A stretch of DNA of 64,000 bases, taken from NCBI RefSeq assembly GCF_030823375.1, contig NZ_JAUSXB010000001.1, positions 3,162,001-3,226,000 on the forward strand, in the 5' to 3' direction. The notes under the pieces were generated by a model. The model was not told the origin of the DNA and ran no database searches. It saw only the letters and a program-made list of their open reading frames with translations. This document shows, piece by piece, positions 1 to 64,000 of the stretch (position 1 is its first letter; every line of letters begins with the position of its first letter). The position numbers and the translations under genes are program-made. This DNA comes from Pseudarthrobacter siccitolerans. GTDB taxonomy: Bacteria > Actinomycetota > Actinomycetes > Actinomycetales > Micrococcaceae.

Positions 1-2
1 TC

Positions 3-911
3 GACCCCACGGTGGCGCGCATCATCCGGGCGGCGGGCACAGTGCCCGCCCACCGGTACGTCGCCGATACGGCCCGGCTCGAGGCGCTCAAGGAGCAGGC
101 GATGGCCGAACTGGAGGGCTTTGACGCCCTGCTGATCCCCACGGCCCCGTTCCACCCCACCCTTGCCGAAGTGGCCGCGGACCCCGTGGGTGTGAACTCC
201 CTGATGGGCACCTACACGAACTTCTGCAACCTGTTCGACCTGTGCGCTGTGGCGGTGCCGGCAGGCGAGGTTGACGGTGCCCAGTTCGGGCTGACAGTGG
301 TGGCCCGCACTTTCGAAGACGCCGTCGCCGCTGACATCGCCCGCCTCCTGGAGGCAACCCCGGACGCGCCGGCGCTTTTCGCCGAGGGGGCGGCACGGCC
401 GGCCGCGCTTGCCGCTGCCGCGCCGTCGTCGTCCGCTCCGTGGCCCCTGGCAGCAGGCGCAACCGCTGTACCGCTGGTGGTGGTGGGCGCCCACCGCAAA
501 GGGCAGCCGCTGGCTCCGCAGCTCGAGGAACTGGGTGCGGCCTGGGACGGCCCCGTCCGGACCGCGGCCCGCTACCGCATGGTCTCCCTCGACACCGTGC
601 CGCCCAAGCCGGGCGTGTACCGTTCGGACGACGACGGCGCGGAGCTGGCGGGTGAACGGTGGCTTGTGTCCGAGGCAGGGCTGGGGCGGTTCCTGGCTGC
701 CCTCCCCGAGCCCATGCTGCTCGGCTCCATCGAACTTGCCGACGGTTCCAGCGCCGTGGGGTTCGCCTGCGATGCCGTGGCCGCTGCGGAGGGGGAGGAC
801 ATCACCCGCTACGGCGATTGGCTGGCAGCCATGGACTACCTGGCTCAGCCGAAGAGCCTGTGGCAGAACCTGGGGAATGCTGCCTTGGCGGGGTTCAACC
901 GGGGAAACTAA
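3..911 (+). CDS. atzF: Allophanate hydrolase, C-terminal part (cut by window start)
   Basis: This is the 3' end of an allophanate hydrolase, which splits allophanate (urea-1-carboxylate) to ammonia and CO2. The first ~130 visible residues look like the end of an amidase-signature domain (FDALLIPTAPFHPT, TNFCNLFDLCAVAVPAG). A Pro/Ala linker follows, then the small C-terminal allophanate hydrolase domain (LVVVGAHRKGQPL, YRMVSLDTVPPKPGVYR, ITRYGDWLAAMDYL). The Ser-Ser-Lys catalytic part lies upstream of the window. The frame is open from base 3, so the ATG-like codons seen are internal. It ends in a 4-base overlap with the convergent hydrolase gene. Allophanate is made by urea carboxylase or from triazines; the partner gene is not visible. 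Confidence 0.9.
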   Translation, partial: DPTVARIIRAAGTVPAHRYVADTARLEALKEQAMAELEGFDALLIPTAPFHPTLAEVAADPVGVNSLMGTYTNFCNLFDLCAVAVPAGEVDGAQFGLTVVARTFEDAVAADIARLLEATPDAPALFAEGAARPAALAAAAPSSSAPWPLAAGATAVPLVVVGAHRKGQPLAPQLEELGAAWDGPVRTAARYRMVSLDTVPPKPGVYRSDDDGAELAGERWLVSEAGLGRFLAALPEPMLLGSIELADGSSAVGFACDAVAAAEGEDITRYGDWLAAMDYLAQPKSLWQNLGNAALAGFNRGN

Positions 912-1765
912 CCCTTGAAGTAGTCGGAGATGTCGGTGACCAGTTCGCCTACGGCCGCCGGGATGGAACCGTGGAAGCATTTGGGGGAGAGCTCATAGGT
1001 GCTGCCGGGGACTGCGGCGTGCAGCCGCTCAGCCGTTGCCTTGTAATAGCTGGGACTCTTGCCGCCCGCCATGAAGTGGGTGTTGGCAGGGAGCACGCTG
1101 AAGTCCCTGGCATGGTCCGCCTCGTTGTAGGCGGCCCGGAGTTCGCCCACACCGCTGGGCATCACCTCCTGGAACATCCTGTTCACCTTGGTGCGGGACA
1201 GCACGGCCATCAGCCCGGCGAGGACCGGCTCCGGAATCTTTGCCATGGCGGATCCCGGTTTTGTGGCCTTCTTCATGTGGGCCAGGGCGTGCCCCACCTT
1301 GCCCTTGTTCACGGCGTCCTCAAAGCCGTCCAGCCATCCAGTGTCGATGCTGCCGTCGATGTTCACGGCGGCGTCGTACACTGCGAGCTTGCCCGGGACG
1401 TAGGGGGTTCCGGTGAACTCCTGCACGGCATTGGGTGCCACCGATCCGCCCAGGCTGTGGCCCAGGATGTTTCTCGCCCCGGTGGCGTCCAGGACGGTGC
1501 GGACGTCTTCGATCTCGGTGGCCATCGAGTAATCTGCCGGTTGTTTGGAGGAGCTGCCGCGGCCGCGCCGGTCGTAAACGTCCACGGCCCAGCCCTCACC
1601 CAGTCCCTTTGCCAGCGCAGTCGAAAACGGCCGGTAGATCAGGGCGGTGAGGAACGCTCCGCCGATCAGCACCACCCGGCGTTCTCCCGGCGCATTCCGG
1701 GTACCGTAGCTGTACAAAGCCAGCCGGCCGCCGTCGTGCGTTGAAAGTACCTGTTCTTTCACCAC
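908..1765 (-). CDS. Alpha/beta-fold hydrolase
   Basis: A 285-residue single-domain alpha/beta hydrolase. The nucleophile elbow GHSLGGS puts the catalytic Ser near residue 104. An oxyanion-hole segment (LIGGAFLTA) precedes it, DRRGRGSS follows strand 4, and the His is probably in the late CFHGSIP segment. There is no signal peptide, so it is likely cytoplasmic. The substrate cannot be told from sequence; esterase or lactonase activity is typical of the family. It reads away from lysS, with only 65 bp between the two starts. Confidence 0.85.
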   Translation of the reverse strand: MVKEQVLSTHDGGRLALYSYGTRNAPGERRVVLIGGAFLTALIYRPFSTALAKGLGEGWAVDVYDRRGRGSSSKQPADYSMATEIEDVRTVLDATGARNILGHSLGGSVAPNAVQEFTGTPYVPGKLAVYDAAVNIDGSIDTGWLDGFEDAVNKGKVGHALAHMKKATKPGSAMAKIPEPVLAGLMAVLSRTKVNRMFQEVMPSGVGELRAAYNEADHARDFSVLPANTHFMAGGKSPSYYKATAERLHAAVPGSTYELSPKCFHGSIPAAVGELVTDISDYFKG

Positions 1766-1822
1766 CCCATCCTAGGCAAGCCAAGCTCGGAGGCTGCGCA
1801 GCCAGTGCGGCCCGATGCCCGG

Positions 1823-1828
1823 TAAACT
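1823..1828 (+). promoter_or_regulatory. Candidate -10 hexamer of lysS (leaderless type)
   Basis: TAAACT lies 2 nt before the ATG at 1831 and 8 nt before the in-frame GTG at 1837. Transcription would start at about 1835-1837, so the GTG could be a leaderless start. No Shine-Dalgarno sequence is visible before either codon. Confidence 0.4.
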
Positions 1829-1830
1829 TG

Positions 1831-3369
1831 ATGATTGTGACTTCCCAAAACACCCCCTCGCCCAAGAACGCCCCGGAGCCGCTGGATGCCAGCGAACAGA
1901 TGCGGATCCGCATGGAGAAGCGCGCCAAACTGATCGAGCGCGGCATTGAGGCGTACCCGGTGGGTGTGGAGCGGACGCACTCCCTGGCGGAGATCCGCGA
2001 AAAGTACGCGCACCTCCAGGCGGACGACACCACGGGCGACGTCGTGGGCGTCACTGGCCGCGTTGTGTTCGTCCGCAACACCGGAAAGCTGTGCTTCGCC
2101 ACGCTCCAGGAGGGCGGCACGGACGGCAAGGGCACCCGCCTGCAGGCCATGCTCAGCCTTGCCAACATCGGCGAGGAAGCCCTCGCCGACTGGAAAGCCC
2201 TGGTTGACCTCGGCGACCACGTGTTCATCAGGGGCGAAGTCATTTCCTCCCGCCGCGGCGAACTGTCCATCATGGCCGACTCCTGGTCCATGGCCTCCAA
2301 GGCCCTCCGCCCGCTGCCGGTGCTGCATGCGGAACTGAATGAGGAGACCCGCGTCCGCCAGCGCTACGTGGACCTGATGGTCCGCGACGAAGCCCGCGAA
2401 ATGGTCTACACCCGCGCGGCCATCACCCGCTCCATCCGCGAGACGCTGTTCCGGCACAACTACGTTGAGGTGGAGACCCCCATCCTGCAGCTGGTCCACG
2501 GCGGCGCGCTGGCGCGGCCGTTCGAGACCCACATGAACGCCTTCGACCAGAAGATGACCCTGCGCATCGCTACGGAGCTTTACCTCAAGCGTGCCGTGGT
2601 GGGCGGCATTGACCGCGTCTACGACATGGGCCGGGTGTTCCGCAATGAAGGCGTGGACTCCACCCACAGCCCGGAGTTCACCACGCTCGAGAGCTACGAA
2701 GCGTGGGCGGACCAGTTTGTAATGGCCGAGCGCATCAAGGAGATCATTCTCGATGCCGCCGATGCCGTGGGCGCCGGCCGCGTCCTGCAGACCGAAGCAG
2801 GGGAGATCAACCTCGACGGCGACTGGGCCTGGGTGTCCGTATACCCCGGACTGTCCGACGCCGTTGGGCAGGAGATCACGCCGGACACCTCGGTGGAGGT
2901 GCTGCGCGGGATTGCGGACAAGCACGAAGTCAAGGTTGACCCCAAGTGGGACGCCGAGAAGCTGGTGGTTGAGCTCTTCGGCGAAATTGTCGAGCCCACG
3001 CTGCTGAACCCCACTTTCGTCTATGACTACCCGCCCTCCGCCCAGCCGCTGGCCCGCCCGCACCGCGAGGACGGCAGGCTGATCGAGGCCTGGGACCTCA
3101 TTATCGGCGGCATGGAGCGCGGCACCGCATTCTCCGAACTGATCGACCCCGTTATTCAGCGCGAGCGGCTTACCGAGCAGTCCCGCCACGCCGCAGCGGG
3201 CGATGATGAAGCGATGCAGCTGGACGAGGACTTCCTGCGCGCCCTTGAATACGGTGCCCCTCCCATGGGTGGCATTGGCCTCGGGATCGACCGGCTGGTA
3301 ATGCTGTTCACCGGCGCGGGCATCCGCGAAACAATCCTCTTCCCGCTGCTCAAGCCTGAGGGGCACTGA
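1831..3369 (+). CDS. lysS: Lysyl-tRNA synthetase, class II
   Basis: Charges tRNA-Lys with lysine in the cytoplasm. An N-terminal OB-fold anticodon-binding domain (~residues 60-160) is followed by the class II catalytic core. Motif 2 is around YDMGRVFRNEGVDSTHSPEFT, and motif 3 is GIGLGIDRLVMLFTG near the C-terminus. At 512 residues it has the usual length. An upstream in-frame start at 1741 would add about 30 residues overlapping the divergent hydrolase and is unlikely; ATG 1831 or GTG 1837 fit better. It begins the conserved actinobacterial lysS - lsr2 - clpC block. Confidence 0.95.
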   Translation: MIVTSQNTPSPKNAPEPLDASEQMRIRMEKRAKLIERGIEAYPVGVERTHSLAEIREKYAHLQADDTTGDVVGVTGRVVFVRNTGKLCFATLQEGGTDGKGTRLQAMLSLANIGEEALADWKALVDLGDHVFIRGEVISSRRGELSIMADSWSMASKALRPLPVLHAELNEETRVRQRYVDLMVRDEAREMVYTRAAITRSIRETLFRHNYVEVETPILQLVHGGALARPFETHMNAFDQKMTLRIATELYLKRAVVGGIDRVYDMGRVFRNEGVDSTHSPEFTTLESYEAWADQFVMAERIKEIILDAADAVGAGRVLQTEAGEINLDGDWAWVSVYPGLSDAVGQEITPDTSVEVLRGIADKHEVKVDPKWDAEKLVVELFGEIVEPTLLNPTFVYDYPPSAQPLARPHREDGRLIEAWDLIIGGMERGTAFSELIDPVIQRERLTEQSRHAAAGDDEAMQLDEDFLRALEYGAPPMGGIGLGIDRLVMLFTGAGIRETILFPLLKPEGH

Positions 3370-3371
3370 CC

Positions 3372-3548
3372 ATGGAATACGTAGCCGTCCTCCTTCCCTC
3401 GCTGGTGGTGGGTTTGCTCTTCTGGTTCGCCATGAAGGCAATCTTTAATGCGGACAAGTCAGAACGCCAGGCAGAGGCGCGGGCACAGGAAGAAGCCGAG
3501 GCGCGGGCCGCGTCACCGGCGGAGCGGCCGCAACCGGAATCGAATTGA
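3372..3548 (+). CDS. Small single-pass membrane protein (58 aa)
   Basis: Starts 2 bp after the lysS stop and encodes 58 residues. An N-terminal hydrophobic helix (VAVLLPSLVVGLLFWFAMKAI) is followed by a charged Glu/Arg/Ala-rich cytoplasmic tail (about residues 28-58). The tight coupling to lysS, intact frame and sensible membrane topology argue that it is real, although it is short. I do not recognise a function. It separates lysS from lsr2. Confidence 0.75.
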   Translation: MEYVAVLLPSLVVGLLFWFAMKAIFNADKSERQAEARAQEEAEARAASPAERPQPESN

Positions 3549-3682
3549 TAAACCCCGGACTTTCTGCCTTTATCCCCAGGAACCATTTGGCGCTTTGACG
3601 CGTTGCCATAAAAAGAGTCATACTTTTTAGGAAACATCCTGCTTTTCTGAAAATCGAACCCTTTCCAAGAGGAAGACTTTAA

Positions 3683-4018
3683 ATGGCACAGAAAGTAAAC
3701 ATCATCCTCGTTGATGATCTGGATGGGGGATCCGCAGACGAGAATGTTAAGTTCGGCCTCGACGGGGCCAGTTATGAGATTGATCTTTCGGCGGCCAATG
3801 CCGCTGAACTCCGTTCTTCATTGGAGCGGTTTATCGGCGCAGCGCGGAAGGCTTCCGGCAGCAGCGGCCGGACTGCCCGAACCAAACCGTCGGGCGGCGG
3901 CCGCAGCCACGATTCGGCCCAGATTCGCCAATGGGCCCGTGAAAACGGCTATACGGTTAACAGCCGTGGCCGAATCCAGGCCGAAATCCAGGAAGCCTAC
4001 CAAAAGGCAAATTCCTAG
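3683..4018 (+). CDS. lsr2: Lsr2-family nucleoid-associated protein
   Basis: A 111-residue Lsr2, the actinobacterial H-NS-like xenogeneic silencer. The N-terminal dimerisation region (MAQKVNIILVDDLDGG) is followed by a Ser/Lys/Arg-rich linker (~residues 55-75). The C-terminal DNA-binding domain carries the AT-hook-like RGR at residues 95-97 (VNSRGRIQAEI). It binds AT-rich DNA in the minor groove and bridges it. The 134 bp upstream are AT-richer than the surroundings, which would suit autoregulation (inference). A strong terminator follows. Confidence 0.96.
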   Translation: MAQKVNIILVDDLDGGSADENVKFGLDGASYEIDLSAANAAELRSSLERFIGAARKASGSSGRTARTKPSGGGRSHDSAQIRQWARENGYTVNSRGRIQAEIQEAYQKANS

Positions 4019-4040
4019 TTCCGGCAAGAACCCGGTAATA

Positions 4041-4076
4041 AGCCCTGCTTCCCGCTTCGGGAGGCAGGGCTTTTTT
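4041..4076 (+). terminator. Rho-independent terminator of lsr2
   Basis: GCCCTGCTTCCC pairs with GGGAGGCAGGGC (one G-T pair) around a 5-nt loop, followed directly by TTTTTT. It lies 22 bp after the lsr2 stop. Confidence 0.9.
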
Positions 4077-4424
4077 GTGCCCTGCTCCCCGCTCGCCTGG
4101 TCCTCCGCGCTGCAACCGGAATTGCGGCGGACCACCGCAATTAGTCCTTGGCCGCTGCAGGGACGACTGAGCCCCGGACCGGAACGCGCCGCAGGAGGCC
4201 CGCCGCAGCGAGCTGTTCAGGGAGGTGGAAAAGGAACGGCGGGATGTTGCCGGACGAGGCTGTCCATGGTCCCTTTCCAAGCCGACAGGACGTCCCGGCA
4301 GCGGTGCTTTGCGGCCGTTGTCACTATTTCCGGCCGGGCCGGGTTTCCCCCGTGGCGAACACGCTCCACAAGTTCCGGCCGGCCACGTAGCATCAAAGTA
4401 CGTCGTAGCTAGGAGTGTGGCGAA
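4077..4424. other. Intergenic region upstream of clpC
   Basis: About 350 bp without a convincing gene. It should hold the clpC promoter, but I could not pick a clear -35/-10 pair. No HAIR or CIRCE inverted repeat was recognised. The last 20 bp contain the clpC ribosome binding site (TAGGAG). Confidence 0.5.
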
Positions 4425-6917
4425 ATGTTTGAGCGATTTACGGACCGTGCCCGTCGCGTAGTTGTGCTTGCCCAAGAAGAGGCACGCATGCTGAACCACA
4501 ATTACATCGGTACCGAACACATCCTCTTGGGTCTGATCCATGAGGGTGAGGGCGTTGCCGCCAAAGCTCTTGAGTCCTTGAGCATTTCGCTCGACGGCGT
4601 TCGCGAGCAGGTGCAGGAGATCATCGGGCAGGGCCAGCAGGCGCCGTCCGGCCACATCCCCTTCACCCCCCGTGCCAAGAAGGTGCTGGAGCTCTCGCTG
4701 CGCGAAGCCCTCCAGCTGGGCCACAACTACATCGGCACGGAGCACATCCTGCTGGGCCTCATCCGCGAGGGTGAGGGTGTTGCTGCCCAGGTGCTGGTCA
4801 AGCTCGGCGCCGACCTCAACCGGGTCCGCCAGCAGGTCATCCAGCTCCTGTCCGGCTACCAGGGCAAGGAAACCACCGGCGCAGGCGTCGGCTCGGGCCA
4901 GCCCGAAGGTGCTCCGGCCGGTTCCGTGGTGCTGGACCAGTTTGGCCGCAATCTGACCCAGGCTGCCCGCGAAAACAAGCTGGATCCGGTCATCGGCCGC
5001 GAGCAGGAGATGGAACGCGTTATGCAGGTCCTCTCCCGCCGCACCAAGAACAACCCGGTGCTGATCGGTGAGCCCGGCGTCGGCAAGACGGCCGTCGTCG
5101 AAGGCCTTGCCCAGGCGATTGTCCGCGGCGACGTCCCGGAGACCATCCGCGACAAGCAGCTCTACACCCTGGACCTCGGGTCCCTGGTGGCCGGCTCCCG
5201 CTACCGCGGTGACTTCGAAGAGCGCCTGAAGAAGGTCCTCAAGGAAATCCGCACCCGCGGCGACATCATCCTCTTCATCGACGAAATCCACACCCTTGTT
5301 GGTGCCGGTGCCGCCGAAGGTGCCATCGATGCTGCGTCCATCCTGAAGCCCATGCTGGCCCGCGGTGAACTGCAGACCATCGGTGCCACCACGCTGGACG
5401 AGTACCGCAAGCACATCGAAAAGGACGCCGCCTTGGAGCGCCGCTTCCAGCCGATCCAGGTCAAGGAACCCTCCGTGGCGCACGCCATTGAGATCCTCAA
5501 GGGCCTGCGTGACCGCTACGAAGCACACCACCGCGTCACCATCACCGACGGCGCCCTGGCCTCCGCTGCCAGCCTGGCCGAACGCTACATCTCGGACCGC
5601 TTCCTGCCGGACAAGGCGATCGACCTGATCGACGAGGCAGGCGCCCGGCTCCGTATCCGCCGCATGACCGCTCCGCCGGAGCTCAAGGCCATGGACGAGC
5701 GCATCGCCAAGCTGAAGATGGAAAAGGAGTCCGCGATTGACGCGCAGGACTTCGAAGGTGCAGCTTCGCTCCGCGACAAAGAGCAGAAGATGATCACCGA
5801 GCGCTCGGAGAAGGAGCGCCACTGGAAGTCCGGCGGCATGGACGACATCTCCGAGGTGGATGAGGATCTCATCGCCGAGGTGCTGGCCAACTCCACCGGC
5901 ATCCCCGTCTTCAAGCTGACGGAGGAAGAGTCCTCACGCCTGCTGAAGATGGAAGACGAACTGCACAAGCGTGTGGTGGGCCAGGACGAGGCCATCAAGG
6001 CGCTGTCCCAGGCAATCCGCCGGACCCGTGCAGGGCTCAAGGACCCCAAGCGTCCCGGCGGCTCGTTCATCTTCGCCGGCCCCACCGGCGTCGGCAAGAC
6101 CGAGCTGGCAAAGGCACTGGCGGAGTTCCTGTTCGGTGAAGAGGACGCCCTCATCACCCTGGACATGTCCGAGTACTCCGAGAAGCACACCGTCTCGCGG
6201 CTCTTCGGTGCCCCTCCGGGCTACGTGGGCTACGAGGAAGGCGGCCAGCTGACCGAGAAGGTGCGGCGCCGTCCGTTCTCCGTGGTGCTGTTCGACGAAG
6301 TGGAAAAGGCCCACGCGGACCTCTTCAACTCACTGCTGCAGATCCTGGAAGACGGCCGCCTGACCGACTCCCAGGGCCGCGTGGTGGACTTCAAGAACAC
6401 CGTGATCATCATGACCACCAACCTGGGCACCCGGGACATCTCCAAGAGTGTTGCCACCGGCTTCCAGTCCGGCACCGACACGCAGACCGGCTACAACCGC
6501 ATGCGTGCCCGCGTGACGGAGGAGCTCAAGCAGCACTTCCGCCCCGAGTTCCTGAACCGTGTGGATGACGTTGTGGTGTTCCCGCAGCTCACCCAGGACG
6601 AGATCATCGAGATCGTGGACATGTTCGTTGGACGCCTGGAGAAGCGCCTCAAGGACAAGGACATGGGCATCGAACTCACGCCCAAGGCCAAGGTGCTCCT
6701 CGCTACCCGCGGCTACGATCCCGCCATGGGTGCCCGGCCGCTGCGCCGCACCATCCAGCGCGAGATCGAGGATCAGCTCTCCGAGAAGATCCTGTTCGGC
6801 GAGATCCACGCCGGCGACATCGTCGTAGTGGACGTGGAAGGCGACGGCGACGACGCCAAGTTCACGTTTGCCGGCAACGCCAAGCCGCGCATCCCGGAAA
6901 TCGCCCCGAGCGTCTAA
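4425..6917 (+). CDS. clpC: ATP-dependent Clp protease ATPase subunit ClpC
   Basis: Hsp100 unfoldase that feeds substrates to ClpP. Two Clp_N repeats (~residues 3-70 and 78-145; [13 protein letters not shown] occurs twice) precede D1 with Walker A GEPGVGKT (215-222). The UVR/coiled-coil middle region ([19 protein letters not shown], ~430-460) is diagnostic of ClpC rather than ClpB. D2 has Walker A GPTGVGKT (~residue 550) and the Walker B region [11 protein letters not shown]. At 830 residues it has the normal length for actinobacterial ClpC1. The ribosome binding site is AGGAG, 10 nt before ATG. The gene is monocistronic between two terminators. Confidence 0.97.
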
Positions 6918-6930
6918 GCACCACAGCCAA

Positions 6931-6963
6931 AGCCCCGCCACTCTGCAAGGAGCGGCGGGGCTT
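6931..6963 (+). terminator. Terminator of clpC
   Basis: AGCCCCGCC pairs with GGCGGGGCT around a 14-15 nt loop, followed by a short T-rich run (TTTCGCTTT). It starts 14 bp after the clpC stop. Confidence 0.8.
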
Positions 6964-7018
6964 TCGCTTTGCCTCAGCTTTCGTCACTGCACGACCGTGG
7001 TCGTGGCGGGTCGGGTCC

Positions 7019-7100
7019 GGTGCCGGCCATCAGAGATTTCCCGGCGCCTGCTCCTTCGTCGCTCTGACGGCGCCTACACAAATCCCTGATGCCCGGCACC
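7019..7100. repeat. Intergenic hairpin element, 20-nt-loop family (H20), copy 1
   Basis: Nested inverted repeat: GGTGCCGG/CCGGCACC, CATCAG/CTGATG, ATTT/AAAT and GGCGCC/GGCGCC, closing on the 20-nt loop TGCTCCTTCGTCGCTCTGAC (7049-7068). Between the ATTT and GGCGCC stems the two sides differ (CCC on the left, TACAC on the right). Copy 2 at 7260-7309 has the identical loop with a different stem. Confidence 0.85.
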
Positions 7101-7102
7101 TC

Positions 7103-7138
7103 GTGCCACCACCCCCTGCAGGCACTGGATGGTGGCAC
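7103..7138. repeat. Intergenic inverted repeat
   Basis: GTGCCACCA (7103-7111) pairs with TGGTGGCAC (7130-7138) around an 18-nt loop. It is the second of four hairpins in a row between clpC and the S9 peptidase gene. Confidence 0.75.
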
Positions 7139-7141
7139 AAG

Positions 7142-7197
7142 TGGCCCTGCCCCGGATGAACGGTGTTGAGCAGCACCGTTCATGGGGCGCAGGGCCA
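7142..7197. repeat. Large intergenic inverted repeat
   Basis: Three stacked stems: TGGCCCTG/CAGGGCCA, CCCC/GGGG and ATGAACGGTG/CACCGTTCAT. The loop is 8 nt (TTGAGCAG), and two 2-nt one-sided bulges (GG on the left, CG on the right) interrupt the stem. In total 22 bp are paired. No T-tract follows, so it is not a plain terminator. Confidence 0.8.
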
Positions 7198-7259
7198 TTC
7201 ATGCTCACGGCCGCCTCGCCGCTGACAATCCGTGCGATGCCAAGCGAGGGCGCCGGGGT

Positions 7260-7309
7260 CATTTGTGTAGCTTGCGTCAGAGCGACGAAGGAGCAGCAAG
7301 CGGCAAATG
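7260..7309. repeat. Intergenic hairpin element, 20-nt-loop family (H20), copy 2 (inverted)
   Basis: CATTTG/CAAATG and GCTTGC/GCAAGC enclose GTCAGAGCGACGAAGGAGCA (7276-7295), the exact reverse complement of the copy 1 loop. The one-sided internal loop (TGTA against GG here; TACAC against CCC in copy 1) is also kept. The inner stem differs from copy 1 but is still complementary. GGCGCC flanks it on both sides. Confidence 0.85.
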
Positions 7310-7405
7310 GCGCCGGGGCCGGAGCGTACCAGCCACGGAAACGCACCCAGGTGTGGGTCGCCTTCCGGTTTGTGATATGGGGCACAGTCGGGGTTGAATC
7401 GGGGC

Positions 7406-9544
7406 ATGGCTAACTTGGAACCGGTGATCCCGGATGAGCGACCTTTGACTCCTTTTCATGACCTTGACCATTACCTCTCCATCCCACGGGTGAGTGGGCT
7501 GGCGTTGAGCCCGGACGGTACCCGGCTGGTCACTACCGTGGCTACCCTCAACGGCAAGGGAACCGAATTCGGCACGGCGCTGTGGGAACTGGATCCTGCC
7601 GGGCAGAAGCAGGCGCGCCGGATTACCCGCAGCGCCAAGGGTGAGGCCGGGGCGGCGTTTGCGGCCAACGGCGACGTCTACTTCACCTCGGCGCGGCCCG
7701 ATCCTGAGACCCCGGAGGGTGATCCCGTCAACGCGCTGTGGCTGCTGCCGGCCGACGGCGGTGAGGCCCGCGTGGTGCTCAACCGGCCGGGCGGTGTGGG
7801 CTCGGTGCTGACCGCCAGGAAGGCAGACGCCACCTTCGCCGTGGCGGAGATCCTGGCCGGCTCGGCGGATGAGGATGACGACGCCGAACGCCGCAAGTCG
7901 CGCAAGGACAACAAAGTCTCGGCCATCCTGCACAGCGAATACCCGGTGCGGTACTGGGACGCCGACCTCGGGCCCGGCCAGCCGCGGATTTTCGCCGTCG
8001 AGCCTGGAAACGGTGAGGAGCCCGGGAAGCCCGCCACCGTGGACGCCGCCGCCCCGTTGGTGCTGCGGAACCTTACGCCGGATGCAGGGCCCCGGCTGCG
8101 CGAAGCGGAAACCGCAGTCAGTCCCGATGGCCGCACCATTTACGCGAGCTACACCAAGCCGCTGGCCAAGGCGGACAGCCGCTCCATCCTGGTGGCTGTT
8201 GACGTGGCTTCCGGGACCACGCGCGTGCTCCTGGACCAAGAGGGCATGAGCTACTTCCCGGGCCCCGTCAGCCCGGACGGAAACACCCTGGTGGTGGTCA
8301 GCGAGAGCGACAGCACCCCGCACCAGGCTCCCCAGATCAAGCTGCACCTTATGGATGTATCCGTAGCGGCCGTATCCGAAGGGGTCGAGCCCGGGACGGG
8401 CCGGCTGACACCCCTCGCGCACGACTGGGACCGCTGGGCCAAGCCCGCAGCCTGGCTGCCCGACGGCTCCGGCCTCCTGGTCACCGCGGACGACGACGGC
8501 GCGTCGCCCGTTTTCCGGGTCAGCGTTCCGGCGGCCGCCGCTGAGGTGGGCGTTACCCGGGTGACGCAGGACGCCGCGGCATACACCGACGTCGTGATTT
8601 CTCCTGAGGGGCGCCACGCCTATGCCCTGCGCAGTTCCTATGAGTTTCCGCCCGAGGCGGTCCGCATCGACCTTCAGACCGGGGAAACGACCCGTTTGCC
8701 GGCGCCTGCCGAACGGCCTTCCCGCTCCGGGAGGCTTGAACGGATCGCGGCCAGCGCGGCCGACGGTTCCCGTGTCGCCTCCTACCTGGCGCTGCCCGAG
8801 GGCGCCTCCGCGGAGTCCCCGGCTCCGATGCTGCTGTGGATCCACGGCGGGCCGCTGGGATCCTGGAATGCCTGGACCTGGCGCTGGAACCCCTGGCTCC
8901 TCACTGCCAAGGGGTACGCGGTGCTCCTGCCGGATCCAGCGCTCTCCACGGGTTATGGCCAGAACTTCATCCAGCGGGGCTGGGGTGCCTGGGGCAAAAC
9001 GCCGTTCACGGATCTTATGGCGGCCACTGATGCTGCCATCGGCCGGCCTGATATCGATGCCGAACGCACTGCCGTCATGGGTGGCTCCTTCGGCGGCTAC
9101 ATGGCCAACTGGGTTGCAGGCCAGACGGACAGGTTCAAGGCTGTCGTGACCCACGCCAGCCTTTGGGCGCTGGACCAGTTCGGTCCCACCACCGATGCCT
9201 CCCAATACTGGCTCAAGGAAATGACCGAAGAGATGGCACAGGAGAACTCGCCGCATCTTCACGTCGAGAAGATCAGCACCCCCATGCTGGTGATCCACGG
9301 TGACAAGGACTACCGCGTCCCGATCGGGGAGGGGCTTCGGCTTTGGTACGAGCTGCTGTCCAAGTCGCAGCTTGCCGCGGACCAGGAAGGCCGGACCCCG
9401 CACCGGTTCCTTTACTTCCCGGATGAGAACCACTGGGTCCTTCAGCCACAGCACGCGAAGGTTTGGTACGGGGTCGTAGAGCACTTCCTGGCCCGGAACG
9501 TCCTGGACCAGGATCTGCCCGTGCCTGCCGAGCTGGGACTCTAA
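7406..9544 (+). CDS. S9 family peptidase (prolyl oligopeptidase / acylaminoacyl-peptidase type)
   Basis: A 712-residue serine peptidase. The N-terminal ~450 residues carry repeated SPDG-type strands of a beta-propeller (GLALSPDGTRLV, TAVSPDGRTIYA, GPVSPDGNTLVV). The C-terminal alpha/beta hydrolase domain holds Ser in GGSFGGYMAN (~residue 558), Asp in VIHGDKDYRVP and His in FPDENHWV. There is no signal peptide, so it is likely a cytoplasmic oligopeptidase that trims short peptides. ATG 7406 is preferred over the TTG at 7394. The gene stands alone and is flanked on both sides by H20-family hairpins. Confidence 0.92.
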   Translation: MANLEPVIPDERPLTPFHDLDHYLSIPRVSGLALSPDGTRLVTTVATLNGKGTEFGTALWELDPAGQKQARRITRSAKGEAGAAFAANGDVYFTSARPDPETPEGDPVNALWLLPADGGEARVVLNRPGGVGSVLTARKADATFAVAEILAGSADEDDDAERRKSRKDNKVSAILHSEYPVRYWDADLGPGQPRIFAVEPGNGEEPGKPATVDAAAPLVLRNLTPDAGPRLREAETAVSPDGRTIYASYTKPLAKADSRSILVAVDVASGTTRVLLDQEGMSYFPGPVSPDGNTLVVVSESDSTPHQAPQIKLHLMDVSVAAVSEGVEPGTGRLTPLAHDWDRWAKPAAWLPDGSGLLVTADDDGASPVFRVSVPAAAAEVGVTRVTQDAAAYTDVVISPEGRHAYALRSSYEFPPEAVRIDLQTGETTRLPAPAERPSRSGRLERIAASAADGSRVASYLALPEGASAESPAPMLLWIHGGPLGSWNAWTWRWNPWLLTAKGYAVLLPDPALSTGYGQNFIQRGWGAWGKTPFTDLMAATDAAIGRPDIDAERTAVMGGSFGGYMANWVAGQTDRFKAVVTHASLWALDQFGPTTDASQYWLKEMTEEMAQENSPHLHVEKISTPMLVIHGDKDYRVPIGEGLRLWYELLSKSQLAADQEGRTPHRFLYFPDENHWVLQPQHAKVWYGVVEHFLARNVLDQDLPVPAELGL

Positions 9545-9596
9545 TTTTCCTTGTTGGCACCGGCTCCTAGCTGGGCTCTGTGGCCTCCGGCTTGGA

Positions 9597-9714
9597 GGCT
9601 GGGACATTTCCCGCGTGCTGCTCCTTCATCCCCACTGGCACCCTAGCCTCGCAAGCTCGGCCAGGGAACCCTGCCAGCGTGGGCCCTCAAGCACGCTACG
9701 TAAATGTCCCAGCC
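9597..9714. repeat. Composite element: H33 hairpin nested in the loop of an H20-type hairpin
   Basis: Outer arms GGCTGGGACATTT (9597-9609) and AAATGTCCCAGCC (9702-9714) are perfectly complementary. Inside, GCGTGC pairs with GCACGC and the H20 asymmetry (CCC against TACGT) is kept. The loop begins TGCTCCTTC as in H20, but then holds an H33 element: CTGGC (9635-9639) and GCCAG (9673-9677) around a 33-nt loop. That loop differs at two positions from the loops at 35877-35909 and 35931-35963. Confidence 0.8.
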
Positions 9715-9818
9715 GCCTTCGCCTCTTGCCGGGCGTCGCCTGACGCACGCTACGTAAGTGTCCCAGCCCCCTTCGCCTCTTGCCTGGTGTCGCCGGACGC
9801 GCGCTACATGTCCCAGCC
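9691..9818. repeat. 54-bp tandem repeat made of H20-type right arms
   Basis: Units start at 9691, 9745 and 9799, exactly 54 bp apart. Each begins GC(A/G)CGCTAC and continues through TGTCCCAGCC. The first two share CCTTCGCCTCTTGCC and GTCGCC; the third is partial and more diverged. The first unit overlaps the right arm of the composite element at 9597-9714. The rest of 9545-9950 holds nothing else I can identify. Confidence 0.8.
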
Positions 9819-9950
9819 TTCCTACCTTTTGCCGGGAGTACTCCGACCGCACACCCGAGTTCCAGGCCCACCCGTCTGGTGCCGTGGTCGCTGCCTTCGG
9901 ACGCTAAACAGCCCGGCCTTGCCGCTGGCCTGTGCCCTACTTTCTTGGGG

Positions 9951-11414
9951 CTAGGGTGCGTCGACCTTTTGGGCTTCTGTTTCCTTCTCGTTGGTCAGGA
10001 CCTTCTTCCCTCGGCCGTGTTTGAAGTGGAAGTAGGCGTAGCAGGCTGCCACGAAGGGGACTCCGAAGTAGAGGGCTGTTGCCTGGGTGGGGTCGAAGGC
10101 TATGCCGATCAGGGAAATGACGCACAGCACGAACGCGGCAATGGGCAAGATCGGGAACAGCGGGGCACTGTACGGGAGCGACGCGGTGTCGCCGCCCGAG
10201 CGCAGGAAGTTCCGGCGGTGGAAGAAGTGTGCCGCGGTGATGGACATCCAGACGCCCACCGTGGCAAATCCGGCAACGGATACGAGGACCAGGTAAACGG
10301 TTGTTGGTGCCACCACACTGCTGATCAGCGAAGCCAGGCCGCCCAGCATGCTGACGCAGAGGGCAAGCAGTGGGATGCCGCGCCTTGTGAGTTTTTGCAG
10401 GGCTTTTGGGGCGTGGCCTTCATCCGCAAGGGAGAAAAGCATCCGGGCGCAGGAAAACAGGCCACAGTTTCCGGCAGACAAAAGTGCGGTGATGATAACG
10501 AAATTCATGATGTCGGCGGCGTAGGGAATGCCCAGCTGCGAGAAGACGGTGACAAAGGGGCTTTGTTCGAGCGACGTTTCCTCGTAGGGCACCGTACCGG
10601 CGATAACGGCGATGGCGCCAACAAAGAAAATCATCAGGCGGATAACGGTGGTCCGCATCGCCTTAGGAATATTGGCTGCGGGGTTGGCAGTTTCTCCTGC
10701 CGCCACGCCAATGAGTTCAGATCCCGAGAATGCATAGAAGACAGCAAGGGTGGTGATCAGCACTCCGGTAATTCCGTTGGGAAACAGGCCCTGCGGCGTG
10801 TTGAGGTTTTCACCCAGGAACGGATAGCCATTTTCGGCCAGCGGATGAAAGCCGAGCAGGGCTGCGCCGCCCAGGACAATCAGCCCGATGACGGCGGCAA
10901 CCTTTATGAGCGCGAACCAGAACTCCGATTCACCAAAGACCCGCGAAGAGATGGCGTTTAGCGTGAAAAGCACGGCAGCAAAAACGAGGCACCAGATCCA
11001 GACGTCCACCTGCGGGAACCAGCGCTGCATCAAAAGGCCGGCCGCGGTGAACTCCGAGCCCAGGGCAACCGCCCAGCAGAGCCAGTAAAGCCAGGCGGTG
11101 GCAAAGCCGGTGGCGGGACCTATCGACCTCGCTGCATAAATGTGGAAAGCACCTGACACCGGGTACGCAACTGCCAGCTCACCCAGGCAGGCCATCACCA
11201 TGTAAACCACCACGGCGCCGAGGAGGTAGGCGATGATTGCTCCCAGCGGCCCTGCCTGGGCAATGGTGTACCCCGAACTGAGGAACAGGCCGGACCCTAT
11301 GACACCTCCCATGGCAATCATCACCAGGTGACGGGCCTCCATGGACCGTCGAAGGCCCTGCTTCTCATCTTGCGCCAACGGTTCATCGGTCAGCGTGGGG
11401 GAGCCTATGGCCAT
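9951..11414 (-). CDS. mmuP: Amino acid permease, probable S-methylmethionine permease
   Basis: A 487-residue APC-superfamily transporter with about 12 membrane helices. The N-terminal signature MIAMGGVIGSGLFLSSGY is typical of the amino acid transporter branch. Segments such as ATAWLYWLCWAVALGSEFTA, AAGLLMQRWFPQVDVWIWC and PFVTVFSQLGIPYAADI closely follow Escherichia coli MmuP as I remember it, so S-methylmethionine is the best substrate guess; a broader amino acid range is possible. GGAGGAAAA precedes the ATG. The leader has a GCCGGATG/CATCCGGC hairpin (11505-11539). mmuM, which would use the substrate, is in this window at 46.4 kb rather than adjacent. Confidence 0.8.
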   Translation of the reverse strand: MAIGSPTLTDEPLAQDEKQGLRRSMEARHLVMIAMGGVIGSGLFLSSGYTIAQAGPLGAIIAYLLGAVVVYMVMACLGELAVAYPVSGAFHIYAARSIGPATGFATAWLYWLCWAVALGSEFTAAGLLMQRWFPQVDVWIWCLVFAAVLFTLNAISSRVFGESEFWFALIKVAAVIGLIVLGGAALLGFHPLAENGYPFLGENLNTPQGLFPNGITGVLITTLAVFYAFSGSELIGVAAGETANPAANIPKAMRTTVIRLMIFFVGAIAVIAGTVPYEETSLEQSPFVTVFSQLGIPYAADIMNFVIITALLSAGNCGLFSCARMLFSLADEGHAPKALQKLTRRGIPLLALCVSMLGGLASLISSVVAPTTVYLVLVSVAGFATVGVWMSITAAHFFHRRNFLRSGGDTASLPYSAPLFPILPIAAFVLCVISLIGIAFDPTQATALYFGVPFVAACYAYFHFKHGRGKKVLTNEKETEAQKVDAP

Positions 11415-11654
11415 TTTTCCTCCGGGTCGGGCGGCTGCACCTTTTGGGGTGACGTGGATAACATCCGCAACACTGGTTGGTTCCGGCCCGCGTCCGCAAA
11501 CGCTGCCGGATGTGAACTCCTAACTCTTCGCCATCCGGCTCACTTCTCACAGTCGAGGGCAAGCAAAACTTCACCTCAGCAGCTCTATGAAGAAATCAGG
11601 CTGGCGCAGCACCAGCCGCCGAACCCAAGCAGCGAAGCATGCCAGCACTCGAAC

Positions 11655-11660
11655 TAGGAT
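11655..11660 (+). promoter_or_regulatory. Leaderless -10 hexamer of argA
   Basis: TAGGAT ends exactly 6 nt before the GTG start at 11667, which places the expected transcription start on the start codon itself. No Shine-Dalgarno sequence fits. Confidence 0.55.
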
Positions 11661-11666
11661 TGCCCT

Positions 11667-12176
11667 GTGACTGACTCCTTCCATATCCGGCCTGCCCGCA
11701 CCAGTGACGTGTCCGCCATCAAGAAGCTTGTAGCGCCGCTGGCTGAGCAGCGGATTCTGATGGCCAAGGAGACGGTGGCGTACTACGAAAGCCTCCAGGA
11801 GTTCCGCATCGCAGAGTCCGACGGCGGCGACATCATCGGCTGCGGGGCGCTCCACGTCATGTGGGAAGACCTGGCCGAGGTCAGGACGCTGGCCGCTTCC
11901 GAGGACTGGCGCGGGCAGGGCGTGGGCCATGTGCTGGTAGAGAGCCTGCTTGAGGAAGCCCGCGCCCTGGGTGTGGCCCGCGTATTTTGCCTCACATTCG
12001 AGGTGGACTTCTTCAAGCGCCACGGCTTCGAAGTCATGGCAGACCAGTCCGCTGTGGACCCAGTGGTCTACTCCGAGCTGCTCCGCTCCCATGACGAAGG
12101 CGTGGCCGAGTTTCTCGACCTCGCGCGGGTGAAACCGAACACCCTTGGCAACACCCGCATGGTCAAGTTCCTCTGA
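11667..12176 (+). CDS. argA: Amino-acid N-acetyltransferase (short ArgA type)
   Basis: A 169-residue GNAT protein similar to the short N-acetylglutamate synthases of actinobacteria (the Mycobacterium tuberculosis Rv2747 type). These acetylate glutamate to start arginine synthesis and lack the kinase-like domain of classical ArgA. GNAT features are the N-terminal FHIRPARTSDVSAIKKLV, the acetyl-CoA loop DWRGQGVGHVLVESLL (Q/RxxGxG/A) and FFKRHGFEV near the C-terminus. It is monocistronic with a leaderless-type promoter. A generic GNAT role cannot be excluded. Confidence 0.85.
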   Translation: MTDSFHIRPARTSDVSAIKKLVAPLAEQRILMAKETVAYYESLQEFRIAESDGGDIIGCGALHVMWEDLAEVRTLAASEDWRGQGVGHVLVESLLEEARALGVARVFCLTFEVDFFKRHGFEVMADQSAVDPVVYSELLRSHDEGVAEFLDLARVKPNTLGNTRMVKFL

Positions 12177-12290
12177 CGGGACTCCCCATTCCGGGCTTGG
12201 GAAAAACTGATGCCGTAACCCGCTGACCTCCAGTTCCTTTTACTCGAGTTGATGGATAAACTAAGCTCGGCCGGGTTTGGGGGCCCAGGG

Positions 12291-12321
12291 AAAGGGACGG
12301 TCATTGGGGGCTGTCCCTTTT
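12291..12321 (+). terminator. Possible terminator after argA
   Basis: AAAGGGAC (12291-12298) pairs with GTCCCTTT (12313-12320) around a 14-nt loop; the T-run is part of the stem. It lies 114 bp after the argA stop and before dhaK. Confidence 0.45.
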
Positions 12322-12369
12322 CTGTACCCGGGCAGATCCGGACCCTATCGCCTCGCCACCCGCCGGTAG

Positions 12370-12375
12370 TAGGGT
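12370..12375 (+). promoter_or_regulatory. Candidate -10 hexamer for dhaKLM
   Basis: TAGGGT lies 42 nt before the dhaK ATG, the same hexamer as found before radA. The dhaK start itself has a good AGGAG ribosome binding site, so this mRNA would have a leader of about 36 nt. Confidence 0.4.
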
Positions 12376-12417
12376 CGGGAATGTCATCCTCCAGGAAGCA
12401 GACCCAGGAGCACCGCC

Positions 12418-13419
12418 ATGAAGAAACTCATCAACGATCCAAAGTCGGTAGTTGAAGAATCAGTGCAGGGTTTTGGCCAGGCACATGCAGACCTAGTCAA
12501 CGTCAGTTCAGATCCCACTTTCATCACGCGCAAAGATGCGCCGGTCAGTGGGAAAGTAGGCCTCGTCTCTGGCGGCGGCAGCGGCCACGAACCCCTCCAT
12601 GCCGGGTTCGTGGGCCGCGGCATGCTCGACGCCGCCGTGCCGGGGGCGGTGTTCACCTCGCCCACGCCGGACCAGATCCTTCCGGCGACGCTCGCCGTGA
12701 ACTCAGGTGCCGGCGTCGTGCACATCGTAAAGAACTACACCGGTGACGTCCTGAACTTCGAAACCGCAGCGGAACTCTCGGAGGCGGAGGGCGTGAACGT
12801 CCGCACCGTCCTGGTCAATGACGACGTAGCCGTGGAGGACTCGCTGTACACGGCTGGGCGCCGCGGGGTGGGCGGAACGGTGTTGGTGGAGAAGATTGCC
12901 GGTGCCGCAGCCGAACGGGGCGACGACCTCGACGCGGTTGCAGCCATCGGCGAACGGGTCAACACAAACGTCCGCACCATGGGCGTGGCACTGTCAGCCT
13001 GCACTGTTCCCCACGCGGGCTCGCCAAGCTTCGACCTGGCCGAGGATGAAATCGAGATCGGCATCGGGATCCACGGTGAGCCCGGCAGGCACCGCATCCC
13101 CATGGAGAACGCGGACGGCATCACGGACCGGCTGCTGGAGCCCGTGCTGTCCGACCTGAGGATCACCTCCGGAGACAAGGTGCTCCTGTTCGTCAACGGC
13201 ATGGGCGGCACTCCACTGAGCGAGTTGTACATTGTGTACCGGCGGGCCGCGCAGGTGCTCGCTGAGAGGGGCGCCGCCGTCGAGCGTTCCCTGGTGGGCA
13301 ATTACATCACCGCACTGGAAATGCAGGGCTGCTCCATCTCCGTGCTGAGGCTCGACGACGAGCTCACGGAACTGTGGGACGCGCCGGTGCACACGGCAGC
13401 ACTGCGTTGGGGCGTGTAG
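12418..13419 (+). CDS. dhaK: Dihydroxyacetone kinase, DhaK subunit
   Basis: Substrate-binding subunit of PTS-dependent dihydroxyacetone kinase. [15 protein letters not shown] (residues 52-66, with His57 and His61) belongs to the dihydroxyacetone site. The His in GIGIHGEPG (residue 219) is the one that forms the covalent hemiaminal with dihydroxyacetone in the family. At 333 residues it is the full DhaK domain without a fused ATP-binding domain. It is first of a tight dhaK-dhaL-dhaM operon. AGGAG lies 8 nt before ATG. Confidence 0.95.
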
Positions 13420-13421
13420 CG

Positions 13422-14054
13422 GTGGCCCTGGATGTGAACTGGACGGTCAAGTGGCTCACGCTCTGTGCCCAGGCCATGGCGGAGCACCGGGTGGAGCTGA
13501 TCGAGCTGGACCGGGCCATCGGGGATTCGGACCATGGCGAGAACATGGACCGTGGATTCCAGGCCGTCCTGAACAAACTCGCCGAGTCGCCGCCGGAAAC
13601 CCCGGGGGCCGCGTTGAAGCTCACGGCCATGACACTGATGTCCAAAGTGGGCGGTGCGGCGGGCCCGCTGTACGGGACGGCATTCCTGCGGGCGGCCACG
13701 TCCCTGGGTGATGCTCCCGAAATTGATCCTGCCGCCTGGGCTGGTGCCCTCACCGCGGCGCGGGACGGCATTGTGGCCCGCGGGAAAGCTGAGCTGGGGG
13801 ACAAGACCATGGTGGACGCCTGGACGCCGGCGGCTGAAGCGGCTGGCAAGGCGGCCGCAAATGGCAGCAATGAGCCGTTGACCGTCCTGGTTGCTGCGGC
13901 CGAGGCTGCGGAGGCGGGGGCAGTGGCCACCGACCCGCTGGTGGCACGGAAAGGGCGGGCCAGTTACCTGGGCGAGCGGAGCGCCGGGCACCGCGATCCC
14001 GGCGCGGCGTCCAGCGCCCTCATCCTGCGTGCTGCGGCAAAGGCGGCTGCGTGA
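13422..14054 (+). CDS. dhaL: Dihydroxyacetone kinase, DhaL (ADP-binding) subunit
   Basis: ADP-carrying subunit that relays phosphate from DhaM to dihydroxyacetone on DhaK. The conserved Mg/ADP-binding motif is IGDSDHGENMDRGF (~residues 31-44); GGAAGPLYGTAF, DKTMVDAW and RASYLGERSAGHRDPGA are also typical. GTG 13422 is chosen: it lies 2 bp after the dhaK stop and gives the usual ~210 residues. The in-frame start at 13374 would overlap dhaK by 46 bases. Confidence 0.94.
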   Translation: MALDVNWTVKWLTLCAQAMAEHRVELIELDRAIGDSDHGENMDRGFQAVLNKLAESPPETPGAALKLTAMTLMSKVGGAAGPLYGTAFLRAATSLGDAPEIDPAAWAGALTAARDGIVARGKAELGDKTMVDAWTPAAEAAGKAAANGSNEPLTVLVAAAEAAEAGAVATDPLVARKGRASYLGERSAGHRDPGAASSALILRAAAKAAA

Positions 14055-14746
14055 CCGTCAGCATCGTGGTGGTTTCCCATAGCGAAAAGATTGCCGACGG
14101 CGCCGCGGAACTTGCCGCGCAAATGGCGCCTGACGTCGTCATCCTGCCGGCGGGCGGCACCACCGACGGCAGGATCGGCACCAGCCTGGAGAAGGTCATG
14201 GCCGCACTGGACCAGGTGCCCAACGGCGGCGGCACGGTGATCCTCACCGATCTGGGCTCGGCCGTGATGACAGCGGAATCAGCGCTGGAGTTTGTGGACA
14301 ATCCTGCCGACGTGGTGCTGGCGGATGCACCGCTGGTGGAAGGACTCGTGGCCGCCGCGGTGGCTGCGCAGGGTGGCGGCGACGTGCAGGCGGTCAAGCA
14401 GGCAGCGGAAGCAGTGCGAGGTCCTGCCAGGCAGCCCGGTGCCCCTGGGCTGCAGGAGGTGGAGGAAGGTTCCGTCACCGGTTCCGGGCCAGACTTCACC
14501 GGCGACTTTGAGCTCATCAACCAGGCCGGCATGCACGCACGGCCGGCTGCCAAGATAGCCGGCGGCCTCTCGTCCCTGGATGCCGAAGTCCACGTGAACG
14601 GCGTGGACGCCACGTCCATGACAGGGCTGATGACCCTGGCAGCCGGGAAGGGATCGGTGCTTCACGTTGAAGCCTGGGGCGTGGACGCCGAACGCGCCGT
14701 GAACTACGTGGGCGGGCTGGTGCAGGCCGGCTTCGGCGAGCCGTAG
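14051..14746 (+). CDS. dhaM: PTS-dependent dihydroxyacetone kinase phosphoryl carrier DhaM (EIIA-HPr)
   Basis: Two domains: an N-terminal mannose-type EIIA (~residues 1-120; the His in IVVVSHSEKIADG accepts phosphate) and a C-terminal HPr-like domain (~150-231) with its phosphorylated His in NQAGMHARPAAKIA. It transfers phosphoenolpyruvate-derived phosphate to DhaL-ADP. There is no EI domain, so it depends on the general PTS enzyme I. GTG overlaps the dhaL stop by 4 bases (GTGA). The joining linker is Gly/Pro-rich. Confidence 0.94.
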   Translation: MTVSIVVVSHSEKIADGAAELAAQMAPDVVILPAGGTTDGRIGTSLEKVMAALDQVPNGGGTVILTDLGSAVMTAESALEFVDNPADVVLADAPLVEGLVAAAVAAQGGGDVQAVKQAAEAVRGPARQPGAPGLQEVEEGSVTGSGPDFTGDFELINQAGMHARPAAKIAGGLSSLDAEVHVNGVDATSMTGLMTLAAGKGSVLHVEAWGVDAERAVNYVGGLVQAGFGEP

Positions 14747-14793
14747 GACGCCCGTTCCTGACGCCTGGACAACCGGAATGATGACCCGGCGGT

Positions 14794-15015
14794 GTGTTCG
14801 CACCGCCCCAGCAGGCTCCTGCGAATATGCTCGATGCCATGGAACGGCTCGACCTCGAAGACAACACCCCGGATATCGCCGTGCTGGAGGGGCAGACGTC
14901 CGTTGAGGAACTCCTCGCTGACCTGGGCTTCGAGTGGTTGCCGGAAACTGCCGCAGGCGCTGGCGGTTCCGGGGCTTCCGCGGAGGAGAACTTCAGCCAG
15001 CCCGCGTTGTTCTAG
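14794..15015 (+). CDS. Hypothetical protein (73 aa)
   Basis: A short acidic ORF 47 bp after dhaM. ATG 14827 (MLDAMERLDLEDN, 62 aa) is an equally good start. The middle (PDIAVLEGQTSVEELLADLGFEWLP) looks like an amphipathic, protein-like segment, and the tail is Gly/Ala/Ser-rich. I do not recognise a family, and coding status is uncertain. The stop codon is followed at once by an 18-bp tandem repeat. Confidence 0.4.
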   Translation: MFAPPQQAPANMLDAMERLDLEDNTPDIAVLEGQTSVEELLADLGFEWLPETAAGAGGSGASAEENFSQPALF

Positions 15016-15075
15016 GACCCGCGTTTGTTACAGGACCCGCGTTTGTTTTAGGATCCGCGCCGTTCCAGGATCAGG
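15007..15075. repeat. 18-bp tandem repeat, about four units
   Basis: Units TTGTTCTAGGACCCGCG, TTTGTTACAGGACCCGCG, TTTGTTTTAGGATCCGCG and CCGTTCCAGGATCAGG follow one another. They overlap the last codons of the small ORF upstream and reach the 3' end of the convergent lipoprotein gene. Confidence 0.8.
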
Positions 15076-15562
15076 TTCTTTCCCGCAGTCCCTGGGCATC
15101 CAGCAGCACGGACGCAGAAATGAACCTGCCGCACTGCTCGCCGAAGGGGTAGTTGCCCCGCGGGCGGAAATCCAGGGTCCGCACGGGCAGGGCTGATCCA
15201 TCCGGCGCAGCTGCGGAAGCCGTCACCGCCATGGAGGATTCCGTAAGGTTTTCCAGGAACAGCGTGGCGATCTTCGTCCCGTCAGGGGAGGCCGTCGCGG
15301 AGCAGGCGCCCTCCGGGGTGCAGCCTTGGTCCATGGACGCGCTGCCCTGGCGCAGCTCCACATCTTCTTCCTTGCACTGCCCGTCCTGGCAGGCCTTGAC
15401 GTGCAGCTTCTCCACCTGCGGTGCGTAGTGCGCTGCAACGGTAACCGCAACAGCCGTGGCTTGGGCGATGGCAGGGCACGGGACCGCCCCGGGGCCGGGC
15501 CCGCACGCAGTGGCGAGTCCCGCCGTCGTCAACAACGCCAAAAGCAGCCCGCCCTTGCCCAT
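15071..15562 (-). CDS. Putative secreted lipoprotein
   Basis: A 163-residue protein with a lipoprotein signal peptide: MGKGGLLLALLTTAGLATAC, the lipobox LATAC placing the lipidated Cys at residue 20. The mature part has several Cys (VKACQDGQC, GCTPEGACSA, GEQCGRF), suggesting disulfides outside the membrane, and beta-rich stretches (TKIATLFLENLTESSMAVTASAA). No family recognised. It is followed on the same strand by nothing obviously linked. Confidence 0.75.
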   Translation of the reverse strand: MGKGGLLLALLTTAGLATACGPGPGAVPCPAIAQATAVAVTVAAHYAPQVEKLHVKACQDGQCKEEDVELRQGSASMDQGCTPEGACSATASPDGTKIATLFLENLTESSMAVTASAAAPDGSALPVRTLDFRPRGNYPFGEQCGRFISASVLLDAQGLRERT

Positions 15563-15652
15563 ACTTCAGCGTAAGGCCGGGGGCGCTGCCTGCCTGCGCT
15601 CTATGTTGAAGTGATGCAAACATCGTTATGGTGCCCCTCAGCTGTGGCTGGA

Positions 15653-16084
15653 TCAGCCCAGCGGGAAGACGCCGATGAACCAGAACAAGGCAAGCGCGAA
15701 CACGGCGAAGAAGGGGATAAGGCACCCCATCGCTGTCCGGGGTGCTGACGAAACCTGCATCGACTCGTTGGGGTTGCCCGGGTTGTAGGCTACCTCGATC
15801 AGCGAACCCGGGACGGGCTTACCGGCCGAGGAAACATCGGATTCGCCCGCGAACAGTGTTCCGTGCGGGTCCGTGAACTGGTACATGGGGAAAAAGCGCC
15901 GGCTCCGGCTGGATCCGCCGCCGCCGTTGGTCCACCCCGCGATGCTGCCGGTGACGGTAGCCTGCGCCCGCGGCCAGCCCGCAATCTGCTGCTCCCGGTG
16001 CCGCGTTTTGCGCACCGCGTGGACGCAGGCGAAGACGGCTGCCACAACGAACAGCGCCCACACAATGTACAGAATGGTCCTCAC
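15653..16084 (-). CDS. DUF3592-type membrane protein
   Basis: 143 residues with an N-terminal helix (ILYIVWALFVVAAVFACVHAV) and a C-terminal helix (CLIPFFAVFALALFWFIGVF). Between them lies an extracytoplasmic beta-rich domain with the DUF3592 hallmarks: ARATVTGSI-like AQATVTGSIAGW, YQFTDPHGTLF and PGSLIEVAYNPGNPNES. Function unknown in the family. The GTG start is preceded by AGGGGGAAAACC. Confidence 0.8.
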   Translation of the reverse strand: MRTILYIVWALFVVAAVFACVHAVRKTRHREQQIAGWPRAQATVTGSIAGWTNGGGGSSRSRRFFPMYQFTDPHGTLFAGESDVSSAGKPVPGSLIEVAYNPGNPNESMQVSSAPRTAMGCLIPFFAVFALALFWFIGVFPLG

Positions 16085-16159
16085 GGTTTTCCCCCTGTTC
16101 CAGTCTCCAAGAAGTATGCCATCCCACGTATTTGTTCACGCGGGCCACCTCCGACACGC

Positions 16160-17086
16160 TTAGGCGGGAAGGCGGTATCCGCCGTCATTCACCTCGGCAA
16201 GGCCGTCGGCAAGCAGTCCCGACAGCGCCCGGTCCAGTTGCTCGGGGGCGGAGTTGAGCCTGTGCAGGGCGGCCAAGGGCACGGCGATCCCCTCCGGCGC
16301 GAACCCCAGGTCCGCCGGCTCCCGCTGGAACATCTCCGTCGGCACGGGCGCCTCCGCTAAGCGCAGTACCGCCATCACGGCTCCACGCACCTGGCGGTCA
16401 GTGCCGTGCCAGGCCTGTCCCTTGGGGACGTACGACGGCGGTGGCTCACCTGCAGCCCGCCAGGCACACGAGTCGCGGACGGGGCAGTCGCCGCACTTGG
16501 GCGCGCGGGCCGTGCAGACCAACGCCCCCAGCTCCATCACCGCAGCGTTCCATCGCGCTGATGTGCCGTCGTCGGCCGGCAGAAGCCGGGCGGCCAGCCG
16601 CATCTCGGCGGCCGTCAGGGCAGGGGCGGGAAGCGCCGTGCCGGAGATCAGCCTGGCGTGGACCCGCCGGATGTTGGTATCCACCACGGTTTCGCGCCGC
16701 CCGAAGGCGAAGGCTGCAACAGCTGCTGCCGTGTAACTGCCCACTCCGGGCAACGCCAGCAACTCGGTGTAGCTGTCCGGAACCTTGCCGCCATGGTCCT
16801 GCATAATGGCGACTGCTGCCGCGTGCAGCCGCAGCGCACGGCGCGGATAACCGAGCCTGCCCCAGGCACGCACTGCCTCTCCGGCCGGCTCCCCCGCAAG
16901 GCCAGCCGGGGTGGGCCAGCGCTTCAGCCATTCGTGCCAGACCGGCAGCACCCGGACCACGGGGGTTTGCTGCAGCATGATCTCACTGACCAGCACACCC
17001 CAGGCCGAACAGGCCGGCTCGCGCCAGGGCAGGTCGCGGGCGATGCCGGCGAACCAGGTGTTGATCCGGGTGTGCAGCGCCTGCAG
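16160..17086 (-). CDS. mutY: A/G-specific adenine glycosylase MutY (non-canonical start)
   Basis: Removes adenine mispaired with 8-oxoguanine. Catalytic Glu lies in VSEIMLQQTP; the helix-hairpin-helix is LPGVGSYTAAAV, followed by Asp in VVDTNIRRVHARL. The [4Fe-4S] cysteines are in CTARAPKCGDCPVRDSC, and the C-terminal region is winged-helix-like. The first canonical start (GTG 16996) would begin only four residues before the catalytic Glu and lose the conserved WFAGIARDLPWREPACSAWG segment. That segment is intact in the same frame upstream (16997-17062). No in-frame ATG, GTG or TTG occurs up to about 17245. CTG 17086 is used here; ATC 17143 or a damaged start are alternatives. Confidence 0.85.
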   Translation of the reverse strand: MQALHTRINTWFAGIARDLPWREPACSAWGVLVSEIMLQQTPVVRVLPVWHEWLKRWPTPAGLAGEPAGEAVRAWGRLGYPRRALRLHAAAVAIMQDHGGKVPDSYTELLALPGVGSYTAAAVAAFAFGRRETVVDTNIRRVHARLISGTALPAPALTAAEMRLAARLLPADDGTSARWNAAVMELGALVCTARAPKCGDCPVRDSCAWRAAGEPPPSYVPKGQAWHGTDRQVRGAVMAVLRLAEAPVPTEMFQREPADLGFAPEGIAVPLAALHRLNSAPEQLDRALSGLLADGLAEVNDGGYRLPA

Positions 17087-17268
17087 TTCCGGCCCCGAAG
17101 GAAAACGGGCAGGCGCGGCGGGAGTTAAGGCTTCAGTATCGATCCCAACACTGTAATGGATCCCTTCCCGGAGCCTGAAAAGGGAAGTGGACCGGCCACT
17201 GGGTGGATGTGACCAGAGCGATGGGCCTGCCGGCGGCGTGGTGGCAGGGCAGATCCGCGGCGGTTCTC

Positions 17269-17274
17269 TAGCCT
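17269..17274 (+). promoter_or_regulatory. Candidate leaderless -10 hexamer
   Basis: TAGCCT ends exactly 6 nt before ATG 17281. The 6 nt are AGGAGG, which touch the ATG and are therefore too close to act as a normal ribosome binding site. Confidence 0.4.
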
Positions 17275-17280
17275 AGGAGG

Positions 17281-17970
17281 ATGGGCGGGCAAGGCAATTC
17301 AACATCACGCGGCAGGACAACGGCATCCGGATCCAGCATGGTTCGCAAGCCGAGCCCTGCCGTGTACCGCCGGCGCCGGCTGTTCCTTGGTGGGGCGCTG
17401 CTGCTGGTGATCGCACTGGTGGTCGGCGGCTTCTCCCTTGCCGGCGCCTTCAGCGGCAGCTCCGAGCAGGCGTCGTCCACGGATCCTGCCGCCGGGGCAA
17501 CCGCGTCCGCCGACCCATCCAGCCAGGCATCGCCGTCGTCTTCTGCTCCGGCGCCCACCCCGACGCCGTCAACCACCCCCACCTGCAACCAGAACCTGGT
17601 GACCGTTTCGGCGTCGACGGACAAGGCCGCGTATGGCCCCGAGGAAAACCCGATGCTGACCCTCAAGGTGACCAACGGCGGCACCATTCCGTGCGAGGTC
17701 AACATCGGAACCTCGCAGATGGAATTCCTGGTGACCAGCGGCGCGGACCGGATTTTCTCGTCGAAGGATTGCCAGGCGAAGAGCGAGGACCTGGTGAAAA
17801 TCATTGCGCCGGGGGCCAGCGAAACCGCCAACTTCCCGTGGTCGCGCAACCGTTCAATTGACGGCTGCCAGGCAGTTGAAGCCAAGCCGGGGGGCGGCGG
17901 CGCGTACTACATCTTCACCGCAAAGCTCGGCTCCAAAGCCAGCCCGAAGGCTGTGTTCCAGCTGAACTGA
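17281..17970 (+). CDS. Membrane-anchored extracytoplasmic protein, unknown function
   Basis: 229 residues. A basic N-terminus (VRKPSPAVYRRRRLFLGG) precedes one membrane helix (~residues 35-58: LFLGGALLLVIALVVGGFSLAGAF). A long Ser/Pro/Ala/Thr linker (~60-100) follows, then a C-terminal beta-rich domain (NLVTVSASTDKAAYGPEENPMLTLKVTNGG) with four Cys. The domain resembles cell-surface immunoglobulin-like or DUF4232-like modules, but I cannot assign it. ATG 17338 (MVRKPSP) is an alternative start. Confidence 0.75.
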   Translation: MGGQGNSTSRGRTTASGSSMVRKPSPAVYRRRRLFLGGALLLVIALVVGGFSLAGAFSGSSEQASSTDPAAGATASADPSSQASPSSSAPAPTPTPSTTPTCNQNLVTVSASTDKAAYGPEENPMLTLKVTNGGTIPCEVNIGTSQMEFLVTSGADRIFSSKDCQAKSEDLVKIIAPGASETANFPWSRNRSIDGCQAVEAKPGGGGAYYIFTAKLGSKASPKAVFQLN

Positions 17971-18044
17971 CGGGCGTCTGCGGTGGGCGCCACGCCGGCA
18001 GGGTTGTCTGTCCGGGATTGCTGGGCGAGGGCGCCAGTTGGGAC

Positions 18045-19121
18045 TTAGAGGAAACGGTCCAGCAGGCTTGCTTCTGCCATCCGGCTGAGGCCTTCGCGCA
18101 CTGTCCGGGCCCGCTGGTCGCCGATGCCGTCCACGGTCATGAGGTCGTCGATGGTGGCTGCCATCAGGAACTGGAGGCCGCCGAAGTGGTCCACCAGCCG
18201 GTCCGCAACCGCCTTCGGAACTGCTTTCAGGCCCGAGAGCAGGCGGTAACCCCGGGGCTGCACCACGGCATCCAGGTTCGCTTCGCCGCCGGCAAACCCC
18301 ACGATGCTGGAGATTTTGCCCAAATCAATCAGCTCTGTGGGGCCAAGGTTCACCAGTTCGTTAACTGCTTTTTCGATGTCCTCGGCGGAGGCGGTGGGGC
18401 TGGCGTAATCACGGATGATCACATCGCTTCCGGGGCCGCGGCCAACTGTGAGCTCATCGAGCTGGAGCGACAGGAGCCGGCCGTCCTCGCCCAGTTCCAG
18501 GACGTACTGGGAGATTTCTTCAGAGATGCGGCGGACCATTTCCTGCCGCTGGAGGGTGACAGCGACATCCCTTACCGTCACCATGGCTTCGATTTCCAGG
18601 GCGGAAAGCGAACTGGTCACCTGGTCCAGGCGGGACCGGTAGCGCTCCAGGGTTGCGAGGGCCTGGTTGGCGCGGGCCAGAACTTTTTCGGATCCCTCCA
18701 GGACGTGGCGCAGGCCGTTTACATACAGGGCGATGATCTGCATGGACTGGCTGACCGAGATAACGGGTACGCCAGTCTGGATAGCCACGCGTTCCGCGGT
18801 GCGGTGGCGGGTGCCGGATTCCTGGGTTTCGATGCTGGAATCCGGGACCAGCTGGACGGCGGCACGGAGGATGTTGCCGGCGTCCTTGTCGCAGATGATG
18901 GCACCGTCCATTTTGGCGAGCTCGCGGAGCCGGGTGGGGGAGAAGTCGATGCCGATATCGAAACCACCCGAGCAGATGGAGTCGATGGTCCGGTCCGAGC
19001 CCAGGACGATCAGCGCACCGGTCCGTCCCCGGAGGATCCGCTCCAGCCCGTCCCGGAGCGGAGTCCCGGGTGCCACTCTGGCCAGGGTTGCCCTGAGAGA
19101 TTCTTCGGGGCTCCGCGCCAT
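18045..19121 (-). CDS. disA: DNA integrity scanning protein DisA, diadenylate cyclase
   Basis: Makes c-di-AMP from two ATP. The N-terminal DAC domain carries DGA (residues 72-74) and GTRHRTAER (103-111). A helical spine (~150-290) leads to the C-terminal helix-hairpin-helix DNA-binding domain (LKAVPKAVADRLVDHFGGLQ, DDLMTVDGIGDQRARTVREGL). ATG 19121 has AAGGGA about 9 nt upstream and is preferred over the TTG at 19139. Unlike many Gram-positives, radA is not the neighbour; it lies 15 kb away. Confidence 0.96.
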   Translation of the reverse strand: MARSPEESLRATLARVAPGTPLRDGLERILRGRTGALIVLGSDRTIDSICSGGFDIGIDFSPTRLRELAKMDGAIICDKDAGNILRAAVQLVPDSSIETQESGTRHRTAERVAIQTGVPVISVSQSMQIIALYVNGLRHVLEGSEKVLARANQALATLERYRSRLDQVTSSLSALEIEAMVTVRDVAVTLQRQEMVRRISEEISQYVLELGEDGRLLSLQLDELTVGRGPGSDVIIRDYASPTASAEDIEKAVNELVNLGPTELIDLGKISSIVGFAGGEANLDAVVQPRGYRLLSGLKAVPKAVADRLVDHFGGLQFLMAATIDDLMTVDGIGDQRARTVREGLSRMAEASLLDRFL

Positions 19122-19386
19122 TAAGTGTTTTCCCTTCAAAGGTGCGGGCCGGACGCCCGCAGGAATGCCGGTTTTATGCTTCGCCGGCAGGATTCAAAAA
19201 TGCTCATTTTCCCGCAAGCTCAATGATAGGGGCAAGAGAGACCAACTTCCGTACAGGCAAGCCCTAAAGTGCCCCGTTAGGGGATGCCTCCAACCGGACC
19301 AAAATGCATTCGACGGCGGGCAGCCGGGTGGACATTTTGTGGCGCCGGCCATCACGTTTGCGGCTGCTGCCCGGGCAATCCTTTTA

Positions 19387-19952
19387 TCAGCCCCAGTGTG
19401 ACGCGCTTGCCAAATCAGGGCCGCGAAGGTCGGATGCAATCAGGCAGGCGCCCCTGAGGTCCACCTCGCACAAGCGGCGGGCCCCCAGATCCTTGCCAAC
19501 CAGATCCGCGCCGGGCTTCAGTTCCGGGTCCAGCTGGTCGGTCTGTGTGGCGAAGTAGGATGCGCGGACTTCTTCACTGACAGCCATCAGCAGCGCCCTT
19601 ACTTCGGCATGGAGCTCCTGTACGTCCAGTGACAGCAGCCCGTCCGGTTCACCGCCGTAGGCTTTTTCGGTGGTGCCGCGAAGCTGCACCGCACGCAGGG
19701 AAGCATCAGGATCGAAGGTCCGCATCTGCGCCTCCGGCAGGTACCAGAGCATCTCGTGCAGCTGCCTGGCAGCCTCGAAGGCTGCGAACATTTGTTCCCT
19801 GGTGGCGGGCTGCTCCAGCCGGCTCACTCCGCCGAAGAGACCCTGGGACACCATCTGTCCCACACCAAACAGCCAAACACCGTGCAGCCATTGAATCCCC
19901 TGGCCTTCAGGCTGTGATGGATGGTGCAGGAAAGTGTCACTGGCATCTGAAT
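19387..19952 (-). pseudogene. Broken pentapeptide-repeat protein gene
   Basis: The readable 158-residue part (19387-19863) has the shape of an actinobacterial pentapeptide-repeat protein: QMFAAFEAARQLHEMLWYL, then LVGKDLGARRLCEVDLRGACLIASDLRGPDL. It stops after only a few repeats. Just upstream, in a different frame, the DNA reads TIHHSLKARGFNGCTVFGC (19869-19925), the segment expected to join FGVGQMVSQGLFGG. The two frames meet at ~19867-19871, consistent with a 1-nt deletion. Further upstream a 17-nt insertion-like break separates AVFRC from TIHHSL, and the usual N-terminal Cys cluster is missing. Confidence 0.7.
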
Positions 19953-19965
19953 ACCGCGTCGGGCG

Positions 19966-20193
19966 TCAGCGCATCCGCTCCCGCACCATTCGGTCCAGGT
20001 CCCTGCTGACCTTCACCAGCGACGCGGCCCGGAGTGCCTTCTGCTCGGCGGCCGTCTGCGTTGCGCGCCGCCGGGCGGGGGTCGCGGCACCGTCGGATTC
20101 GTTGCCTCGGAACTGGGAAGTTGGGGCCGACGTCACCAGCCCTGTGGCAAGGGGATCAAAAAAGAGGTTGCCTGGGAAAGAGACACTGTGCAC
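19966..20193 (-). CDS. Hypothetical protein (75 aa), uncertain
   Basis: GTG start with AAAGGA 12 nt upstream. The C-terminal half (AAEQKALRAASLVKVSRDLDRMVRERMR) would form a basic amphipathic helix; the N-terminal half is featureless. It lies directly before the broken pentapeptide gene, on the same strand, and could be a remnant of that gene's 5' region or an unrelated small gene. No family recognised. Confidence 0.35.
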   Translation of the reverse strand: MHSVSFPGNLFFDPLATGLVTSAPTSQFRGNESDGAATPARRRATQTAAEQKALRAASLVKVSRDLDRMVRERMR

Positions 20194-20475
20194 GCCGGAT
20201 CAGTTCCTTTCCCGGCGGGACATGGAGGTGCGGCGGGACATGGAACCGCATAACACGTTGCTGATCGTTATCATGCGGTCACGGTAGCCCGCACTCATTT
20301 CGCGGCTTTGAACTACTGGTTTCCGCGGCGTTAAGCGGAACCCTGGTGATTTGCCGGGCTGCGATAAACTGGAACTTGGCTTTCCGCCAGTCCGTTTCCC
20401 GGCCCGGGCCGCAGCGCCCGCGCGCAGTGCCTTCAACGGCGCCCGGGCAGTCCCACCCGCAGCGAAAGTAGCACC

Positions 20476-22089
20476 GTGTCCCAAGATGTCCTCACCCCCG
20501 CCCGGATCTCGGAGATTCACAAAGAGGCAGGCCGACGCAGGACCTTTGCTGTCATTTCCCACCCCGACGCAGGCAAGTCGACGCTGACCGAAGCGCTCGC
20601 CCTGCACGCGAGGGTGATCGGCACAGCGGGCGCCTCAAGCGGCAAGGCCAACCGCAAGGAAACCGTCTCGGACTGGATGCAGATGGAGAAGGACCGCGGC
20701 ATCTCCATCAGCTCCGCGGCGCTGCAGTTCTCCTACCGGGACACCGTCATTAACCTCCTGGATACCCCCGGTCACGCCGACTTCTCCGAGGACACCTACC
20801 GGGTGCTGGCCGCCGTCGACTGCGCAGTGATGCTGGTGGACGCCGCGAAGGGCCTGGAAACCCAGACCATGAAGCTCTTCGAAGTCTGCAAGCAGCGCAA
20901 CCTGCCCATCATCACCGTCATCAACAAATGGGACCGCCCAGGCCTGGACGCGCTGGCCCTGATGGACGAAATCACCGAGCGCACCGGCCTGCAACCCATG
21001 CCCCTGACCTGGGCCGTGGGCATCTCCGGCGACTTCCGCGGCGTCTGGGACCTCCGCAACGACCGCTTCGCCCGGTTCCAGCGCAACAACGCCGGCGCGC
21101 AGATCGCCATCACCGAGTACTTCACGCCCGAAGAAGCAGCCGAAAGCCAGGGCAACAACTGGTCCGACGCCGTGGATGAGGCCGGCCTGGTCATCGAATC
21201 GAACCTTGAGTTCGACGTCGAGGCGTTCCATGCCGGCAAGGCCACCCCCATCCTGTTCAGCTCCGCTGCGCTCAACTTCGGCGTCAAGGAGTTGCTGGAC
21301 GCGCTGGTGGACTTCGCTCCGCCGGCAGCCCCGCGCCCGGACATCGAGGGCAGGCACCGCCCGGTTGAATCCCCGTTTTCCGGCTTCGTCTTCAAGGTCC
21401 AGGCCGGCATGAACAAGGCCCACCGCGACCATGTGGCCTTCATCCGCGTCTGCTCCGGCGTGTTCGAGCGCGGCATGGTGGTCACGCAGACCCGCACCGG
21501 CAAGTCCTTCGCCACCAAATATGCGCAACAGGTGTTCGGCCGCGAACGCGAAGTCATTGACGAGGCCTACCCCGGGGACGTAGTGGGCCTGGTCAACGCC
21601 TCATCCCTGCGCGTCGGCGACAGCCTCTTCCTTGAAGAACCCGTGGAATACCCCGCCATCCCGCTGTTCGCCCCCGAGCACTTCCAGGTGGCGCGCTCCA
21701 AGGACCCCAGCAAGTTCAAGCAGTTCCGCCGCGGCATCGAGCAGCTTGAGCACGAGGGCGTCATCCAGGTGCTCCGTTCGGACGTCCGCGGTGACCAGGC
21801 TCCGGTGCTTGCCGCCGTCGGCCCTATGCAGTTCGAGGTGGTGGAGGACCGCATGGCGCACGACTTCAGCGCCCCCATGCGGTTGGAGCGCCTGCCCTAC
21901 TCCCTGGCCAGGATTTCGACGGTGGATGCCATGCCTGCGCTGGCAAATGTCATCGGCGCCGAGGTGCTTTTGCGGTCCGACGGCGAGTACCTCGCCTTGT
22001 TCAACGACGTTTGGGCGCTGCGCCGCATCGAAAAGAACCATCCTGACCTGACCCTCGTGCCTATCGGCACGCACAACCCCGCAAAGTAG
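20476..22089 (+). CDS. prfC: Peptide chain release factor 3
   Basis: GTPase that recycles RF1/RF2 after termination. G1 is HPDAGKST (residues 29-36), G2/switch I lies around MEKDRGISISSA, G3 is DTPGHADF and G4 is NKWD. Domains II and III (PVESPFSGFVFKVQAGMNKAHRDHVAFIRV; EHEGVIQVLRSD) follow. At 537 residues the length is normal. GTG 20476 is the start. The 282 bp upstream (20194-20475) contain no other supported gene. fabF starts 6 bp downstream. Confidence 0.95.
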   Translation: MSQDVLTPARISEIHKEAGRRRTFAVISHPDAGKSTLTEALALHARVIGTAGASSGKANRKETVSDWMQMEKDRGISISSAALQFSYRDTVINLLDTPGHADFSEDTYRVLAAVDCAVMLVDAAKGLETQTMKLFEVCKQRNLPIITVINKWDRPGLDALALMDEITERTGLQPMPLTWAVGISGDFRGVWDLRNDRFARFQRNNAGAQIAITEYFTPEEAAESQGNNWSDAVDEAGLVIESNLEFDVEAFHAGKATPILFSSAALNFGVKELLDALVDFAPPAAPRPDIEGRHRPVESPFSGFVFKVQAGMNKAHRDHVAFIRVCSGVFERGMVVTQTRTGKSFATKYAQQVFGREREVIDEAYPGDVVGLVNASSLRVGDSLFLEEPVEYPAIPLFAPEHFQVARSKDPSKFKQFRRGIEQLEHEGVIQVLRSDVRGDQAPVLAAVGPMQFEVVEDRMAHDFSAPMRLERLPYSLARISTVDAMPALANVIGAEVLLRSDGEYLALFNDVWALRRIEKNHPDLTLVPIGTHNPAK

Positions 22090-22095
22090 CCAAAG

Positions 22096-23325
22096 ATGAC
22101 TGCAGTTAAACCCCGCGCGCTGGTCACCGGCGTCGGCACCATCAACCCGCTCGGCTCATCCGTGGCCGAAACCTGGTCCGCCCTGGTGGCAGGAAAGTCA
22201 GGCATTGCACCGCTCGAGGCCGAGTGGGCGGAACAGCTGCCGGTGAAGATGGCAGGGCAGGTCACTGCGGACCTCTCAGGGCACCTCAGCACCCGCGAGA
22301 TGAAACGCATGGACCGCTGCGGGCAGCTGGCGCTGATCGCGGCACGTGAGGCCTGGAAGCAGGCCGGCGCCCCCGAGGTTGATCCGGAGCGCTTCGCTGT
22401 GGTGATCGGCTCGGCCTACGGCGGGCTGGGTTCCACGCTGGAACAGGACAGGACCCTGGCAGCGTCGGGCCCGCGCAAGGTCTCGCCGCACACCCTCACC
22501 CGCCTGATGGTCAACGGCCCCGCCGCCTGGGTGTCCATCGATCTCGGTGCCCGCGGCGGCGCCCGGACGCCGGTCAGTGCATGCGCCTCCGGAGCTGAGG
22601 CGATTGTCCAGGCAGCCGAGATGATCCGCTCCGGTGCGGCCGACGTCGTCATTGCCGGTGGTGTGGACGCCTCGGTCAACGACCTGGTGATCACCGGCTT
22701 CTCCCAGATCCGTGCATTGTCCACGCGCAATGATGACCCGCAGCGGGCGTCGCGGCCGTTCGACGGCGGCCGGGACGGCTTTGTGCTCGCAGAGGGCGCC
22801 GGCGTGGTGGTGCTTGAGAGCGAAGAGCACGCACGGGCCCGGGGAGCTGCGGTGCTGGGGGCAGTGGCCGGGGGAGCGGTAACCTCCGACGCGAACGACA
22901 TCGTGGCCGCCGATCCTGCCATGCAGCGCCGGGTGATGCAGAAGGCCCTTGAATCCGCTGGCGTGAATGCGGACGATATCGGTTTTGTGCACGCCCACGC
23001 CACGTCCACACCTGTGGGAGACAAGCTTGAGGGCCAGGCCATCAACGCGATCTTCGGGTCCGAGATCCCGGTGACGTCCACAAAGGGGCATACCGGCCAC
23101 CTGCTGGGCGGCGCGGGGGCGCTGGCCGCCGTCGTGGTGGTGGAAGCCTTGCGGACCGGGACGCTCCCCGGGACCCTCAACGTTGAAAACCTGGACCCCG
23201 AGGTGGAACTTAACGTTGTTACCGAAGACGTCCGCCATCTTCAGCCCGGTACTCCCTCGGCCGGGCTGGTGAATGCCTTCGGTTTCGGCGGGCACAGCGT
23301 TGCCCTGGTGATCACGGGCCCATAG
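22096..23325 (+). CDS. fabF: Beta-ketoacyl-ACP synthase II (FabF type)
   Basis: Condensing enzyme of fatty acid elongation, 409 residues, thiolase fold. The catalytic triad is present: Cys163 in VSACASGAEA, His in HAHATSTPVGD (~residue 298) and His in KGHTGHLLGGAG (~335). The gatekeeper and C-terminal GFGGHSVAL loop are normal. It follows prfC by 6 bp instead of sitting in a fabD-fabH-acpP cluster, so it may be a second or specialised KAS II. Downstream lie unusual interleaved palindromes. Confidence 0.9.
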   Translation: MTAVKPRALVTGVGTINPLGSSVAETWSALVAGKSGIAPLEAEWAEQLPVKMAGQVTADLSGHLSTREMKRMDRCGQLALIAAREAWKQAGAPEVDPERFAVVIGSAYGGLGSTLEQDRTLAASGPRKVSPHTLTRLMVNGPAAWVSIDLGARGGARTPVSACASGAEAIVQAAEMIRSGAADVVIAGGVDASVNDLVITGFSQIRALSTRNDDPQRASRPFDGGRDGFVLAEGAGVVVLESEEHARARGAAVLGAVAGGAVTSDANDIVAADPAMQRRVMQKALESAGVNADDIGFVHAHATSTPVGDKLEGQAINAIFGSEIPVTSTKGHTGHLLGGAGALAAVVVVEALRTGTLPGTLNVENLDPEVELNVVTEDVRHLQPGTPSAGLVNAFGFGGHSVALVITGP

Positions 23326-23331
23326 CCCCTC

Positions 23332-23445
23332 GACCGGGACGGTTTGCGCCCGGTCGGTTTCCCGGAGCCGGGACGCTGGAACGGTGCGGTGACGCCCGAA
23401 CGCTACAGCGTCCCGGCACCGTTCCGGCGATTGCGGCGCAATCGC
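23332..23445. repeat. Interleaved palindromes between fabF and the MFS gene
   Basis: Four inverted repeats in 114 bp: GACCGGG/CCCGGTC (23332/23349); CCGGGACGCTG/CAGCGTCCCGG (23368/23406); GGAACGGTGC/GCACCGTTCC (23378/23416); GCGATTGC/GCAATCGC (23427/23438). The middle two interlock in the order arm1-arm2-arm1'-arm2', so as RNA they could form a pseudoknot or two exclusive hairpins. They lie between convergent genes and may end transcription from both sides. Confidence 0.75.
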
Positions 23446-23453
23446 TTCATCAG

Positions 23454-24806
23454 CTAGGCCCGGCTCGGAACCGGCATCTCCACGCCGGGATTCCCGGCCT
23501 CGGCGGCTGGCTCCGTGCCCGTGCGGCGTTCCTTCAGGAAGTACACCAGGCCGGCGGCGATGGTGGACGCGGCGGCCAGTGCGAAGAGGCCCGGGATGAC
23601 ACTGCCGGTCTGCTCCTTGATGATGCCGAAGCCGAACGGAGCCACGAATCCGCCCAGGTTACCCAGCGAGTTGATGATGGCGATGGCCGGAGCCAGCACC
23701 AGCGGGTGCAGCCCGGACTGCGGGATGGTCCAGAACAGCGGGGAAGCGCTCTTGAAGCCCATGGCGGCGATGGCCAGGAACACCAGGGCCATAACGGGCG
23801 ATGCGACGGCGGCTGCGAACGTGCCCACGGCGGCGACCAGGAGCGCGGCCACCAGCAACGGGCGCTTGGACTTGGCCTTGTCCTGCCACTTCGCCGCGAA
23901 GTACATGGCGAACACCGCGCAGATCCACGGAATCGAAGAGAGGAAGCCGACAGTGAGGTCGGTGGTTCCGGGGATCTGCTTGATGATGCTGGGGAGCCAG
24001 AACGTGTTGGCGTAGATGGACAACTGAACCGAGAAGTAGATGCCGCAGAGCAGCAGGATCTGCGGGTTCAGGAGCATCTTCCAGCGGTTGATCTTGCCGC
24101 CGTCGGCTGTGGCGTGCTGGGCATCCTCGGCGCTGATGGCCAGGGACAGGGCGTCCTTTTCAGATGCCGTGAGCCATTTGGCGTCCTTGATTTTGGCGTC
24201 CAGGAGGAAGAACACGGTGATGCCCACCAGGATGGACAGGATGCCCTCGAACCCGAAGAGCCACTGCCAGCCGCGCAGGCCAAAGGCGCCCTGGAGGCTG
24301 AGCAGAACCCCGGCGATGGGTCCGGAAATGGCTGCGGCGATGGAGGAGCCGGCGATGAAGACTGCGGTGGCTTTGCCGCGCTGCCCGGCGGGTACCCACC
24401 GGGCGAAGTAGAAGATGACGGCGGGGAAGAAGCCGGCTTCCGCGGCACCCAGCAGGAAGCGCAGGACGTAGAACATGGTCTCGTTCTGCACGAACGCCAT
24501 CAGGAAGGAAACGGCGCCCCAGCTGACCATGATCCTGGTCAGCCAGACCTTGGCGCCGTACTTCTCCATCATCACGTTGCTGGGAAGTTCAAAAATTGCG
24601 TAGGCGATAAAGAACAGCCCGGCACCGAATCCGTACGCGGCGGCTCCAATGCCGACGTCAGCCTGGAGGTGGTCCTGCGCGTAGCCGATGTTTGACCGGT
24701 TCAGCTGGTTGCACACAAGCATGACCAGCATGATGGGCAGCACGCGCTTGAAGAATTTCTTCGTGGCCGAGGCCACGTCCGCGACAGCATTGTCCACAGA
24801 CATCAT
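23454..24806 (-). CDS. MFS transporter, anion:cation symporter family (probable glucarate uptake)
   Basis: A 450-residue, 12-helix major facilitator. LNRSNIGYAQDHLQADVG in helix 1-2 and RFLLGAAEAGFFPAVIFYFARWVP are ACS-family (phthalate/hexuronate/glucarate) signatures. Position after gudD on the same strand points to D-glucarate or galactarate import, the role of GudP/GarP in other bacteria. ATG 24806 or 24803 are both possible. A 15-bp perfect hairpin lies between it and gudD, so it may be expressed at a different level from the enzymes. Confidence 0.88.
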   Translation of the reverse strand: MMSVDNAVADVASATKKFFKRVLPIMLVMLVCNQLNRSNIGYAQDHLQADVGIGAAAYGFGAGLFFIAYAIFELPSNVMMEKYGAKVWLTRIMVSWGAVSFLMAFVQNETMFYVLRFLLGAAEAGFFPAVIFYFARWVPAGQRGKATAVFIAGSSIAAAISGPIAGVLLSLQGAFGLRGWQWLFGFEGILSILVGITVFFLLDAKIKDAKWLTASEKDALSLAISAEDAQHATADGGKINRWKMLLNPQILLLCGIYFSVQLSIYANTFWLPSIIKQIPGTTDLTVGFLSSIPWICAVFAMYFAAKWQDKAKSKRPLLVAALLVAAVGTFAAAVASPVMALVFLAIAAMGFKSASPLFWTIPQSGLHPLVLAPAIAIINSLGNLGGFVAPFGFGIIKEQTGSVIPGLFALAAASTIAAGLVYFLKERRTGTEPAAEAGNPGVEMPVPSRA

Positions 24807-24853
24807 TGAATGTTTCCTTTGGGGTAGATAACGCAGGCCGGCTGCGGGGCGCA

Positions 24854-24896
24854 GGTAAAGTAGTGGGGCCCGTCACAGCGACCCCACTACTTTACC
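24854..24896. repeat. Perfect 15-bp inverted repeat between gudD and the MFS gene
   Basis: GGTAAAGTAGTGGGG (24854-24868) and CCCCACTACTTTACC (24882-24896) flank a 13-nt loop. No T-run follows on the coding (minus) strand. On the minus strand the loop region reads TCGCTGTGACGGG, close to TCGCTCTGACGG of the H20 loop, so it could be a distant member of that family. Confidence 0.8.
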
Positions 24897-24958
24897 GGAA
24901 GCTGCTTGGGGAGAGCAGCTTCGGATTCTGCCAGCGAAGGCCGGCAATCGGACGGCTC

Positions 24959-26287
24959 TTATCGAACGAGGCAGGGCCGCTTGGGGTCGAAGGACCAGCC
25001 GTCGATGTAGTACTGCATGCCGATGCTGTCGTCACGGGCGTCGAGGCCGTGCGCAAGGTACAGCTGGTGCGCCTTGTCCAGGGCTTCGCGGTCCAGTTCG
25101 ATGCCGAGGCCGGGGGCGTCCGGAACCTCGATGGCGCCGCCCCTGATCTGCAGCGGTTCCTTGGTGAGGCCCTGCCCGTCCTGCCAGATCCAGTGCGTGT
25201 CCAGGGCCGTGATCTCGCCCGGAGCCGCAGCACCCGTGTGGGTGAACATGGCCAGTGAGATGTCGAAGTGGTTGTTCGAGTGCGAACCCCAGGTGAGGCC
25301 GAACTCGTGGCACATCTGGGCCACCCGCACCGAGCCGTGCATGGTCCAGAAGTGCGGATCGGCCAGCGGAATGTCGACGGCGTTGCTGCGGATGGCGTGC
25401 GACATTTCCCGCCAGTCGGTGGCGATCATGTTCGTGGCAGTCTTCAGCCCGGTGGCCCGGCGGAACTCCGCCATGACCTCCCGGCCGGAGAAGCGCCCTT
25501 CAGCGCCACAGGGATCCTCGGCGTAGGCTACAATGCCCTGCATCCGCTTGCCCAGCCGGATGGCTTCATCCAGGAGCCAGCCGCCGTTGGGGTCCAGGGT
25601 TACCCGGGCTTCGGGGAAGCGCTTGGCCAGAGCCGTGACAACGTCCACCTCGTCGTCGCCGGACAGCACGCCGCCCTTGAGCTTGAAGTCGCTGAAGCCG
25701 AACCGTTCCTGTGCTGCTTCGGCCAGCGCGACGACGGCGTCCGGCGTCATGGCCTCCTGGCGCCGGAGCTTTTCCCACCGGTCAGCCGGGGCTTCCTCCA
25801 CGAGGTACGGCAGGTCCGTGCGCGCGTGGTCGCCGATGAAGAACAAGTAACCCAGCATGGGTACAGAGCTGCGCTGTTGCCCGTCGCCCAGCAGTTCAGC
25901 AACAGGCAAGCCCAGGTACTGGCCGTGAAGGTCCAGCAGGGCTGACTCGACGGCGGTCACGGCGTGCACCGTGGTGCGCAGGTCGAAGGTCTGCAGGCCA
26001 CGGCCGCCGGCGTCGCGGTGGGCGAACTCAGCCGCGACCTCGCGCAGCAGGGAGCGGTAGCGGGCCACCGGCTGGCCGTTGATGAGCGCGCCGGCTTCCT
26101 CGATGGTGGTGCGGATCTTCTCGCCGCCGGGGACCTCACCCAAACCGGTGCGGCCGTCCGAGTCGGTGATGATGACGATGTTGCGGGTGAAGAAGGGGCC
26201 GTGCGCGCCGCTGAGGTTCATCAGCATGCTGTCATGGCCCGCCACCGGCACTACTTCGATGCGGGAGATGGTGGGCTGGTTGCTCAT
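24959..26287 (-). CDS. gudD: Glucarate dehydratase
   Basis: Enolase-superfamily enzyme that dehydrates D-glucarate to 5-dehydro-4-deoxy-D-glucarate. Family features include [14 protein letters not shown] (catalytic Lys pair region), [12 protein letters not shown] (metal Asp), [30 protein letters not shown] and [18 protein letters not shown] (catalytic His/Asp). At 442 residues it has the usual GudD length. Its start overlaps the preceding dehydrogenase stop by 4 bases (ATGA), so the two are translationally coupled. Confidence 0.95.
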
Positions 26288-27897
26288 GCGCCGACCTCAG
26301 CATTCTCTGCAGCGGGGACCACTTCGCCGTCGATCCTTCGGTTCAGGTGCCAGGGGTTGGCGTCCTGCAGCGGGACCGGCAGCAGTTCCTGGGGCAGGTT
26401 CTGGTAGGCGACGGGGCGGAGGAACCGGTTGATGGCGAGCGTTCCCACGGAGGTGGTGCGGGAGTCGGAGGTGGCCGGGAAGGGGCCGCCGTGGACCATG
26501 GCGTGGCCGACTTCGACGCCGGTGGGCCAGCCGTTGACGATGATGCGGCCCACTTTCTGCTCGAGGGCCGGGATCAGGGGCGCCGCCGTCGGGTAGTCCT
26601 CTTCGGTGAGCTGCAGGGACGCGGTGAGCTGTCCTTCGAGCCGGTTGACGGCCGCGATGAGTTCTTCCACGGAGCCGTAGCGGATGACGAGGCTTGCGGC
26701 GCCGAAGATCTCCTCGTGGAGGACGTGGTTGGACACGAAGTCTTTGACCTGGGTGCCGAAGATGGTGGGCGCCGGGGCGTTTTTGGTCGCCCCTGCAAGG
26801 CCCTGGCCGATGAGGTCCACGCCTGCTGCGCTGCCCAGTGCTTCCGTGCCGGCATTCCATGAGCCGGCGATTCCTTCGGTGAGCATCGTCTGGCCTGCGC
26901 AGGCGGAAACAGCACGGCCGACGGCGGCAGCGAGTTTGTCGCCCAGCTCACCTTCGGGGGCGAACAGCAGTCCGGGGGAGGTGCACAGCTGGCCCGAGCT
27001 GCCGGTGACGGCGGTAACATACTGCTGCGCCAGCGCGTCGATTTTTTCGGCGGAGCCGTTCAGGGCGCCCGGGAACACGAACACCGGGTTCAGCGACGAC
27101 ATCTCCGCGTAGACCGGAATGGGCTCGCGGCGTGCGGCAGCGGTGCGCATCAGTGCGATGCCGGCACTTTGTGAGCCGGTGAAGCCCACTGCCTTGATGG
27201 CCGGGTCTGCCACGAGGGCCTGGCCGATGCTGCTGCCCGGGCCGTATACCAGGGAGAAGACTCCATGGTGGAGGCCGCAGTCCTTGACGGCTTTGGCGAC
27301 GGCCTGGCCAACGAGTTCGCCGGTGCCGGGGTGGGCATTGTGGGCCTTGAAGACTACGGGGCAGCCGGCGGCGAGGGCCGAAGCGGTGTCTCCGCCCGCC
27401 GTCGAGAAGGCCAGCGGGAAGTTGCTGGCGCCGAAGACGGCAACGGGGCCGAGCGGGATCTGACGCTGGCGGATGTCCGCCCGGGGCAGGGGAGTGCGTT
27501 CGGGCAGGGCCGGATCCACGCGGACGCCACGGAAATCACCCTGGCGGACGACGGCCGCGAAGAGCCGCAGTTGGCCGGTGGTGCGTGCCCGTTCGCCGGT
27601 CAGCCGGGCCGCGGGCAGCCCTGTTTCCTGGCCGGCGCGGATGATGAGTTCGTCGCCGATGGCGTCAATGTTGTCCGCGATGGCCTCCAGGAAACCGGCG
27701 TGGGTCTCCGGGTCCAGCGTCGAGAAGGACGGGTAGGCGGCGGCAGCGGCGGCGGTGGCTTCGGCGAGCTGGTCCCCGGTAATCAGGGAGTAGGCGGGAT
27801 CGAGCTGTTCGTTCGTGGCGGGATTGAAGCCGAAGGCTGTTTTTCCTTCGCCGACGACGGGCTGTCCGGCGATCAGGGAGTGTCCGGTGAGGGTCAC
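26284..27897 (-). CDS. Aldehyde dehydrogenase, 2,5-dioxopentanoate (2-oxoglutarate semialdehyde) type
   Basis: NADP-type aldehyde dehydrogenase expected to oxidise 2-oxoglutarate semialdehyde to 2-oxoglutarate, the last step of glucarate breakdown. Nucleotide-binding segment [24 protein letters not shown], then [13 protein letters not shown] (catalytic Glu) and [14 protein letters not shown] (catalytic Cys). Length 537 fits this subfamily, longer than classical ALDH. It sits between kdgD (53 bp upstream) and gudD (4-base overlap), which supports the substrate. Confidence 0.9.
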
Positions 27898-27920
27898 GAT
27901 GGTTCCTCCTAGGGGGGATG

Positions 27921-27962
27921 GATCAGGAGACAGTGCTCAGGAGACGGTGCTCAGGAGACGGT
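27921..27962. repeat. 14-bp tandem triplication over the kdgD stop
   Basis: Three adjacent 14-bp units (GATCAGGAGACAGT, then GCTCAGGAGACGGT twice). On the coding minus strand each contains ACCGTCTCCTGA or ACTGTCTCCTGA, so the kdgD stop TGA is followed by two more copies of the same Val-Ser-stop context. Confidence 0.85.
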
Positions 27963-28865
27963 GGCGATGAGGGCTTTGAGGTCCGCGAAATCCTGCTCCG
28001 CAAGGTTCTGCAGCGGCGGGCGGACAGGGCCTGCGGAGCGGCCGATAGCATCGAGCCCCGCCTTGACGATGGACACCGAGTAGCCTTTCACGCGGTCGCG
28101 GATGTCCAGGTACGGGATCACGAAGTCGTTGAGCTTCTTGTTGACGGCCACGCGGTCGTTGTTGCGCACGTCCTGGTAGAAGTCCAGGGCGAACTGCGGA
28201 ACGAAGTTGTACATGGCGCTGGAGTAGGTGCTCATGCCGAGCTGCAGCAGGGGAAGCGCGAAGGTTTCGGCCGTGGGCAGGCCGCCGAGGTAGAAGAGCC
28301 GGTCGCCGAGCTTGGCGTAGACGCGGGCATCGTGCTCGAGGTCTCCCACGCCGTCCTTGAAACCGATGAGGTTTTCGTGCCGGTCGGCCAGCGTCGCCAC
28401 GGTGGTGTCCTTGTAAATGGCGTTGGCCCGGTTGTAGATGATGACACCCAGGGACGTGGCGCGGCACACCGCGCTGACGTGCTCAACCAGGCCGGCCTGG
28501 TCCGCTTCGGTCAGGTACGGGGGCAGCAGGAGGATGCCTTCGGCACCGGCTGCTTCGGCAGCCGTCGCGTTCTCGATGGCCTGGGCAGTGGACCCGCCCG
28601 CGGAGGCGAGCACAGGAACGCGGCCGCCCACTTCCTCCACGGCGGTGCGGACCACGTGGGCGGACTCCGCCGGCGTCAGCGAAAAGCCTTCGCCTGTGCC
28701 GCCGGCCGCGAAGAGGCCGGCGACCGGGAAGCTAGCCTGCCACGCCAGGTGCTTGCGGTAGTTTTCCTCATCGAACTGCAGCGCCGCGTCGAATGAGGTC
28801 ACGGGGAAGGACAGGAGCCCTTCCTTGAGAATGTCCGCCAGTTCCTGGGGTGAGTGCTTTGCCAC
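27951..28865 (-). CDS. kdgD: 5-dehydro-4-deoxyglucarate dehydratase
   Basis: DapA/NAL-superfamily aldolase-like enzyme that dehydrates and decarboxylates 5-dehydro-4-deoxy-glucarate to 2-oxoglutarate semialdehyde. Schiff-base Lys lies in [11 protein letters not shown] (~residue 170); the family motif [13 protein letters not shown] (~55-67) and the [10 protein letters not shown] segment are present. 304 residues. It is the first gene of the kdgD - aldehyde dehydrogenase - gudD - MFS transcript, with a LysR-type site in its promoter region. Confidence 0.94.
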
Positions 28866-28935
28866 GGTGTGGTCCTCCGGTAAGTGCGCCTTTCGGCGGC
28901 GCGCTGATGATTCCTTTCCAGACTAGGAGCGGCGC

Positions 28936-28955
28936 TGATGCCTGTCTAAGTGCAT
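28936..28955 (-). promoter_or_regulatory. Candidate LysR-regulator site at the kdgD promoter
   Basis: On the minus strand CTTAGACAGGCATCA matches CTTAGACAAGCATCA upstream of tctC at 14 of 15 positions. Within it ATGC and GCAT flank 10 nt (ATGCACTTAGACAGGCAT). TAGACA could serve as a -35 with TAGTCT 17 nt further downstream. Confidence 0.6.
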
Positions 28956-29006
28956 TTTTATATGTATTGATACCTTGGGAGCATGATGTCACGCTGAGGC
29001 GGGAAA

Positions 29007-29891
29007 CTACTCCATCGAGAACTCCAGGTCCCGCAGGAGGCGTGACAGTGCAGGGTTGGTGATCCTGCGGTTCCAGAGCGCGTGCAGTTCCACCTGCTCA
29101 CCTTCGCCCACTGCAAGCGGCAGGAACTCCACACCCTTGATGCCCAGCAGGGTGGCTGAATGGGGCACGAAGGCCACTCCCCGGTTGGCCGAAACCAGCG
29201 ACACCATGGTGAGGATCTGGCTGACGGTATGCACAACATTGGCGTGCCGGATCGGCAGCATCCGCACCACGAGGTCGTAGAAGTAGCGGGCCTGGGTGGG
29301 TGAATGCATGATCAGGGGTTCGTCTTTGAAGTCCTCCGGAGTGATGTCCCGGCCCAGCAGCGTCAACGGATGCCCGGTGGGCGCGGCCATGACCAGGGAT
29401 TCCCGGTACAGCAGATGCGAATCGAAGGTCTCGCTGTCGAAGGGTGGACGGGCCAGGCCAAGGTCGAGCTCGCCGGTCAGCAGGCCGCTGAGCTGGTCCC
29501 CCGTCACCAGCTCCTGGAGATCGATGTCCACTTCCGGGATGATTCCGGCGAGCTCTTCGAGCAGCGGCCCCAGGATGCTGAAGCCGCTGGCCGCGGTGAA
29601 ACCGATGCGCAGGATGCCGGAGCGTCCTGAGGCGATCCGGCGGGCGGTCACCGGCGCCCGTTCGGCCAGCGCCATCAGGCGCCGGGCTTCATCCAGGAAC
29701 GTCTGCCCGGCGGACGTCAGCTGGACTTTCCTGTTGTCGCGCTCCAGCAGTTCCGCCCCGATGATCTTTTCCAGTTTTTGGATCTGCCGGCTCAGCGGCG
29801 GCTGGGTCATATTCAGTCGCTCGGCGGCCCGGCCGAAATGCAGCTCCTCGGCTACGGCGATGAATCCGGCCAGCTGGTCGAAGGTAAACAT
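29007..29891 (-). CDS. LysR-family transcriptional regulator
   Basis: 294 residues. N-terminal winged helix-turn-helix (FIAVAEELHFGRAAERLNMTQPPLSRQIQKLEKIIG, ~residues 10-45) and C-terminal type 2 periplasmic-binding fold (~90-290). It lies between kdgD, read in the same direction, and tctC, read divergently. Both neighbours carry the same candidate operator, so it probably controls both in response to glucarate or a catabolite (inference from context). Its own start lies 19 bp from the tctC-side operator, so autoregulation is likely. Confidence 0.9.
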   Translation of the reverse strand: MFTFDQLAGFIAVAEELHFGRAAERLNMTQPPLSRQIQKLEKIIGAELLERDNRKVQLTSAGQTFLDEARRLMALAERAPVTARRIASGRSGILRIGFTAASGFSILGPLLEELAGIIPEVDIDLQELVTGDQLSGLLTGELDLGLARPPFDSETFDSHLLYRESLVMAAPTGHPLTLLGRDITPEDFKDEPLIMHSPTQARYFYDLVVRMLPIRHANVVHTVSQILTMVSLVSANRGVAFVPHSATLLGIKGVEFLPLAVGEGEQVELHALWNRRITNPALSRLLRDLEFSME

Positions 29892-29910
29892 GATGCCTTC
29901 CGGGTATCAA

Positions 29911-29942
29911 ATGATGCTGATTTGGGCTTAGACAAGCATCAT
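29911..29942. promoter_or_regulatory. Candidate LysR operator in the lysR - tctC divergent region
   Basis: Perfect inverted repeat ATGATGCT (29911-29918) and AGCATCAT (29935-29942) separated by 16 nt. The right half includes CTTAGACAAGCATCA, which recurs before kdgD. Confidence 0.7.
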
Positions 29943-29958
29943 AACGGCTCCCTACACT
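29929..29958 (+). promoter_or_regulatory. Candidate promoter of tctCBA-usp
   Basis: TAGACA (29929-29934) and TACACT (29953-29958) are 18 nt apart. The -35 overlaps the right half of the LysR operator, the usual arrangement for activation. The tctC ATG follows at 30033 with GAGGAG upstream. Confidence 0.55.
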
Positions 29959-30032
29959 CGTTCGAGCAAGCCGAAGTGATTCGGTTCACAGCACCGTCCG
30001 GGAGCATCCCGGAGTTTTCATGAGGAGTTCCA

Positions 30033-31034
30033 ATGAAGCACTTCCCCACACGCCGTTCGGTCCTCGGCGCGGCTTCGGCCATTACGCTGCTGGCCATGAC
30101 CGCTTGCGGCAACGTCGCCGGCGGCCAGGCCAAAACCGCCGATTATCCCTCCGGGCCCATCAACCTCACGGTGGGCCAGGCAGCAGGCGGCAGCACGGAC
30201 CTCATTGCCCGCGCGCTGGCCGAAGGCGCCTCCAAGACCTTGGGCAAGCCCGTGCCCGTAGTCAACAAGCCCGGCGCCAACGGTGCCCTCGCCACCAAGG
30301 AAGTTGCCGGCAAGCCCGCCGATGGGCAGGAACTGGTCCTGCTGACCGCTTCGCTGATCACCATCACGCCGCTGGCTGTCTCGCCTGACGAAGCGGTCAA
30401 CATCGACGACCTGGACATCATCGCCGGACTGTCCCAGGACGACTACGTCCTGGTGGCCAGCCCCGGCTCCGGCTTTAAGTCCTTCAAGGACGTGACCGAC
30501 GCCGGCCGCAGCGTTACCTTCGGCACCACCGGCGTTGGCACCGGCAGCCAGCTGGCCCAGACCGTGCTCTTCAAGCAGGCCAACGTCACCGGCACCGACA
30601 TCCCCTTCGACAGCGGCAAGCCGGCGCTGACGGCGGCCCTGGGCAACCAGGTAGAGCTCGCCACCATCCAGCTCGGTGAGGCCATGCCGCAGATCCAGGC
30701 CGGCAAGGTGTCTCCGCTGCTGGTCTTCTCCGAAGAGCGCAACAGCTTCCTTCCGGACACCCCCACCGCCAAGGAAGCAGGATATGACGTTCCGGTGGCG
30801 CAGTACCGTGCGGTCGCCGCTCCCAAGGGCACGCCCCAGGAGGTCAAGGACAAGCTGTACGGGGCATTCCAGGAAACCTTCAAGTCGGACGCCTACAAGG
30901 AATTCAACAAGAAGAACATGCTGACCCCCAAGGAAATCCTCGGCGCGGAAGTTGTGACCGAGTGGAAGGAATACGCAGCGAAGTACAAGGAACTGGTGGA
31001 GAAGTACGGCATCAGCCTGAGCGGAAATAAGTGA
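30033..31034 (+). CDS. tctC: Tripartite tricarboxylate transporter substrate-binding lipoprotein
   Basis: Extracytoplasmic solute receptor of a TTT system. A lipoprotein signal (lipobox MTAC, Cys26, in TLLAMTACGNVAGG) leads to a TctC/Bug fold: NLTVGQAAGGSTDLIARALAEG, PVVNKPGANGALATKEVAG and GTTGVGTGSQLAQTVLF. The ligand is not evident; the divergent glucarate genes suggest a sugar acid or related carboxylate. GAGGAG ribosome binding site. It is the first gene of a four-gene operon. Confidence 0.92.
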   Translation: MKHFPTRRSVLGAASAITLLAMTACGNVAGGQAKTADYPSGPINLTVGQAAGGSTDLIARALAEGASKTLGKPVPVVNKPGANGALATKEVAGKPADGQELVLLTASLITITPLAVSPDEAVNIDDLDIIAGLSQDDYVLVASPGSGFKSFKDVTDAGRSVTFGTTGVGTGSQLAQTVLFKQANVTGTDIPFDSGKPALTAALGNQVELATIQLGEAMPQIQAGKVSPLLVFSEERNSFLPDTPTAKEAGYDVPVAQYRAVAAPKGTPQEVKDKLYGAFQETFKSDAYKEFNKKNMLTPKEILGAEVVTEWKEYAAKYKELVEKYGISLSGNK

Positions 31035-31624
31035 TCCCTGTGACAGGAACACCCGCAGTACCCGCCGGAGGCAGCAGCGCGGCTGCCGCCTCCGGCGGGG
31101 ACGCCCCCCACAGCCTTCCCGGTGACGTCCTGGACGACCTCACACCCGAGCAGCTTGCGGCACAGTGGGAGGAAGAAAAGCCGCCCGCGGCCGGTCCCCT
31201 CGCAAACGCAGCCTCCTCACTGGTGGTCATCGGTGTGGGCATTGGCGCCGTAGTCCTCTCCATTGCCATGGGGCTGGGCACTCCGGAGAAGCCGCAGCCA
31301 GGCCTCTGGCCGTTCATCATCAGCGTTGTCATGGTGGCCCTCGGGCTGTTCCAGCTGATAGCCGGCCGGCGCAACCGCGATGCCGAGAAATTCACGCGGA
31401 TGTCCGCCGCGCCGCTGACCGGCCTGGTAACCCTCGCCGCCATGGTGGCCCTGATGCCGCTGATCGGTTTCGAGCTGCCGGCCCTGGTCCTGTGCATCAT
31501 CTGGATGCGCTTCCTGGGCGGGGAAACCTGGCGCTCCACCCTCGTGGTCAGCGCGGCCGTCGTCATTGCCTTCTACGGCATTTTCGTCCTTGCACTCAAC
31601 ACCTCCATTCCCCACCTCTTCTAG
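31031..31624 (+). CDS. tctB: Tripartite tricarboxylate transporter TctB subunit
   Basis: Small membrane subunit of the TTT system, 197 residues. An Ala/Ser/Gly-rich N-terminal tail of ~60 residues precedes four membrane helices (SSLVVIGVGIGAVVLSIAMG; LWPFIISVVMVALGLFQLIAG; LTGLVTLAAMVALMPLIGF; TLVVSAAVVIAFYGIFVLAL). The GLWPFIIS segment is characteristic of TctB. The GTG start overlaps the tctC stop by 4 bases. Confidence 0.88.
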   Translation: MIPVTGTPAVPAGGSSAAAASGGDAPHSLPGDVLDDLTPEQLAAQWEEEKPPAAGPLANAASSLVVIGVGIGAVVLSIAMGLGTPEKPQPGLWPFIISVVMVALGLFQLIAGRRNRDAEKFTRMSAAPLTGLVTLAAMVALMPLIGFELPALVLCIIWMRFLGGETWRSTLVVSAAVVIAFYGIFVLALNTSIPHLF

Positions 31625-31633
31625 GAGACCTAC

Positions 31634-33181
31634 GTGGATTTTCTGAATCCCGTTATCAACGGATTTACGGTTGTCCTGGAGCCGACCAACCTCCTTTACT
31701 GCCTGATCGGCGTCGTCATCGGCATGCTGATCGGCGTGCTGCCCGGACTGGGGCCCGCGGCAACCATCGCCATCCTTCTTCCGCTCACGTACAACGTGGA
31801 GCCCGTCACGGCCATCATCATGCTGGCCGGCATCTTCTACGGTGCACAGTACGGCGGCACCATCACCTCGGTGCTTCTGAGGCTCCCCGGGGAGGCCTCC
31901 TCGGTAGTGACGGTCTTTGACGGCTACCAGATGGCCAAGCAGGGCCGGGCCGGCACCGCCCTCGGCCTGGCATCCATCGGCTCCTTCATTGGTGGCACCG
32001 CCTCCATCATCGGACTGACATTCCTCGCCCCGCTGGTGGCCAGTTTCGCGCTGGACTTTGGTCCGCCCGAGTACACAGCCCTGGCATTGCTGGGCATCCT
32101 GCTGGTAGCCACCATCAGCAATGGTGCCAAAGCCAAGGCCCTCATCGCCGCGGCCCTGGGCCTCCTGCTCGCTACGATTGGCCGGGACATCTTCACCGGC
32201 GAAAGCCGGTTCACCTTCGGCAACCTGCAACTCGCCGACGGCATCGACTTCGTGCCCATTGCGATGGGCATCTTCGGCCTCGGCGAGATCCTCTACAACC
32301 TGGAGGAACGGCACCGCGCGGCCAAGGCGCCGTCGAAGGTCACCAACGTCTGGCCCTCTCGGAACGACCTCAAGCAGGCCTCCGGAGCCATCGGCCGCGG
32401 ATCCGTGCTGGGCTTCTTCCTCGGCATCCTTCCCGGCGGTGGCGCGACTATCGCTTCGATGGCCTCCTATGCGATGGAAAAGAAGCGCGCCAAGCAGCCG
32501 GAACGGTTCGGCAAGGGCGCGCCGGAAGGTGTGGCAGGGCCGGAAACCGCCAACAACGCGGCAGCGACGTCGTCGTTCATTCCGCTGCTGACGCTCGGGA
32601 TACCGGCCAACGCCACCATGGCGCTGATGTTCGGTGCGCTGCTGATCCAGGGCGTTACGCCCGGTCCGCAGCTCGTTGAGCAGAACCCGGAGCTCTTCTG
32701 GGGCGTGGTGAACTCCATGTACATCGGCAATATCCTGCTCCTCATCATGAGCCTGCCGCTGGTGGGAATCTTCGTGAAGATCCTCCGCGTCCGGGCCGCC
32801 ATCCTGGCGCCCGTCACCGCCCTCATCACGCTGTTGGGCGCCTACACCATCAACAACAGCATGTTCGACGTCACGCTCGTGGTCGTTTTCGGCATCGTCG
32901 GCTACCTCATGAAAAAGTTTGGCTTCGAACCAGGCCCCCTGGTGCTGGCCTTCGTGCTCGGCGAACTGCTTGAAAGCTCGATGCGCCGCTCCCTGCTGGT
33001 CTTTGGCGGTGACCCGTCGGGCTTCTTCGGGCGCCCCATCTCCGCCACGCTGCTGGTGGTGTTCGTCCTGGTGGCTGTCCTGCCCGCCATCCGCACCGCC
33101 ATCGCCAAACGCAAAGGCACGACGGCGTCCGCCAGCGCAGCCGCCGAGGGCGCCGCCCACACGATCAAGGAGAAGGTATGA
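31634..33181 (+). CDS. tctA: Tripartite tricarboxylate transporter TctA permease
   Basis: Large permease of the TTT system, 515 residues with about 11-12 helices. Diagnostic segments are GVVIGMLIGVLPGLGPAATIAILLPLTY near the N-terminus, FYGAQYGGTITSVLLRLPGE, and GFFLGILPGGGATIASMASYAMEK with GVAGPETANNAAATSSFIPLLTLGIP in the second half. GTG start 9 bp after tctB. Its stop overlaps the usp start by 4 bases. Confidence 0.94.
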   Translation: MDFLNPVINGFTVVLEPTNLLYCLIGVVIGMLIGVLPGLGPAATIAILLPLTYNVEPVTAIIMLAGIFYGAQYGGTITSVLLRLPGEASSVVTVFDGYQMAKQGRAGTALGLASIGSFIGGTASIIGLTFLAPLVASFALDFGPPEYTALALLGILLVATISNGAKAKALIAAALGLLLATIGRDIFTGESRFTFGNLQLADGIDFVPIAMGIFGLGEILYNLEERHRAAKAPSKVTNVWPSRNDLKQASGAIGRGSVLGFFLGILPGGGATIASMASYAMEKKRAKQPERFGKGAPEGVAGPETANNAAATSSFIPLLTLGIPANATMALMFGALLIQGVTPGPQLVEQNPELFWGVVNSMYIGNILLLIMSLPLVGIFVKILRVRAAILAPVTALITLLGAYTINNSMFDVTLVVVFGIVGYLMKKFGFEPGPLVLAFVLGELLESSMRRSLLVFGGDPSGFFGRPISATLLVVFVLVAVLPAIRTAIAKRKGTTASASAAAEGAAHTIKEKV

Positions 33182-33582
33182 GCATCATCGTCGGATTCGT
33201 CCCCACCCCGGCAGGCGAGGCCGCCCTCGCGGCCGGCATCGCCGAAGCGAAGCTCCGCCAGCAGGACCTGTTCATTGTGAACTCCGCCCGCCAGGGCGCC
33301 CTGGTGGACAAATCAGTGGCCACCGAGGACGTCCTGGCCCAGGCAGCCAAGCGGGCCGCCGACGTCGGAGTGACGGCAACTGTCATCCAGCCGCCCTACC
33401 AGCACGATCTGGCGGACGAGTTCCTCGACGTCGCAAGGGAAGTGGATGCCTCGCTGATTGTCATCGGCCTGCGGCACCGCACCCAGGTGGGCAAGTTCAT
33501 CCTGGGCAGCCACGCACAGCAGATCCTGATGCAGGCTGACCGCCCGGTCCTGGCCGTCAAGGCAGACGGCGGGCACTTCTAG
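33178..33582 (+). CDS. UspA-family universal stress protein
   Basis: 134 residues, one Usp domain. The ATP-binding pattern G-2x-G-9x-G-S/T is present as GLRHRTQVGKFILGSHAQQIL (~residues 99-119). ATG overlaps the tctA stop by 4 bases, so it is co-translated with the transporter. UspA proteins coupled to transporters (for example TeaD with a TRAP system) modulate transport; the same is plausible here. It ends in a 4-base overlap with the convergent NUDIX gene. Confidence 0.9.
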   Translation: MSIIVGFVPTPAGEAALAAGIAEAKLRQQDLFIVNSARQGALVDKSVATEDVLAQAAKRAADVGVTATVIQPPYQHDLADEFLDVAREVDASLIVIGLRHRTQVGKFILGSHAQQILMQADRPVLAVKADGGHF

Positions 33583-34055
33583 GATTGCCCCTTGACGTGC
33601 TCCACCAGCGCGTCAAGGACCGGCAGTTGGCCCTTGACCAGTTTGAGCCGGGCCTCCGGTTCCGGAAACCAGCGGGCGTCATCGATTTCCGGGTACTGCT
33701 GGATCCGGCCTGAACCCTTGGGCCACTCCAGCGGAAAGGTATTGCTGACGATCTTCCCGGGCTGGAAGTCCTGCTCCGCAGCGTAGACAGTGATGATCTT
33801 GCGGGAGGGCTGCCGGAACTCTCCGAGGTGCGCGTAATCGGCGGCAGGTGGGGGAGTTCCCATCTCCTCGGCGAACTCCCGGAGGGCGGCCGCCAGCGGA
33901 TCCTCGTCCTCCGTGTACTCGCCTTTCGGAATGGACCAGGCATGGGCATCCTTGCGCGCCCAGAAGGGCCCGCCCATGTGGGCTATCCACACCTCCACAG
34001 TGCCTGGGTCCGTGCGCCTGTACAGAAGGAGTCCTGCACTCCGAACCTGCATCAT
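33579..34055 (-). CDS. NUDIX hydrolase
   Basis: 158 residues. The Nudix box begins with Gly45 in PKGEYTEDEDP and ends REFAEEMG (59-66), matching the Gx5Ex7REUxEExGU pattern. The N-terminal MMQVRSAGLLLYRR and WIAHMGGPFWARKDAHAWSIPKGEY resemble the branch that includes diadenosine-polyphosphate and NTP hydrolases. Substrate unknown. It sits alone between convergent usp and a small plus-strand gene. Confidence 0.88.
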   Translation of the reverse strand: MMQVRSAGLLLYRRTDPGTVEVWIAHMGGPFWARKDAHAWSIPKGEYTEDEDPLAAALREFAEEMGTPPPAADYAHLGEFRQPSRKIITVYAAEQDFQPGKIVSNTFPLEWPKGSGRIQQYPEIDDARWFPEPEARLKLVKGQLPVLDALVEHVKGQS

Positions 34056-34171
34056 GCCTCCGTCCTGGACGTGAATTTCATAAGATTCCTAACCGCCGTC
34101 AGACGTTAACGTGCAGTTCACAGCCCTGCTTTAGGTTATTCCTTCAGGCACTCTGCTCGAAGGGACCCGTC

Positions 34172-34441
34172 ATGGCCAATATCGCTGAGGTTTTGGGGCG
34201 GCTTACGCCGGAAGAACTTGATGAGCTTCGCAATCTTGGCCCGCAGGGCCACCTGCCGCGGCATCTGGTGGCTGCCTTGGACCGCGCGGCCGGCGGCGCT
34301 GGAAACGGCCGCGGCTACTACGTGCCCACCGGAAACGTCAGCGCTACCGGCGGCCCGCTCCTGGTGCTGCGCAGCGATGTTTCGGGCTGGCTTTTCGGCT
34401 CCCACCGGGACGATCCGGACTCGTTGCCGCAGCACGGCTAG
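34172..34441 (+). CDS. Conserved-looking hypothetical protein (89 aa)
   Basis: MANIAEVLGRLTPEELDELR forms a charged N-terminal helix. A Gly-rich middle and a short beta-rich end (GYYVPTGNVSATGGPLLVLRSDVSGWLF) follow. AAGGGA lies ~10 nt before ATG. The same frame stays open upstream but reads across the divergent NUDIX gene, so the ATG here is preferred. No family or function recognised. Confidence 0.55.
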   Translation: MANIAEVLGRLTPEELDELRNLGPQGHLPRHLVAALDRAAGGAGNGRGYYVPTGNVSATGGPLLVLRSDVSGWLFGSHRDDPDSLPQHG

Positions 34442-34461
34442 CACCGGGCCCGTATCTGCAG

Positions 34462-35835
34462 CTAGCCAATCAGAAGGCTAAGCGCCTCCGTCAGGTGCTC
34501 CACTTCGCGCACCGAGAAGCCTGCCGGGATGGGCCCCGGTCCGGCGTGGCTCGCGGGTACCACGGCGTGGGTGAATCCGAGCCGGTGTGCCTCCTGGATG
34601 CGCTGGTTGATGCCCGGGACCGGGCGGACCTCGCCTGCCAAGCCCACCTCGCCGAAAGCGATCAGCCGGATGGGCAGGGGCTTGCGTGCCTTGGCCGAAG
34701 CCACGGCAAGGGCAACGGCGAGGTCCGTGGCGGGTTCGCTAAGCTTCACCCCGCCCACGGTGGCCACGTAGGAATCGTCCTTGTGCAGCAGGGTTCCCGC
34801 GCGCTGCTGCAGCACAGCCAGCAGCATGGACACCCTTGAACTGTCCAGGCCACTGGTGGCCCGGCGCGGCTGCGAGTTGGGGCTCTCGGCCAGCAGCGAC
34901 TGCACCTCGGCCAGCAGGGGCCGCCTGCCCTCCATGGTTACGGTGATGCACGTGCCCGAGACGGGGTCCTTGGTGCGGCTGACAAACAAGCCGCTGGGAT
35001 CGGCGAGCCCTTCGATGCCGTTTTCGTTCAGGTCAAAGCAGCCCACGTCATCGGTGGGCCCGTACCGGTTCTTGACGGCGCGCAGCATCCGCAGCCGGGA
35101 ATGGCGTTCGCCCTCGAACTGGCACACCACGTCCACGAGGTGCTCCAGCAGACGCGGCCCCGCGATGGAGCCGTCCTTGGTCACGTGGCCCACCAGCAGG
35201 GTGGTCATGTTCCGCCGCTTGGCCGCGGCAATGATGGACGCCGCCACCTCCCTTACCTGCGAGACGCCGCCGGCGCTGCCGTCAACGTCAGCGCTGCTGA
35301 GGGTCTGCACCGAGTCCACGATCAGGAGCCGGGGCTCGATCTTTTCCACCTGCCCCAGCGCCTGGCCCAGATCCGTTTCCGCGGAAAGGTAAAGCGATTC
35401 GGCGACGGCGTCGATCCTCTCCGCGCGCAGCTTCACCTGCGCTGCTGACTCCTCGCCCGTGACATAGAGGACGTCCTGGGCGGTCCGGGCGAACTTCGCT
35501 GCCACGTCCAGCAGCAGGGTGGACTTGCCAACGCCGGGTTCCCCGGCCAGCAGGATCACGGCGCCCGGCACCAGGCCGCCGCCCAGCACCCGGTCCAGTT
35601 CGTCCACTCCCGTAGGCAGGAAAGCCGCGGTAGTGGCATCCACTTCGGCAATTCGGCGGGCCGGCTCGATGACAGTAGTGGCCGCCGTCGTACGCGCCAC
35701 GGCGGTGCCCGTTTCCTCCACGGTGCCCCACGCCTGGCACTCGCCGCAGCGCCCCACCCATTTGACGGTGGTCCAGCCGCATTCGGCGCACTTGTAGGCG
35801 GGCGCCTTGGACGCCCGGGAAGTCTTTGTTGCCAT
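34462..35835 (-). CDS. radA: DNA repair protein RadA
   Basis: RecA-like branch-migration ATPase of recombination, 457 residues. N-terminal C4 zinc finger (YKCAECGWTTVKWVGRCGEC), RecA core with Walker A GEPGVGKST, the RadA-specific KNRYGPTDDVG, and a C-terminal Lon-protease-like domain (DLAVALAVASAKARKPLP; FGEVGLAGEVRPV). ATG 35835 is chosen. The longer in-frame reading to 36000 merely translates the 54-bp H33 repeat array (QGSLAERARLGCG twice). TAGGGT 7 nt upstream suggests a leaderless mRNA. Confidence 0.95.
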   Translation of the reverse strand: MATKTSRASKAPAYKCAECGWTTVKWVGRCGECQAWGTVEETGTAVARTTAATTVIEPARRIAEVDATTAAFLPTGVDELDRVLGGGLVPGAVILLAGEPGVGKSTLLLDVAAKFARTAQDVLYVTGEESAAQVKLRAERIDAVAESLYLSAETDLGQALGQVEKIEPRLLIVDSVQTLSSADVDGSAGGVSQVREVAASIIAAAKRRNMTTLLVGHVTKDGSIAGPRLLEHLVDVVCQFEGERHSRLRMLRAVKNRYGPTDDVGCFDLNENGIEGLADPSGLFVSRTKDPVSGTCITVTMEGRRPLLAEVQSLLAESPNSQPRRATSGLDSSRVSMLLAVLQQRAGTLLHKDDSYVATVGGVKLSEPATDLAVALAVASAKARKPLPIRLIAFGEVGLAGEVRPVPGINQRIQEAHRLGFTHAVVPASHAGPGPIPAGFSVREVEHLTEALSLLIG

Positions 35836-35842
35836 GGTTTCC

Positions 35843-35848
35843 ACCCTA
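35843..35848 (-). promoter_or_regulatory. Leaderless-type -10 hexamer of radA
   Basis: On the minus strand TAGGGT lies 7 nt before the radA ATG. The same hexamer appears on the minus strand in both H33 loops just upstream (within GGTTAGGGT). Confidence 0.5.
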
Positions 35849-35870
35849 GTGGCGGGCACCGACAATCCCC

Positions 35871-35977
35871 GCCCGCACCCTAACCTCGCACGCTCGGCCA
35901 GGGAACCCTGCGGGCGTGGGCCCAGCCCGCACCCTAACCTCGCACGCTCGGCCAGGGAACCCTGTGGGCGTGGGCCC
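35871..35977. repeat. Two tandem H33 hairpin elements, 54-bp period
   Basis: Unit 1: GCCCGC (35871-35876) pairs with GCGGGC (35910-35915). Unit 2: GCCCGC (35925-35930) pairs with GTGGGC (35964-35969) through one G-T pair. The 33-nt loops (35877-35909, 35931-35963) are identical and contain CCTCGCACGCTCGGCCAGGG. Outer GGGCCC blocks pair across a conserved one-sided GT bulge. The copy at 9635-9677 has the same loop with two changes and the stem CTGGC/GCCAG. Confidence 0.85.
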
Positions 35978-36006
35978 AAGCTCGACCACCGAAGGCCCAC
36001 CCGACC

Positions 36007-37134
36007 CTAAAGCGCCGGCAGCACGTCCCGGGCTTCGCGCGCATCCATCCCCGTGGCCTCGAGCAGGTCCACCATCAGGGGCCGGTAGAGCATCACCACC
36101 GTTTCACCTTCGAGCCGCTGCACCTCCAGCAGCTTGGGGTGCAGGCGCAGGGCAATCTCGCTCAGGTCGCGGCGGGCCGTGCGCAGGTGGGCGCGGCGGA
36201 CGCCGTCGTGCGTTTCCGCCAGCCCCAGCGAGAGCTCGTCAATGGCGGCAGCGGTCTCCTGCAGCACCTCCGCGATGTTTTCCGTCGCCTCGTCGGACAG
36301 GGCCGCGTTATTGATGGCGCTGGTGAGCCGGCGTGCGAACACCCGGCTGTTCCGCAACGCCAGGTCGATGAAGTCGAGCGACTGTTTCAGCTGCTCCAGC
36401 TCGTCCCGGTGCCGCCGGTAAGCGGGCGCCAGGCGGGCCACCTCTCCGGATGAACGGAGGGACTGGCGCATTGCATCCACCAGTGGCTGGCAGTTCCGGC
36501 CCCGGATAAGGGCGTGCCAGGCCTGGCTTGAATCACTGCTGGCCATCGCCCCGGCGCACTCCCGCAGCACCTCGGCCAGTTCATGCAGCAGCTTCTGGAC
36601 ATCCTTGCGCGGCTCCCGCCGGGGATCCTTCGGGATCAAAATCGTCACGAGCAGTGCGCAGACCCCACCTACTACCGCGTCGATGCTCCTTGTGAACGGG
36701 CCACCGGCCGGCGCGGGCAGCAGCACCACCAGAACGGACTGCAGCGCCAGTTGGGTGGTGAAGATGGTGCCGCTGTCCAGGAAGCGCGCCAGCAGGATAG
36801 AGAAAAGAAGGACGACGGCGGCCTGCCAGATTCCGCTGCCCAGCCAGTGCAGGAGCAGGTCACCCACGGCAATGCCGATGGTGCAGCCCACCCCCACCTC
36901 CACAACCCTCCGCAACCGCGGTTCCCGCGAGAAACCCAGCGCGATCAGGGACGACGTGGCGGCGAAGAGGGGCCCGGAGTGGCCCAGTACATACTCGGCG
37001 AAGGCATAGGCGCCCACAGCGCAAAGGGTCATCTGAATGGCGGGAACAAGGGAATTGCGGCTTCGGATCAGGCCCGTGCGGAAACGGCCGTGCAGGAAAC
37101 GCCTGCTTGCTGAAAGTCCTGCTGCCTGGGCCAT
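36007..37134 (-). CDS. FUSC-family / aromatic acid exporter-like membrane protein
   Basis: 375 residues. About six N-terminal membrane helices (SLVPAIQMTLCAVGAYAFAEYVLGHSG; VEVGVGCTIGIAVGDLLLHWLG; AVVLLFSILLARFLDSGTIFTTQLALQSVLVVLL; RSIDAVVGGVCALLVTILI) are followed by a long cytoplasmic helical domain (~170-375). This is the FUSC / DUF939-like layout. The DPRREPRKDVQKLL junction is typical. ATG 37134 (MAQAAGLSAS) is preferred; an upstream start at 37218 lacks support. Function is probably efflux of small acids, not proven. Confidence 0.8.
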   Translation of the reverse strand: MAQAAGLSASRRFLHGRFRTGLIRSRNSLVPAIQMTLCAVGAYAFAEYVLGHSGPLFAATSSLIALGFSREPRLRRVVEVGVGCTIGIAVGDLLLHWLGSGIWQAAVVLLFSILLARFLDSGTIFTTQLALQSVLVVLLPAPAGGPFTRSIDAVVGGVCALLVTILIPKDPRREPRKDVQKLLHELAEVLRECAGAMASSDSSQAWHALIRGRNCQPLVDAMRQSLRSSGEVARLAPAYRRHRDELEQLKQSLDFIDLALRNSRVFARRLTSAINNAALSDEATENIAEVLQETAAAIDELSLGLAETHDGVRRAHLRTARRDLSEIALRLHPKLLEVQRLEGETVVMLYRPLMVDLLEATGMDAREARDVLPAL

Positions 37135-37241
37135 GACGTCCAGTCTATTTGCTGGCTGTCCGTTTGCCGGCGGCGCACTACGGCTGGCGATGTGATCTGC
37201 GCAATGGGGACCCGGCACTTGTCAACGAATATCCCGCCGTC

Positions 37242-37282
37242 GTTAATGTTCCGTTCACTTTGGTCAGCCCATCCCGTTACCT
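37242..37282 (+). promoter_or_regulatory. Possible PhoP (PHO) box before pstS
   Basis: GTTAATG (37242) and GTTCACT (37253) are 11 nt apart, followed by GGTCAGC (37262) and GTTACCT (37276). Actinobacterial PhoP boxes are direct repeats of GTTCACC-like units about 11 nt apart; later units here are off register. The pstS GTG is at 37384. Confidence 0.45.
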
Positions 37283-37383
37283 GCGCCCCATAACTTCATT
37301 GAAGGTACAGAACGTACGCATCGCGCTGCAGGGCCTCTCCGTCCTTGCTCCGCACCTGAGAAACCCTGGAAGGGGTACATCTA

Positions 37384-38505
37384 GTGAAGGCACTCCGCTT
37401 CGGCCGCCACGCGGCTATCGCTGTTATCGCAGCCGGCGCACTCGCGCTCACGGCCTGCGGTTCAGACAACGCCACGGGCACCGCTCCCACAGGCGGCCAG
37501 ACGTCTGCCGGTCCCAAGGTCACCGGCACCCTCACCGGAATCGGCGCATCCTCCACCGGGGCAGCCATGGACGCCTGGAAGGCCGGCTTCGCCAGCGCCA
37601 ACCAGGGCGCCACTGTGCAGTACTCTCCGGACGGCTCCGGCGCGGGACGCAAGGCAATCGTTGACGGCTCCGCACAGTTCGCCGGCTCTGACGCTTACCT
37701 GAAGGACGAAGAGCTCGAGAACTCGAAGACAGTCTGCGGTCCCGCCGGCGCCATCAACATCCCCGTCTACATCTCGCCGATCGCCGTGGCCTTCAACGTT
37801 CCCGGCGTCACCGAGTTGAAGCTGGACGCAGCCACCGTGGCCAAGATCTTCCGCGGCCAGGTTGCCAAATGGAACGATCCCGCCATTGCCGCTCTCAACG
37901 AGGGCGTCACCCTGCCGGACCTCAAGGTCACTCCGGTGAACCGCTCGGACGACTCCGGCACCACCACCAACTTCACCGACTACCTGGCTTCGGCTGCACC
38001 TGAGGTCTGGACGGACAAGTCCGCCGGCATCTGGCCCGCAAGCCTGCAGGGCGAGAACGCCAAGGGCACCTCAGGCGTGGTCAAGACCGTGACCGACACC
38101 CCCGGCGCCGTAACCTACGCCGACGACTCCGCCGTGGGCGGCAAGCTCGGCACCGCTGCCATCAAGGTGGGCGGGGAGTTCGTCAAGATCTCCGCTGATG
38201 CCGCCTCCAAGGCAGTGGAAGCCGGCAAGCCCGTCGAAGGCCGTTCCGCCAACGACGTCGCCATCAAGCTGGACCGCAAGACCACCGCCTCCGGTGCCTA
38301 CCCGGTGGTGCTCGTTTCCTACCACGTTGTCTGCAGCGCCTACGACAAGCAGGAGACCGTTGACCTGATCAAGGCGTTCGAGAACTACGTAGTTTCCGAG
38401 GAGGGCCAGAAGGCCGCTGCGGACTCAGCGAAGTCCGCACCGCTTACCCCGGCCCTGGCGAAGAAGGCCGCGACGGCCATCGAGTCCATCAAGGTCAAGT
38501 CCTAA
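37384..38505 (+). CDS. pstS: Phosphate ABC transporter substrate-binding lipoprotein PstS
   Basis: High-affinity phosphate receptor, 373 residues. Lipoprotein signal with lipobox LTAC (GALALTACGSDN, Cys near residue 25). Phosphate-binding segments: GIGASSTGAAMDAW, SPDGSGAGRKAIVDGSAQFAGSDA and NRSDDSGTTTNFTDYL. GTG start with a purine-rich AGGGGT upstream. First gene of pstSCAB, probably phosphate-starvation induced. Confidence 0.95.
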   Translation: MKALRFGRHAAIAVIAAGALALTACGSDNATGTAPTGGQTSAGPKVTGTLTGIGASSTGAAMDAWKAGFASANQGATVQYSPDGSGAGRKAIVDGSAQFAGSDAYLKDEELENSKTVCGPAGAINIPVYISPIAVAFNVPGVTELKLDAATVAKIFRGQVAKWNDPAIAALNEGVTLPDLKVTPVNRSDDSGTTTNFTDYLASAAPEVWTDKSAGIWPASLQGENAKGTSGVVKTVTDTPGAVTYADDSAVGGKLGTAAIKVGGEFVKISADAASKAVEAGKPVEGRSANDVAIKLDRKTTASGAYPVVLVSYHVVCSAYDKQETVDLIKAFENYVVSEEGQKAAADSAKSAPLTPALAKKAATAIESIKVKS

Positions 38506-38617
38506 TTACCGCACCGGATCCGGGTTCCCCGCCTGCCGCGAGGCAGTGCGGGGAACTTGGCTTTGGACGCCACGCTTTCCAGTCTTTAAGTAACCTCCAC
38601 GATCGAAGGGCCGTCGA

Positions 38618-39550
38618 ATGACCGCCACCCCCCTGACCAGCACCCAGGCCGCCGGCCGCGCCGGGGACAAAATCTTTTCGGGTGCCGCGCTGGCCGCCGG
38701 CTGCCTTATTCTCGCCGTCCTCTTTGGCGTCGCGCTCTTCCTGGTGGTCCAGGCCATCCCGGCACTGACCGCACCGGCGGCCGGGATCCAGGGCGGGGAA
38801 GGCTTCTTCGCCTACATCTGGCCCATCGTGATCGGCACGCTCATCGCCGCGGTGATCGCACTGGTGATCGCCACGCCAGTTGCCATCGGCGTTGCACTGT
38901 TCATCTCGCACTTCGCGCCGCGCGGCCTCGCCGCCGGTTTGGGCTATGTGGTGGACCTGCTCGCCGCCATCCCGTCCGTGGTCTACGGCGCCTGGGGTGC
39001 TGCGTTCCTGGCCAAGGAAATCTCCCCGGCCTACAACTGGCTCGCCCAGAACATGGGCTGGCTGCCCGTTTTCCAGGGACCCGCCTCGGCCACGGGCAAA
39101 ACCATCCTCACTGCGGGCATCGTCCTCGCCGTGATGGTGCTGCCCATCATCGCCTCGCTGTCCCGCGAAATCTTCCTCCAGACCCCCAAGCTGCATGAGG
39201 AAGCCGCGCTCGCCCTGGGCGCCACCCGCTGGGAAATGATCAAGATGTCGGTCCTGCCCTTCGCGCGGCCGGGCATCATCAGCGCCGTGATGCTCGGCCT
39301 GGGCCGCGCCCTCGGCGAAACCATGGCCGTGGCGCTGGTTCTCTCCTCCGGAGCCCTGACCGCCAGCCTGATCCAGTCCGGCAACCAGACCATCGCAGCG
39401 GAGATCGCCCTGAACTTCCCCGAGGCCAGCGGGCTCAAGGTCAGCACCCTCATCGCCGCCGGCCTGGTCCTGTTCATCATCACCCTTGCCGTGAACATGA
39501 TCGCGCGCTGGATCATCACAAGGCACAAAGAATTCTCGGGAGCCAACTAA
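38618..39550 (+). CDS. pstC: Phosphate ABC transporter permease PstC
   Basis: 310 residues, six helices. The permease EAA-loop motif is EEAALALGATRWEMIKMSVLPFARPGIISAV. LAAIPSVVYGAWGAAFL and GRALGETMAVALVL are typical PstC segments. ATCGAAGGG precedes ATG. A 112-bp gap with an imperfect hairpin separates it from pstS, which may lower its expression relative to the binding protein. Confidence 0.94.
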   Translation: MTATPLTSTQAAGRAGDKIFSGAALAAGCLILAVLFGVALFLVVQAIPALTAPAAGIQGGEGFFAYIWPIVIGTLIAAVIALVIATPVAIGVALFISHFAPRGLAAGLGYVVDLLAAIPSVVYGAWGAAFLAKEISPAYNWLAQNMGWLPVFQGPASATGKTILTAGIVLAVMVLPIIASLSREIFLQTPKLHEEAALALGATRWEMIKMSVLPFARPGIISAVMLGLGRALGETMAVALVLSSGALTASLIQSGNQTIAAEIALNFPEASGLKVSTLIAAGLVLFIITLAVNMIARWIITRHKEFSGAN

Positions 39551-40663
39551 ATGACCTCCACGCTCACGCCCGTCCGCAGCAAGCGCTCCACGCTCACAAA
39601 GGGCCAGCTGCCCAGGTATGCCCCCTACGTGGTTCTGGCCGCCGCCCTCATTGTGGGCGCCGCGGTCCTCGCCCTGGCAGGGTTCAACGCCTTCGGCTGG
39701 GGCATCGTCTCGGCTGTCCTGTTCGCCATCGGGCTGGTGTCCTGGAGCGCCGCGGTGGAGGGTTCCCGCAAGGCGAAGGACAAACTGGCCACCTGCCTGG
39801 TGGTGGGGTCCTTCCTGGTGGCACTGCTCCCGCTCGTCTCGGTGATCTGGACCGTGCTGGTTAACGGCGTGCCCGGGCTGCTCACGCCGGGTTTCCTCGG
39901 CACCTCCATGAACGGCGTGACCGGTGTTTTCGACAACAAGGCAGTGGAAGAAGGCGCAGCCGTCAAGGGCGGCATCTACCACGCCCTCCTCGGCACCCTG
40001 CAAATCACCCTGCTGGCCACTGTCATTTCGGTGCCGGTTGGCCTGCTCACCGCCATCTACCTCGTGGAGTACGGCCACGACGGCCGGCTTGCACGGGCCA
40101 TCACGTTCTTCGTTGACGTGATGACCGGCATCCCCTCCATCGTGGCCGGCCTCTTCGCCGCCGCCTTCTTCTTCGCTGTTGTTGGCCCCGGCACCAAGAC
40201 AGGCGCGGTCGCCGCCGTCGCCCTTTCCGTCCTCATGATTCCGGTGGTGGTGCGGTCCAGCGAGGAGATGCTGAAGATCGTGCCCAACGAACTTCGGGAA
40301 GCGGCCTACGCGCTGGGCGTGCGCAAGTGGCGGACCATCATCAAGGTGGTGATTCCGACGGCGATCTCCGGCATCGCTTCGGGCGTCACCCTGGCCATCG
40401 CCAGGGTGATCGGCGAGACGGCGCCCATCCTGGTCACCGCCGGCTTCGCCACCAGCATCAACTCCAACGTGTTCAGCGGCTGGATGGCCTCGCTGCCCAC
40501 GTTCATCTACACCCAGATCCTGAACCCCACATCACCGGCGAACCCGGACCCGTCCTCCCAGCGGGCCTGGGGCGCCGCCCTGGTGCTGATCATCCTGGTG
40601 ATGATCCTCAACCTGGGCGCCCGGCTGATCGCCAGGGTCTTCGCCCCCAGGACAGGCCGCTGA
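39551..40663 (+). CDS. pstA: Phosphate ABC transporter permease PstA
   Basis: 370 residues, somewhat longer than usual because of extra N-terminal helices (YAPYVVLAAALIVGAAVLALAGFNAFGWGIVSAVLFAIGLV). The permease core holds YLVEYGHDGRLARAITFFVDVMTGIPSIVAGLFAA, the EAA loop REAAYALGVRKWRTIIKVVIPTA and ARVIGETAPILVTAGF. ATG follows the pstC TAA with no gap. Confidence 0.94.
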   Translation: MTSTLTPVRSKRSTLTKGQLPRYAPYVVLAAALIVGAAVLALAGFNAFGWGIVSAVLFAIGLVSWSAAVEGSRKAKDKLATCLVVGSFLVALLPLVSVIWTVLVNGVPGLLTPGFLGTSMNGVTGVFDNKAVEEGAAVKGGIYHALLGTLQITLLATVISVPVGLLTAIYLVEYGHDGRLARAITFFVDVMTGIPSIVAGLFAAAFFFAVVGPGTKTGAVAAVALSVLMIPVVVRSSEEMLKIVPNELREAAYALGVRKWRTIIKVVIPTAISGIASGVTLAIARVIGETAPILVTAGFATSINSNVFSGWMASLPTFIYTQILNPTSPANPDPSSQRAWGAALVLIILVMILNLGARLIARVFAPRTGR

Positions 40664-40755
40664 CGCCTGCTCCCTGCTTTATGCCGGCACTCCCATTCCG
40701 CTCCTTCGGGCCGGAACCTAGACTTCAATCCATCCCCAGTTAGTGAAGGAACACC

Positions 40756-41535
40756 ATGTCTAAGCGCATCGACGTCAAGGACCTGAACGTGTACTACGGC
40801 GATTTCCTCGCAGTGGAAGACGTCACCATCAACATCGAGGCCAAGTCCGTCACCGCGTTCATCGGCCCCTCCGGCTGCGGCAAGTCCACCTTCCTGCGGA
40901 CCCTGAACCGCATGCACGAGGTACTTCCGGGCGCGCGGGTTGAGGGTGAGGTGCTCCTCGACGGCGACAACCTGTACGGACCCGGAGTCGACCCCGTCAC
41001 CGTCCGCTCGCAAATCGGCATGGTGTTCCAGCGGCCCAACCCGTTCCCCACCATGTCCATCCGGGACAATGTGCTGGCGGGCGTGAAGCTGAACAACAAA
41101 AAGATCTCCAAGGGCGAGGCCGACGTCCTGGTGGAGCGTTCGCTGAAGGGCGCCAACCTCTGGAACGAGGTCAAGGACCGCCTGGACAAGCCTGGTTCCG
41201 GCCTTTCCGGTGGCCAGCAGCAGCGCCTCTGCATTGCCCGGGCCATCGCCGTGGAGCCGCAGGTGATCCTGATGGATGAGCCCTGCTCCGCCCTGGACCC
41301 CATCTCCACCCTGGCCATCGAAGACCTCATCAACGAGCTCAAAGACCAGTACACCGTGGTGATCGTGACGCACAACATGCAGCAGGCAGCCCGCGTCTCG
41401 GACCGCACCGCCTTCTTCAACATCGCCGGCACCGGCAAGCCCGGCAAACTCATCGAAATCGGCGACACCCACACCATCTTCAGCAATCCAACCCAGAAAG
41501 CAACGGAAGACTACGTCTCCGGCCGCTTCGGATAA
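40756..41535 (+). CDS. pstB: Phosphate ABC transporter ATP-binding protein PstB
   Basis: 259 residues. Walker [10 protein letters not shown] (37-45), signature [14 protein letters not shown] and Walker [14 protein letters not shown]. PstB-specific [25 protein letters not shown] and the C-terminal [21 protein letters not shown] end are present. GTGAAGGAACACC precedes ATG, 92 bp after pstA. phoU is not next to the operon here. Confidence 0.96.
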
Positions 41536-41630
41536 GCCCCGGTTGTACCGCCGGAATCTGATGCAGATCCGGGCAGGAAGCTGCTGCGAACCGCCGCTTT
41601 TCCTATCTCGCGGGGGCCGTCGTCGTGCGC

Positions 41631-42035
41631 TTACTCCGGGACTTCAAGCTGGAAGCCGCACCGGCAGCGCAGCACCCTCGTGGGCAATGACACGGTGTTG
41701 AGCCCGTTGGCGCCCTCGCTCTGATAGCACAGGCGTTCTATCTCGAATTCGGCTTCCTCCATGGGGAATCCGCAGTGGATGTAGTCGTCACCGAACATCA
41801 CGACCTTCGCCATCCAGCGCACCTGGCCCAGAGCCGCAGCCACGTCGGCCGCATAGGCGAGGTGTTCGTGGAACCGCTGGCACTCGTTGCAGGTATAGGA
41901 GACAGTCACCAGGTCGCCATGGGCCGCTTCGATCGCCATGATCGCATGGATGGTCAACTGCTGTTCCGTCCCGCAAAGCTCGCAGCGCATCTGCCGCGGC
42001 TGTGGCGCGTTGTTCGGGGGAGTCAAGTGCGACAT
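41631..42035 (-). CDS. Hypothetical protein with zinc-ribbon-like cysteines
   Basis: 134 residues. Two CxxC pairs (MRCELCGTE and YTCNECQRFHEH) and a C-terminal CRC plus nearby Cys residues look like a zinc-binding ribbon. The middle is a helix-rich segment (LAYAADVAAALGQVRWMAKVVMFGDDYIHCGFP). No family recognised. The start has no clear ribosome binding site. It lies between pstB (convergent) and the pit gene. Confidence 0.6.
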   Translation of the reverse strand: MSHLTPPNNAPQPRQMRCELCGTEQQLTIHAIMAIEAAHGDLVTVSYTCNECQRFHEHLAYAADVAAALGQVRWMAKVVMFGDDYIHCGFPMEEAEFEIERLCYQSEGANGLNTVSLPTRVLRCRCGFQLEVPE

Positions 42036-42305
42036 GACGCCTGGTCTTTTCCACGTTTGTGCAGCCAGGCCGCCGATATGCTGCAGCGGAATTATCCGCG
42101 GCCCTGCACCCGGCGGCGGATGTCAGACCCGGCAAGCAGCCCTGGGGGTCTGTTGTTGAATCTACGGCACAGGCTTCCGGCTGTATAGATCACCCGCCGT
42201 ATAGATCTCGGGCTGTACAGGCCTGGGGCAGTACGGATCACCGGCTGTCGAAGGGCGCACGGGGCGGCGGTCCCTGTCATAGACAGGCGGACCGGCATGG
42301 GCGCG

Positions 42306-43319
42306 TCATCCCGGCAGTGGCGAAAGTGCCAGCGCCAGCACGAAGGCAAGCACGGCCGTGGCCACCGGGGTCAGGACCCAGAGCCCCACGATGCGGATCA
42401 CCAGCTTCCGGTTGGTCACCGAAAAGTGCTGGTTCTCTCCGGCGCCCAACACTGCCGAGGTGACTGTGTGCGTGGTGGAGAGCGGCCAGTGCAGGCCGAT
42501 GGCGCCCACAAAAAGCATCACGGCGCTGAAGATCTGTGCCACCGACCCCCGCAGCGGATCGATCCTGGTGATTTTGTAGCCGATGGTGTGCGAGATCCGC
42601 CAGCCGCCGCACATTGCGCCGGCGGTGATCATCACCGCGGAAAGCAGGGCCACCCAGACGGGGATGGTGCCGCCGCCGGAATAGCCGCCCGCCAGCAGGG
42701 CCAGGAGGAGGACTGCACTGACCCGCTGCCCGTCCTGCAGGCCGTGGCCGAATGCCACCGCGCCCGCGGCGATGGACTGGCTCCTGCGGAACCGCTGGTT
42801 CACCACATTCGGCTGGGTGTGGCGGGCGGCCCAGGTAGTGGGGTAGACGAGCAAAAACGCGCCGCTATAGGCGACCAGCGGCGACAGTACCAGTGGCAGG
42901 ATGACCTGGACCAGTAAGGAGCGGTCCGCCCCTCCAACCCCCAGCCCGCCCAGGGCCAGGCTTGCGAGCCCGGCCCCGGCGAGGCCGCCCACCAGGGCAT
43001 GGGTGGAGGAAGCGGGGATGCCCCGCCACCACAAAAGGATGCCCCAGGCGATGGCGCTGGCCAGGCCGGCGAGGAGGATGCTAAGTCCGTCCGTCCCGGC
43101 GGGAAGGCTGATCCAGGTCTGGCTGACGGCGACCGCCAGTCCCGCGCTGACCAGCGCGCCGATGAAGTTGAAGAAGGCGGCGAGCAACACTGCGACGGTG
43201 GGGGTGAGTGCCCTGGTGCGCACGGCAACGGCCACGGAGGTGGAGACGTCGCGGAACCCGTTGAGGAAGGCGAACACGGCGGCCAGGAGCACCACGGCGC
43301 CGAAGATAACTTCGGCCAC
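42306..43319 (-). CDS. Inorganic phosphate transporter, Pit family
   Basis: 337 residues, about 10 helices. Both PiT signature copies are recognisable: AFLNGFRDVSTSVAVAVRTRAL (N-terminal GFNDVANSVATAV equivalent) and IAAGAVAFGHGLQDGQRVSAV (C-terminal). GIPASSTHALVGGLAGAGL and WPLSTTHTVTSAVLGAGEN are the paired substrate-site loops. Low-affinity metal-phosphate symport is expected. It starts next to the stop of the DUF47 gene, the usual pit partner. Confidence 0.9.
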   Translation of the reverse strand: MAEVIFGAVVLLAAVFAFLNGFRDVSTSVAVAVRTRALTPTVAVLLAAFFNFIGALVSAGLAVAVSQTWISLPAGTDGLSILLAGLASAIAWGILLWWRGIPASSTHALVGGLAGAGLASLALGGLGVGGADRSLLVQVILPLVLSPLVAYSGAFLLVYPTTWAARHTQPNVVNQRFRRSQSIAAGAVAFGHGLQDGQRVSAVLLLALLAGGYSGGGTIPVWVALLSAVMITAGAMCGGWRISHTIGYKITRIDPLRGSVAQIFSAVMLFVGAIGLHWPLSTTHTVTSAVLGAGENQHFSVTNRKLVIRIVGLWVLTPVATAVLAFVLALALSPLPG

Positions 43320-43320
43320 C

Positions 43321-43938
43321 TCACGATTCCTTGACGATGATGCTGCCTACCTGGGTGGCGATGCGCCGCATGTCCTTGGTGACGTCCACCAGCTGGTTGG
43401 CAATATCGCGGTTGCGGGAGTACTGCGCCCACTTCATGTCGCTGATCATGTCCGCCACCCACACCCGGTGCGTCCGTTCGGCGCGCTTTGCCAGCCGGAG
43501 GATTTCGATCCAGTAGTCCTCCAGATCGTCCAGGTCGTCGAGCCGGCGCATGGCGTCCACCGTGAGCTCGGCTTGCCGGCTGATGATTTCCAGCTGGTCC
43601 GCGGCCCGTTTGGGCAGCCGCTCCAGCCGGTACAGCGCCACCAGTTCTGCGGCGGCATCCAGCTTCTCGATGGCCTCATTGAGGTAGCGGGAGAGGGCGT
43701 ACATGTCCTCGCGCGGCAGCGGATTCACGAAACTGGTGCGCATATGGGTGAGCAGGGCGAAATGCAGTTCGGCGGACCGTGCCTCGTGGTTGTGCATGTC
43801 CTCCACGAGCTTGCCGTGCTCGTCGGCGGGGACACCGAGGATTTCGGCGAGCGTGGCGCTGCCCAACACGATTTGCTGCGCCATTTGCGATAAGAGGTTC
43901 AGCCCGGCGGGCTCCTGGGGAAAAAGGCGCAGTTTCAC
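43321..43938 (-). CDS. DUF47 family (PhoU-like, Pit accessory) protein
   Basis: 205-residue all-helical protein of the DUF47/YkaA family, distantly related to PhoU. MKLRLFPQEPAGLNLLSQMA at the start, EDMHNHEARSAELHFALLTHMRTSFVNPLPREDMYALSRYLNEAIEKLDAA in the middle. It is upstream of and nearly touching pit, and genes of this family usually accompany Pit transporters and tune them. Confidence 0.9.
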   Translation of the reverse strand: MKLRLFPQEPAGLNLLSQMAQQIVLGSATLAEILGVPADEHGKLVEDMHNHEARSAELHFALLTHMRTSFVNPLPREDMYALSRYLNEAIEKLDAAAELVALYRLERLPKRAADQLEIISRQAELTVDAMRRLDDLDDLEDYWIEILRLAKRAERTHRVWVADMISDMKWAQYSRNRDIANQLVDVTKDMRRIATQVGSIIVKES

Positions 43939-44287
43939 TTAGTTACCGGTCTCCGGGAAAAGTACAGGGCGGGAGTTGCCTGCCGTGTGACCTGACCCCG
44001 GCGCAACCAACGCTAACTCTACCGGTCCGCAAAAGGCCCCTGAAATGGGCTAACAGGGAAGTGGCCAGCCAAGACCTGGTTGGCAGGCGGCGGGCATAAA
44101 AATGGTGCCGAACCGGATACGCCTCTCGGCGGTAGGCCGCTCTAGGCGGCTAAATGTTGAAGCCCGGGGGTTTCGCGGCTCGGCACCAGTTTCAGTGTTC
44201 TACGTTGGTTGGCCCAAGTCAACATTGACAGATGCGCGGTCTTGGGCCACTGGAATTGGGCCCTCCCTGCCGGGCATCCCCGCTGCC
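43939..44287. other. Intergenic region with two strong stems
   Basis: About 350 bp without a supported gene. GGTGCCG (44104-44110) pairs with CGGCACC (44181-44187) around an 70-nt multi-hairpin segment. GGCCCAAG (44211-44218) pairs with CTTGGGCC (44241-44248). It could be a structured RNA or a pair of terminators; the promoter of the DUF47-pit genes must lie at its left end. Confidence 0.45.
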
Positions 44288-44947
44288 TTAGTCCAGCTCG
44301 CCCAGCCGCCAGGCGTTGGCGGCGTGCTCGAGGTCTTCGGCGGTTTTCACCAGCTGGTGGGAGTTGCGGGTGAGTTTGCTCGCGTGGGCCTCGTTGCCGT
44401 AGTCGGCACCATCGGCAAGCGTCGCCTGGCCGAGCGCCACCACACGGCAGAACGCGGCGGAACGTTCCAGCGCAACGTCGAACTCGCCGTCGAACGCGCC
44501 GGACAGGATGGCGTCCGCCATCGTCTTCATCTCGTCCGCTCCGGGAGGCTCGGCGGCACCTGCCACCACATTGGAAACCTGGGCCGTGTCCTTGCCGGCC
44601 CGGAAGTACACGGAAATGCGCTCCGGGTCCTGCACCGTGGCCGCCCGCAAGGCGTAGAGGCGCCAGAGTGCGCCGGGAAGCGACCTGGCCGGGCTCTCCG
44701 CCCACATCTCGGCAATGGCGTCCAGTCCCTGCTCGTCGGCAAGCCGGACGAGCCGCTCGGTCACCGCCGGATCATCGCTGTCGCGGCCGTGCCGGACCAG
44801 CGCCTGCGCGGCGAGGTGGGCGGCTTCGGACACCCGCGCGGGATCTGCGCCGCCGGCAAAAGGCTCGAAGTCCACGGGGGCGAAAGGCTTCGGCTTATGG
44901 TGCCGGTTGGCGCCGCCGTACGGACTGGGACCTGGTTGCTCGCTCAT
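44288..44947 (-). CDS. Conserved hypothetical protein (219 aa)
   Basis: Cytoplasmic, helix-rich protein. After a Pro/Gly/His-rich N-terminus come helices such as RVSEAAHLAAQALVRHG, AVTERLVRLADEQGLDAIAEMWAES and LPGALWRLYALRAATVQDPERI. It ends AEDLEHAANAWRLGELD. The overall pattern matches a family of unnamed actinobacterial proteins; no function known to me. ATG 44947 (MSEQPGPSP) is preferred over the upstream in-frame start at 44956. Confidence 0.75.
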   Translation of the reverse strand: MSEQPGPSPYGGANRHHKPKPFAPVDFEPFAGGADPARVSEAAHLAAQALVRHGRDSDDPAVTERLVRLADEQGLDAIAEMWAESPARSLPGALWRLYALRAATVQDPERISVYFRAGKDTAQVSNVVAGAAEPPGADEMKTMADAILSGAFDGEFDVALERSAAFCRVVALGQATLADGADYGNEAHASKLTRNSHQLVKTAEDLEHAANAWRLGELD

Positions 44948-45125
44948 GCCACCCACGCTACTCCTGTGCCCTGCCGGAAATCGAGCATCAGGACCCCGGT
45001 CAACGAGCCCGACGACGGGTCCCCACTTGCGTTCAATGGGGCCGGAACCATGGGTTAGAGTATTAAATGTCCAGAAATGGACTGGGCCGGGCAGGCCGGC
45101 ACAGCGTGCCGCTACAGCCCGGCAG

Positions 45126-45198
45126 GGGCCTTTAGCTCAGTTGGTAGAGCATCGGACTTTTAATCCGTGGGTCGTGGGTTCGAGCCCCACAGGGCCCA
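45126..45198 (+). tRNA. tRNA-Lys (anticodon TTT)
   Basis: 73-nt cloverleaf. Acceptor GGGCCTT/AGGGCCC (one T-G), D arm GCTC/GAGC, anticodon loop CTTTTAA giving TTT, T arm GTGGG TTCGAGC CCCAC, discriminator A. CCA is not encoded. It lies in the gap between the divergent hypothetical gene and lacI, with its own terminator. Confidence 0.97.
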
Positions 45199-45216
45199 CT
45201 CTTTACGAAGAGCGGG

Positions 45217-45253
45217 AATCCCCCGGCAGCCTCCCAAGGCCGCCGGGGGATTT
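45217..45253 (+). terminator. Terminator after tRNA-Lys
   Basis: AATCCCCCGGC (45217-45227) pairs with GCCGGGGGATT (45242-45252) around a 14-nt loop, followed by TCTCGTT. Confidence 0.8.
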
Positions 45254-45357
45254 CTCGTTGGGCCACGGGCATCAAACCGGGGTTAGGGGTTGGTGGCAAC
45301 AACTGACAGAAACAGGACAGGGACCAGCCAGCCAACGGGTTACCGGCAGCAAGCGGG

Positions 45358-45363
45358 CACAAT
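45358..45363 (+). promoter_or_regulatory. Candidate leaderless -10 hexamer of lacI-type gene
   Basis: CACAAT ends 6 nt before ATG 45370, and no Shine-Dalgarno sequence precedes the ATG. Confidence 0.4.
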
Positions 45364-45369
45364 GGGGAC

Positions 45370-46386
45370 ATGACAAAAAGCAGCACCGGGCGGCTGCCGC
45401 GGCTCGAGGACGTGGCAGAACTTGCTGGTGTTTCGCACCAGACCGTTTCCCGGGTAGTCAACGGCCACCCCAACGTCAGCAAGGCAACGCGTGAAAAGGT
45501 CGAGGCCGCCATCGCGCAGTTGGGCTACCGGCGGAACACCGCGGCACGGAGCCTGGTGACCCGGCGCTCGCAGACCATCGGCGTACTGGGCAGCGAGCTT
45601 TCACAGTACGGCCCGGCCAACACGATGCTGGGGGTGGAGCGCGCGGCGCGGGACGCCGGCTACTTCGTCAGCATCGCCGCGCTGCGTTCCGTCGGCAGGG
45701 ACGCCATCTTCGATGCGCTGCGGCACTTCACCGACCAGTCCGTGGACGGGATTGCTGTCCTGGTGCCGCACACCGAAACCCTGCGGATCCTGGAAGAGTT
45801 CAACCCCGGGGTGCCGGTGGTGGCCGTCGGGTCGCCGGGCAATGATGCCGTCAGTGGCGCGATGGTGGACCAGGAACGCGGTGCCCGGATCGCCGTCGGC
45901 CATCTCATCGAACTCGGGCACCGCAGGATCGGCCACGTTGCCGGGCCGGCGGACTGGATCGACGGCGCGCTCCGCACCGACGGGTGGCGCGCGGCCCTGA
46001 AGCAGGCAGGTCTGGACGATGACCTGCTGCTGGAAGGTGACTGGAGCGCGGAAAGCGGCTACGCGATCGGGCGGCGCCTGGCGGCGGAGCGGACGGCAAC
46101 CGCCCTGTTTGTCGGCAACGACCAAATGGCCCTCGGCGTGCTGCGGGCGTTCAACGAGGCAGGCGTGCGGGTGCCCGACGACGTCTCCGTAGTGGGATTC
46201 GACGATCAGCCCGAATCGGGCTACTTCACCCCGCCCCTCACCACGGTGCGCCAGGACTTCGAAGAGCTGGGCAGGCGCTGCATGGATGCCATGCTGAAGG
46301 AAATTGAAGCCGGGGCCCCGGTGACTTCCACAGTGGTCACCCCGGAGCTGGTGCCGCGGGAGAGCACCGCAGCACCGCACCCCTAG
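45370..46386 (+). CDS. LacI-family transcriptional regulator (lac-like HTH)
   Basis: 338 residues. The helix-turn-helix RLEDVAELAGVSHQTVSRVVNG is very close to E. coli LacI (VAEYAGVSYQTVSRVVN), with His-Gln at the specificity positions where LacI has Tyr-Gln. The C-terminal part is a periplasmic-binding-like sugar sensor (GVLGSELSQYGPANTMLGVERAARDAGYF). Such an HTH should recognise TTGTGAGCGCTCACAA-like operators; a near-perfect one lies at the araB promoter 2.7 kb downstream. mmuM follows by 24 bp but has its own candidate promoter. Confidence 0.9.
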   Translation: MTKSSTGRLPRLEDVAELAGVSHQTVSRVVNGHPNVSKATREKVEAAIAQLGYRRNTAARSLVTRRSQTIGVLGSELSQYGPANTMLGVERAARDAGYFVSIAALRSVGRDAIFDALRHFTDQSVDGIAVLVPHTETLRILEEFNPGVPVVAVGSPGNDAVSGAMVDQERGARIAVGHLIELGHRRIGHVAGPADWIDGALRTDGWRAALKQAGLDDDLLLEGDWSAESGYAIGRRLAAERTATALFVGNDQMALGVLRAFNEAGVRVPDDVSVVGFDDQPESGYFTPPLTTVRQDFEELGRRCMDAMLKEIEAGAPVTSTVVTPELVPRESTAAPHP

Positions 46387-46400
46387 CACCGCCTTCGCTG

Positions 46401-46406
46401 TAGCCT
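46401..46406 (+). promoter_or_regulatory. Candidate leaderless -10 hexamer of mmuM
   Basis: TAGCCT ends exactly 6 nt before ATG 46413, which is in frame with the GTG at 46410. Confidence 0.4.
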
Positions 46407-46409
46407 GAA

Positions 46410-47396
46410 GTGATGCCCCAGCCTGACATGATGCCCCGCAGCAACGCCCTGCCCCGACTGCTCGACGCCGGAGAGAACCTGGTTCTGGACGGTGCGCTGG
46501 CCACGGAGCTTGAAGCGCATGGCTGCGACCTCGAGGACCCGCTGTGGTCCGCTAAAGTCCTGCTGGAGCAGCCGGAACTCGTCAGGCGGGTCCACCTCGA
46601 CTACTTCAAAGCCGGGGCGCGCGTCGCCATCACCGCCAGCTACCAGGCCACGCCGTTGGGGTTTGCGCGCCGGGGAATTCCTGAAGCCGAAGCCTTGGAA
46701 CGCGTTGCCATGAGCGTTCGCCTGGCTGACGAGGCCCGCCGTGAGTACCTGGCCGGGAACCCGGAGTCCGGTCCGCTGCTGGTGGCCGGATCTGTTGGAC
46801 CGTACGGGGCCTACCTTGCCGACGGGTCCGAATACCGCGGCGACTACACGCTCACCAGGAACGAATTTATGGAATTCCACCGGCCGCGGGTCGCGGCGCT
46901 CGTGGCAGCGGGAGCCGATGTCCTTGCCTGCGAAACGTTGCCCTCACTGCCTGAAGCTGAGGCGCTGCTGGAACTGATTGCGGAGTTCGACGTCGGATCC
47001 TGGCTGACGTTCACGCTCCGGGACGGAGCGCACATCAGTGACGGCACGCCGCTCGAACGGGTAGCGGAGCTCTGCAATGCTGAGCCGCTGGTCGCCGCCA
47101 TTGGTGTGAACTGCGTTCCGCTGGAGTTGGTCACCCCGGCATTGGACGCTTTAGGCCGGGCCAGCCGCAAACCGCTGATCGCCTACCCCAACTCCGGGGA
47201 AACCTACGACGCCACCACCAAGACCTGGGGACCGGCCGTGTCCGCCCGCGGAGGGGCAGGAACCGAACGGCCGCCGGCCAGCCTCGTGGAAGGAATCCCG
47301 GCGTGGCAGGAACGTGGCGTGCGCATGGTGGGTGGCTGCTGCCGGACCACACCAAACGACATTGCCGCTTTGGCACGGCTCTGGCGGCAGCCCTAA
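46410..47396 (+). CDS. mmuM: Homocysteine S-methyltransferase
   Basis: Transfers a methyl group from S-methylmethionine (or SAM) to homocysteine, giving methionine. 328 residues, TIM barrel. DGALATELEAHGCDLEDPLWSAKVLLEQPELV is the conserved start. Zinc ligands are the Cys in AAIGVNCVPLELV and the Cys pair in MVGGCCRTTPNDIAAL near the end. ATG 46413 would give a leaderless mRNA; GTG 46410 adds one residue. The cognate permease candidate is at 9951-11414. Confidence 0.92.
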   Translation: MMPQPDMMPRSNALPRLLDAGENLVLDGALATELEAHGCDLEDPLWSAKVLLEQPELVRRVHLDYFKAGARVAITASYQATPLGFARRGIPEAEALERVAMSVRLADEARREYLAGNPESGPLLVAGSVGPYGAYLADGSEYRGDYTLTRNEFMEFHRPRVAALVAAGADVLACETLPSLPEAEALLELIAEFDVGSWLTFTLRDGAHISDGTPLERVAELCNAEPLVAAIGVNCVPLELVTPALDALGRASRKPLIAYPNSGETYDATTKTWGPAVSARGGAGTERPPASLVEGIPAWQERGVRMVGGCCRTTPNDIAALARLWRQP

Positions 47397-47433
47397 TTTC
47401 GCCGCGTGACCTGAGATCACAACCGGCGACTCA

Positions 47434-47931
47434 CTAGGCAGCGGGGGACTTCTGCCGGGCTGCCTGGACGCGGCGGGGCCAGCGGGTAAAACTGGGCCAG
47501 TAGTTCATGACGGCATAGGCTGCCAGCGCCGCAGCCATGTGCACGTGGAGCATCAGTTGGAGCGAGTACCCCGCGGGCGAGGCCGCCTCGACGGCTGGGC
47601 GAGGACCTTGGGCGGTGTCAACGTTCTGCATATTGCCGCCGTGCCCATGACCGGACAGCCCCTCGCCGGAACCGCCGGAAAACGCTGCAAACCCCAGATG
47701 GAGCAGTTGCTGGGCGAGTCCGCACGCGAGCAGCACGGCCCAGCCGGGCAAGCTGAACCGGCCCACCATCGCTGCCGCCATGCCCATCAGCGCAGCCACG
47801 GCCGCGAGGATCATCAGTGAGGGCACCGGTCCGCCGGCTGCCACATGCGCCACCAATCCAAGCCCGGTGGAGAGCGGGCCGGCCAACCATACGCGGGATG
47901 CAGTGCGCTCTTTGGGTTGCACGGTTTCCAC
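47434..47931 (-). CDS. Hypothetical membrane protein (165 aa)
   Basis: Four predicted helices: WLAGPLSTGLGLVAHVAAGG, LMILAAVAALMGMAAAMVG, AVLLACGLAQQLLHLGFAAF and LMLHVHMAAALAAYAVMNYW. Between helices 3 and 4 is a Gly/His-rich extracytoplasmic loop (LSGHGHGGNMQN). His residues in helix 3 and HVHM in helix 4 could bind a metal, as in copper-resistance membrane proteins, but this is only suggestive. No family recognised. Confidence 0.65.
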   Translation of the reverse strand: METVQPKERTASRVWLAGPLSTGLGLVAHVAAGGPVPSLMILAAVAALMGMAAAMVGRFSLPGWAVLLACGLAQQLLHLGFAAFSGGSGEGLSGHGHGGNMQNVDTAQGPRPAVEAASPAGYSLQLMLHVHMAAALAAYAVMNYWPSFTRWPRRVQAARQKSPAA

Positions 47932-48082
47932 GGAGCCCCTTCTTGTCGCCTGGCGTTTGTTCCGGCGGGTTCATCCTGTCCCTACCCCTTTTGGGCAGCC
48001 TCGCACAGTTTTTCCGGGCTTCGGGTGCAGTACGCATGGAGCTGGACGTGCAGCCGCATGCCGGGTTTCGAAACTCCTGGCA

Positions 48083-48111
48083 TTGACTTCATTGTTGTTA
48101 GCGCTCACAAT
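48083..48111 (+). promoter_or_regulatory. Candidate araBDA promoter
   Basis: TTGACT (48083-48088), 17 nt, CACAAT (48106-48111). The -10 overlaps the right half of the lac-like operator. The araB ATG is at 48155 with GGAGG upstream. Confidence 0.6.
48095..48110. promoter_or_regulatory. lac-type operator at the araB promoter
   Basis: TTGTTAGCGCTCACAA differs from the ideal symmetric lac operator TTGTGAGCGCTCACAA at one position. It fills the spacer and -10 of the araB promoter, so a LacI-type repressor bound here would block transcription. Confidence 0.7.
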
Positions 48112-48154
48112 TAAGAGCGCCGTGAAGCTGCGGCAGCTACTGGAGGAAAGTTTT

Positions 48155-49921
48155 ATGGACGTCAGAGTGGACATGGACAATTACGTCATCGGCGTGGACT
48201 ACGGAACGCTGTCAGGACGGGCCGTGGTGGTCCGGGTGCGGGACGGCGAGGAGCTCGGCAGCGGCGTGTACGAGTACCCGCATGCAGTGGTTACGGATGT
48301 ACTTCCGGAGGACCTGGCGGGCCACGGCACTGACGGAAAGAGCGTCAGGCTTCCGGGGGAATGGGCGCTTCAGGTGCCGAACGACTACCGGGACGTCCTG
48401 CGCAACGCTGTTCCCGCCGCCATCGCTGACGCCGGGATTGACCCGGCCGCCGTCGTCGGAATCGCCACGGACTTCACCGCCTGCACCATGGTGCCGGTGA
48501 AGGCGGACGGCACCCCGCTGAACGAGCTCCCGGGGTTCGAAAACCGCCCCCACGCCTACGTGAAGCTCTGGCGCCACCACGCCGCCCAGCCGCAGGCGGA
48601 CAGGATCAACCAGCTCGCCGCCGAACGCGGCGAGGACTGGCTGCCGCGCTACGGCGGCCTGATCTCCTCGGAGTGGGAGTTCGCCAAAGGCCTGCAGCTG
48701 CTGGAAGAGGACCCCGACGCCTATTCCGAAATGGACCACTGGGTGGAGGCCGCGGACTGGATCGTCTGGCAGCTGTGCGGCCAGTACGTCCGGAATGCGT
48801 GCACCGCCGGCTACAAGGGCATTTACCAGGACGGGCGGTACCCGTCGGAGGACTTCCTGGCGGCACTGAACCCCCAGTTCAAGGATTTCGTCAGCGCCAA
48901 GCTGGAACACACCATTGGCCGCCTGGGCGACGCCGCGGGCTACCTCACCGCGGAGGCTGCTGAATGGACCGGCCTTCCCGAGGGCATCGCCGTCGCTGTG
49001 GGCAACGTGGACGCCCACGTCACCGCTCCTGCCGCGCGCGCAGTGGATCCGGGCCAGCTGGTGGCCATCATGGGCACCTCCACCTGCCATGTCATGAACG
49101 GCACGGAGCTCCGCGAAGTGCCCGGGATGTGCGGCGTGGTTGACGGCGGCATCGTGGACGGACTCTGGGGCTACGAAGCCGGCCAGTCCGGCGTGGGCGA
49201 CATCTTTGGCTGGTTTACCAAGTACGGGGTGCCGCCGGAATACCATCAGGCCGCCGACGCCGCGGGGCTGGGCATCCACGAATACCTCACCGGCCTCGCC
49301 TCCCGGCAGGCCATCGGTGAACACGGCCTCATCGCCTTGGACTGGCACTCGGGCAACCGCTCAGTGCTGGTGGACCATGAGCTGTCCGGCATCGTGGTGG
49401 GCCAGACCCTCGCCACCCGGCCCGAGGACACCTACCGCGCGCTGCTGGAAGCCACCGCCTTCGGCACCCGGACCATCGTGGACGCCTTCCGTGACTCCGG
49501 TGTCCCGGTCAAGGAGTTCATCGTGGCCGGCGGCCTGCTCAAGAATCCGCTCCTGATGCAGATCTATGCGGATGCCACCGGACTGCAGCTATCCACCATC
49601 GGTTCAGCCCAGGGCCCGGCCCTGGGCTCGGCCATCCACGCCGCCGTCGCCGCCGGTAAGTATGCCAACATCCGCGAAGCTGCCGCCGCCATGGGTTCGG
49701 AACCGGGCGAGGTGTACACCCCGATTCCTGAAAACGTGGCCGCCTACGAGGAACTGTTCCAGGAATACAAGACACTGCACGACTACTTCGGCCGCGGCAC
49801 CAACAACGTAATGCACCGGCTCAAGGCCATCCAGCGCAGGACTGCCGGTTCCCTGGGGGGAGCTGCGGGTTCCCCGGTGGGGGCTGCCGCTGCTGAGGCT
49901 GCCGTGGAGGTATCCGCATGA
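48155..49921 (+). CDS. araB: Ribulokinase
   Basis: FGGY-family kinase that phosphorylates L-ribulose. 588 residues. The N-terminal ATP/substrate region YVIGVDYGTLSGRAVVVRV has the GTLSGR motif typical of AraB; also GIATDFTACTMVPV, AVGNVDAHVTAPAA, IMGTSTCHVMN and EFIVAGGLLKNPLLMQIYAD. ATG 48155 follows GGAGGAAAGTTTT; the longer open frame upstream is not coding. It overlaps araD by 4 bases. Confidence 0.95.
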   Translation: MDVRVDMDNYVIGVDYGTLSGRAVVVRVRDGEELGSGVYEYPHAVVTDVLPEDLAGHGTDGKSVRLPGEWALQVPNDYRDVLRNAVPAAIADAGIDPAAVVGIATDFTACTMVPVKADGTPLNELPGFENRPHAYVKLWRHHAAQPQADRINQLAAERGEDWLPRYGGLISSEWEFAKGLQLLEEDPDAYSEMDHWVEAADWIVWQLCGQYVRNACTAGYKGIYQDGRYPSEDFLAALNPQFKDFVSAKLEHTIGRLGDAAGYLTAEAAEWTGLPEGIAVAVGNVDAHVTAPAARAVDPGQLVAIMGTSTCHVMNGTELREVPGMCGVVDGGIVDGLWGYEAGQSGVGDIFGWFTKYGVPPEYHQAADAAGLGIHEYLTGLASRQAIGEHGLIALDWHSGNRSVLVDHELSGIVVGQTLATRPEDTYRALLEATAFGTRTIVDAFRDSGVPVKEFIVAGGLLKNPLLMQIYADATGLQLSTIGSAQGPALGSAIHAAVAAGKYANIREAAAAMGSEPGEVYTPIPENVAAYEELFQEYKTLHDYFGRGTNNVMHRLKAIQRRTAGSLGGAAGSPVGAAAAEAAVEVSA

Positions 49922-50619
49922 GCGCCGGAACGGGAATCCTCGAAACCATCGCCCGGGTCCGGGACGAAGTCTGCGCCCTGCACGCCGAGCTGACGCGGTA
50001 TGAACTGGTGGTATGGACGGCGGGCAACGTCTCGGCCCGCGTCCCCGGCCACGAGCTGATGGTCATCAAGCCCTCCGGGGTTTCGTATCAGGACCTGACG
50101 CCGGACCAGATGGTGGTCACGGACCTGTACGGCGTGCCTGTTCCGGGAGATGCAACGGGTGAGTGGGGCAACCCGGCGCTGTCGCCGTCGTCGGACACCG
50201 CGGCACATGCCTACGTTTACCGGCACATGCCCGAGGTGGGCGGGGTGGTGCACACGCATTCCACGTACGCCACCGCCTGGGCCGCCCGCGGGGAAGCCAT
50301 CCCGTGCGTGCTCACCATGATGAGCGACGAATTCGGCGGATCCATCCCGGTAGGCCCATTCGCCCTGATCGGCGATGACTCGATCGGCCACGGCATCGTG
50401 GAGACGCTCAAGAACTCCCATTCCCCGGCCGTGCTGATGCAAAACCACGGCCCGTTCACCATCGGCAAGGACGCCAAATCGGCGGTGAAAGCGGCCGTGA
50501 TGTGTGAGGAAGTGGCCCGGACGGTCCACATCTCCCGGCAGCTCGGTGAACCCGTCCCCATCGACCAGGGCCATATCGACTCCCTCTACGCCCGCTACCA
50601 GAACGTCTACGGCCAATAA
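49918..50619 (+). CDS. araD: L-ribulose-5-phosphate 4-epimerase
   Basis: Class II aldolase-family epimerase making D-xylulose 5-phosphate. 233 residues. WTAGNVSARVPGHELMVIKPSGVSY binds phosphate and zinc region; VVHTHSTYATAWAA carries the two zinc His, and MQNHGPFTIGKDAKSAV the third. The order araB-araD-araA differs from the E. coli BAD order. A Gly/Pro/Asn-rich 63-bp gap precedes araA. Confidence 0.95.
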   Translation: MSAGTGILETIARVRDEVCALHAELTRYELVVWTAGNVSARVPGHELMVIKPSGVSYQDLTPDQMVVTDLYGVPVPGDATGEWGNPALSPSSDTAAHAYVYRHMPEVGGVVHTHSTYATAWAARGEAIPCVLTMMSDEFGGSIPVGPFALIGDDSIGHGIVETLKNSHSPAVLMQNHGPFTIGKDAKSAVKAAVMCEEVARTVHISRQLGEPVPIDQGHIDSLYARYQNVYGQ

Positions 50620-50682
50620 CAGCCCGGACAGCAACAGCCCGGCCAATAACGGCCCGCCCAGCTTTACTCCCAAGGAGAACCC

Positions 50683-52203
50683 ATGAGCACCGCAGCAAAC
50701 ACTTCCCTTGACGGTTACGAGGTCTGGTTCCTCACCGGCAGCCAGCACCTTTACGGCGAGGACGTCCTCAAACAGGTGGCCGCCCAGTCCCAGGAGATCG
50801 CCAACCGGCTCAACGCCTCCTCATCGGTGCCGGTCCGGATCGTGTGGAAGCCGGTCCTGACCGATTCCGATGCGATCCGCCGCACCGCCCTTGAGGCCAA
50901 CTCGGACGATTCCGTCATCGGCGTCACCGCCTGGATGCACACGTTCAGCCCGGCCAAGATGTGGATCCAGGGCCTTGACCTGCTCCGCAAGCCGCTGCTG
51001 CACCTGCACACCCAGGCCAACCGGGACCTGCCCTGGGCGGACATCGACTTCGACTTCATGAACCTGAACCAGGCCGCCCACGGCGACCGCGAATTCGGCT
51101 ACATCCAGTCCCGCCTGGGCATCGCCCGCAAAACCGTCGTGGGGCACGTCTCCAACCCCGAGGTGGCCCGCCAAGTGGGTTCCTGGCAGCGCGCCGCAGC
51201 CGGCTGGGCCGCCGTCCGTACCCTGAAGCTGACCCGCTTCGGGGACAACATGCGCAACGTGGCCGTCACCGAAGGCGACAAGACGGAGGCCGAGCTGCGC
51301 TTCGGCGTCGCGGTTAACACCTGGTCCGTCAACGAGCTCGCCGATGCCGTGCACGGCGCCGGAGAGGCCGACGTCGACTCACTCGTTGCCGAGTACGAGG
51401 ACCTTTACGACGTGGTGCCGGAGCTCCGCGCAGGCGCCGCCCGCCACGAAGCGCTCCGCTACGGCGCCCGGATCGAACTGGGCCTGCGTAGCTTCCTGGA
51501 AGCCAACGGATCGGCCGCGTTCACCACGTCGTTCGAGGACCTGGGTGCGCTCCGCCAGCTTCCGGGCCTGGCCGTGCAGCGGCTCATGGCGGCCGGGTAC
51601 GGCTTCGGCGCCGAGGGCGACTGGAAGACCGCCATCCTGGTCCGCGCCGCAAAGGTGATGGGCGCCGGGCTGCCCGGCGGCGCCTCCCTGATGGAGGACT
51701 ACACCTACCACCTGGAGCCCGGGGCGGAAAAGATCCTGGGAGCCCACATGCTGGAGGTCTGCCCGTCCCTGACTGCCGGTAAGCCGCGCCTTGAGATCCA
51801 CCCGCTGGGGATCGGCGGCAAGGAAGACCCTGTCCGGCTGGTGTTCGACGCCGATGCCTCACCGGGCGTGGTGGTGGCTCTGTCCGACATGCGGGACAGG
51901 TTCCGCCTGGTGGCCAACGCCGTCGACGTCGTTCCCCTGGACCAGCCGCTGCCCAACCTGCCGGTGGCCCGCGCCCTCTGGCAGCCTCAGCCGGACTTCG
52001 CCACCTCCGCCGCCGCCTGGCTCACCGCCGGCGCCGCACACCACACCGTGCTCTCCACCCAGGTGGGCATGGACGTGTTCGAGGACTTCGCCGAGATCGC
52101 CAAAACGGAGCTGCTGACCATCGACGAGGGAACCACCATCCGGCAGTTCAAGAAGGACCTCAACTGGAACGCCGCCTACTACAAGCTTGCCGGCGGAATC
52201 TAG
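50683..52203 (+). CDS. araA: L-arabinose isomerase
   Basis: Converts L-arabinose to L-ribulose. 506 residues. Active-site and metal residues are visible: Glu in TTSFEDLG, Glu in [13 protein letters not shown], His in [11 protein letters not shown] and His in [10 protein letters not shown]-terminal [16 protein letters not shown] is the family start. AAGGAG lies 8 nt before ATG. It ends the araBDA operon and converges on the ANTAR gene 2 bp away. Confidence 0.96.
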
Positions 52204-52205
52204 GG

Positions 52206-53348
52206 CTAGTGGCCGAAGTGCGCCCGCGGAGGGCCCTCGGGCAGCCGCTCGAGGATGTCCTCCGCGACCAGGCGTACCTTGATATTCCGGTGGCTGGAGG
52301 CCCGGGCGAGGATTGAAAACGCCTCATGGTAGGAACACCTGTTTTGGGCCATGATCACGCCGCAGGCAACGTTGATGGACGTACGGCTGTCCAGGGCGAG
52401 CCGCAGATCCGATGCAGTGGACCTGGCGTTATGGAGGTCCAAAGCCATCTGAAGGCTTTTCGCGGCGAGGCCGGCGAAGGAGCGTGCCTCCGAGATCACC
52501 TGCAGTGGAAACGCCTTGGCGTCCTGGGCAAAGAACGCCAGGGCGGCGGTGGTCTCGCGGACGGGGACGGCACCGTCACCAGGTTCCTCGTTGTCCGGCT
52601 CCAGGCGGAGCCGTGTGCCCAGGACGCTGCCAAGGTTCGCCTTCTGTAGCTCCTGGCAATACCGGGGCCAGCGGAAGTCGCCGCTCCTCTGCAGCACGGC
52701 TACGGGATGTCCGCCGGCCAGGACGTCATTGACGGGACCTTCGCCCTTTTCCTGTTCCCATTCCAGCAAGCGGATGACTTCTCCGGAAGTACCGGTAATG
52801 ACCGGGCTCCTCTTCGGCTGCCGCACCACCACGCCGCACTCGATTACGGGGCCGGCCGTGCCCACAACAGCCCGCGCTGATGCGGCTGCCAGCAGTTCAA
52901 GGGAGTGGCGCAGCGTTTCGGCGCCGGTTACGAGGTCCAGCAGGATTGCGCTCGGCGTCCCGTTGGGGGAGCCGGATGCCGCGGGCGGCCTTGCCTTCCC
53001 GGATCCGGCCATTCGCGGTGCGCCGTTTCCAGATGCAGTGCTTCCAGGTGCGCCCTTTCCAGGTGCAGTGCTTCCAGGCGCGCTGCTGCCAGGTCCAGTG
53101 CTGGCAGGTGCGGTGCTGCCGTGGGGAACGCGCGCGACTGCCGGGCTTCCGTGTGTGGCAGGCCCGCGAGGATGGTGAACGGGGCCTTGCTGGGAAACCA
53201 GAGGGCCGGCGACGGCTGGGGGAGAGGCCTTGGTCTCAAAGGCCTCCTCGTCGCCGGCCCCGCTTAATACCCGGGTGCGCCGGCCCGGGAAATCGGAGTT
53301 TGCGTGTTGTTGGTGCATTGCCAGTCTCACTTCCCCCTCGTGAGCCAA
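52206..53348 (-). CDS. GAF-ANTAR domain protein with a repetitive N-terminal linker
   Basis: Putative RNA-binding antiterminator, 380 residues. Residues ~1-130 are a low-complexity Ala/Pro/Ser/Gly/Thr tract built of repeats (APGSTAPGKGAPGSTASGNGAP). A GAF-like domain follows (~135-300; LLDLVTGAETLRHSLELLAAASARAVVGTAGPVIECGV to ALAFFAQDAKAF). The C-terminal ANTAR (~315-375) is LDSRTSINVACGVIMAQNRCSYHEAFSILARASSHRNIKVRLVAEDIL. ATG 53318 (MHQQHANSDFPG) is an alternative start. The signal sensed and the RNA target are unknown. Confidence 0.82.
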   Translation of the reverse strand: MAHEGEVRLAMHQQHANSDFPGRRTRVLSGAGDEEAFETKASPPAVAGPLVSQQGPVHHPRGPATHGSPAVARVPHGSTAPASTGPGSSAPGSTAPGKGAPGSTASGNGAPRMAGSGKARPPAASGSPNGTPSAILLDLVTGAETLRHSLELLAAASARAVVGTAGPVIECGVVVRQPKRSPVITGTSGEVIRLLEWEQEKGEGPVNDVLAGGHPVAVLQRSGDFRWPRYCQELQKANLGSVLGTRLRLEPDNEEPGDGAVPVRETTAALAFFAQDAKAFPLQVISEARSFAGLAAKSLQMALDLHNARSTASDLRLALDSRTSINVACGVIMAQNRCSYHEAFSILARASSHRNIKVRLVAEDILERLPEGPPRAHFGH

Positions 53349-53558
53349 GTACTGCGGGCCGGAACCCGTCTTGTCTCTGAGGAAAAACCTAGTGGCGCGG
53401 CCGTTCGCGGTGAATGCGTAACCGGTACTTGTTTTTGAGATTAGGTACTACTTGGGTTTGCCTCCCACTGGCTTCTTTTTGGTGTTGCCGCAGGTGGGCG
53501 GCGTGTGCCCGGCGGAGACCGCATGCCGCCTGGCCCGGAACGATCAATGGCAGGGCGC

Positions 53559-53587
53559 TTGACTCAATCCGCGGAACCCCCAACAAT
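53559..53587 (+). promoter_or_regulatory. Candidate abfA promoter
   Basis: TTGACT (53559-53564), 17 nt, AACAAT (53582-53587). The rest of the 282-bp gap before it (53349-53558) holds an AT-richer stretch but no gene. Confidence 0.6.
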
Positions 53588-53592
53588 ACTTC

Positions 53593-53604
53593 TATAACGT
53601 TGTA
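53593..53604. promoter_or_regulatory. CG-centred LacI-family operator at abfA
   Basis: TATAACGTTGTA is a near-perfect palindrome starting 6 nt after the -10. With its left flank (CTTC) it matches a site before the second lacI gene at 13 of 16 positions. Confidence 0.55.
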
Positions 53605-53630
53605 AAAGAACGAGGAACGAGGACGTTTTC

Positions 53631-55229
53631 GTGGCATCAACAGAATCCACCGCCCCTGGCCGGTCCACCGGACCCGCCGGATCCGAATCGCCGGCAGCAG
53701 GACCTGCAGCACCTGGCTCAGCAGCGGCAAAAATCACCATGGACCGTGCCTTCATGGTGGGGCCGGTCCGCCGCCGCACCTTCGGTGCCTTCGTGGAGCA
53801 CCTCGGCCGCTGTGTTTACACCGGCATCTTCGAGCCGGAACACCCCACGGCGGACGGGGACGGCTTCCGCGGCGACGTACTGGAGCTGACGCGCGAACTC
53901 GGCGTCTCAACGGTGCGTTATCCGGGCGGCAACTTCGTGTCCGGCTACCGCTGGGAGGACGGCGTGGGCCCCGCGGACAAGCGCCCCGTCCGGCTCGACC
54001 TCGCCTGGCACTCCACAGACCCCAACCTCGTGGGTGTGGACGAGTTCGCCAAGTGGTCAGCCAAGGCCGGTGTGGAAACCATGATGGCAGTGAACCTCGG
54101 AACCCGCGGCACGCAGGAAGCGCTGGACCTCCTGGAGTACTGCAATATCGACGGCGGCACGGCCTTTTCGGACCAGCGCAGGGCCAACGGGGCGGAAAAC
54201 GGCTACGGCATCAAGATGTGGTGCCTGGGCAACGAGATGGACGGGCCATGGCAGATCGGCCACAAGAACGCCCTCGAGTACGGACGGCTCGCTGCGGACA
54301 CCGCCCGCGGCATGCGCATGATCGAACCCGACCTCGAGCTTGTGGCATGCGGCAGCTCCGGGCCGACGATGAGCACCTTCGGCGAATGGGAGCGGGTGGT
54401 CCTCTCCGAGACCTACGAGCTGGTGGACCTGATTTCGGCGCACCAGTACTTCGAGGACTTCGGCGACCTGCAGGAACACCTCTCCGCCGGCCACCGGATG
54501 GAAACTTTCATCCACCACATCGTGAGCCACATCGACCACGTGAAGTCGGTGAAGAAATCCACCAGGCAGGTCAATATCTCCTTTGACGAATGGAACGTCT
54601 GGCACATGAGCCGGGACGAATCGCGTGCGCCAACCGGCAAGGACTGGCCCGTTGCCCCAGTCCTGCTCGAGGATACTTACACCGTTGCGGACGCCGTCGT
54701 CGTCGGGGACCTCCTGGTGACCCTGCTCAAGAACACTGACCGCGTCCACTCAGCCAGCTTGGCGCAGCTGGTTAACGTGATCGCCCCCATCATGACCGAG
54801 CCCGGCGGCCGCGCCTGGAAGCAGACCACATTCCACCCGTTCGCGCTCACCTCCCGCCACGCCTCCGGAACCGTGCTGCAGCTCGCCGTCGAATCCCCGC
54901 TGGTCAGCGGCGGCAAGACCGCCGGCTTTGCCGCCGTGTCCGCCGTCGCTACGTATGACGCAGACAAAGGCGAGGCCGTAGTGTTCGCCGTCAACCGCTC
55001 GGCCACTGACTCGCTCGGCCTGGACGCCATGGTGTCCGGCCTGGGCAACGTGCGGGTGCTGGAAGCTCTCACCTACGCGAACAAGGACCCCTACTGGCAA
55101 GCGACGGCGGATGATTCGACCTCGGTCCTGCCGGCCGAGAACGTCTCGGCCAAGGCCGACGGCGGCCGCCTCACCGCCGAGCTGCCGGCAGTGTCCTGGT
55201 CCATGATCCGGCTCGCCGTCGGCCAGTAG
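53631..55229 (+). CDS. abfA: Alpha-N-arabinofuranosidase, GH51
   Basis: Releases terminal L-arabinofuranose from arabinan or arabinoxylan fragments. 532 residues with no signal peptide, so it acts on imported oligosaccharides. RTFGAFVEHLGRCVYTGIFEP is the conserved start. The acid/base Glu lies in KMWCLGNEMDGPW and the nucleophile Glu in ISFDEWNVWH, and a C-terminal beta-sandwich follows. GTG 53631 is used; the first ~36 residues are Ala/Ser/Pro-rich and ATG 53739 (MDRAFMVGPV) is a possible internal start. Confidence 0.93.
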   Translation: MASTESTAPGRSTGPAGSESPAAGPAAPGSAAAKITMDRAFMVGPVRRRTFGAFVEHLGRCVYTGIFEPEHPTADGDGFRGDVLELTRELGVSTVRYPGGNFVSGYRWEDGVGPADKRPVRLDLAWHSTDPNLVGVDEFAKWSAKAGVETMMAVNLGTRGTQEALDLLEYCNIDGGTAFSDQRRANGAENGYGIKMWCLGNEMDGPWQIGHKNALEYGRLAADTARGMRMIEPDLELVACGSSGPTMSTFGEWERVVLSETYELVDLISAHQYFEDFGDLQEHLSAGHRMETFIHHIVSHIDHVKSVKKSTRQVNISFDEWNVWHMSRDESRAPTGKDWPVAPVLLEDTYTVADAVVVGDLLVTLLKNTDRVHSASLAQLVNVIAPIMTEPGGRAWKQTTFHPFALTSRHASGTVLQLAVESPLVSGGKTAGFAAVSAVATYDADKGEAVVFAVNRSATDSLGLDAMVSGLGNVRVLEALTYANKDPYWQATADDSTSVLPAENVSAKADGGRLTAELPAVSWSMIRLAVGQ

Positions 55230-55269
55230 CCTGCCCGCGCCGGCGAGTAACCGGAGCGGGAACACAGCC

Positions 55270-55308
55270 TCAGCGGGGCGCCGGAAGTGAATTCCGGTGC
55301 CCCGCTGA
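55270..55308 (+). terminator. Terminator-like hairpin after abfA
   Basis: TCAGCGGGGC-G-CCGGAA pairs with TTCCGG-T-GCCCCGCTGA, a 17-bp stem with one G-T pair and a 5-nt loop (GTGAA). No T-tract follows. Confidence 0.65.
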
Positions 55309-55331
55309 CGCACCTGCCAACCTCTGGGAAA

Positions 55332-55922
55332 ATGGACGGCATGGAACTGCACATCACGGGGGATCCCGCCGCGGACAAGTTGTTGAGTGAAGACGCCTTT
55401 GCGCTGCTGACGGGCATGCTGCTGGACCAGCAGGTGACCATGGAATCAGCCTTCGCGGGCCCGGAGAAAATCCGTACCAGGATCGGGTCCATCGCCCCGG
55501 AAGCAATCGCATCCCAGGAGCCTCAGGCCTTCGTGGAGATGTTCAAGGAACGCCCTGCTGTCCACCGCTTCCCGGGCTCAATGGCGGCCAGGGTCCAGGC
55601 GCTCGCGGAAGCAGTCCAGAACGAATGGGACGGTGACGCCGCCGCGATCTGGACCAAGGGCAACCCGGACGGCGCCGAAGTCCTGCGCCGGCTCAAGGCC
55701 CTTCCCGGCTTCGGGGAGCAGAAGGCCAAAATCTTCCTCGCCCTGCTGGGCAAGCAGCGCGGCCTCCAGGCGCCGGGCTGGCGGGAGGCCGCCGGGCACT
55801 ACGGCGAGGAAGGTTCGTACCTCTCGGTCGCGGACATCGTTGATCCCGGGTCCCTGGTGAAAGTCCGCGCCAGCAAGCAGGCGGCCAAAGCCGCAGCGAA
55901 GGCGGCGAAGGCAAAGGACTGA
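55332..55922 (+). CDS. HhH-GPD-type base excision DNA glycosylase-like protein
   Basis: About 196 residues. Belongs to an actinobacterial HhH-GPD family: an N-terminal helical part (LSEDAFALLTGMLLDQQVTMESAFAGPEKIRTRIG), the helix-hairpin-helix LKALPGFGEQKAKIFLALLGK, then DPGSLVKVRASKQAAKAAAKAAKAKD, a Lys/Ala tail. No Fe-S cysteines are present. Substrate lesion unknown. ATG 55332 or 55341 are both plausible; the upstream in-frame start at 55287 would read through the terminator. Confidence 0.8.
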   Translation: MDGMELHITGDPAADKLLSEDAFALLTGMLLDQQVTMESAFAGPEKIRTRIGSIAPEAIASQEPQAFVEMFKERPAVHRFPGSMAARVQALAEAVQNEWDGDAAAIWTKGNPDGAEVLRRLKALPGFGEQKAKIFLALLGKQRGLQAPGWREAAGHYGEEGSYLSVADIVDPGSLVKVRASKQAAKAAAKAAKAKD

Positions 55923-55975
55923 CCAGCTGCTTCTGCCCCGTTCCGACGGCGGGTTCCCGCCACAGCCGCATCTTC

Positions 55976-55987
55976 TGCAACGATGTA
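55976..55987. promoter_or_regulatory. Possible autoregulatory LacI-family operator
   Basis: TGCAACGATGTA, 36 nt before the lacI-type ATG at 56024. It shares 9 of 12 positions with TATAACGTTGTA at abfA, and CTTCT precedes it in both. Confidence 0.45.
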
Positions 55988-56023
55988 TGGCAGGAACAGG
56001 CGGAACCACAAGAAGGAGCCATC

Positions 56024-57028
56024 ATGGCGGTCACCATGAACGACGTTGCACGGGCAGCGGGGGTGTCGCTGAAAACGGTCTCCAACGTCCTCAACGACTA
56101 CGAGTTCATCCGTCCTGCCACCAAGCAGCGGGTCCAGGATGCCATCGCCGAGCTGGGCTACGAGGCCAACCTGACAGCACGCAGCCTCCGCTCCGGCAAG
56201 ACCCGCATGCTGGGCCTGGTCCTGTCCGACCTCTCTGCCCCTTATTACGCCGAGCTGGCTTCGAGGCTGATGAAGGCCGCATCGCAGCGCGGTTACCGGG
56301 TCCTGGTGGAGCAGTCCGATGCCGTGGCGGATGCGGAACTGAACGCCCTGCAGGGGCCGTTCCGCCAGCTCACCGACGGCCTGTTGTTCACCCCGTTGGC
56401 CATGGACGCCGACGCGATTGCCGGCCGCCTGGGCAACAAACCACTGGTGATGCTGGGCGAACATATCCTTGATCCACGGTTCGATCTGGTCACCATGAAA
56501 AACGAGGAAGCCGCCGCAGCATTGACAGCGCACCTGGTGGCGGGTGGCCGCCGTCGGATCGCAGTCCTTGGCGCCCACGCGGACGAGTCCGGCGGAAGCG
56601 CCGGGCTCCGGCTCAACGGCTACCGGCGCGCACTGGAGAAGGCAGGATTCCCCTTCGACCCCGCCCTGATCGCGCCCTGTGAATGGCGCCGCGACGGGGG
56701 TGCAGCGGCCGTGGCCGGGCTCCTGGACAGGGGTGTCGAATTCGACGCGGTGTTCGGGCTGAACGATGCCATGGCCCTCGGAGCCCTGCACGAGCTGCTC
56801 ATCCGCGGCGTCAAGGTGCCGGAGCAGGTGGCTGTGGCCGGTTTTGATGACATCGACGAGGCCCGGTTCGCCTCGCCCTCCCTGACCACGGTTTCACCCG
56901 GCATGGCCGAAATCGCCGAGCGTTCCATCGCCCTGCTCATCGACAGGATCGAAGCGCATGAGATGGCGGAGCAGGGCGTGCACGTGGAAGCCGGGTTCCA
57001 GCTGCAGATCCGCGAATCCGCACCCTAG
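56024..57028 (+). CDS. LacI-family transcriptional regulator
   Basis: 334 residues. HTH TMNDVARAAGVSLKTVSNVLNDYEFIRPATKQRV with Leu-Lys at the specificity positions, distinct from the first LacI protein. The hinge and sensor domain begin LGYEANLTARSLRSGKTRMLGLVLSDLSAPYYAELA. By family precedent it should prefer an AACGTT-centred operator, such as the one at abfA. AAGGAG ribosome binding site. The cysteine hydrolase gene follows by 62 bp. Confidence 0.9.
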   Translation: MAVTMNDVARAAGVSLKTVSNVLNDYEFIRPATKQRVQDAIAELGYEANLTARSLRSGKTRMLGLVLSDLSAPYYAELASRLMKAASQRGYRVLVEQSDAVADAELNALQGPFRQLTDGLLFTPLAMDADAIAGRLGNKPLVMLGEHILDPRFDLVTMKNEEAAAALTAHLVAGGRRRIAVLGAHADESGGSAGLRLNGYRRALEKAGFPFDPALIAPCEWRRDGGAAAVAGLLDRGVEFDAVFGLNDAMALGALHELLIRGVKVPEQVAVAGFDDIDEARFASPSLTTVSPGMAEIAERSIALLIDRIEAHEMAEQGVHVEAGFQLQIRESAP

Positions 57029-57090
57029 GTTTCGGCCGGCCGGCCGCAGGGTACGTTTCCGGCACGAGCAAACCGTGGAAAGGTTCCTGG

Positions 57091-57642
57091 ATGATTGCCC
57101 TTCTTGTCATCGACATGCAGAACGCGTACTTCGAGGCGCCGGAACTGGCAGCCCGGCAGGAGGACCTGGTGGCGTCCTGCAACAGGTTGCTCGAGGCTTT
57201 CAAGGCCAGCGGGCACAAGGCTTTGATGGTGGGCACCGAGCACGAACGCGACAAATCCACATGGACGCTGAACATGCTCGACGACGACCAGGGCTTTATC
57301 TTCCGCGGCAGCAGGCAGGCCGAAGCTGTGCCCGGGCTGGCCATCGACGGCCTGCCCCAGCTGAACAAAACGAGGGACAGCGCCTTTGTGGGCACGAACC
57401 TGCTGTCCCGCCTCCGCAACTGGGGTGCGGAGGAGGTGGTGCTCGCCGGCGTCTCCACCCACAACTGCATCGCCCAGACCGGCGCCGACGCCTTCGCCCA
57501 CAACCTCCGGGTCACCTACGCGGAGGAAGCCATGGCCTCCGAGGACAGCCAGGACGCGGCGGACATGCTGCGCATCCTGTCCAGCACCTACCGCCAGCCC
57601 GTCCAGTCCACTGAGGAGATCCTCGCGCGGCTGGCACCCTAG
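57091..57642 (+). CDS. Cysteine hydrolase, isochorismatase-like
   Basis: 183 residues. The triad is visible: Asp in ALLVIDMQNAYFE, Lys in LPQLNKTRDSAF and Cys in EVVLAGVSTHNCIAQTGADAF. Family members hydrolyse nicotinamide, isochorismate, biuret or ureidoacrylate. The substrate here is open, but a link to the adjacent urease or to atzF (a biuret/urea route) is conceivable. A strong hairpin follows. Confidence 0.85.
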   Translation: MIALLVIDMQNAYFEAPELAARQEDLVASCNRLLEAFKASGHKALMVGTEHERDKSTWTLNMLDDDQGFIFRGSRQAEAVPGLAIDGLPQLNKTRDSAFVGTNLLSRLRNWGAEEVVLAGVSTHNCIAQTGADAFAHNLRVTYAEEAMASEDSQDAADMLRILSSTYRQPVQSTEEILARLAP

Positions 57643-57707
57643 GGTTCCCGCTGGCGGGGAGCCTTCCCACTGAGTGCACCCCGCTGAGTCTCCCCACCTT
57701 TAAGGAC

Positions 57708-57742
57708 GGACGACGGCGTGTCCCGGCGAAACGCCGTCGTCC
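57708..57742 (+). terminator. Terminator-like hairpin between the cysteine hydrolase and urease genes
   Basis: GGACGACGGCGT (57708-57719) pairs perfectly with ACGCCGTCGTCC (57731-57742) around an 11-nt loop. No T-run. Confidence 0.65.
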
Positions 57743-57895
57743 TCCCGGTGGGCGGAATGAAACCTGGGGAAACCCCGCGCTGCGCGTTGCACGCTCCGGA
57801 AGTGGAGAGCCCCGCATAATAGGCCTGAAACGTGGCTGAAACGTCCGCAACCTATTGTGGGCAGGAGCCGTCCGCTGGCCGTTGAAGGGACCTCT

Positions 57896-58198
57896 ATGCA
57901 TCTCATGCCCCGTGAGCAGGAAAAGCTATTGATCGTGGTGGCCGCCGATCTGGCCCGCCGCCGCCAGGCCCGCGGACTCAAGCTCAACTATCCCGAGGCC
58001 GTTGCCGTCATCAGTTACGAGTTGATCGAGGGGGCCCGGGACGGCCGCACCGTCGCCGAGCTGATGAGCTACGGCACCACCTTGTTGGGCCGGGAGGACG
58101 TGATGGAAGGCGTGCCGGAAATGATCCACGACGTGCAGATCGAGGCAACTTTCCCGGACGGCACCAAGCTCGTCACCGTCCACGACCCCATCCGCTGA
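57896..58198 (+). CDS. ureA: Urease gamma subunit
   Basis: 100 residues, the complete gamma chain: [37 protein letters not shown], then [47 protein letters not shown] precedes ATG 57896; the in-frame start at 57857 is not needed. CATAAT at ~57814 could be the operon -10, but no well-spaced -35 is visible. First gene of ureABCEFGD. Confidence 0.96.
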
Positions 58199-58208
58199 AG
58201 GGCAGGCC

Positions 58209-58543
58209 ATGATTCCAGGAGAGTACATCCTTCGCCCCGAACCGGTGACGGCGAATGCCGGGCGGGAGGCGATCGACGTCGTTGTCACCAACACCGGCGA
58301 CAGGCCCGTCCAGGTGGGCTCGCACTTCCACTTTGCCGAAGCCAACGCCGCTCTGGCCTTTGACCGCGAAGCAGCCTATGGCCGCCGGCTGGACATACCG
58401 GCAGGGACCGCCGCCAGGTTCGAACCGGGGGACTCCCGGAACGTCCGGCTGATCGAACTCGCCGGCAGCCGCGAGGTGTACGGGCTCAGCAATGCGGTCA
58501 ACGGCAAACTGGCTCAGCCCGGCCATGAAGAGAAGGACGCCCA

Positions 58544-58547
<4 letters not shown>
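58209..58547 (+). CDS. ureB: Urease beta subunit
   Basis: 112 residues. [44 protein letters not shown] and [33 protein letters not shown] are standard UreB segments. It is a separate chain, as in Klebsiella urease, not fused to UreA. It starts 10 bp after ureA and overlaps ureC by 4 bases. Confidence 0.96.
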
Positions 58548-60286
<1,739 letters not shown>

Positions 60287-60311
60287 AACTCATCCAACGT
60301 CGGAGAACCAC

Positions 60312-60791
60312 GTGATCATCGAAAAAGTCCTCGGCAACCTGCACGAACTGCCGGACCCGCACGCCTATGCCAACCTGCACCAGGAAAAAGTGGTCCTGCC
60401 CAGCGCCCAGCTGGTCAAACGCATCCAGCGCGCCACCACCGACCACGGCAAGGAGATCGGCATCCGGTTGCCCTCCGGCGCCGGCGACCTGCGCGACGGC
60501 GACATCCTGCACGTGGAAAAATCCAACATGATCGTGGTGTCAGTGCTGCCCACCGACGTGCTGGTGATCGCGCCCCGTTCGATACACGAGATGGGCGTCG
60601 TGGCCCACTCCCTCGGCAACCGGCACCTCCAGGCCCAGTTCTTCGACTCGGCGTCCGAGTACGGGGCCGACGTCATGGTGTGCGCCTACGACCACACAGT
60701 CGAGGACTACCTTCGCCACGTCGGAGTGCCCTACACCCGCCAGGAACGCGTCATGCCTGTGCCTTTCCGCCATGCTGAGCATTCGCACTAA
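60312..60791 (+). CDS. ureE: Urease accessory protein UreE
   Basis: Nickel chaperone, 159 residues. The N-terminal peptide-binding domain (MIIEKVLGNLHELPDPHAY) is followed by the metal domain with AHSLGNRHLQAQF and CAYDHTVEDYLRHVGVPYTRQERVMPVPFRHAEHSH. The C-terminal tail has only three His, not the long poly-His tail of Klebsiella UreE. GTG start with GGAG 10 nt upstream. Confidence 0.94.
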   Translation: MIIEKVLGNLHELPDPHAYANLHQEKVVLPSAQLVKRIQRATTDHGKEIGIRLPSGAGDLRDGDILHVEKSNMIVVSVLPTDVLVIAPRSIHEMGVVAHSLGNRHLQAQFFDSASEYGADVMVCAYDHTVEDYLRHVGVPYTRQERVMPVPFRHAEHSH

Positions 60792-60827
60792 CTCGGCTCC
60801 TTCGACCGGGTGCGCCTTGGGGGCTTT

Positions 60828-60891
60828 GACGGGAGATAGGGGCCGTGCCCGCTTCGCGGTGCCCACCACGCCGCGGCCCCTATCTCCCGTC
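60828..60891. repeat. Intergenic hairpin element, 28-nt-loop family (H28), copy A
   Basis: A perfect 18-bp stem (GACGGGAGATAGGGGCCG, 60828-60845, against 60874-60891) encloses a 28-nt loop (60846-60873; starts TGCCCGCTTCGCGG, ends CCACCACGCCG). Loop plus the adjoining GGGGCCG/CGGCCCC, 42 nt in all, is identical in reverse orientation at copy B. The outer 11 bp differ. A further GGGCTTT/AAAGCCC pair lies outside (60821/60904). Confidence 0.9.
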
Positions 60892-60932
60892 TCCGCCGAT
60901 CCAAAAGCCCACCTTTTGTCGAGGTGCTTGTC

Positions 60933-61598
60933 ATGAATTACCAGCTTGCCTTGCAGCAATTGGTTGATTCCGCTTTGCCTACTGGGGCTTTTGCGCACTC
61001 CTTCGGTTTTGAGAGCTATGTTGCTTCGGGGGTGGTCGCTGATGAGGCTTCTTTTGGGCGGTGGCTCTCAGCGTTTATTGGGCAGCAGTTGACCTATTCC
61101 GATGGCCTTGCCGTTCGGTTTTTTTATGAGGGCTGGGATGTTGGGGAGCTGGATTCTTTGCTCTCTGCTTCGCTTTTGCCTCGGCAGGTTCGGGAGGCCT
61201 CTGTCAAGATGGGCTTGCGGCTGCTGGAGATTGGCAGTGAGGTGTTTCCGTCGACTGAGCTGGGGGTGTATCGGGACTTGGTGACCAACGGCTGCGCCGC
61301 GGGGCATCAGCCGCTGGCGTTCGCCGTCGTCGCCCGTTCGCTCGGTGTGCCGCTGCGGGAAGCGCTCGCCGCCTACCTTTTCGCCACCGTCACGTCCCTG
61401 ACCCAGAACGCCGTCCGCGCCATCCCACTGGGGCAGAACGCCGGCCAGCGGCTGCTGCGGCAAGCGGCCGACGACGTCGCTGCCGCCGTCGAATGCATTC
61501 CGCACCTGACGCCGGACGACTTCGGGGCCGTCACCCCCGGACTCGAAATTTCACAAATGCGGCACGAACGCCAACGTGCACGGATGTTCATGAGCTAA
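60933..61598 (+). CDS. ureF: Urease accessory protein UreF
   Basis: 221 residues, all-helical UreF: MNYQLALQQLVDSALPTGAFAHSFGFESYVASG at the start, NAVRAIPLGQNAGQRLL and PHLTPDDFGAVTPGLEISQMRHERQRARMFMS at the end. Part of the UreDFG nickel-insertion complex. ATG 60933 has GAGG 8 nt upstream; GTG 60924 is in frame but overlaps that site. Codons in the first ~120 residues end mostly in T or G (GCT, TTG, TTT, GTT), unlike the C-ending codons of its own second half and of ureA-E. Confidence 0.94.
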   Translation: MNYQLALQQLVDSALPTGAFAHSFGFESYVASGVVADEASFGRWLSAFIGQQLTYSDGLAVRFFYEGWDVGELDSLLSASLLPRQVREASVKMGLRLLEIGSEVFPSTELGVYRDLVTNGCAAGHQPLAFAVVARSLGVPLREALAAYLFATVTSLTQNAVRAIPLGQNAGQRLLRQAADDVAAAVECIPHLTPDDFGAVTPGLEISQMRHERQRARMFMS

Positions 61599-61628
61599 CT
61601 GCGCTTTTGGCTTTCTTAGGAGGAAACA

Positions 61629-62246
61629 ATGACTGAACCCATCAAAATCGGCATCGGCGGACCGGTGGGCGCCGGCAAGACCCAGCTCGTGGAGCGCCTC
61701 ACCCGGCACATGAGCGGCGAAATCTCCATGGCCGCCATCACCAACGACATCTACACCATCGAGGACGCCAAAATCCTCGCCGCCAACGGCATCCTCCCCG
61801 TAGACCGGATCATCGGGGTCGAAACCGGCGGCTGCCCGCACACCGCCATCCGCGAAGACACCTCCATGAACACCGCCGCCATCGAGGAACTCAAAGCCCG
61901 GCACCCCGACCTGCAGGTCATCTTCGTCGAATCCGGCGGCGACAACCTCTCCGCCACCTTCAGCCCCGAACTCGTCGATTTCTCCATCTACATCATCGAC
62001 GTGGCCCAAGGCGAGAAAATTCCGCGCAAAGCCGGCCAGGGCATGATCAAATCCGACCTCTTCATCATCAACAAAACCGACCTCGCCCCACACGTCGGGG
62101 CGGATTTGAATGTAATGGAGAAAGATTCGAAGGACTTTAGAGGGGATAGGCCTTTTTGTTTGACTAACCTGAAAACTGACGAGGGCCTGGACAAGGTCAT
62201 TGAATGGATCCGGCACGACATCTTAATGCTCGACCTGGCGCAATAG
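61629..62246 (+). CDS. ureG: Urease accessory GTPase UreG
   Basis: SIMIBI GTPase of nickel insertion, 205 residues. P-loop GPVGAGKT (11-18), metal-binding CPH in [15 protein letters not shown], and [24 protein letters not shown] precedes ATG. Codon usage is strongly C-ending up to ~62095, then the last ~35 codons turn AT-rich with rare AAA, AGA, AGG, GTA and TTT codons, just before hairpin copy B. Confidence 0.96.
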
Positions 62247-62295
62247 ACATGGCTGTGGACCTGCGTAAAGGTGACGTACTCGCTGAGGCGGCGAG

Positions 62296-62356
62296 GCCGG
62301 ATTTGGGGGCCGCGGCGTGGTGGGCACCGCGAAGCGGGCACGGCCCCAAATCCGGC
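62296..62356. repeat. Intergenic hairpin element, 28-nt-loop family (H28), copy B (inverted)
   Basis: GCCGGATTTGGGG(G)CCG (62296-62312) pairs with CGGCCCCAAATCCGGC (62341-62356), a 16-bp stem with one bulged G. The 28-nt loop (62313-62340) is the exact reverse complement of copy A's loop. The outer stem (GCCGGATTT against AAATCCGGC) shares no sequence with copy A's outer stem but is fully complementary. Confidence 0.9.
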
Positions 62357-62390
62357 GAAGCCGGCGGACCCAACCACGGACGAGCACTCA

Positions 62391-63220
62391 TGGGGGAGCT
62401 TGAGCTTCGGGTCGCCTTGCGCGGTCAGCGTTCAGTTGCGGCGCATCAGTACCATCGGGGCGCTTTGAGGGTCCTTCGCCCGCACTATCTGGATGACTCC
62501 GGGCAGGTTTGTTATGTCGTTGTGAATCCGGGGGGCGCTTATCTTGGTGCGGACCTGTTTGTCCTCGATGTTGAAGTCGGGGACGGTGCTGACCTTTTGC
62601 TCACCACCCAGTCCGCCACGAAGGTTTACCGGACTCCTGGTTCGTTTGCTGAGCAGCGGATGAGCCTGCGGCTGGGGGAGGGGGCCCGGCTGGAGCTGGT
62701 GCCCGACCAGCTCATTGCCTACCGGGAGGCCAGCTACCGGCAACGGACCTCCGTGACGGTCCGGCCGTCGTCGAGCCTGGTGATGGCTGAAGTGGTGACT
62801 CCGGGGTGGTCTCCGGACGGAGCCGCTTTCCGGTACGAGGAAGTGCGGCTGCGGAACGCGATCCACGTTGAAACGGACGAAGGCAGCCGGCTCCTGGCGC
62901 TCGACAACCTGCTGATCCGGCCACCGATGGGGGATGTCACCGGGCTGGGGTTCATGGAGGGTTTCAGCCACCTCGGGTCGCTGATCGTTGTCGACGCCCG
63001 CGTGGACCCGGCGCTCGCGGATGAGCTTCACCACCTAACGTCGGTGCATGACGCCTTGACCGGTATTTCACTGACCCGCACCGTCGAGGGAACCACCGGC
63101 CTGGTCCTTCGCTCTCTCTCCAACAGCACCGGAGAACTGAACCTCCTTCTCGGCGCCTGCACGGCCCTCCTCCGCAAGCAGTGGTACGGGCAGGAACCAC
63201 TGGACCTGAGGAAGCACTGA
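62391..63220 (+). CDS. ureD: Urease accessory protein UreD
   Basis: 276 residues from ATG 62391: MGELELRVALRGQRSVAAHQYHRGALRVLRPHYLDDSGQ, then LLTTQSATKVYRTPGSFAEQRMSLRLGEGARLELVPDQLI, typical UreD. An in-frame ATG at 62249 directly after ureG would add 47 residues (MAVDLRKGDVLAEAARPDLG), but these are mostly translation of hairpin copy B, so 62391 is preferred. As in ureF, the first ~90 codons end mostly in T or G and later ones in C or G. It overlaps the next start by 1 base. Confidence 0.92.
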
Positions 63221-64000
63221 TGACAGCCATCACGAACATCGCCACCCTGTACCGGGAGCGGGAAGCACTGCCGCTGCGGACCCGCCTGCTGTGCATGTTC
63301 GGTGCGGTCGCCGCCTTGCACGCAGCCGCCATCGTACTTTTGCTCGCCGGCAGCACCGGCAGCACAGGCAGCACGGGCAGCACGGGCGGCACAGGTGCGC
63401 AGGCGCTCACCTGGGGCCTGGTCCTGACCGCCTATCTCGCCGGCGTGAAGCACAGCTACGACTGGGACCACCTCGCGGCCATCGACAACTCCACCCGCAA
63501 GTTTGCGGCAGACCGGCAGGACCCGGTGAGTGTCGGGTTCGCCTTCAGCCTGGGCCACAGCTCCGTGGTGACGCTCGCCGGTGTCCTGGTGACCGCAGGC
63601 GCCGCGGTGGTGGGGGATGTGATGCAGGACGGCTCCGCTGGCAACCTGGTGCTCGGCCTGATCGGCAGCGGCGTTTCCGGGCTGTTCCTGCTGGCGATGG
63701 GCTTGTTCAATGGCTCGGCGTTCGCCCGCTCGGCCCGCGCCTACCGCCGGGCACGGGCCGGAGCTGCCGTCGATCCGCTGGACCTCCAGCCGCAGGGACT
63801 GGTGGCCCGGCTTCTCGCCCGGCCGCTGTCCCGGGTGCGGCGGCCGCGCAACATCTACGTGATCGGCTTCCTGTTCGGTCTGGGCTTTGACACCGCCACC
63901 ACCATCGGTTTGCTGATGATGACGACGGCGGCGTCCCTGGCCGGGGTGCCGCCCTTCGCCTTGCTGGCACTGCCGCTCGCGTTCACCGCCGCCATGACCC
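63220..64000 (+). CDS. Nickel/cobalt transporter, NiCoT (NixA/HoxN) family, 5' part
   Basis: Probable nickel importer serving urease; truncated by the window end after 260 codons. The NiCoT motif HX4DH is present as VKHSYDWDHLAAIDNSTRK, and VGFAFSLGHSSVVTLAGVLV and YVIGFLFGLGFDTATTIGLL are the other signature regions. ATG 63220 overlaps the ureD TGA. Between helix 1 and helix 2, 9-bp units encode GST four times and then GGT (63349-63393), a simple repeat that can change length without shifting the frame. Confidence 0.92.
   Translation, partial: MTAITNIATLYREREALPLRTRLLCMFGAVAALHAAAIVLLLAGSTGSTGSTGSTGGTGAQALTWGLVLTAYLAGVKHSYDWDHLAAIDNSTRKFAADRQDPVSVGFAFSLGHSSVVTLAGVLVTAGAAVVGDVMQDGSAGNLVLGLIGSGVSGLFLLAMGLFNGSAFARSARAYRRARAGAAVDPLDLQPQGLVARLLARPLSRVRRPRNIYVIGFLFGLGFDTATTIGLLMMTTAASLAGVPPFALLALPLAFTAAMT

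Follow-up and report, generated by a model that had tools for sequence, protein, structure and literature searches.

An apparently undescribed family of intergenic hairpins with a conserved tip and variable, paired stems in the urease cluster of Pseudarthrobacter siccitolerans and related soil bacteria

Two Hairpins in the Urease Gene Cluster

The window analyzed here, i.e., the whole stretch of 64,000 nucleotides taken from Pseudarthrobacter siccitolerans, contains a urease gene cluster with the order ureC-E-F-G-D, in which the genes were named from NCBIfam and Pfam profiles. Two of its intergenic gaps hold a hairpin, referred to as A and B.

60312..60791, + strand: ureE, left neighbour of A (NF009757)
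60828..60891, + strand: element A (type I, short form), an 18-bp perfect stem in the ureE-ureF gap
60845..60872, + strand: conserved 28-nt core of A (GTGCCCGCTTCGCGGTGCCCACCACGCC)
60933..61598, + strand: ureF, between A and B (PF01730)
61629..62246, + strand: ureG, between A and B (TIGR00101)
62289..62363, - strand: element B including its outer helix and internal loop (type I, short form; ureG-ureD gap)
62296..62356, - strand: hairpin B without the outer helix
62314..62341, - strand: conserved 28-nt core of B
62390..63220, + strand: ureD, whose start lies 3' of B (PF01774)

The longest string shared by A and B is exactly 42 nt (7 + 28 + 7) and is found in opposite orientation (60839-60880 in A on the + strand; 62306-62347 in B, read on the - strand), as the initial annotation of this DNA had claimed. 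In A, 18 bp pair perfectly and enclose a loop of 28 nt. B has 13 perfect bp around a 35-nt loop and reaches 16 bp with one bulged C, so that the perfect pairing attributed to both hairpins holds for A and needs qualifying for B. The stems of A and B differ beyond the 42 nt, as claimed; to say that their arms have nothing in common there is slightly too strong, as both follow a loose pattern, recurrent genus-wide, in which an A/T-rich patch is succeeded by GGGG and, next to the loop, by CC. Placing B inside a possible extension of ureD was a mistake: B sits in the ureG-ureD gap, the UreD frame starts at 62390, and the open reading frame from 62204 is merely an open upstream frame.

The 28-nt core (up to 3 mismatches) had no match in 100 dinucleotide shuffles of the 64-kb window, and the DNA folding z-scores were -5.8 for A (+ strand) and -2.8 for B (- strand). 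The strand that reads GCCCGCTTCGCGG, hereafter the reading strand, is the ure operon strand at A and the opposite strand at B; the proposed folded strand, i.e., its complement, is thus the - strand for A and the + strand for B. The GCTTCGC in the core of A reads GCGAAGC on the - strand, a mini-hairpin of the GNA type.

Copies of the Element in Related Bacteria

The 4.5-Mb genome of this strain carries four copies of the element: A at ureE|ureF, B at ureG|ureD, one between grpE and dnaJ and one after glpK. The grpE-dnaJ copy, whose neighbours were named by profile match, has a core with 3 mismatches; the glpK copy was recovered by a covariance model and not by the core pattern, and the next model matches had E values of at least 0.19. 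Among 198 congeneric genomes, 137 contained the core (up to 3 mismatches), and the reversed-pattern control had none among the matches listed. There were at least 117 core-bearing stretches, and the 80 named matches listed were mostly from Arthrobacter, Pseudarthrobacter and Paenarthrobacter, plus one from Psychromicrobium. In a draw from the family, the covariance model matched 29 of the 245 genomes, with 8 of 32 genera represented; genus and family searches over 40 genomes ran under stricter filters, with weak matches lost. A draw from the order (n = 297 genomes, family members included) gave 8 matching genomes, 2 of them outside the family (G464 and G544). A spread beyond the family was rejected, as both of these matches look, by eye, like conserved coding sequence.

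The copies occupy orthologous sites in many species: ureE|ureF (EF), ureG|ureD (GD), after grpE, before dnaJ, after glpK and scattered others. The 151 distinct elements that passed the arm filter are distributed as EF 49, GD 56, grpE-dnaJ 22, glpK 10 and others 14, the filter being poor for the bulged glpK type (10 there, compared with 41 in a site-by-site listing). Most glpK-site copies are separated from the end of the gene by about 40 or 75 nt. The initial annotation had made its structural reading depend on further copies with complementary arms; further copies were found, and nearly all of them have arms that pair.

A search of plasmids returned 16 records at E up to 1, and only two replicons of Arthrobacter sp. 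StoSoilB13 were convincing (NZ_AP024649.1 and NZ_AP024648.1, listed as plasmids of 1.0 and 1.35 Mb), with about 93% identity to A over 42-47 nt. With respect to a phage origin, no match was found in 50,697 phage records.

Repetitive extragenic palindromes (REP/REPIN) and tagged palindromic repeats are, according to Di Nocera et al. (2013; PMC3733652), small intergenic palindromes that often lie between co-directional or convergent genes and sometimes form close inverted pairs. The element resembles them in being a small intergenic palindrome and in forming close inverted pairs, which were seen in two genomes of the family draw. The initial annotation had suggested, as one candidate, a REP-like element moved by a RAYT, i.e., a Y1 HUH transposase. 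The RAYT profile PF01797, which as a control matched 5 of 14 known genomes, had no match in this genome and matched 2 of 198 congeners (1 over the cut-off), against 137 of 198 with the core; a recognisable RAYT (PF01797) encoded in this genome is excluded. Compared with the repeats of PMC3733652, the present element differs in that the tip is conserved and not a tag at the base, the stems are unlike, no RAYT was found and there are about four short copies. The constant GTAG/CGTC tag was not found at the base of the stem, where the bases differ between elements by eye and only in A the stem end happens to read CGTC, and the high copy number of REPs was not found in this genome, which has 4 significant copies of the element. 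A RAYT-moved REP/REPIN is thus a very unlikely identity for A and B.

Stems That Keep Their Pairing but Not Their Sequence

Each element consists of an outer GC helix with a small internal loop, a varied complementary stem of 12-25 bp and the conserved core. Of the 39 elements extracted, 36 were aligned, with L047:2952-3014 and the two rows of L034 left out; 31 of the 36 are type I. The proposal that pairing is kept without stem sequence was confirmed: in the 31 type I elements, 15 of 17 pairs had two-sided changes, and the covariation was 0.564, compared with 0.148 in shuffles. None of 500 shuffles was as high, and slid controls reached at most 0.199.

Complementary arms (aligned score of 9 or more) were found in 144 of the 149 core-selected elements from pattern-fetched loci. 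The five failures were four long forms mis-cut by the search pattern (L034, L162, L188 and L192) and one tip duplication (L217). With letters shuffled, 35 of 2980 control arms (1.2%) scored as paired; when the arm of one site was joined to that of another, 535 of 2306 did, because many stems share GGGGCC. When a one-base bulge was made cheap, 1508 of the 1524 inner pairs in 127 elements were Watson-Crick, 8 were A.C, 8 were other and none was G.U, and 29 of the 127 stems used the bulge; with a dearer bulge, 16 G.U appeared, 15 of them at one position. The resulting 98.9% Watson-Crick is an upper figure, because the 127 elements were pre-filtered for at least 8 paired bases. The inner nine positions were paired in 97.8% of cases and, after arms had been shuffled between elements, in a mean of 75.4%.

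Related species have glpK-site stems that are unlike over some 20 bp around an unchanged core. A comparison of 20 distinct stems gave 27 single-pair differences, and 17 of these are transversion pairs, which no wobble intermediate can bridge. Such changes from one Watson-Crick pair to another without wobble intermediates are what is expected of template switching. In RNA genes, according to Monttinen and Loytynoja (2022; PMC8794818), template switching gives coupled double substitutions and creates and maintains stems. The two-sided changes observed here are compatible with this process, which would make them in one step (PMC8794818). Both systems have coupled double substitutions in perfect stems; in contrast to the RNA genes treated in PMC8794818, the present elements are palindromes between genes, their stems are long and their tip is conserved, and they show whole-block inversion and allelic replacement.

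A Long Form and the Dispersed Repeat R

In some core-less genomes the same sites carry a long form, which reads GTGCCC, a hairpin repeat of about 60 nt (R), and then GCGGTGCCC...CACGCC. The tip of the core is thus either a GCGNAGC mini-hairpin (short form) or the roughly 60-nt R (long form), on the same stems. Long forms are found at glpK and grpE as well, with stems that resemble the short ones there. R is dispersed in the genome of this strain, with at least 28 matches at E up to 10 and 15 below 0.01; these counts are lower bounds because no more than 4 candidates per genome were scored and the window copy at 35865 was missed. As far as the copies were read, R lies mostly in gene gaps. Two places in the window, one of them a third hairpin, carry R.

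9597..9714, + strand: third window hairpin, R (about 9629-9686) in an unrelated outer stem (L293, E 0.037; stem by eye)
35865..35976 (ends approximate), + strand: two tandem divergent R copies

The outer stem of the third hairpin comprises 13 bp (9597-9609 with 9702-9714) and 7 bp (9613-9619 with 9690-9696), unlike the stems of A and B. R resembles miniature inverted-repeat transposable elements (MITEs) and other interspersed repeats in being dispersed and mostly in gene gaps, a likeness that does not extend to established terminal repeats or target duplications.

In the 26 loci that had both ure sites filled and passed the filter, 10 were short/short, 16 mixed and none long/long; a long/long ure locus exists outside the filtered set (L221). 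Within a genome, the loops of A and B were identical in 4 of 10 same-form pairs, compared with 1.7 expected (p = 0.08), and at this p value we do not claim concerted evolution of the two loops. A simple deletion was likewise rejected as the step that turns a long form into a short one, as the boundary repeats do not yield the CTTC of the latter. In L229, the ureE-ureF gap holds tandem repeats of the GGTCGAGCGGACTCCGCC type followed by a degenerate R copy where A would sit.

Changes at the Sites between Species

Mapped on an 87-row ureF-ureG tree, the EF stem changed at least 23 times (45 rows) and the EF form at least 10 times; at GD, with 53 rows for each count, the minimum was 28 changes of stem, 17 of form and 7 of orientation. 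Support is below 80 on 28 of the 84 inner branches, which can inflate these counts, and a row was left unlabelled if its element did not pass the arm filter. The orientation is constant at EF (49 of 49 distinct elements), at glpK (10 of 10) and in the grpE-proximal copies, and 8 of 56 distinct GD elements are opposite. The flanks of the opposite GD elements (5 opposite and 16 same rows compared) had identities of 0.49 and 0.72 in the orientation of the element, vs. 0.31 and 0.36 if swapped. Loop inversion is described in PMC8794818 as a by-product of template switching in RNA hairpins; a pure loop inversion at GD was ruled out, as the outer flanks move with the hairpin.

The element is also often absent. 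Of the 61 core-less genomes, 30 were examined; ureG was found in 25, and 17 of 24 intact loci had a hairpin at neither ure site. In one genome (G030), the ureG match falls in two adjoining pieces (L242 and L243), the gene being apparently frameshift-broken.

Two loci with 99.3% identical ureF-ureG (L052 and L209) carry different hairpins around an identical core, and the divergence is confined to a local tract that sets in directly behind ureG and extends into the first part of ureD. We read this as allelic replacement by recombination. Four further elements (L110, L214, L188 and L236) have arms of two types and look like crossovers within the common loop. In L054 and L277, an inner stem and loop of the EF type lie inside GD-like outer flanks, on both arms.

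These rearrangements would also be the products of a site-specific recombinase, or of one that acts on a folded single strand, if the hairpin were its target (an attC-like or invertase substrate) and the GD inversions and block swaps resulted from its action. The 7 or more orientation changes at GD, the preference for one strand described below and a structure that is kept while its sequence varies would all fit such a target. The tract swapped between L052 and L209, however, extends into ureD, as in ordinary homologous recombination, and we regard a recombinase target as quite improbable.

Strand Bias and the RNA Explanations

Over all sites, with 124 distinct stems counted per site, the non-Watson-Crick pairs on the reading strand were 35 A.C to 6 G.U, so that the wobble pairs sit on the complement. 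This count covered 164 of 169 elements (149 of the 169 from loci fetched by pattern and 20 from loci fetched by structure model), and 145 of the 169 were distinct over the core and 25 nt on each side. The ratio was 26:4 in the pattern-fetched loci only and 4:1, not significant, in elements opposite to their gene. The apical hairpins of R, counted where at least 6 of 9 pairs form, gave 34 A.C to 6 G.U at positions 1-8 in 41 distinct stems; position 9, taken as outside the helix, was reversed (17 G.U and 7 A.C). The binomial probabilities, about 5e-6 for 35:6 and about 8e-6 for 34:6, ignore kinship among stems, and 5e-6 is optimistic because the stems are related. Overall the strand bias is significant, resting on related stems. 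At EF, deamination of cytosines on the coding strand would work against the observed bias.

On the complement, the tip of the short form reads GCGAAGC or GCGGAGC, once GCGTAGC (in the related loop of L098), and L083 departs from this. DNA mini-hairpins of the d(GCGAAGC) type are extraordinarily stable, and we take the GCGNAGC tip on the proposed folded strand to be the GNA form of these unusually stable structures, a likeness of sequence alone.

The initial annotation had also proposed a structured RNA in the urease mRNA. This is weakened by the two orientations at GD, by copies outside urease operons and by A.C, not G.U, on the strand that is co-directional with ureE-ureF. More generally, the reading strand might form an mRNA hairpin of its host operons, i.e., a terminator, an attenuator or a stabilizer of 3' ends or processing products, with the loop kept for a ribonuclease or a Rho-type factor. 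The position in intra-operon gaps and at mostly fixed distances after glpK, together with the constant orientation at EF and glpK, would suit this explanation, and four glpK copies (L132, L150, L167 and L171) resemble bidirectional terminators in that their stem is preceded by an A-run and followed by a T-run, which makes this explanation slightly more probable. We still hold an mRNA hairpin to be unlikely: no T-run, as expected of an intrinsic terminator, directly follows the stem of A or B on either strand, the mispairs of the reading strand are of the A.C kind, and many ure loci have neither site filled or, in others, carry the element inverted. A perfect 15-bp hairpin with a 13-nt loop at 24854-24896 of the window is terminator-like and unrelated to this hairpin family.

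The GCGNAGC strand could instead give rise to a structured RNA (small, antisense or protein-binding), of which the conserved tip would be bound and the stem would only hold the tip. The strong covariation, the preference for G.U over A.C on this strand in the outer stems and at positions 1-8 of R, and the stable RNA fold computed for two composite long forms argue for such an RNA, and the constant orientation at EF, at glpK and of the grpE-proximal copies could also fit an RNA function. At EF and mostly at GD, however, this strand is antisense to the ure operon, GD has both orientations, and pairs of the A.C or G.U type make up only a small share of the whole, 41 of the 2746 non-gap pairs in the alignment. 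A search of Rfam gave 13 weak matches for the short form, all far below the gathering score, and no match at E up to 1 for the long-form loci. An RNA from this strand is doubtful on balance.

Proposed Origin and Maintenance of the Hairpins

We tentatively propose, with a probability of about 0.48, that A and B belong to a REP/MITE-like family of small palindromic DNA elements that sit between genes in Micrococcaceae, are reshuffled by recombination and have their stems kept paired by template switching and by selection on one folded strand. The family and its sites, its covariation, the alternation of forms, the two orientations and the local allelic replacement emerge from comparison of the sequences, and from them we infer transposition and template switching. 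Both arms would travel together on one recombination tract; new stem sequences would arise through coupled changes of the two arms, by replication template switching in the palindrome; and the remaining variants would be purged by selection, or by a mechanism, directed at the one strand that folds, which is complementary to ...GCCCGCTTCGCGG.... The one-strand fold would be the target of selection, and the element would persist at the level of DNA, as a selfish or tolerated palindrome, through its single-strand fold and not as a urease regulatory RNA. Unlike the dispersal of R, the mobility of the short element is conjectural; a genome has few copies of this form (4), and for the most part these are inherited at their sites.

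Among the suggestions of the initial annotation, the closest to this proposal is a copying mechanism under which loop and pairing are kept and the stem sequence is not, and it agrees with the apparent replacement of whole hairpin alleles that share a loop, the transfer of stem and loop seen in L054/L277 and the two-sided changes. A variant, which we consider unlikely, is that the hairpins are mobile elements recognized at the tip and not at the base, by a factor that acts on one folded strand with GCGNAGC (or R) and tolerates any complementary stem. Tip and stem would then evolve as separate modules, with tips swapped between short and long and stems exchanged or rewritten on both arms.

Covariation is usually taken as strong evidence for a functional RNA, and the Arthrobacter hairpins warn against that reading. 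Here one hairpin can be followed through dozens of species in a dense natural series of orthologous copies. Its two arms change jointly, with hardly any wobble intermediates, and for one case or more a comparison of two loci demonstrably points to allelic replacement. The series may thus serve as a test of how palindromes keep their pairing, i.e., by selection, by template switching or by recombination.

The hairpin family of these Arthrobacter-type soil bacteria is apparently undescribed: no earlier description was found in the open-licence literature, and PMC4807237 only cites CRISPRFinder and contains no earlier description of it. The present comparison puts these repeats on record for a common lineage of soil bacteria. 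Their family probably extends beyond the set defined by the core, as five loci (L095 of the same genus and L096-L099 of other Micrococcaceae) have a related but different loop of the GCCCGCTTCGCGG.CGCCCGAAGCC type on unlike complementary stems. Before dnaJ in the genome of this strain (L003, 1330-1432) lies a strong hairpin with 16-bp arms and a 71-nt loop that contains a nested 17-bp hairpin. Its position is about where other species carry a type I element, in opposite orientation, and it is perhaps a third loop type.
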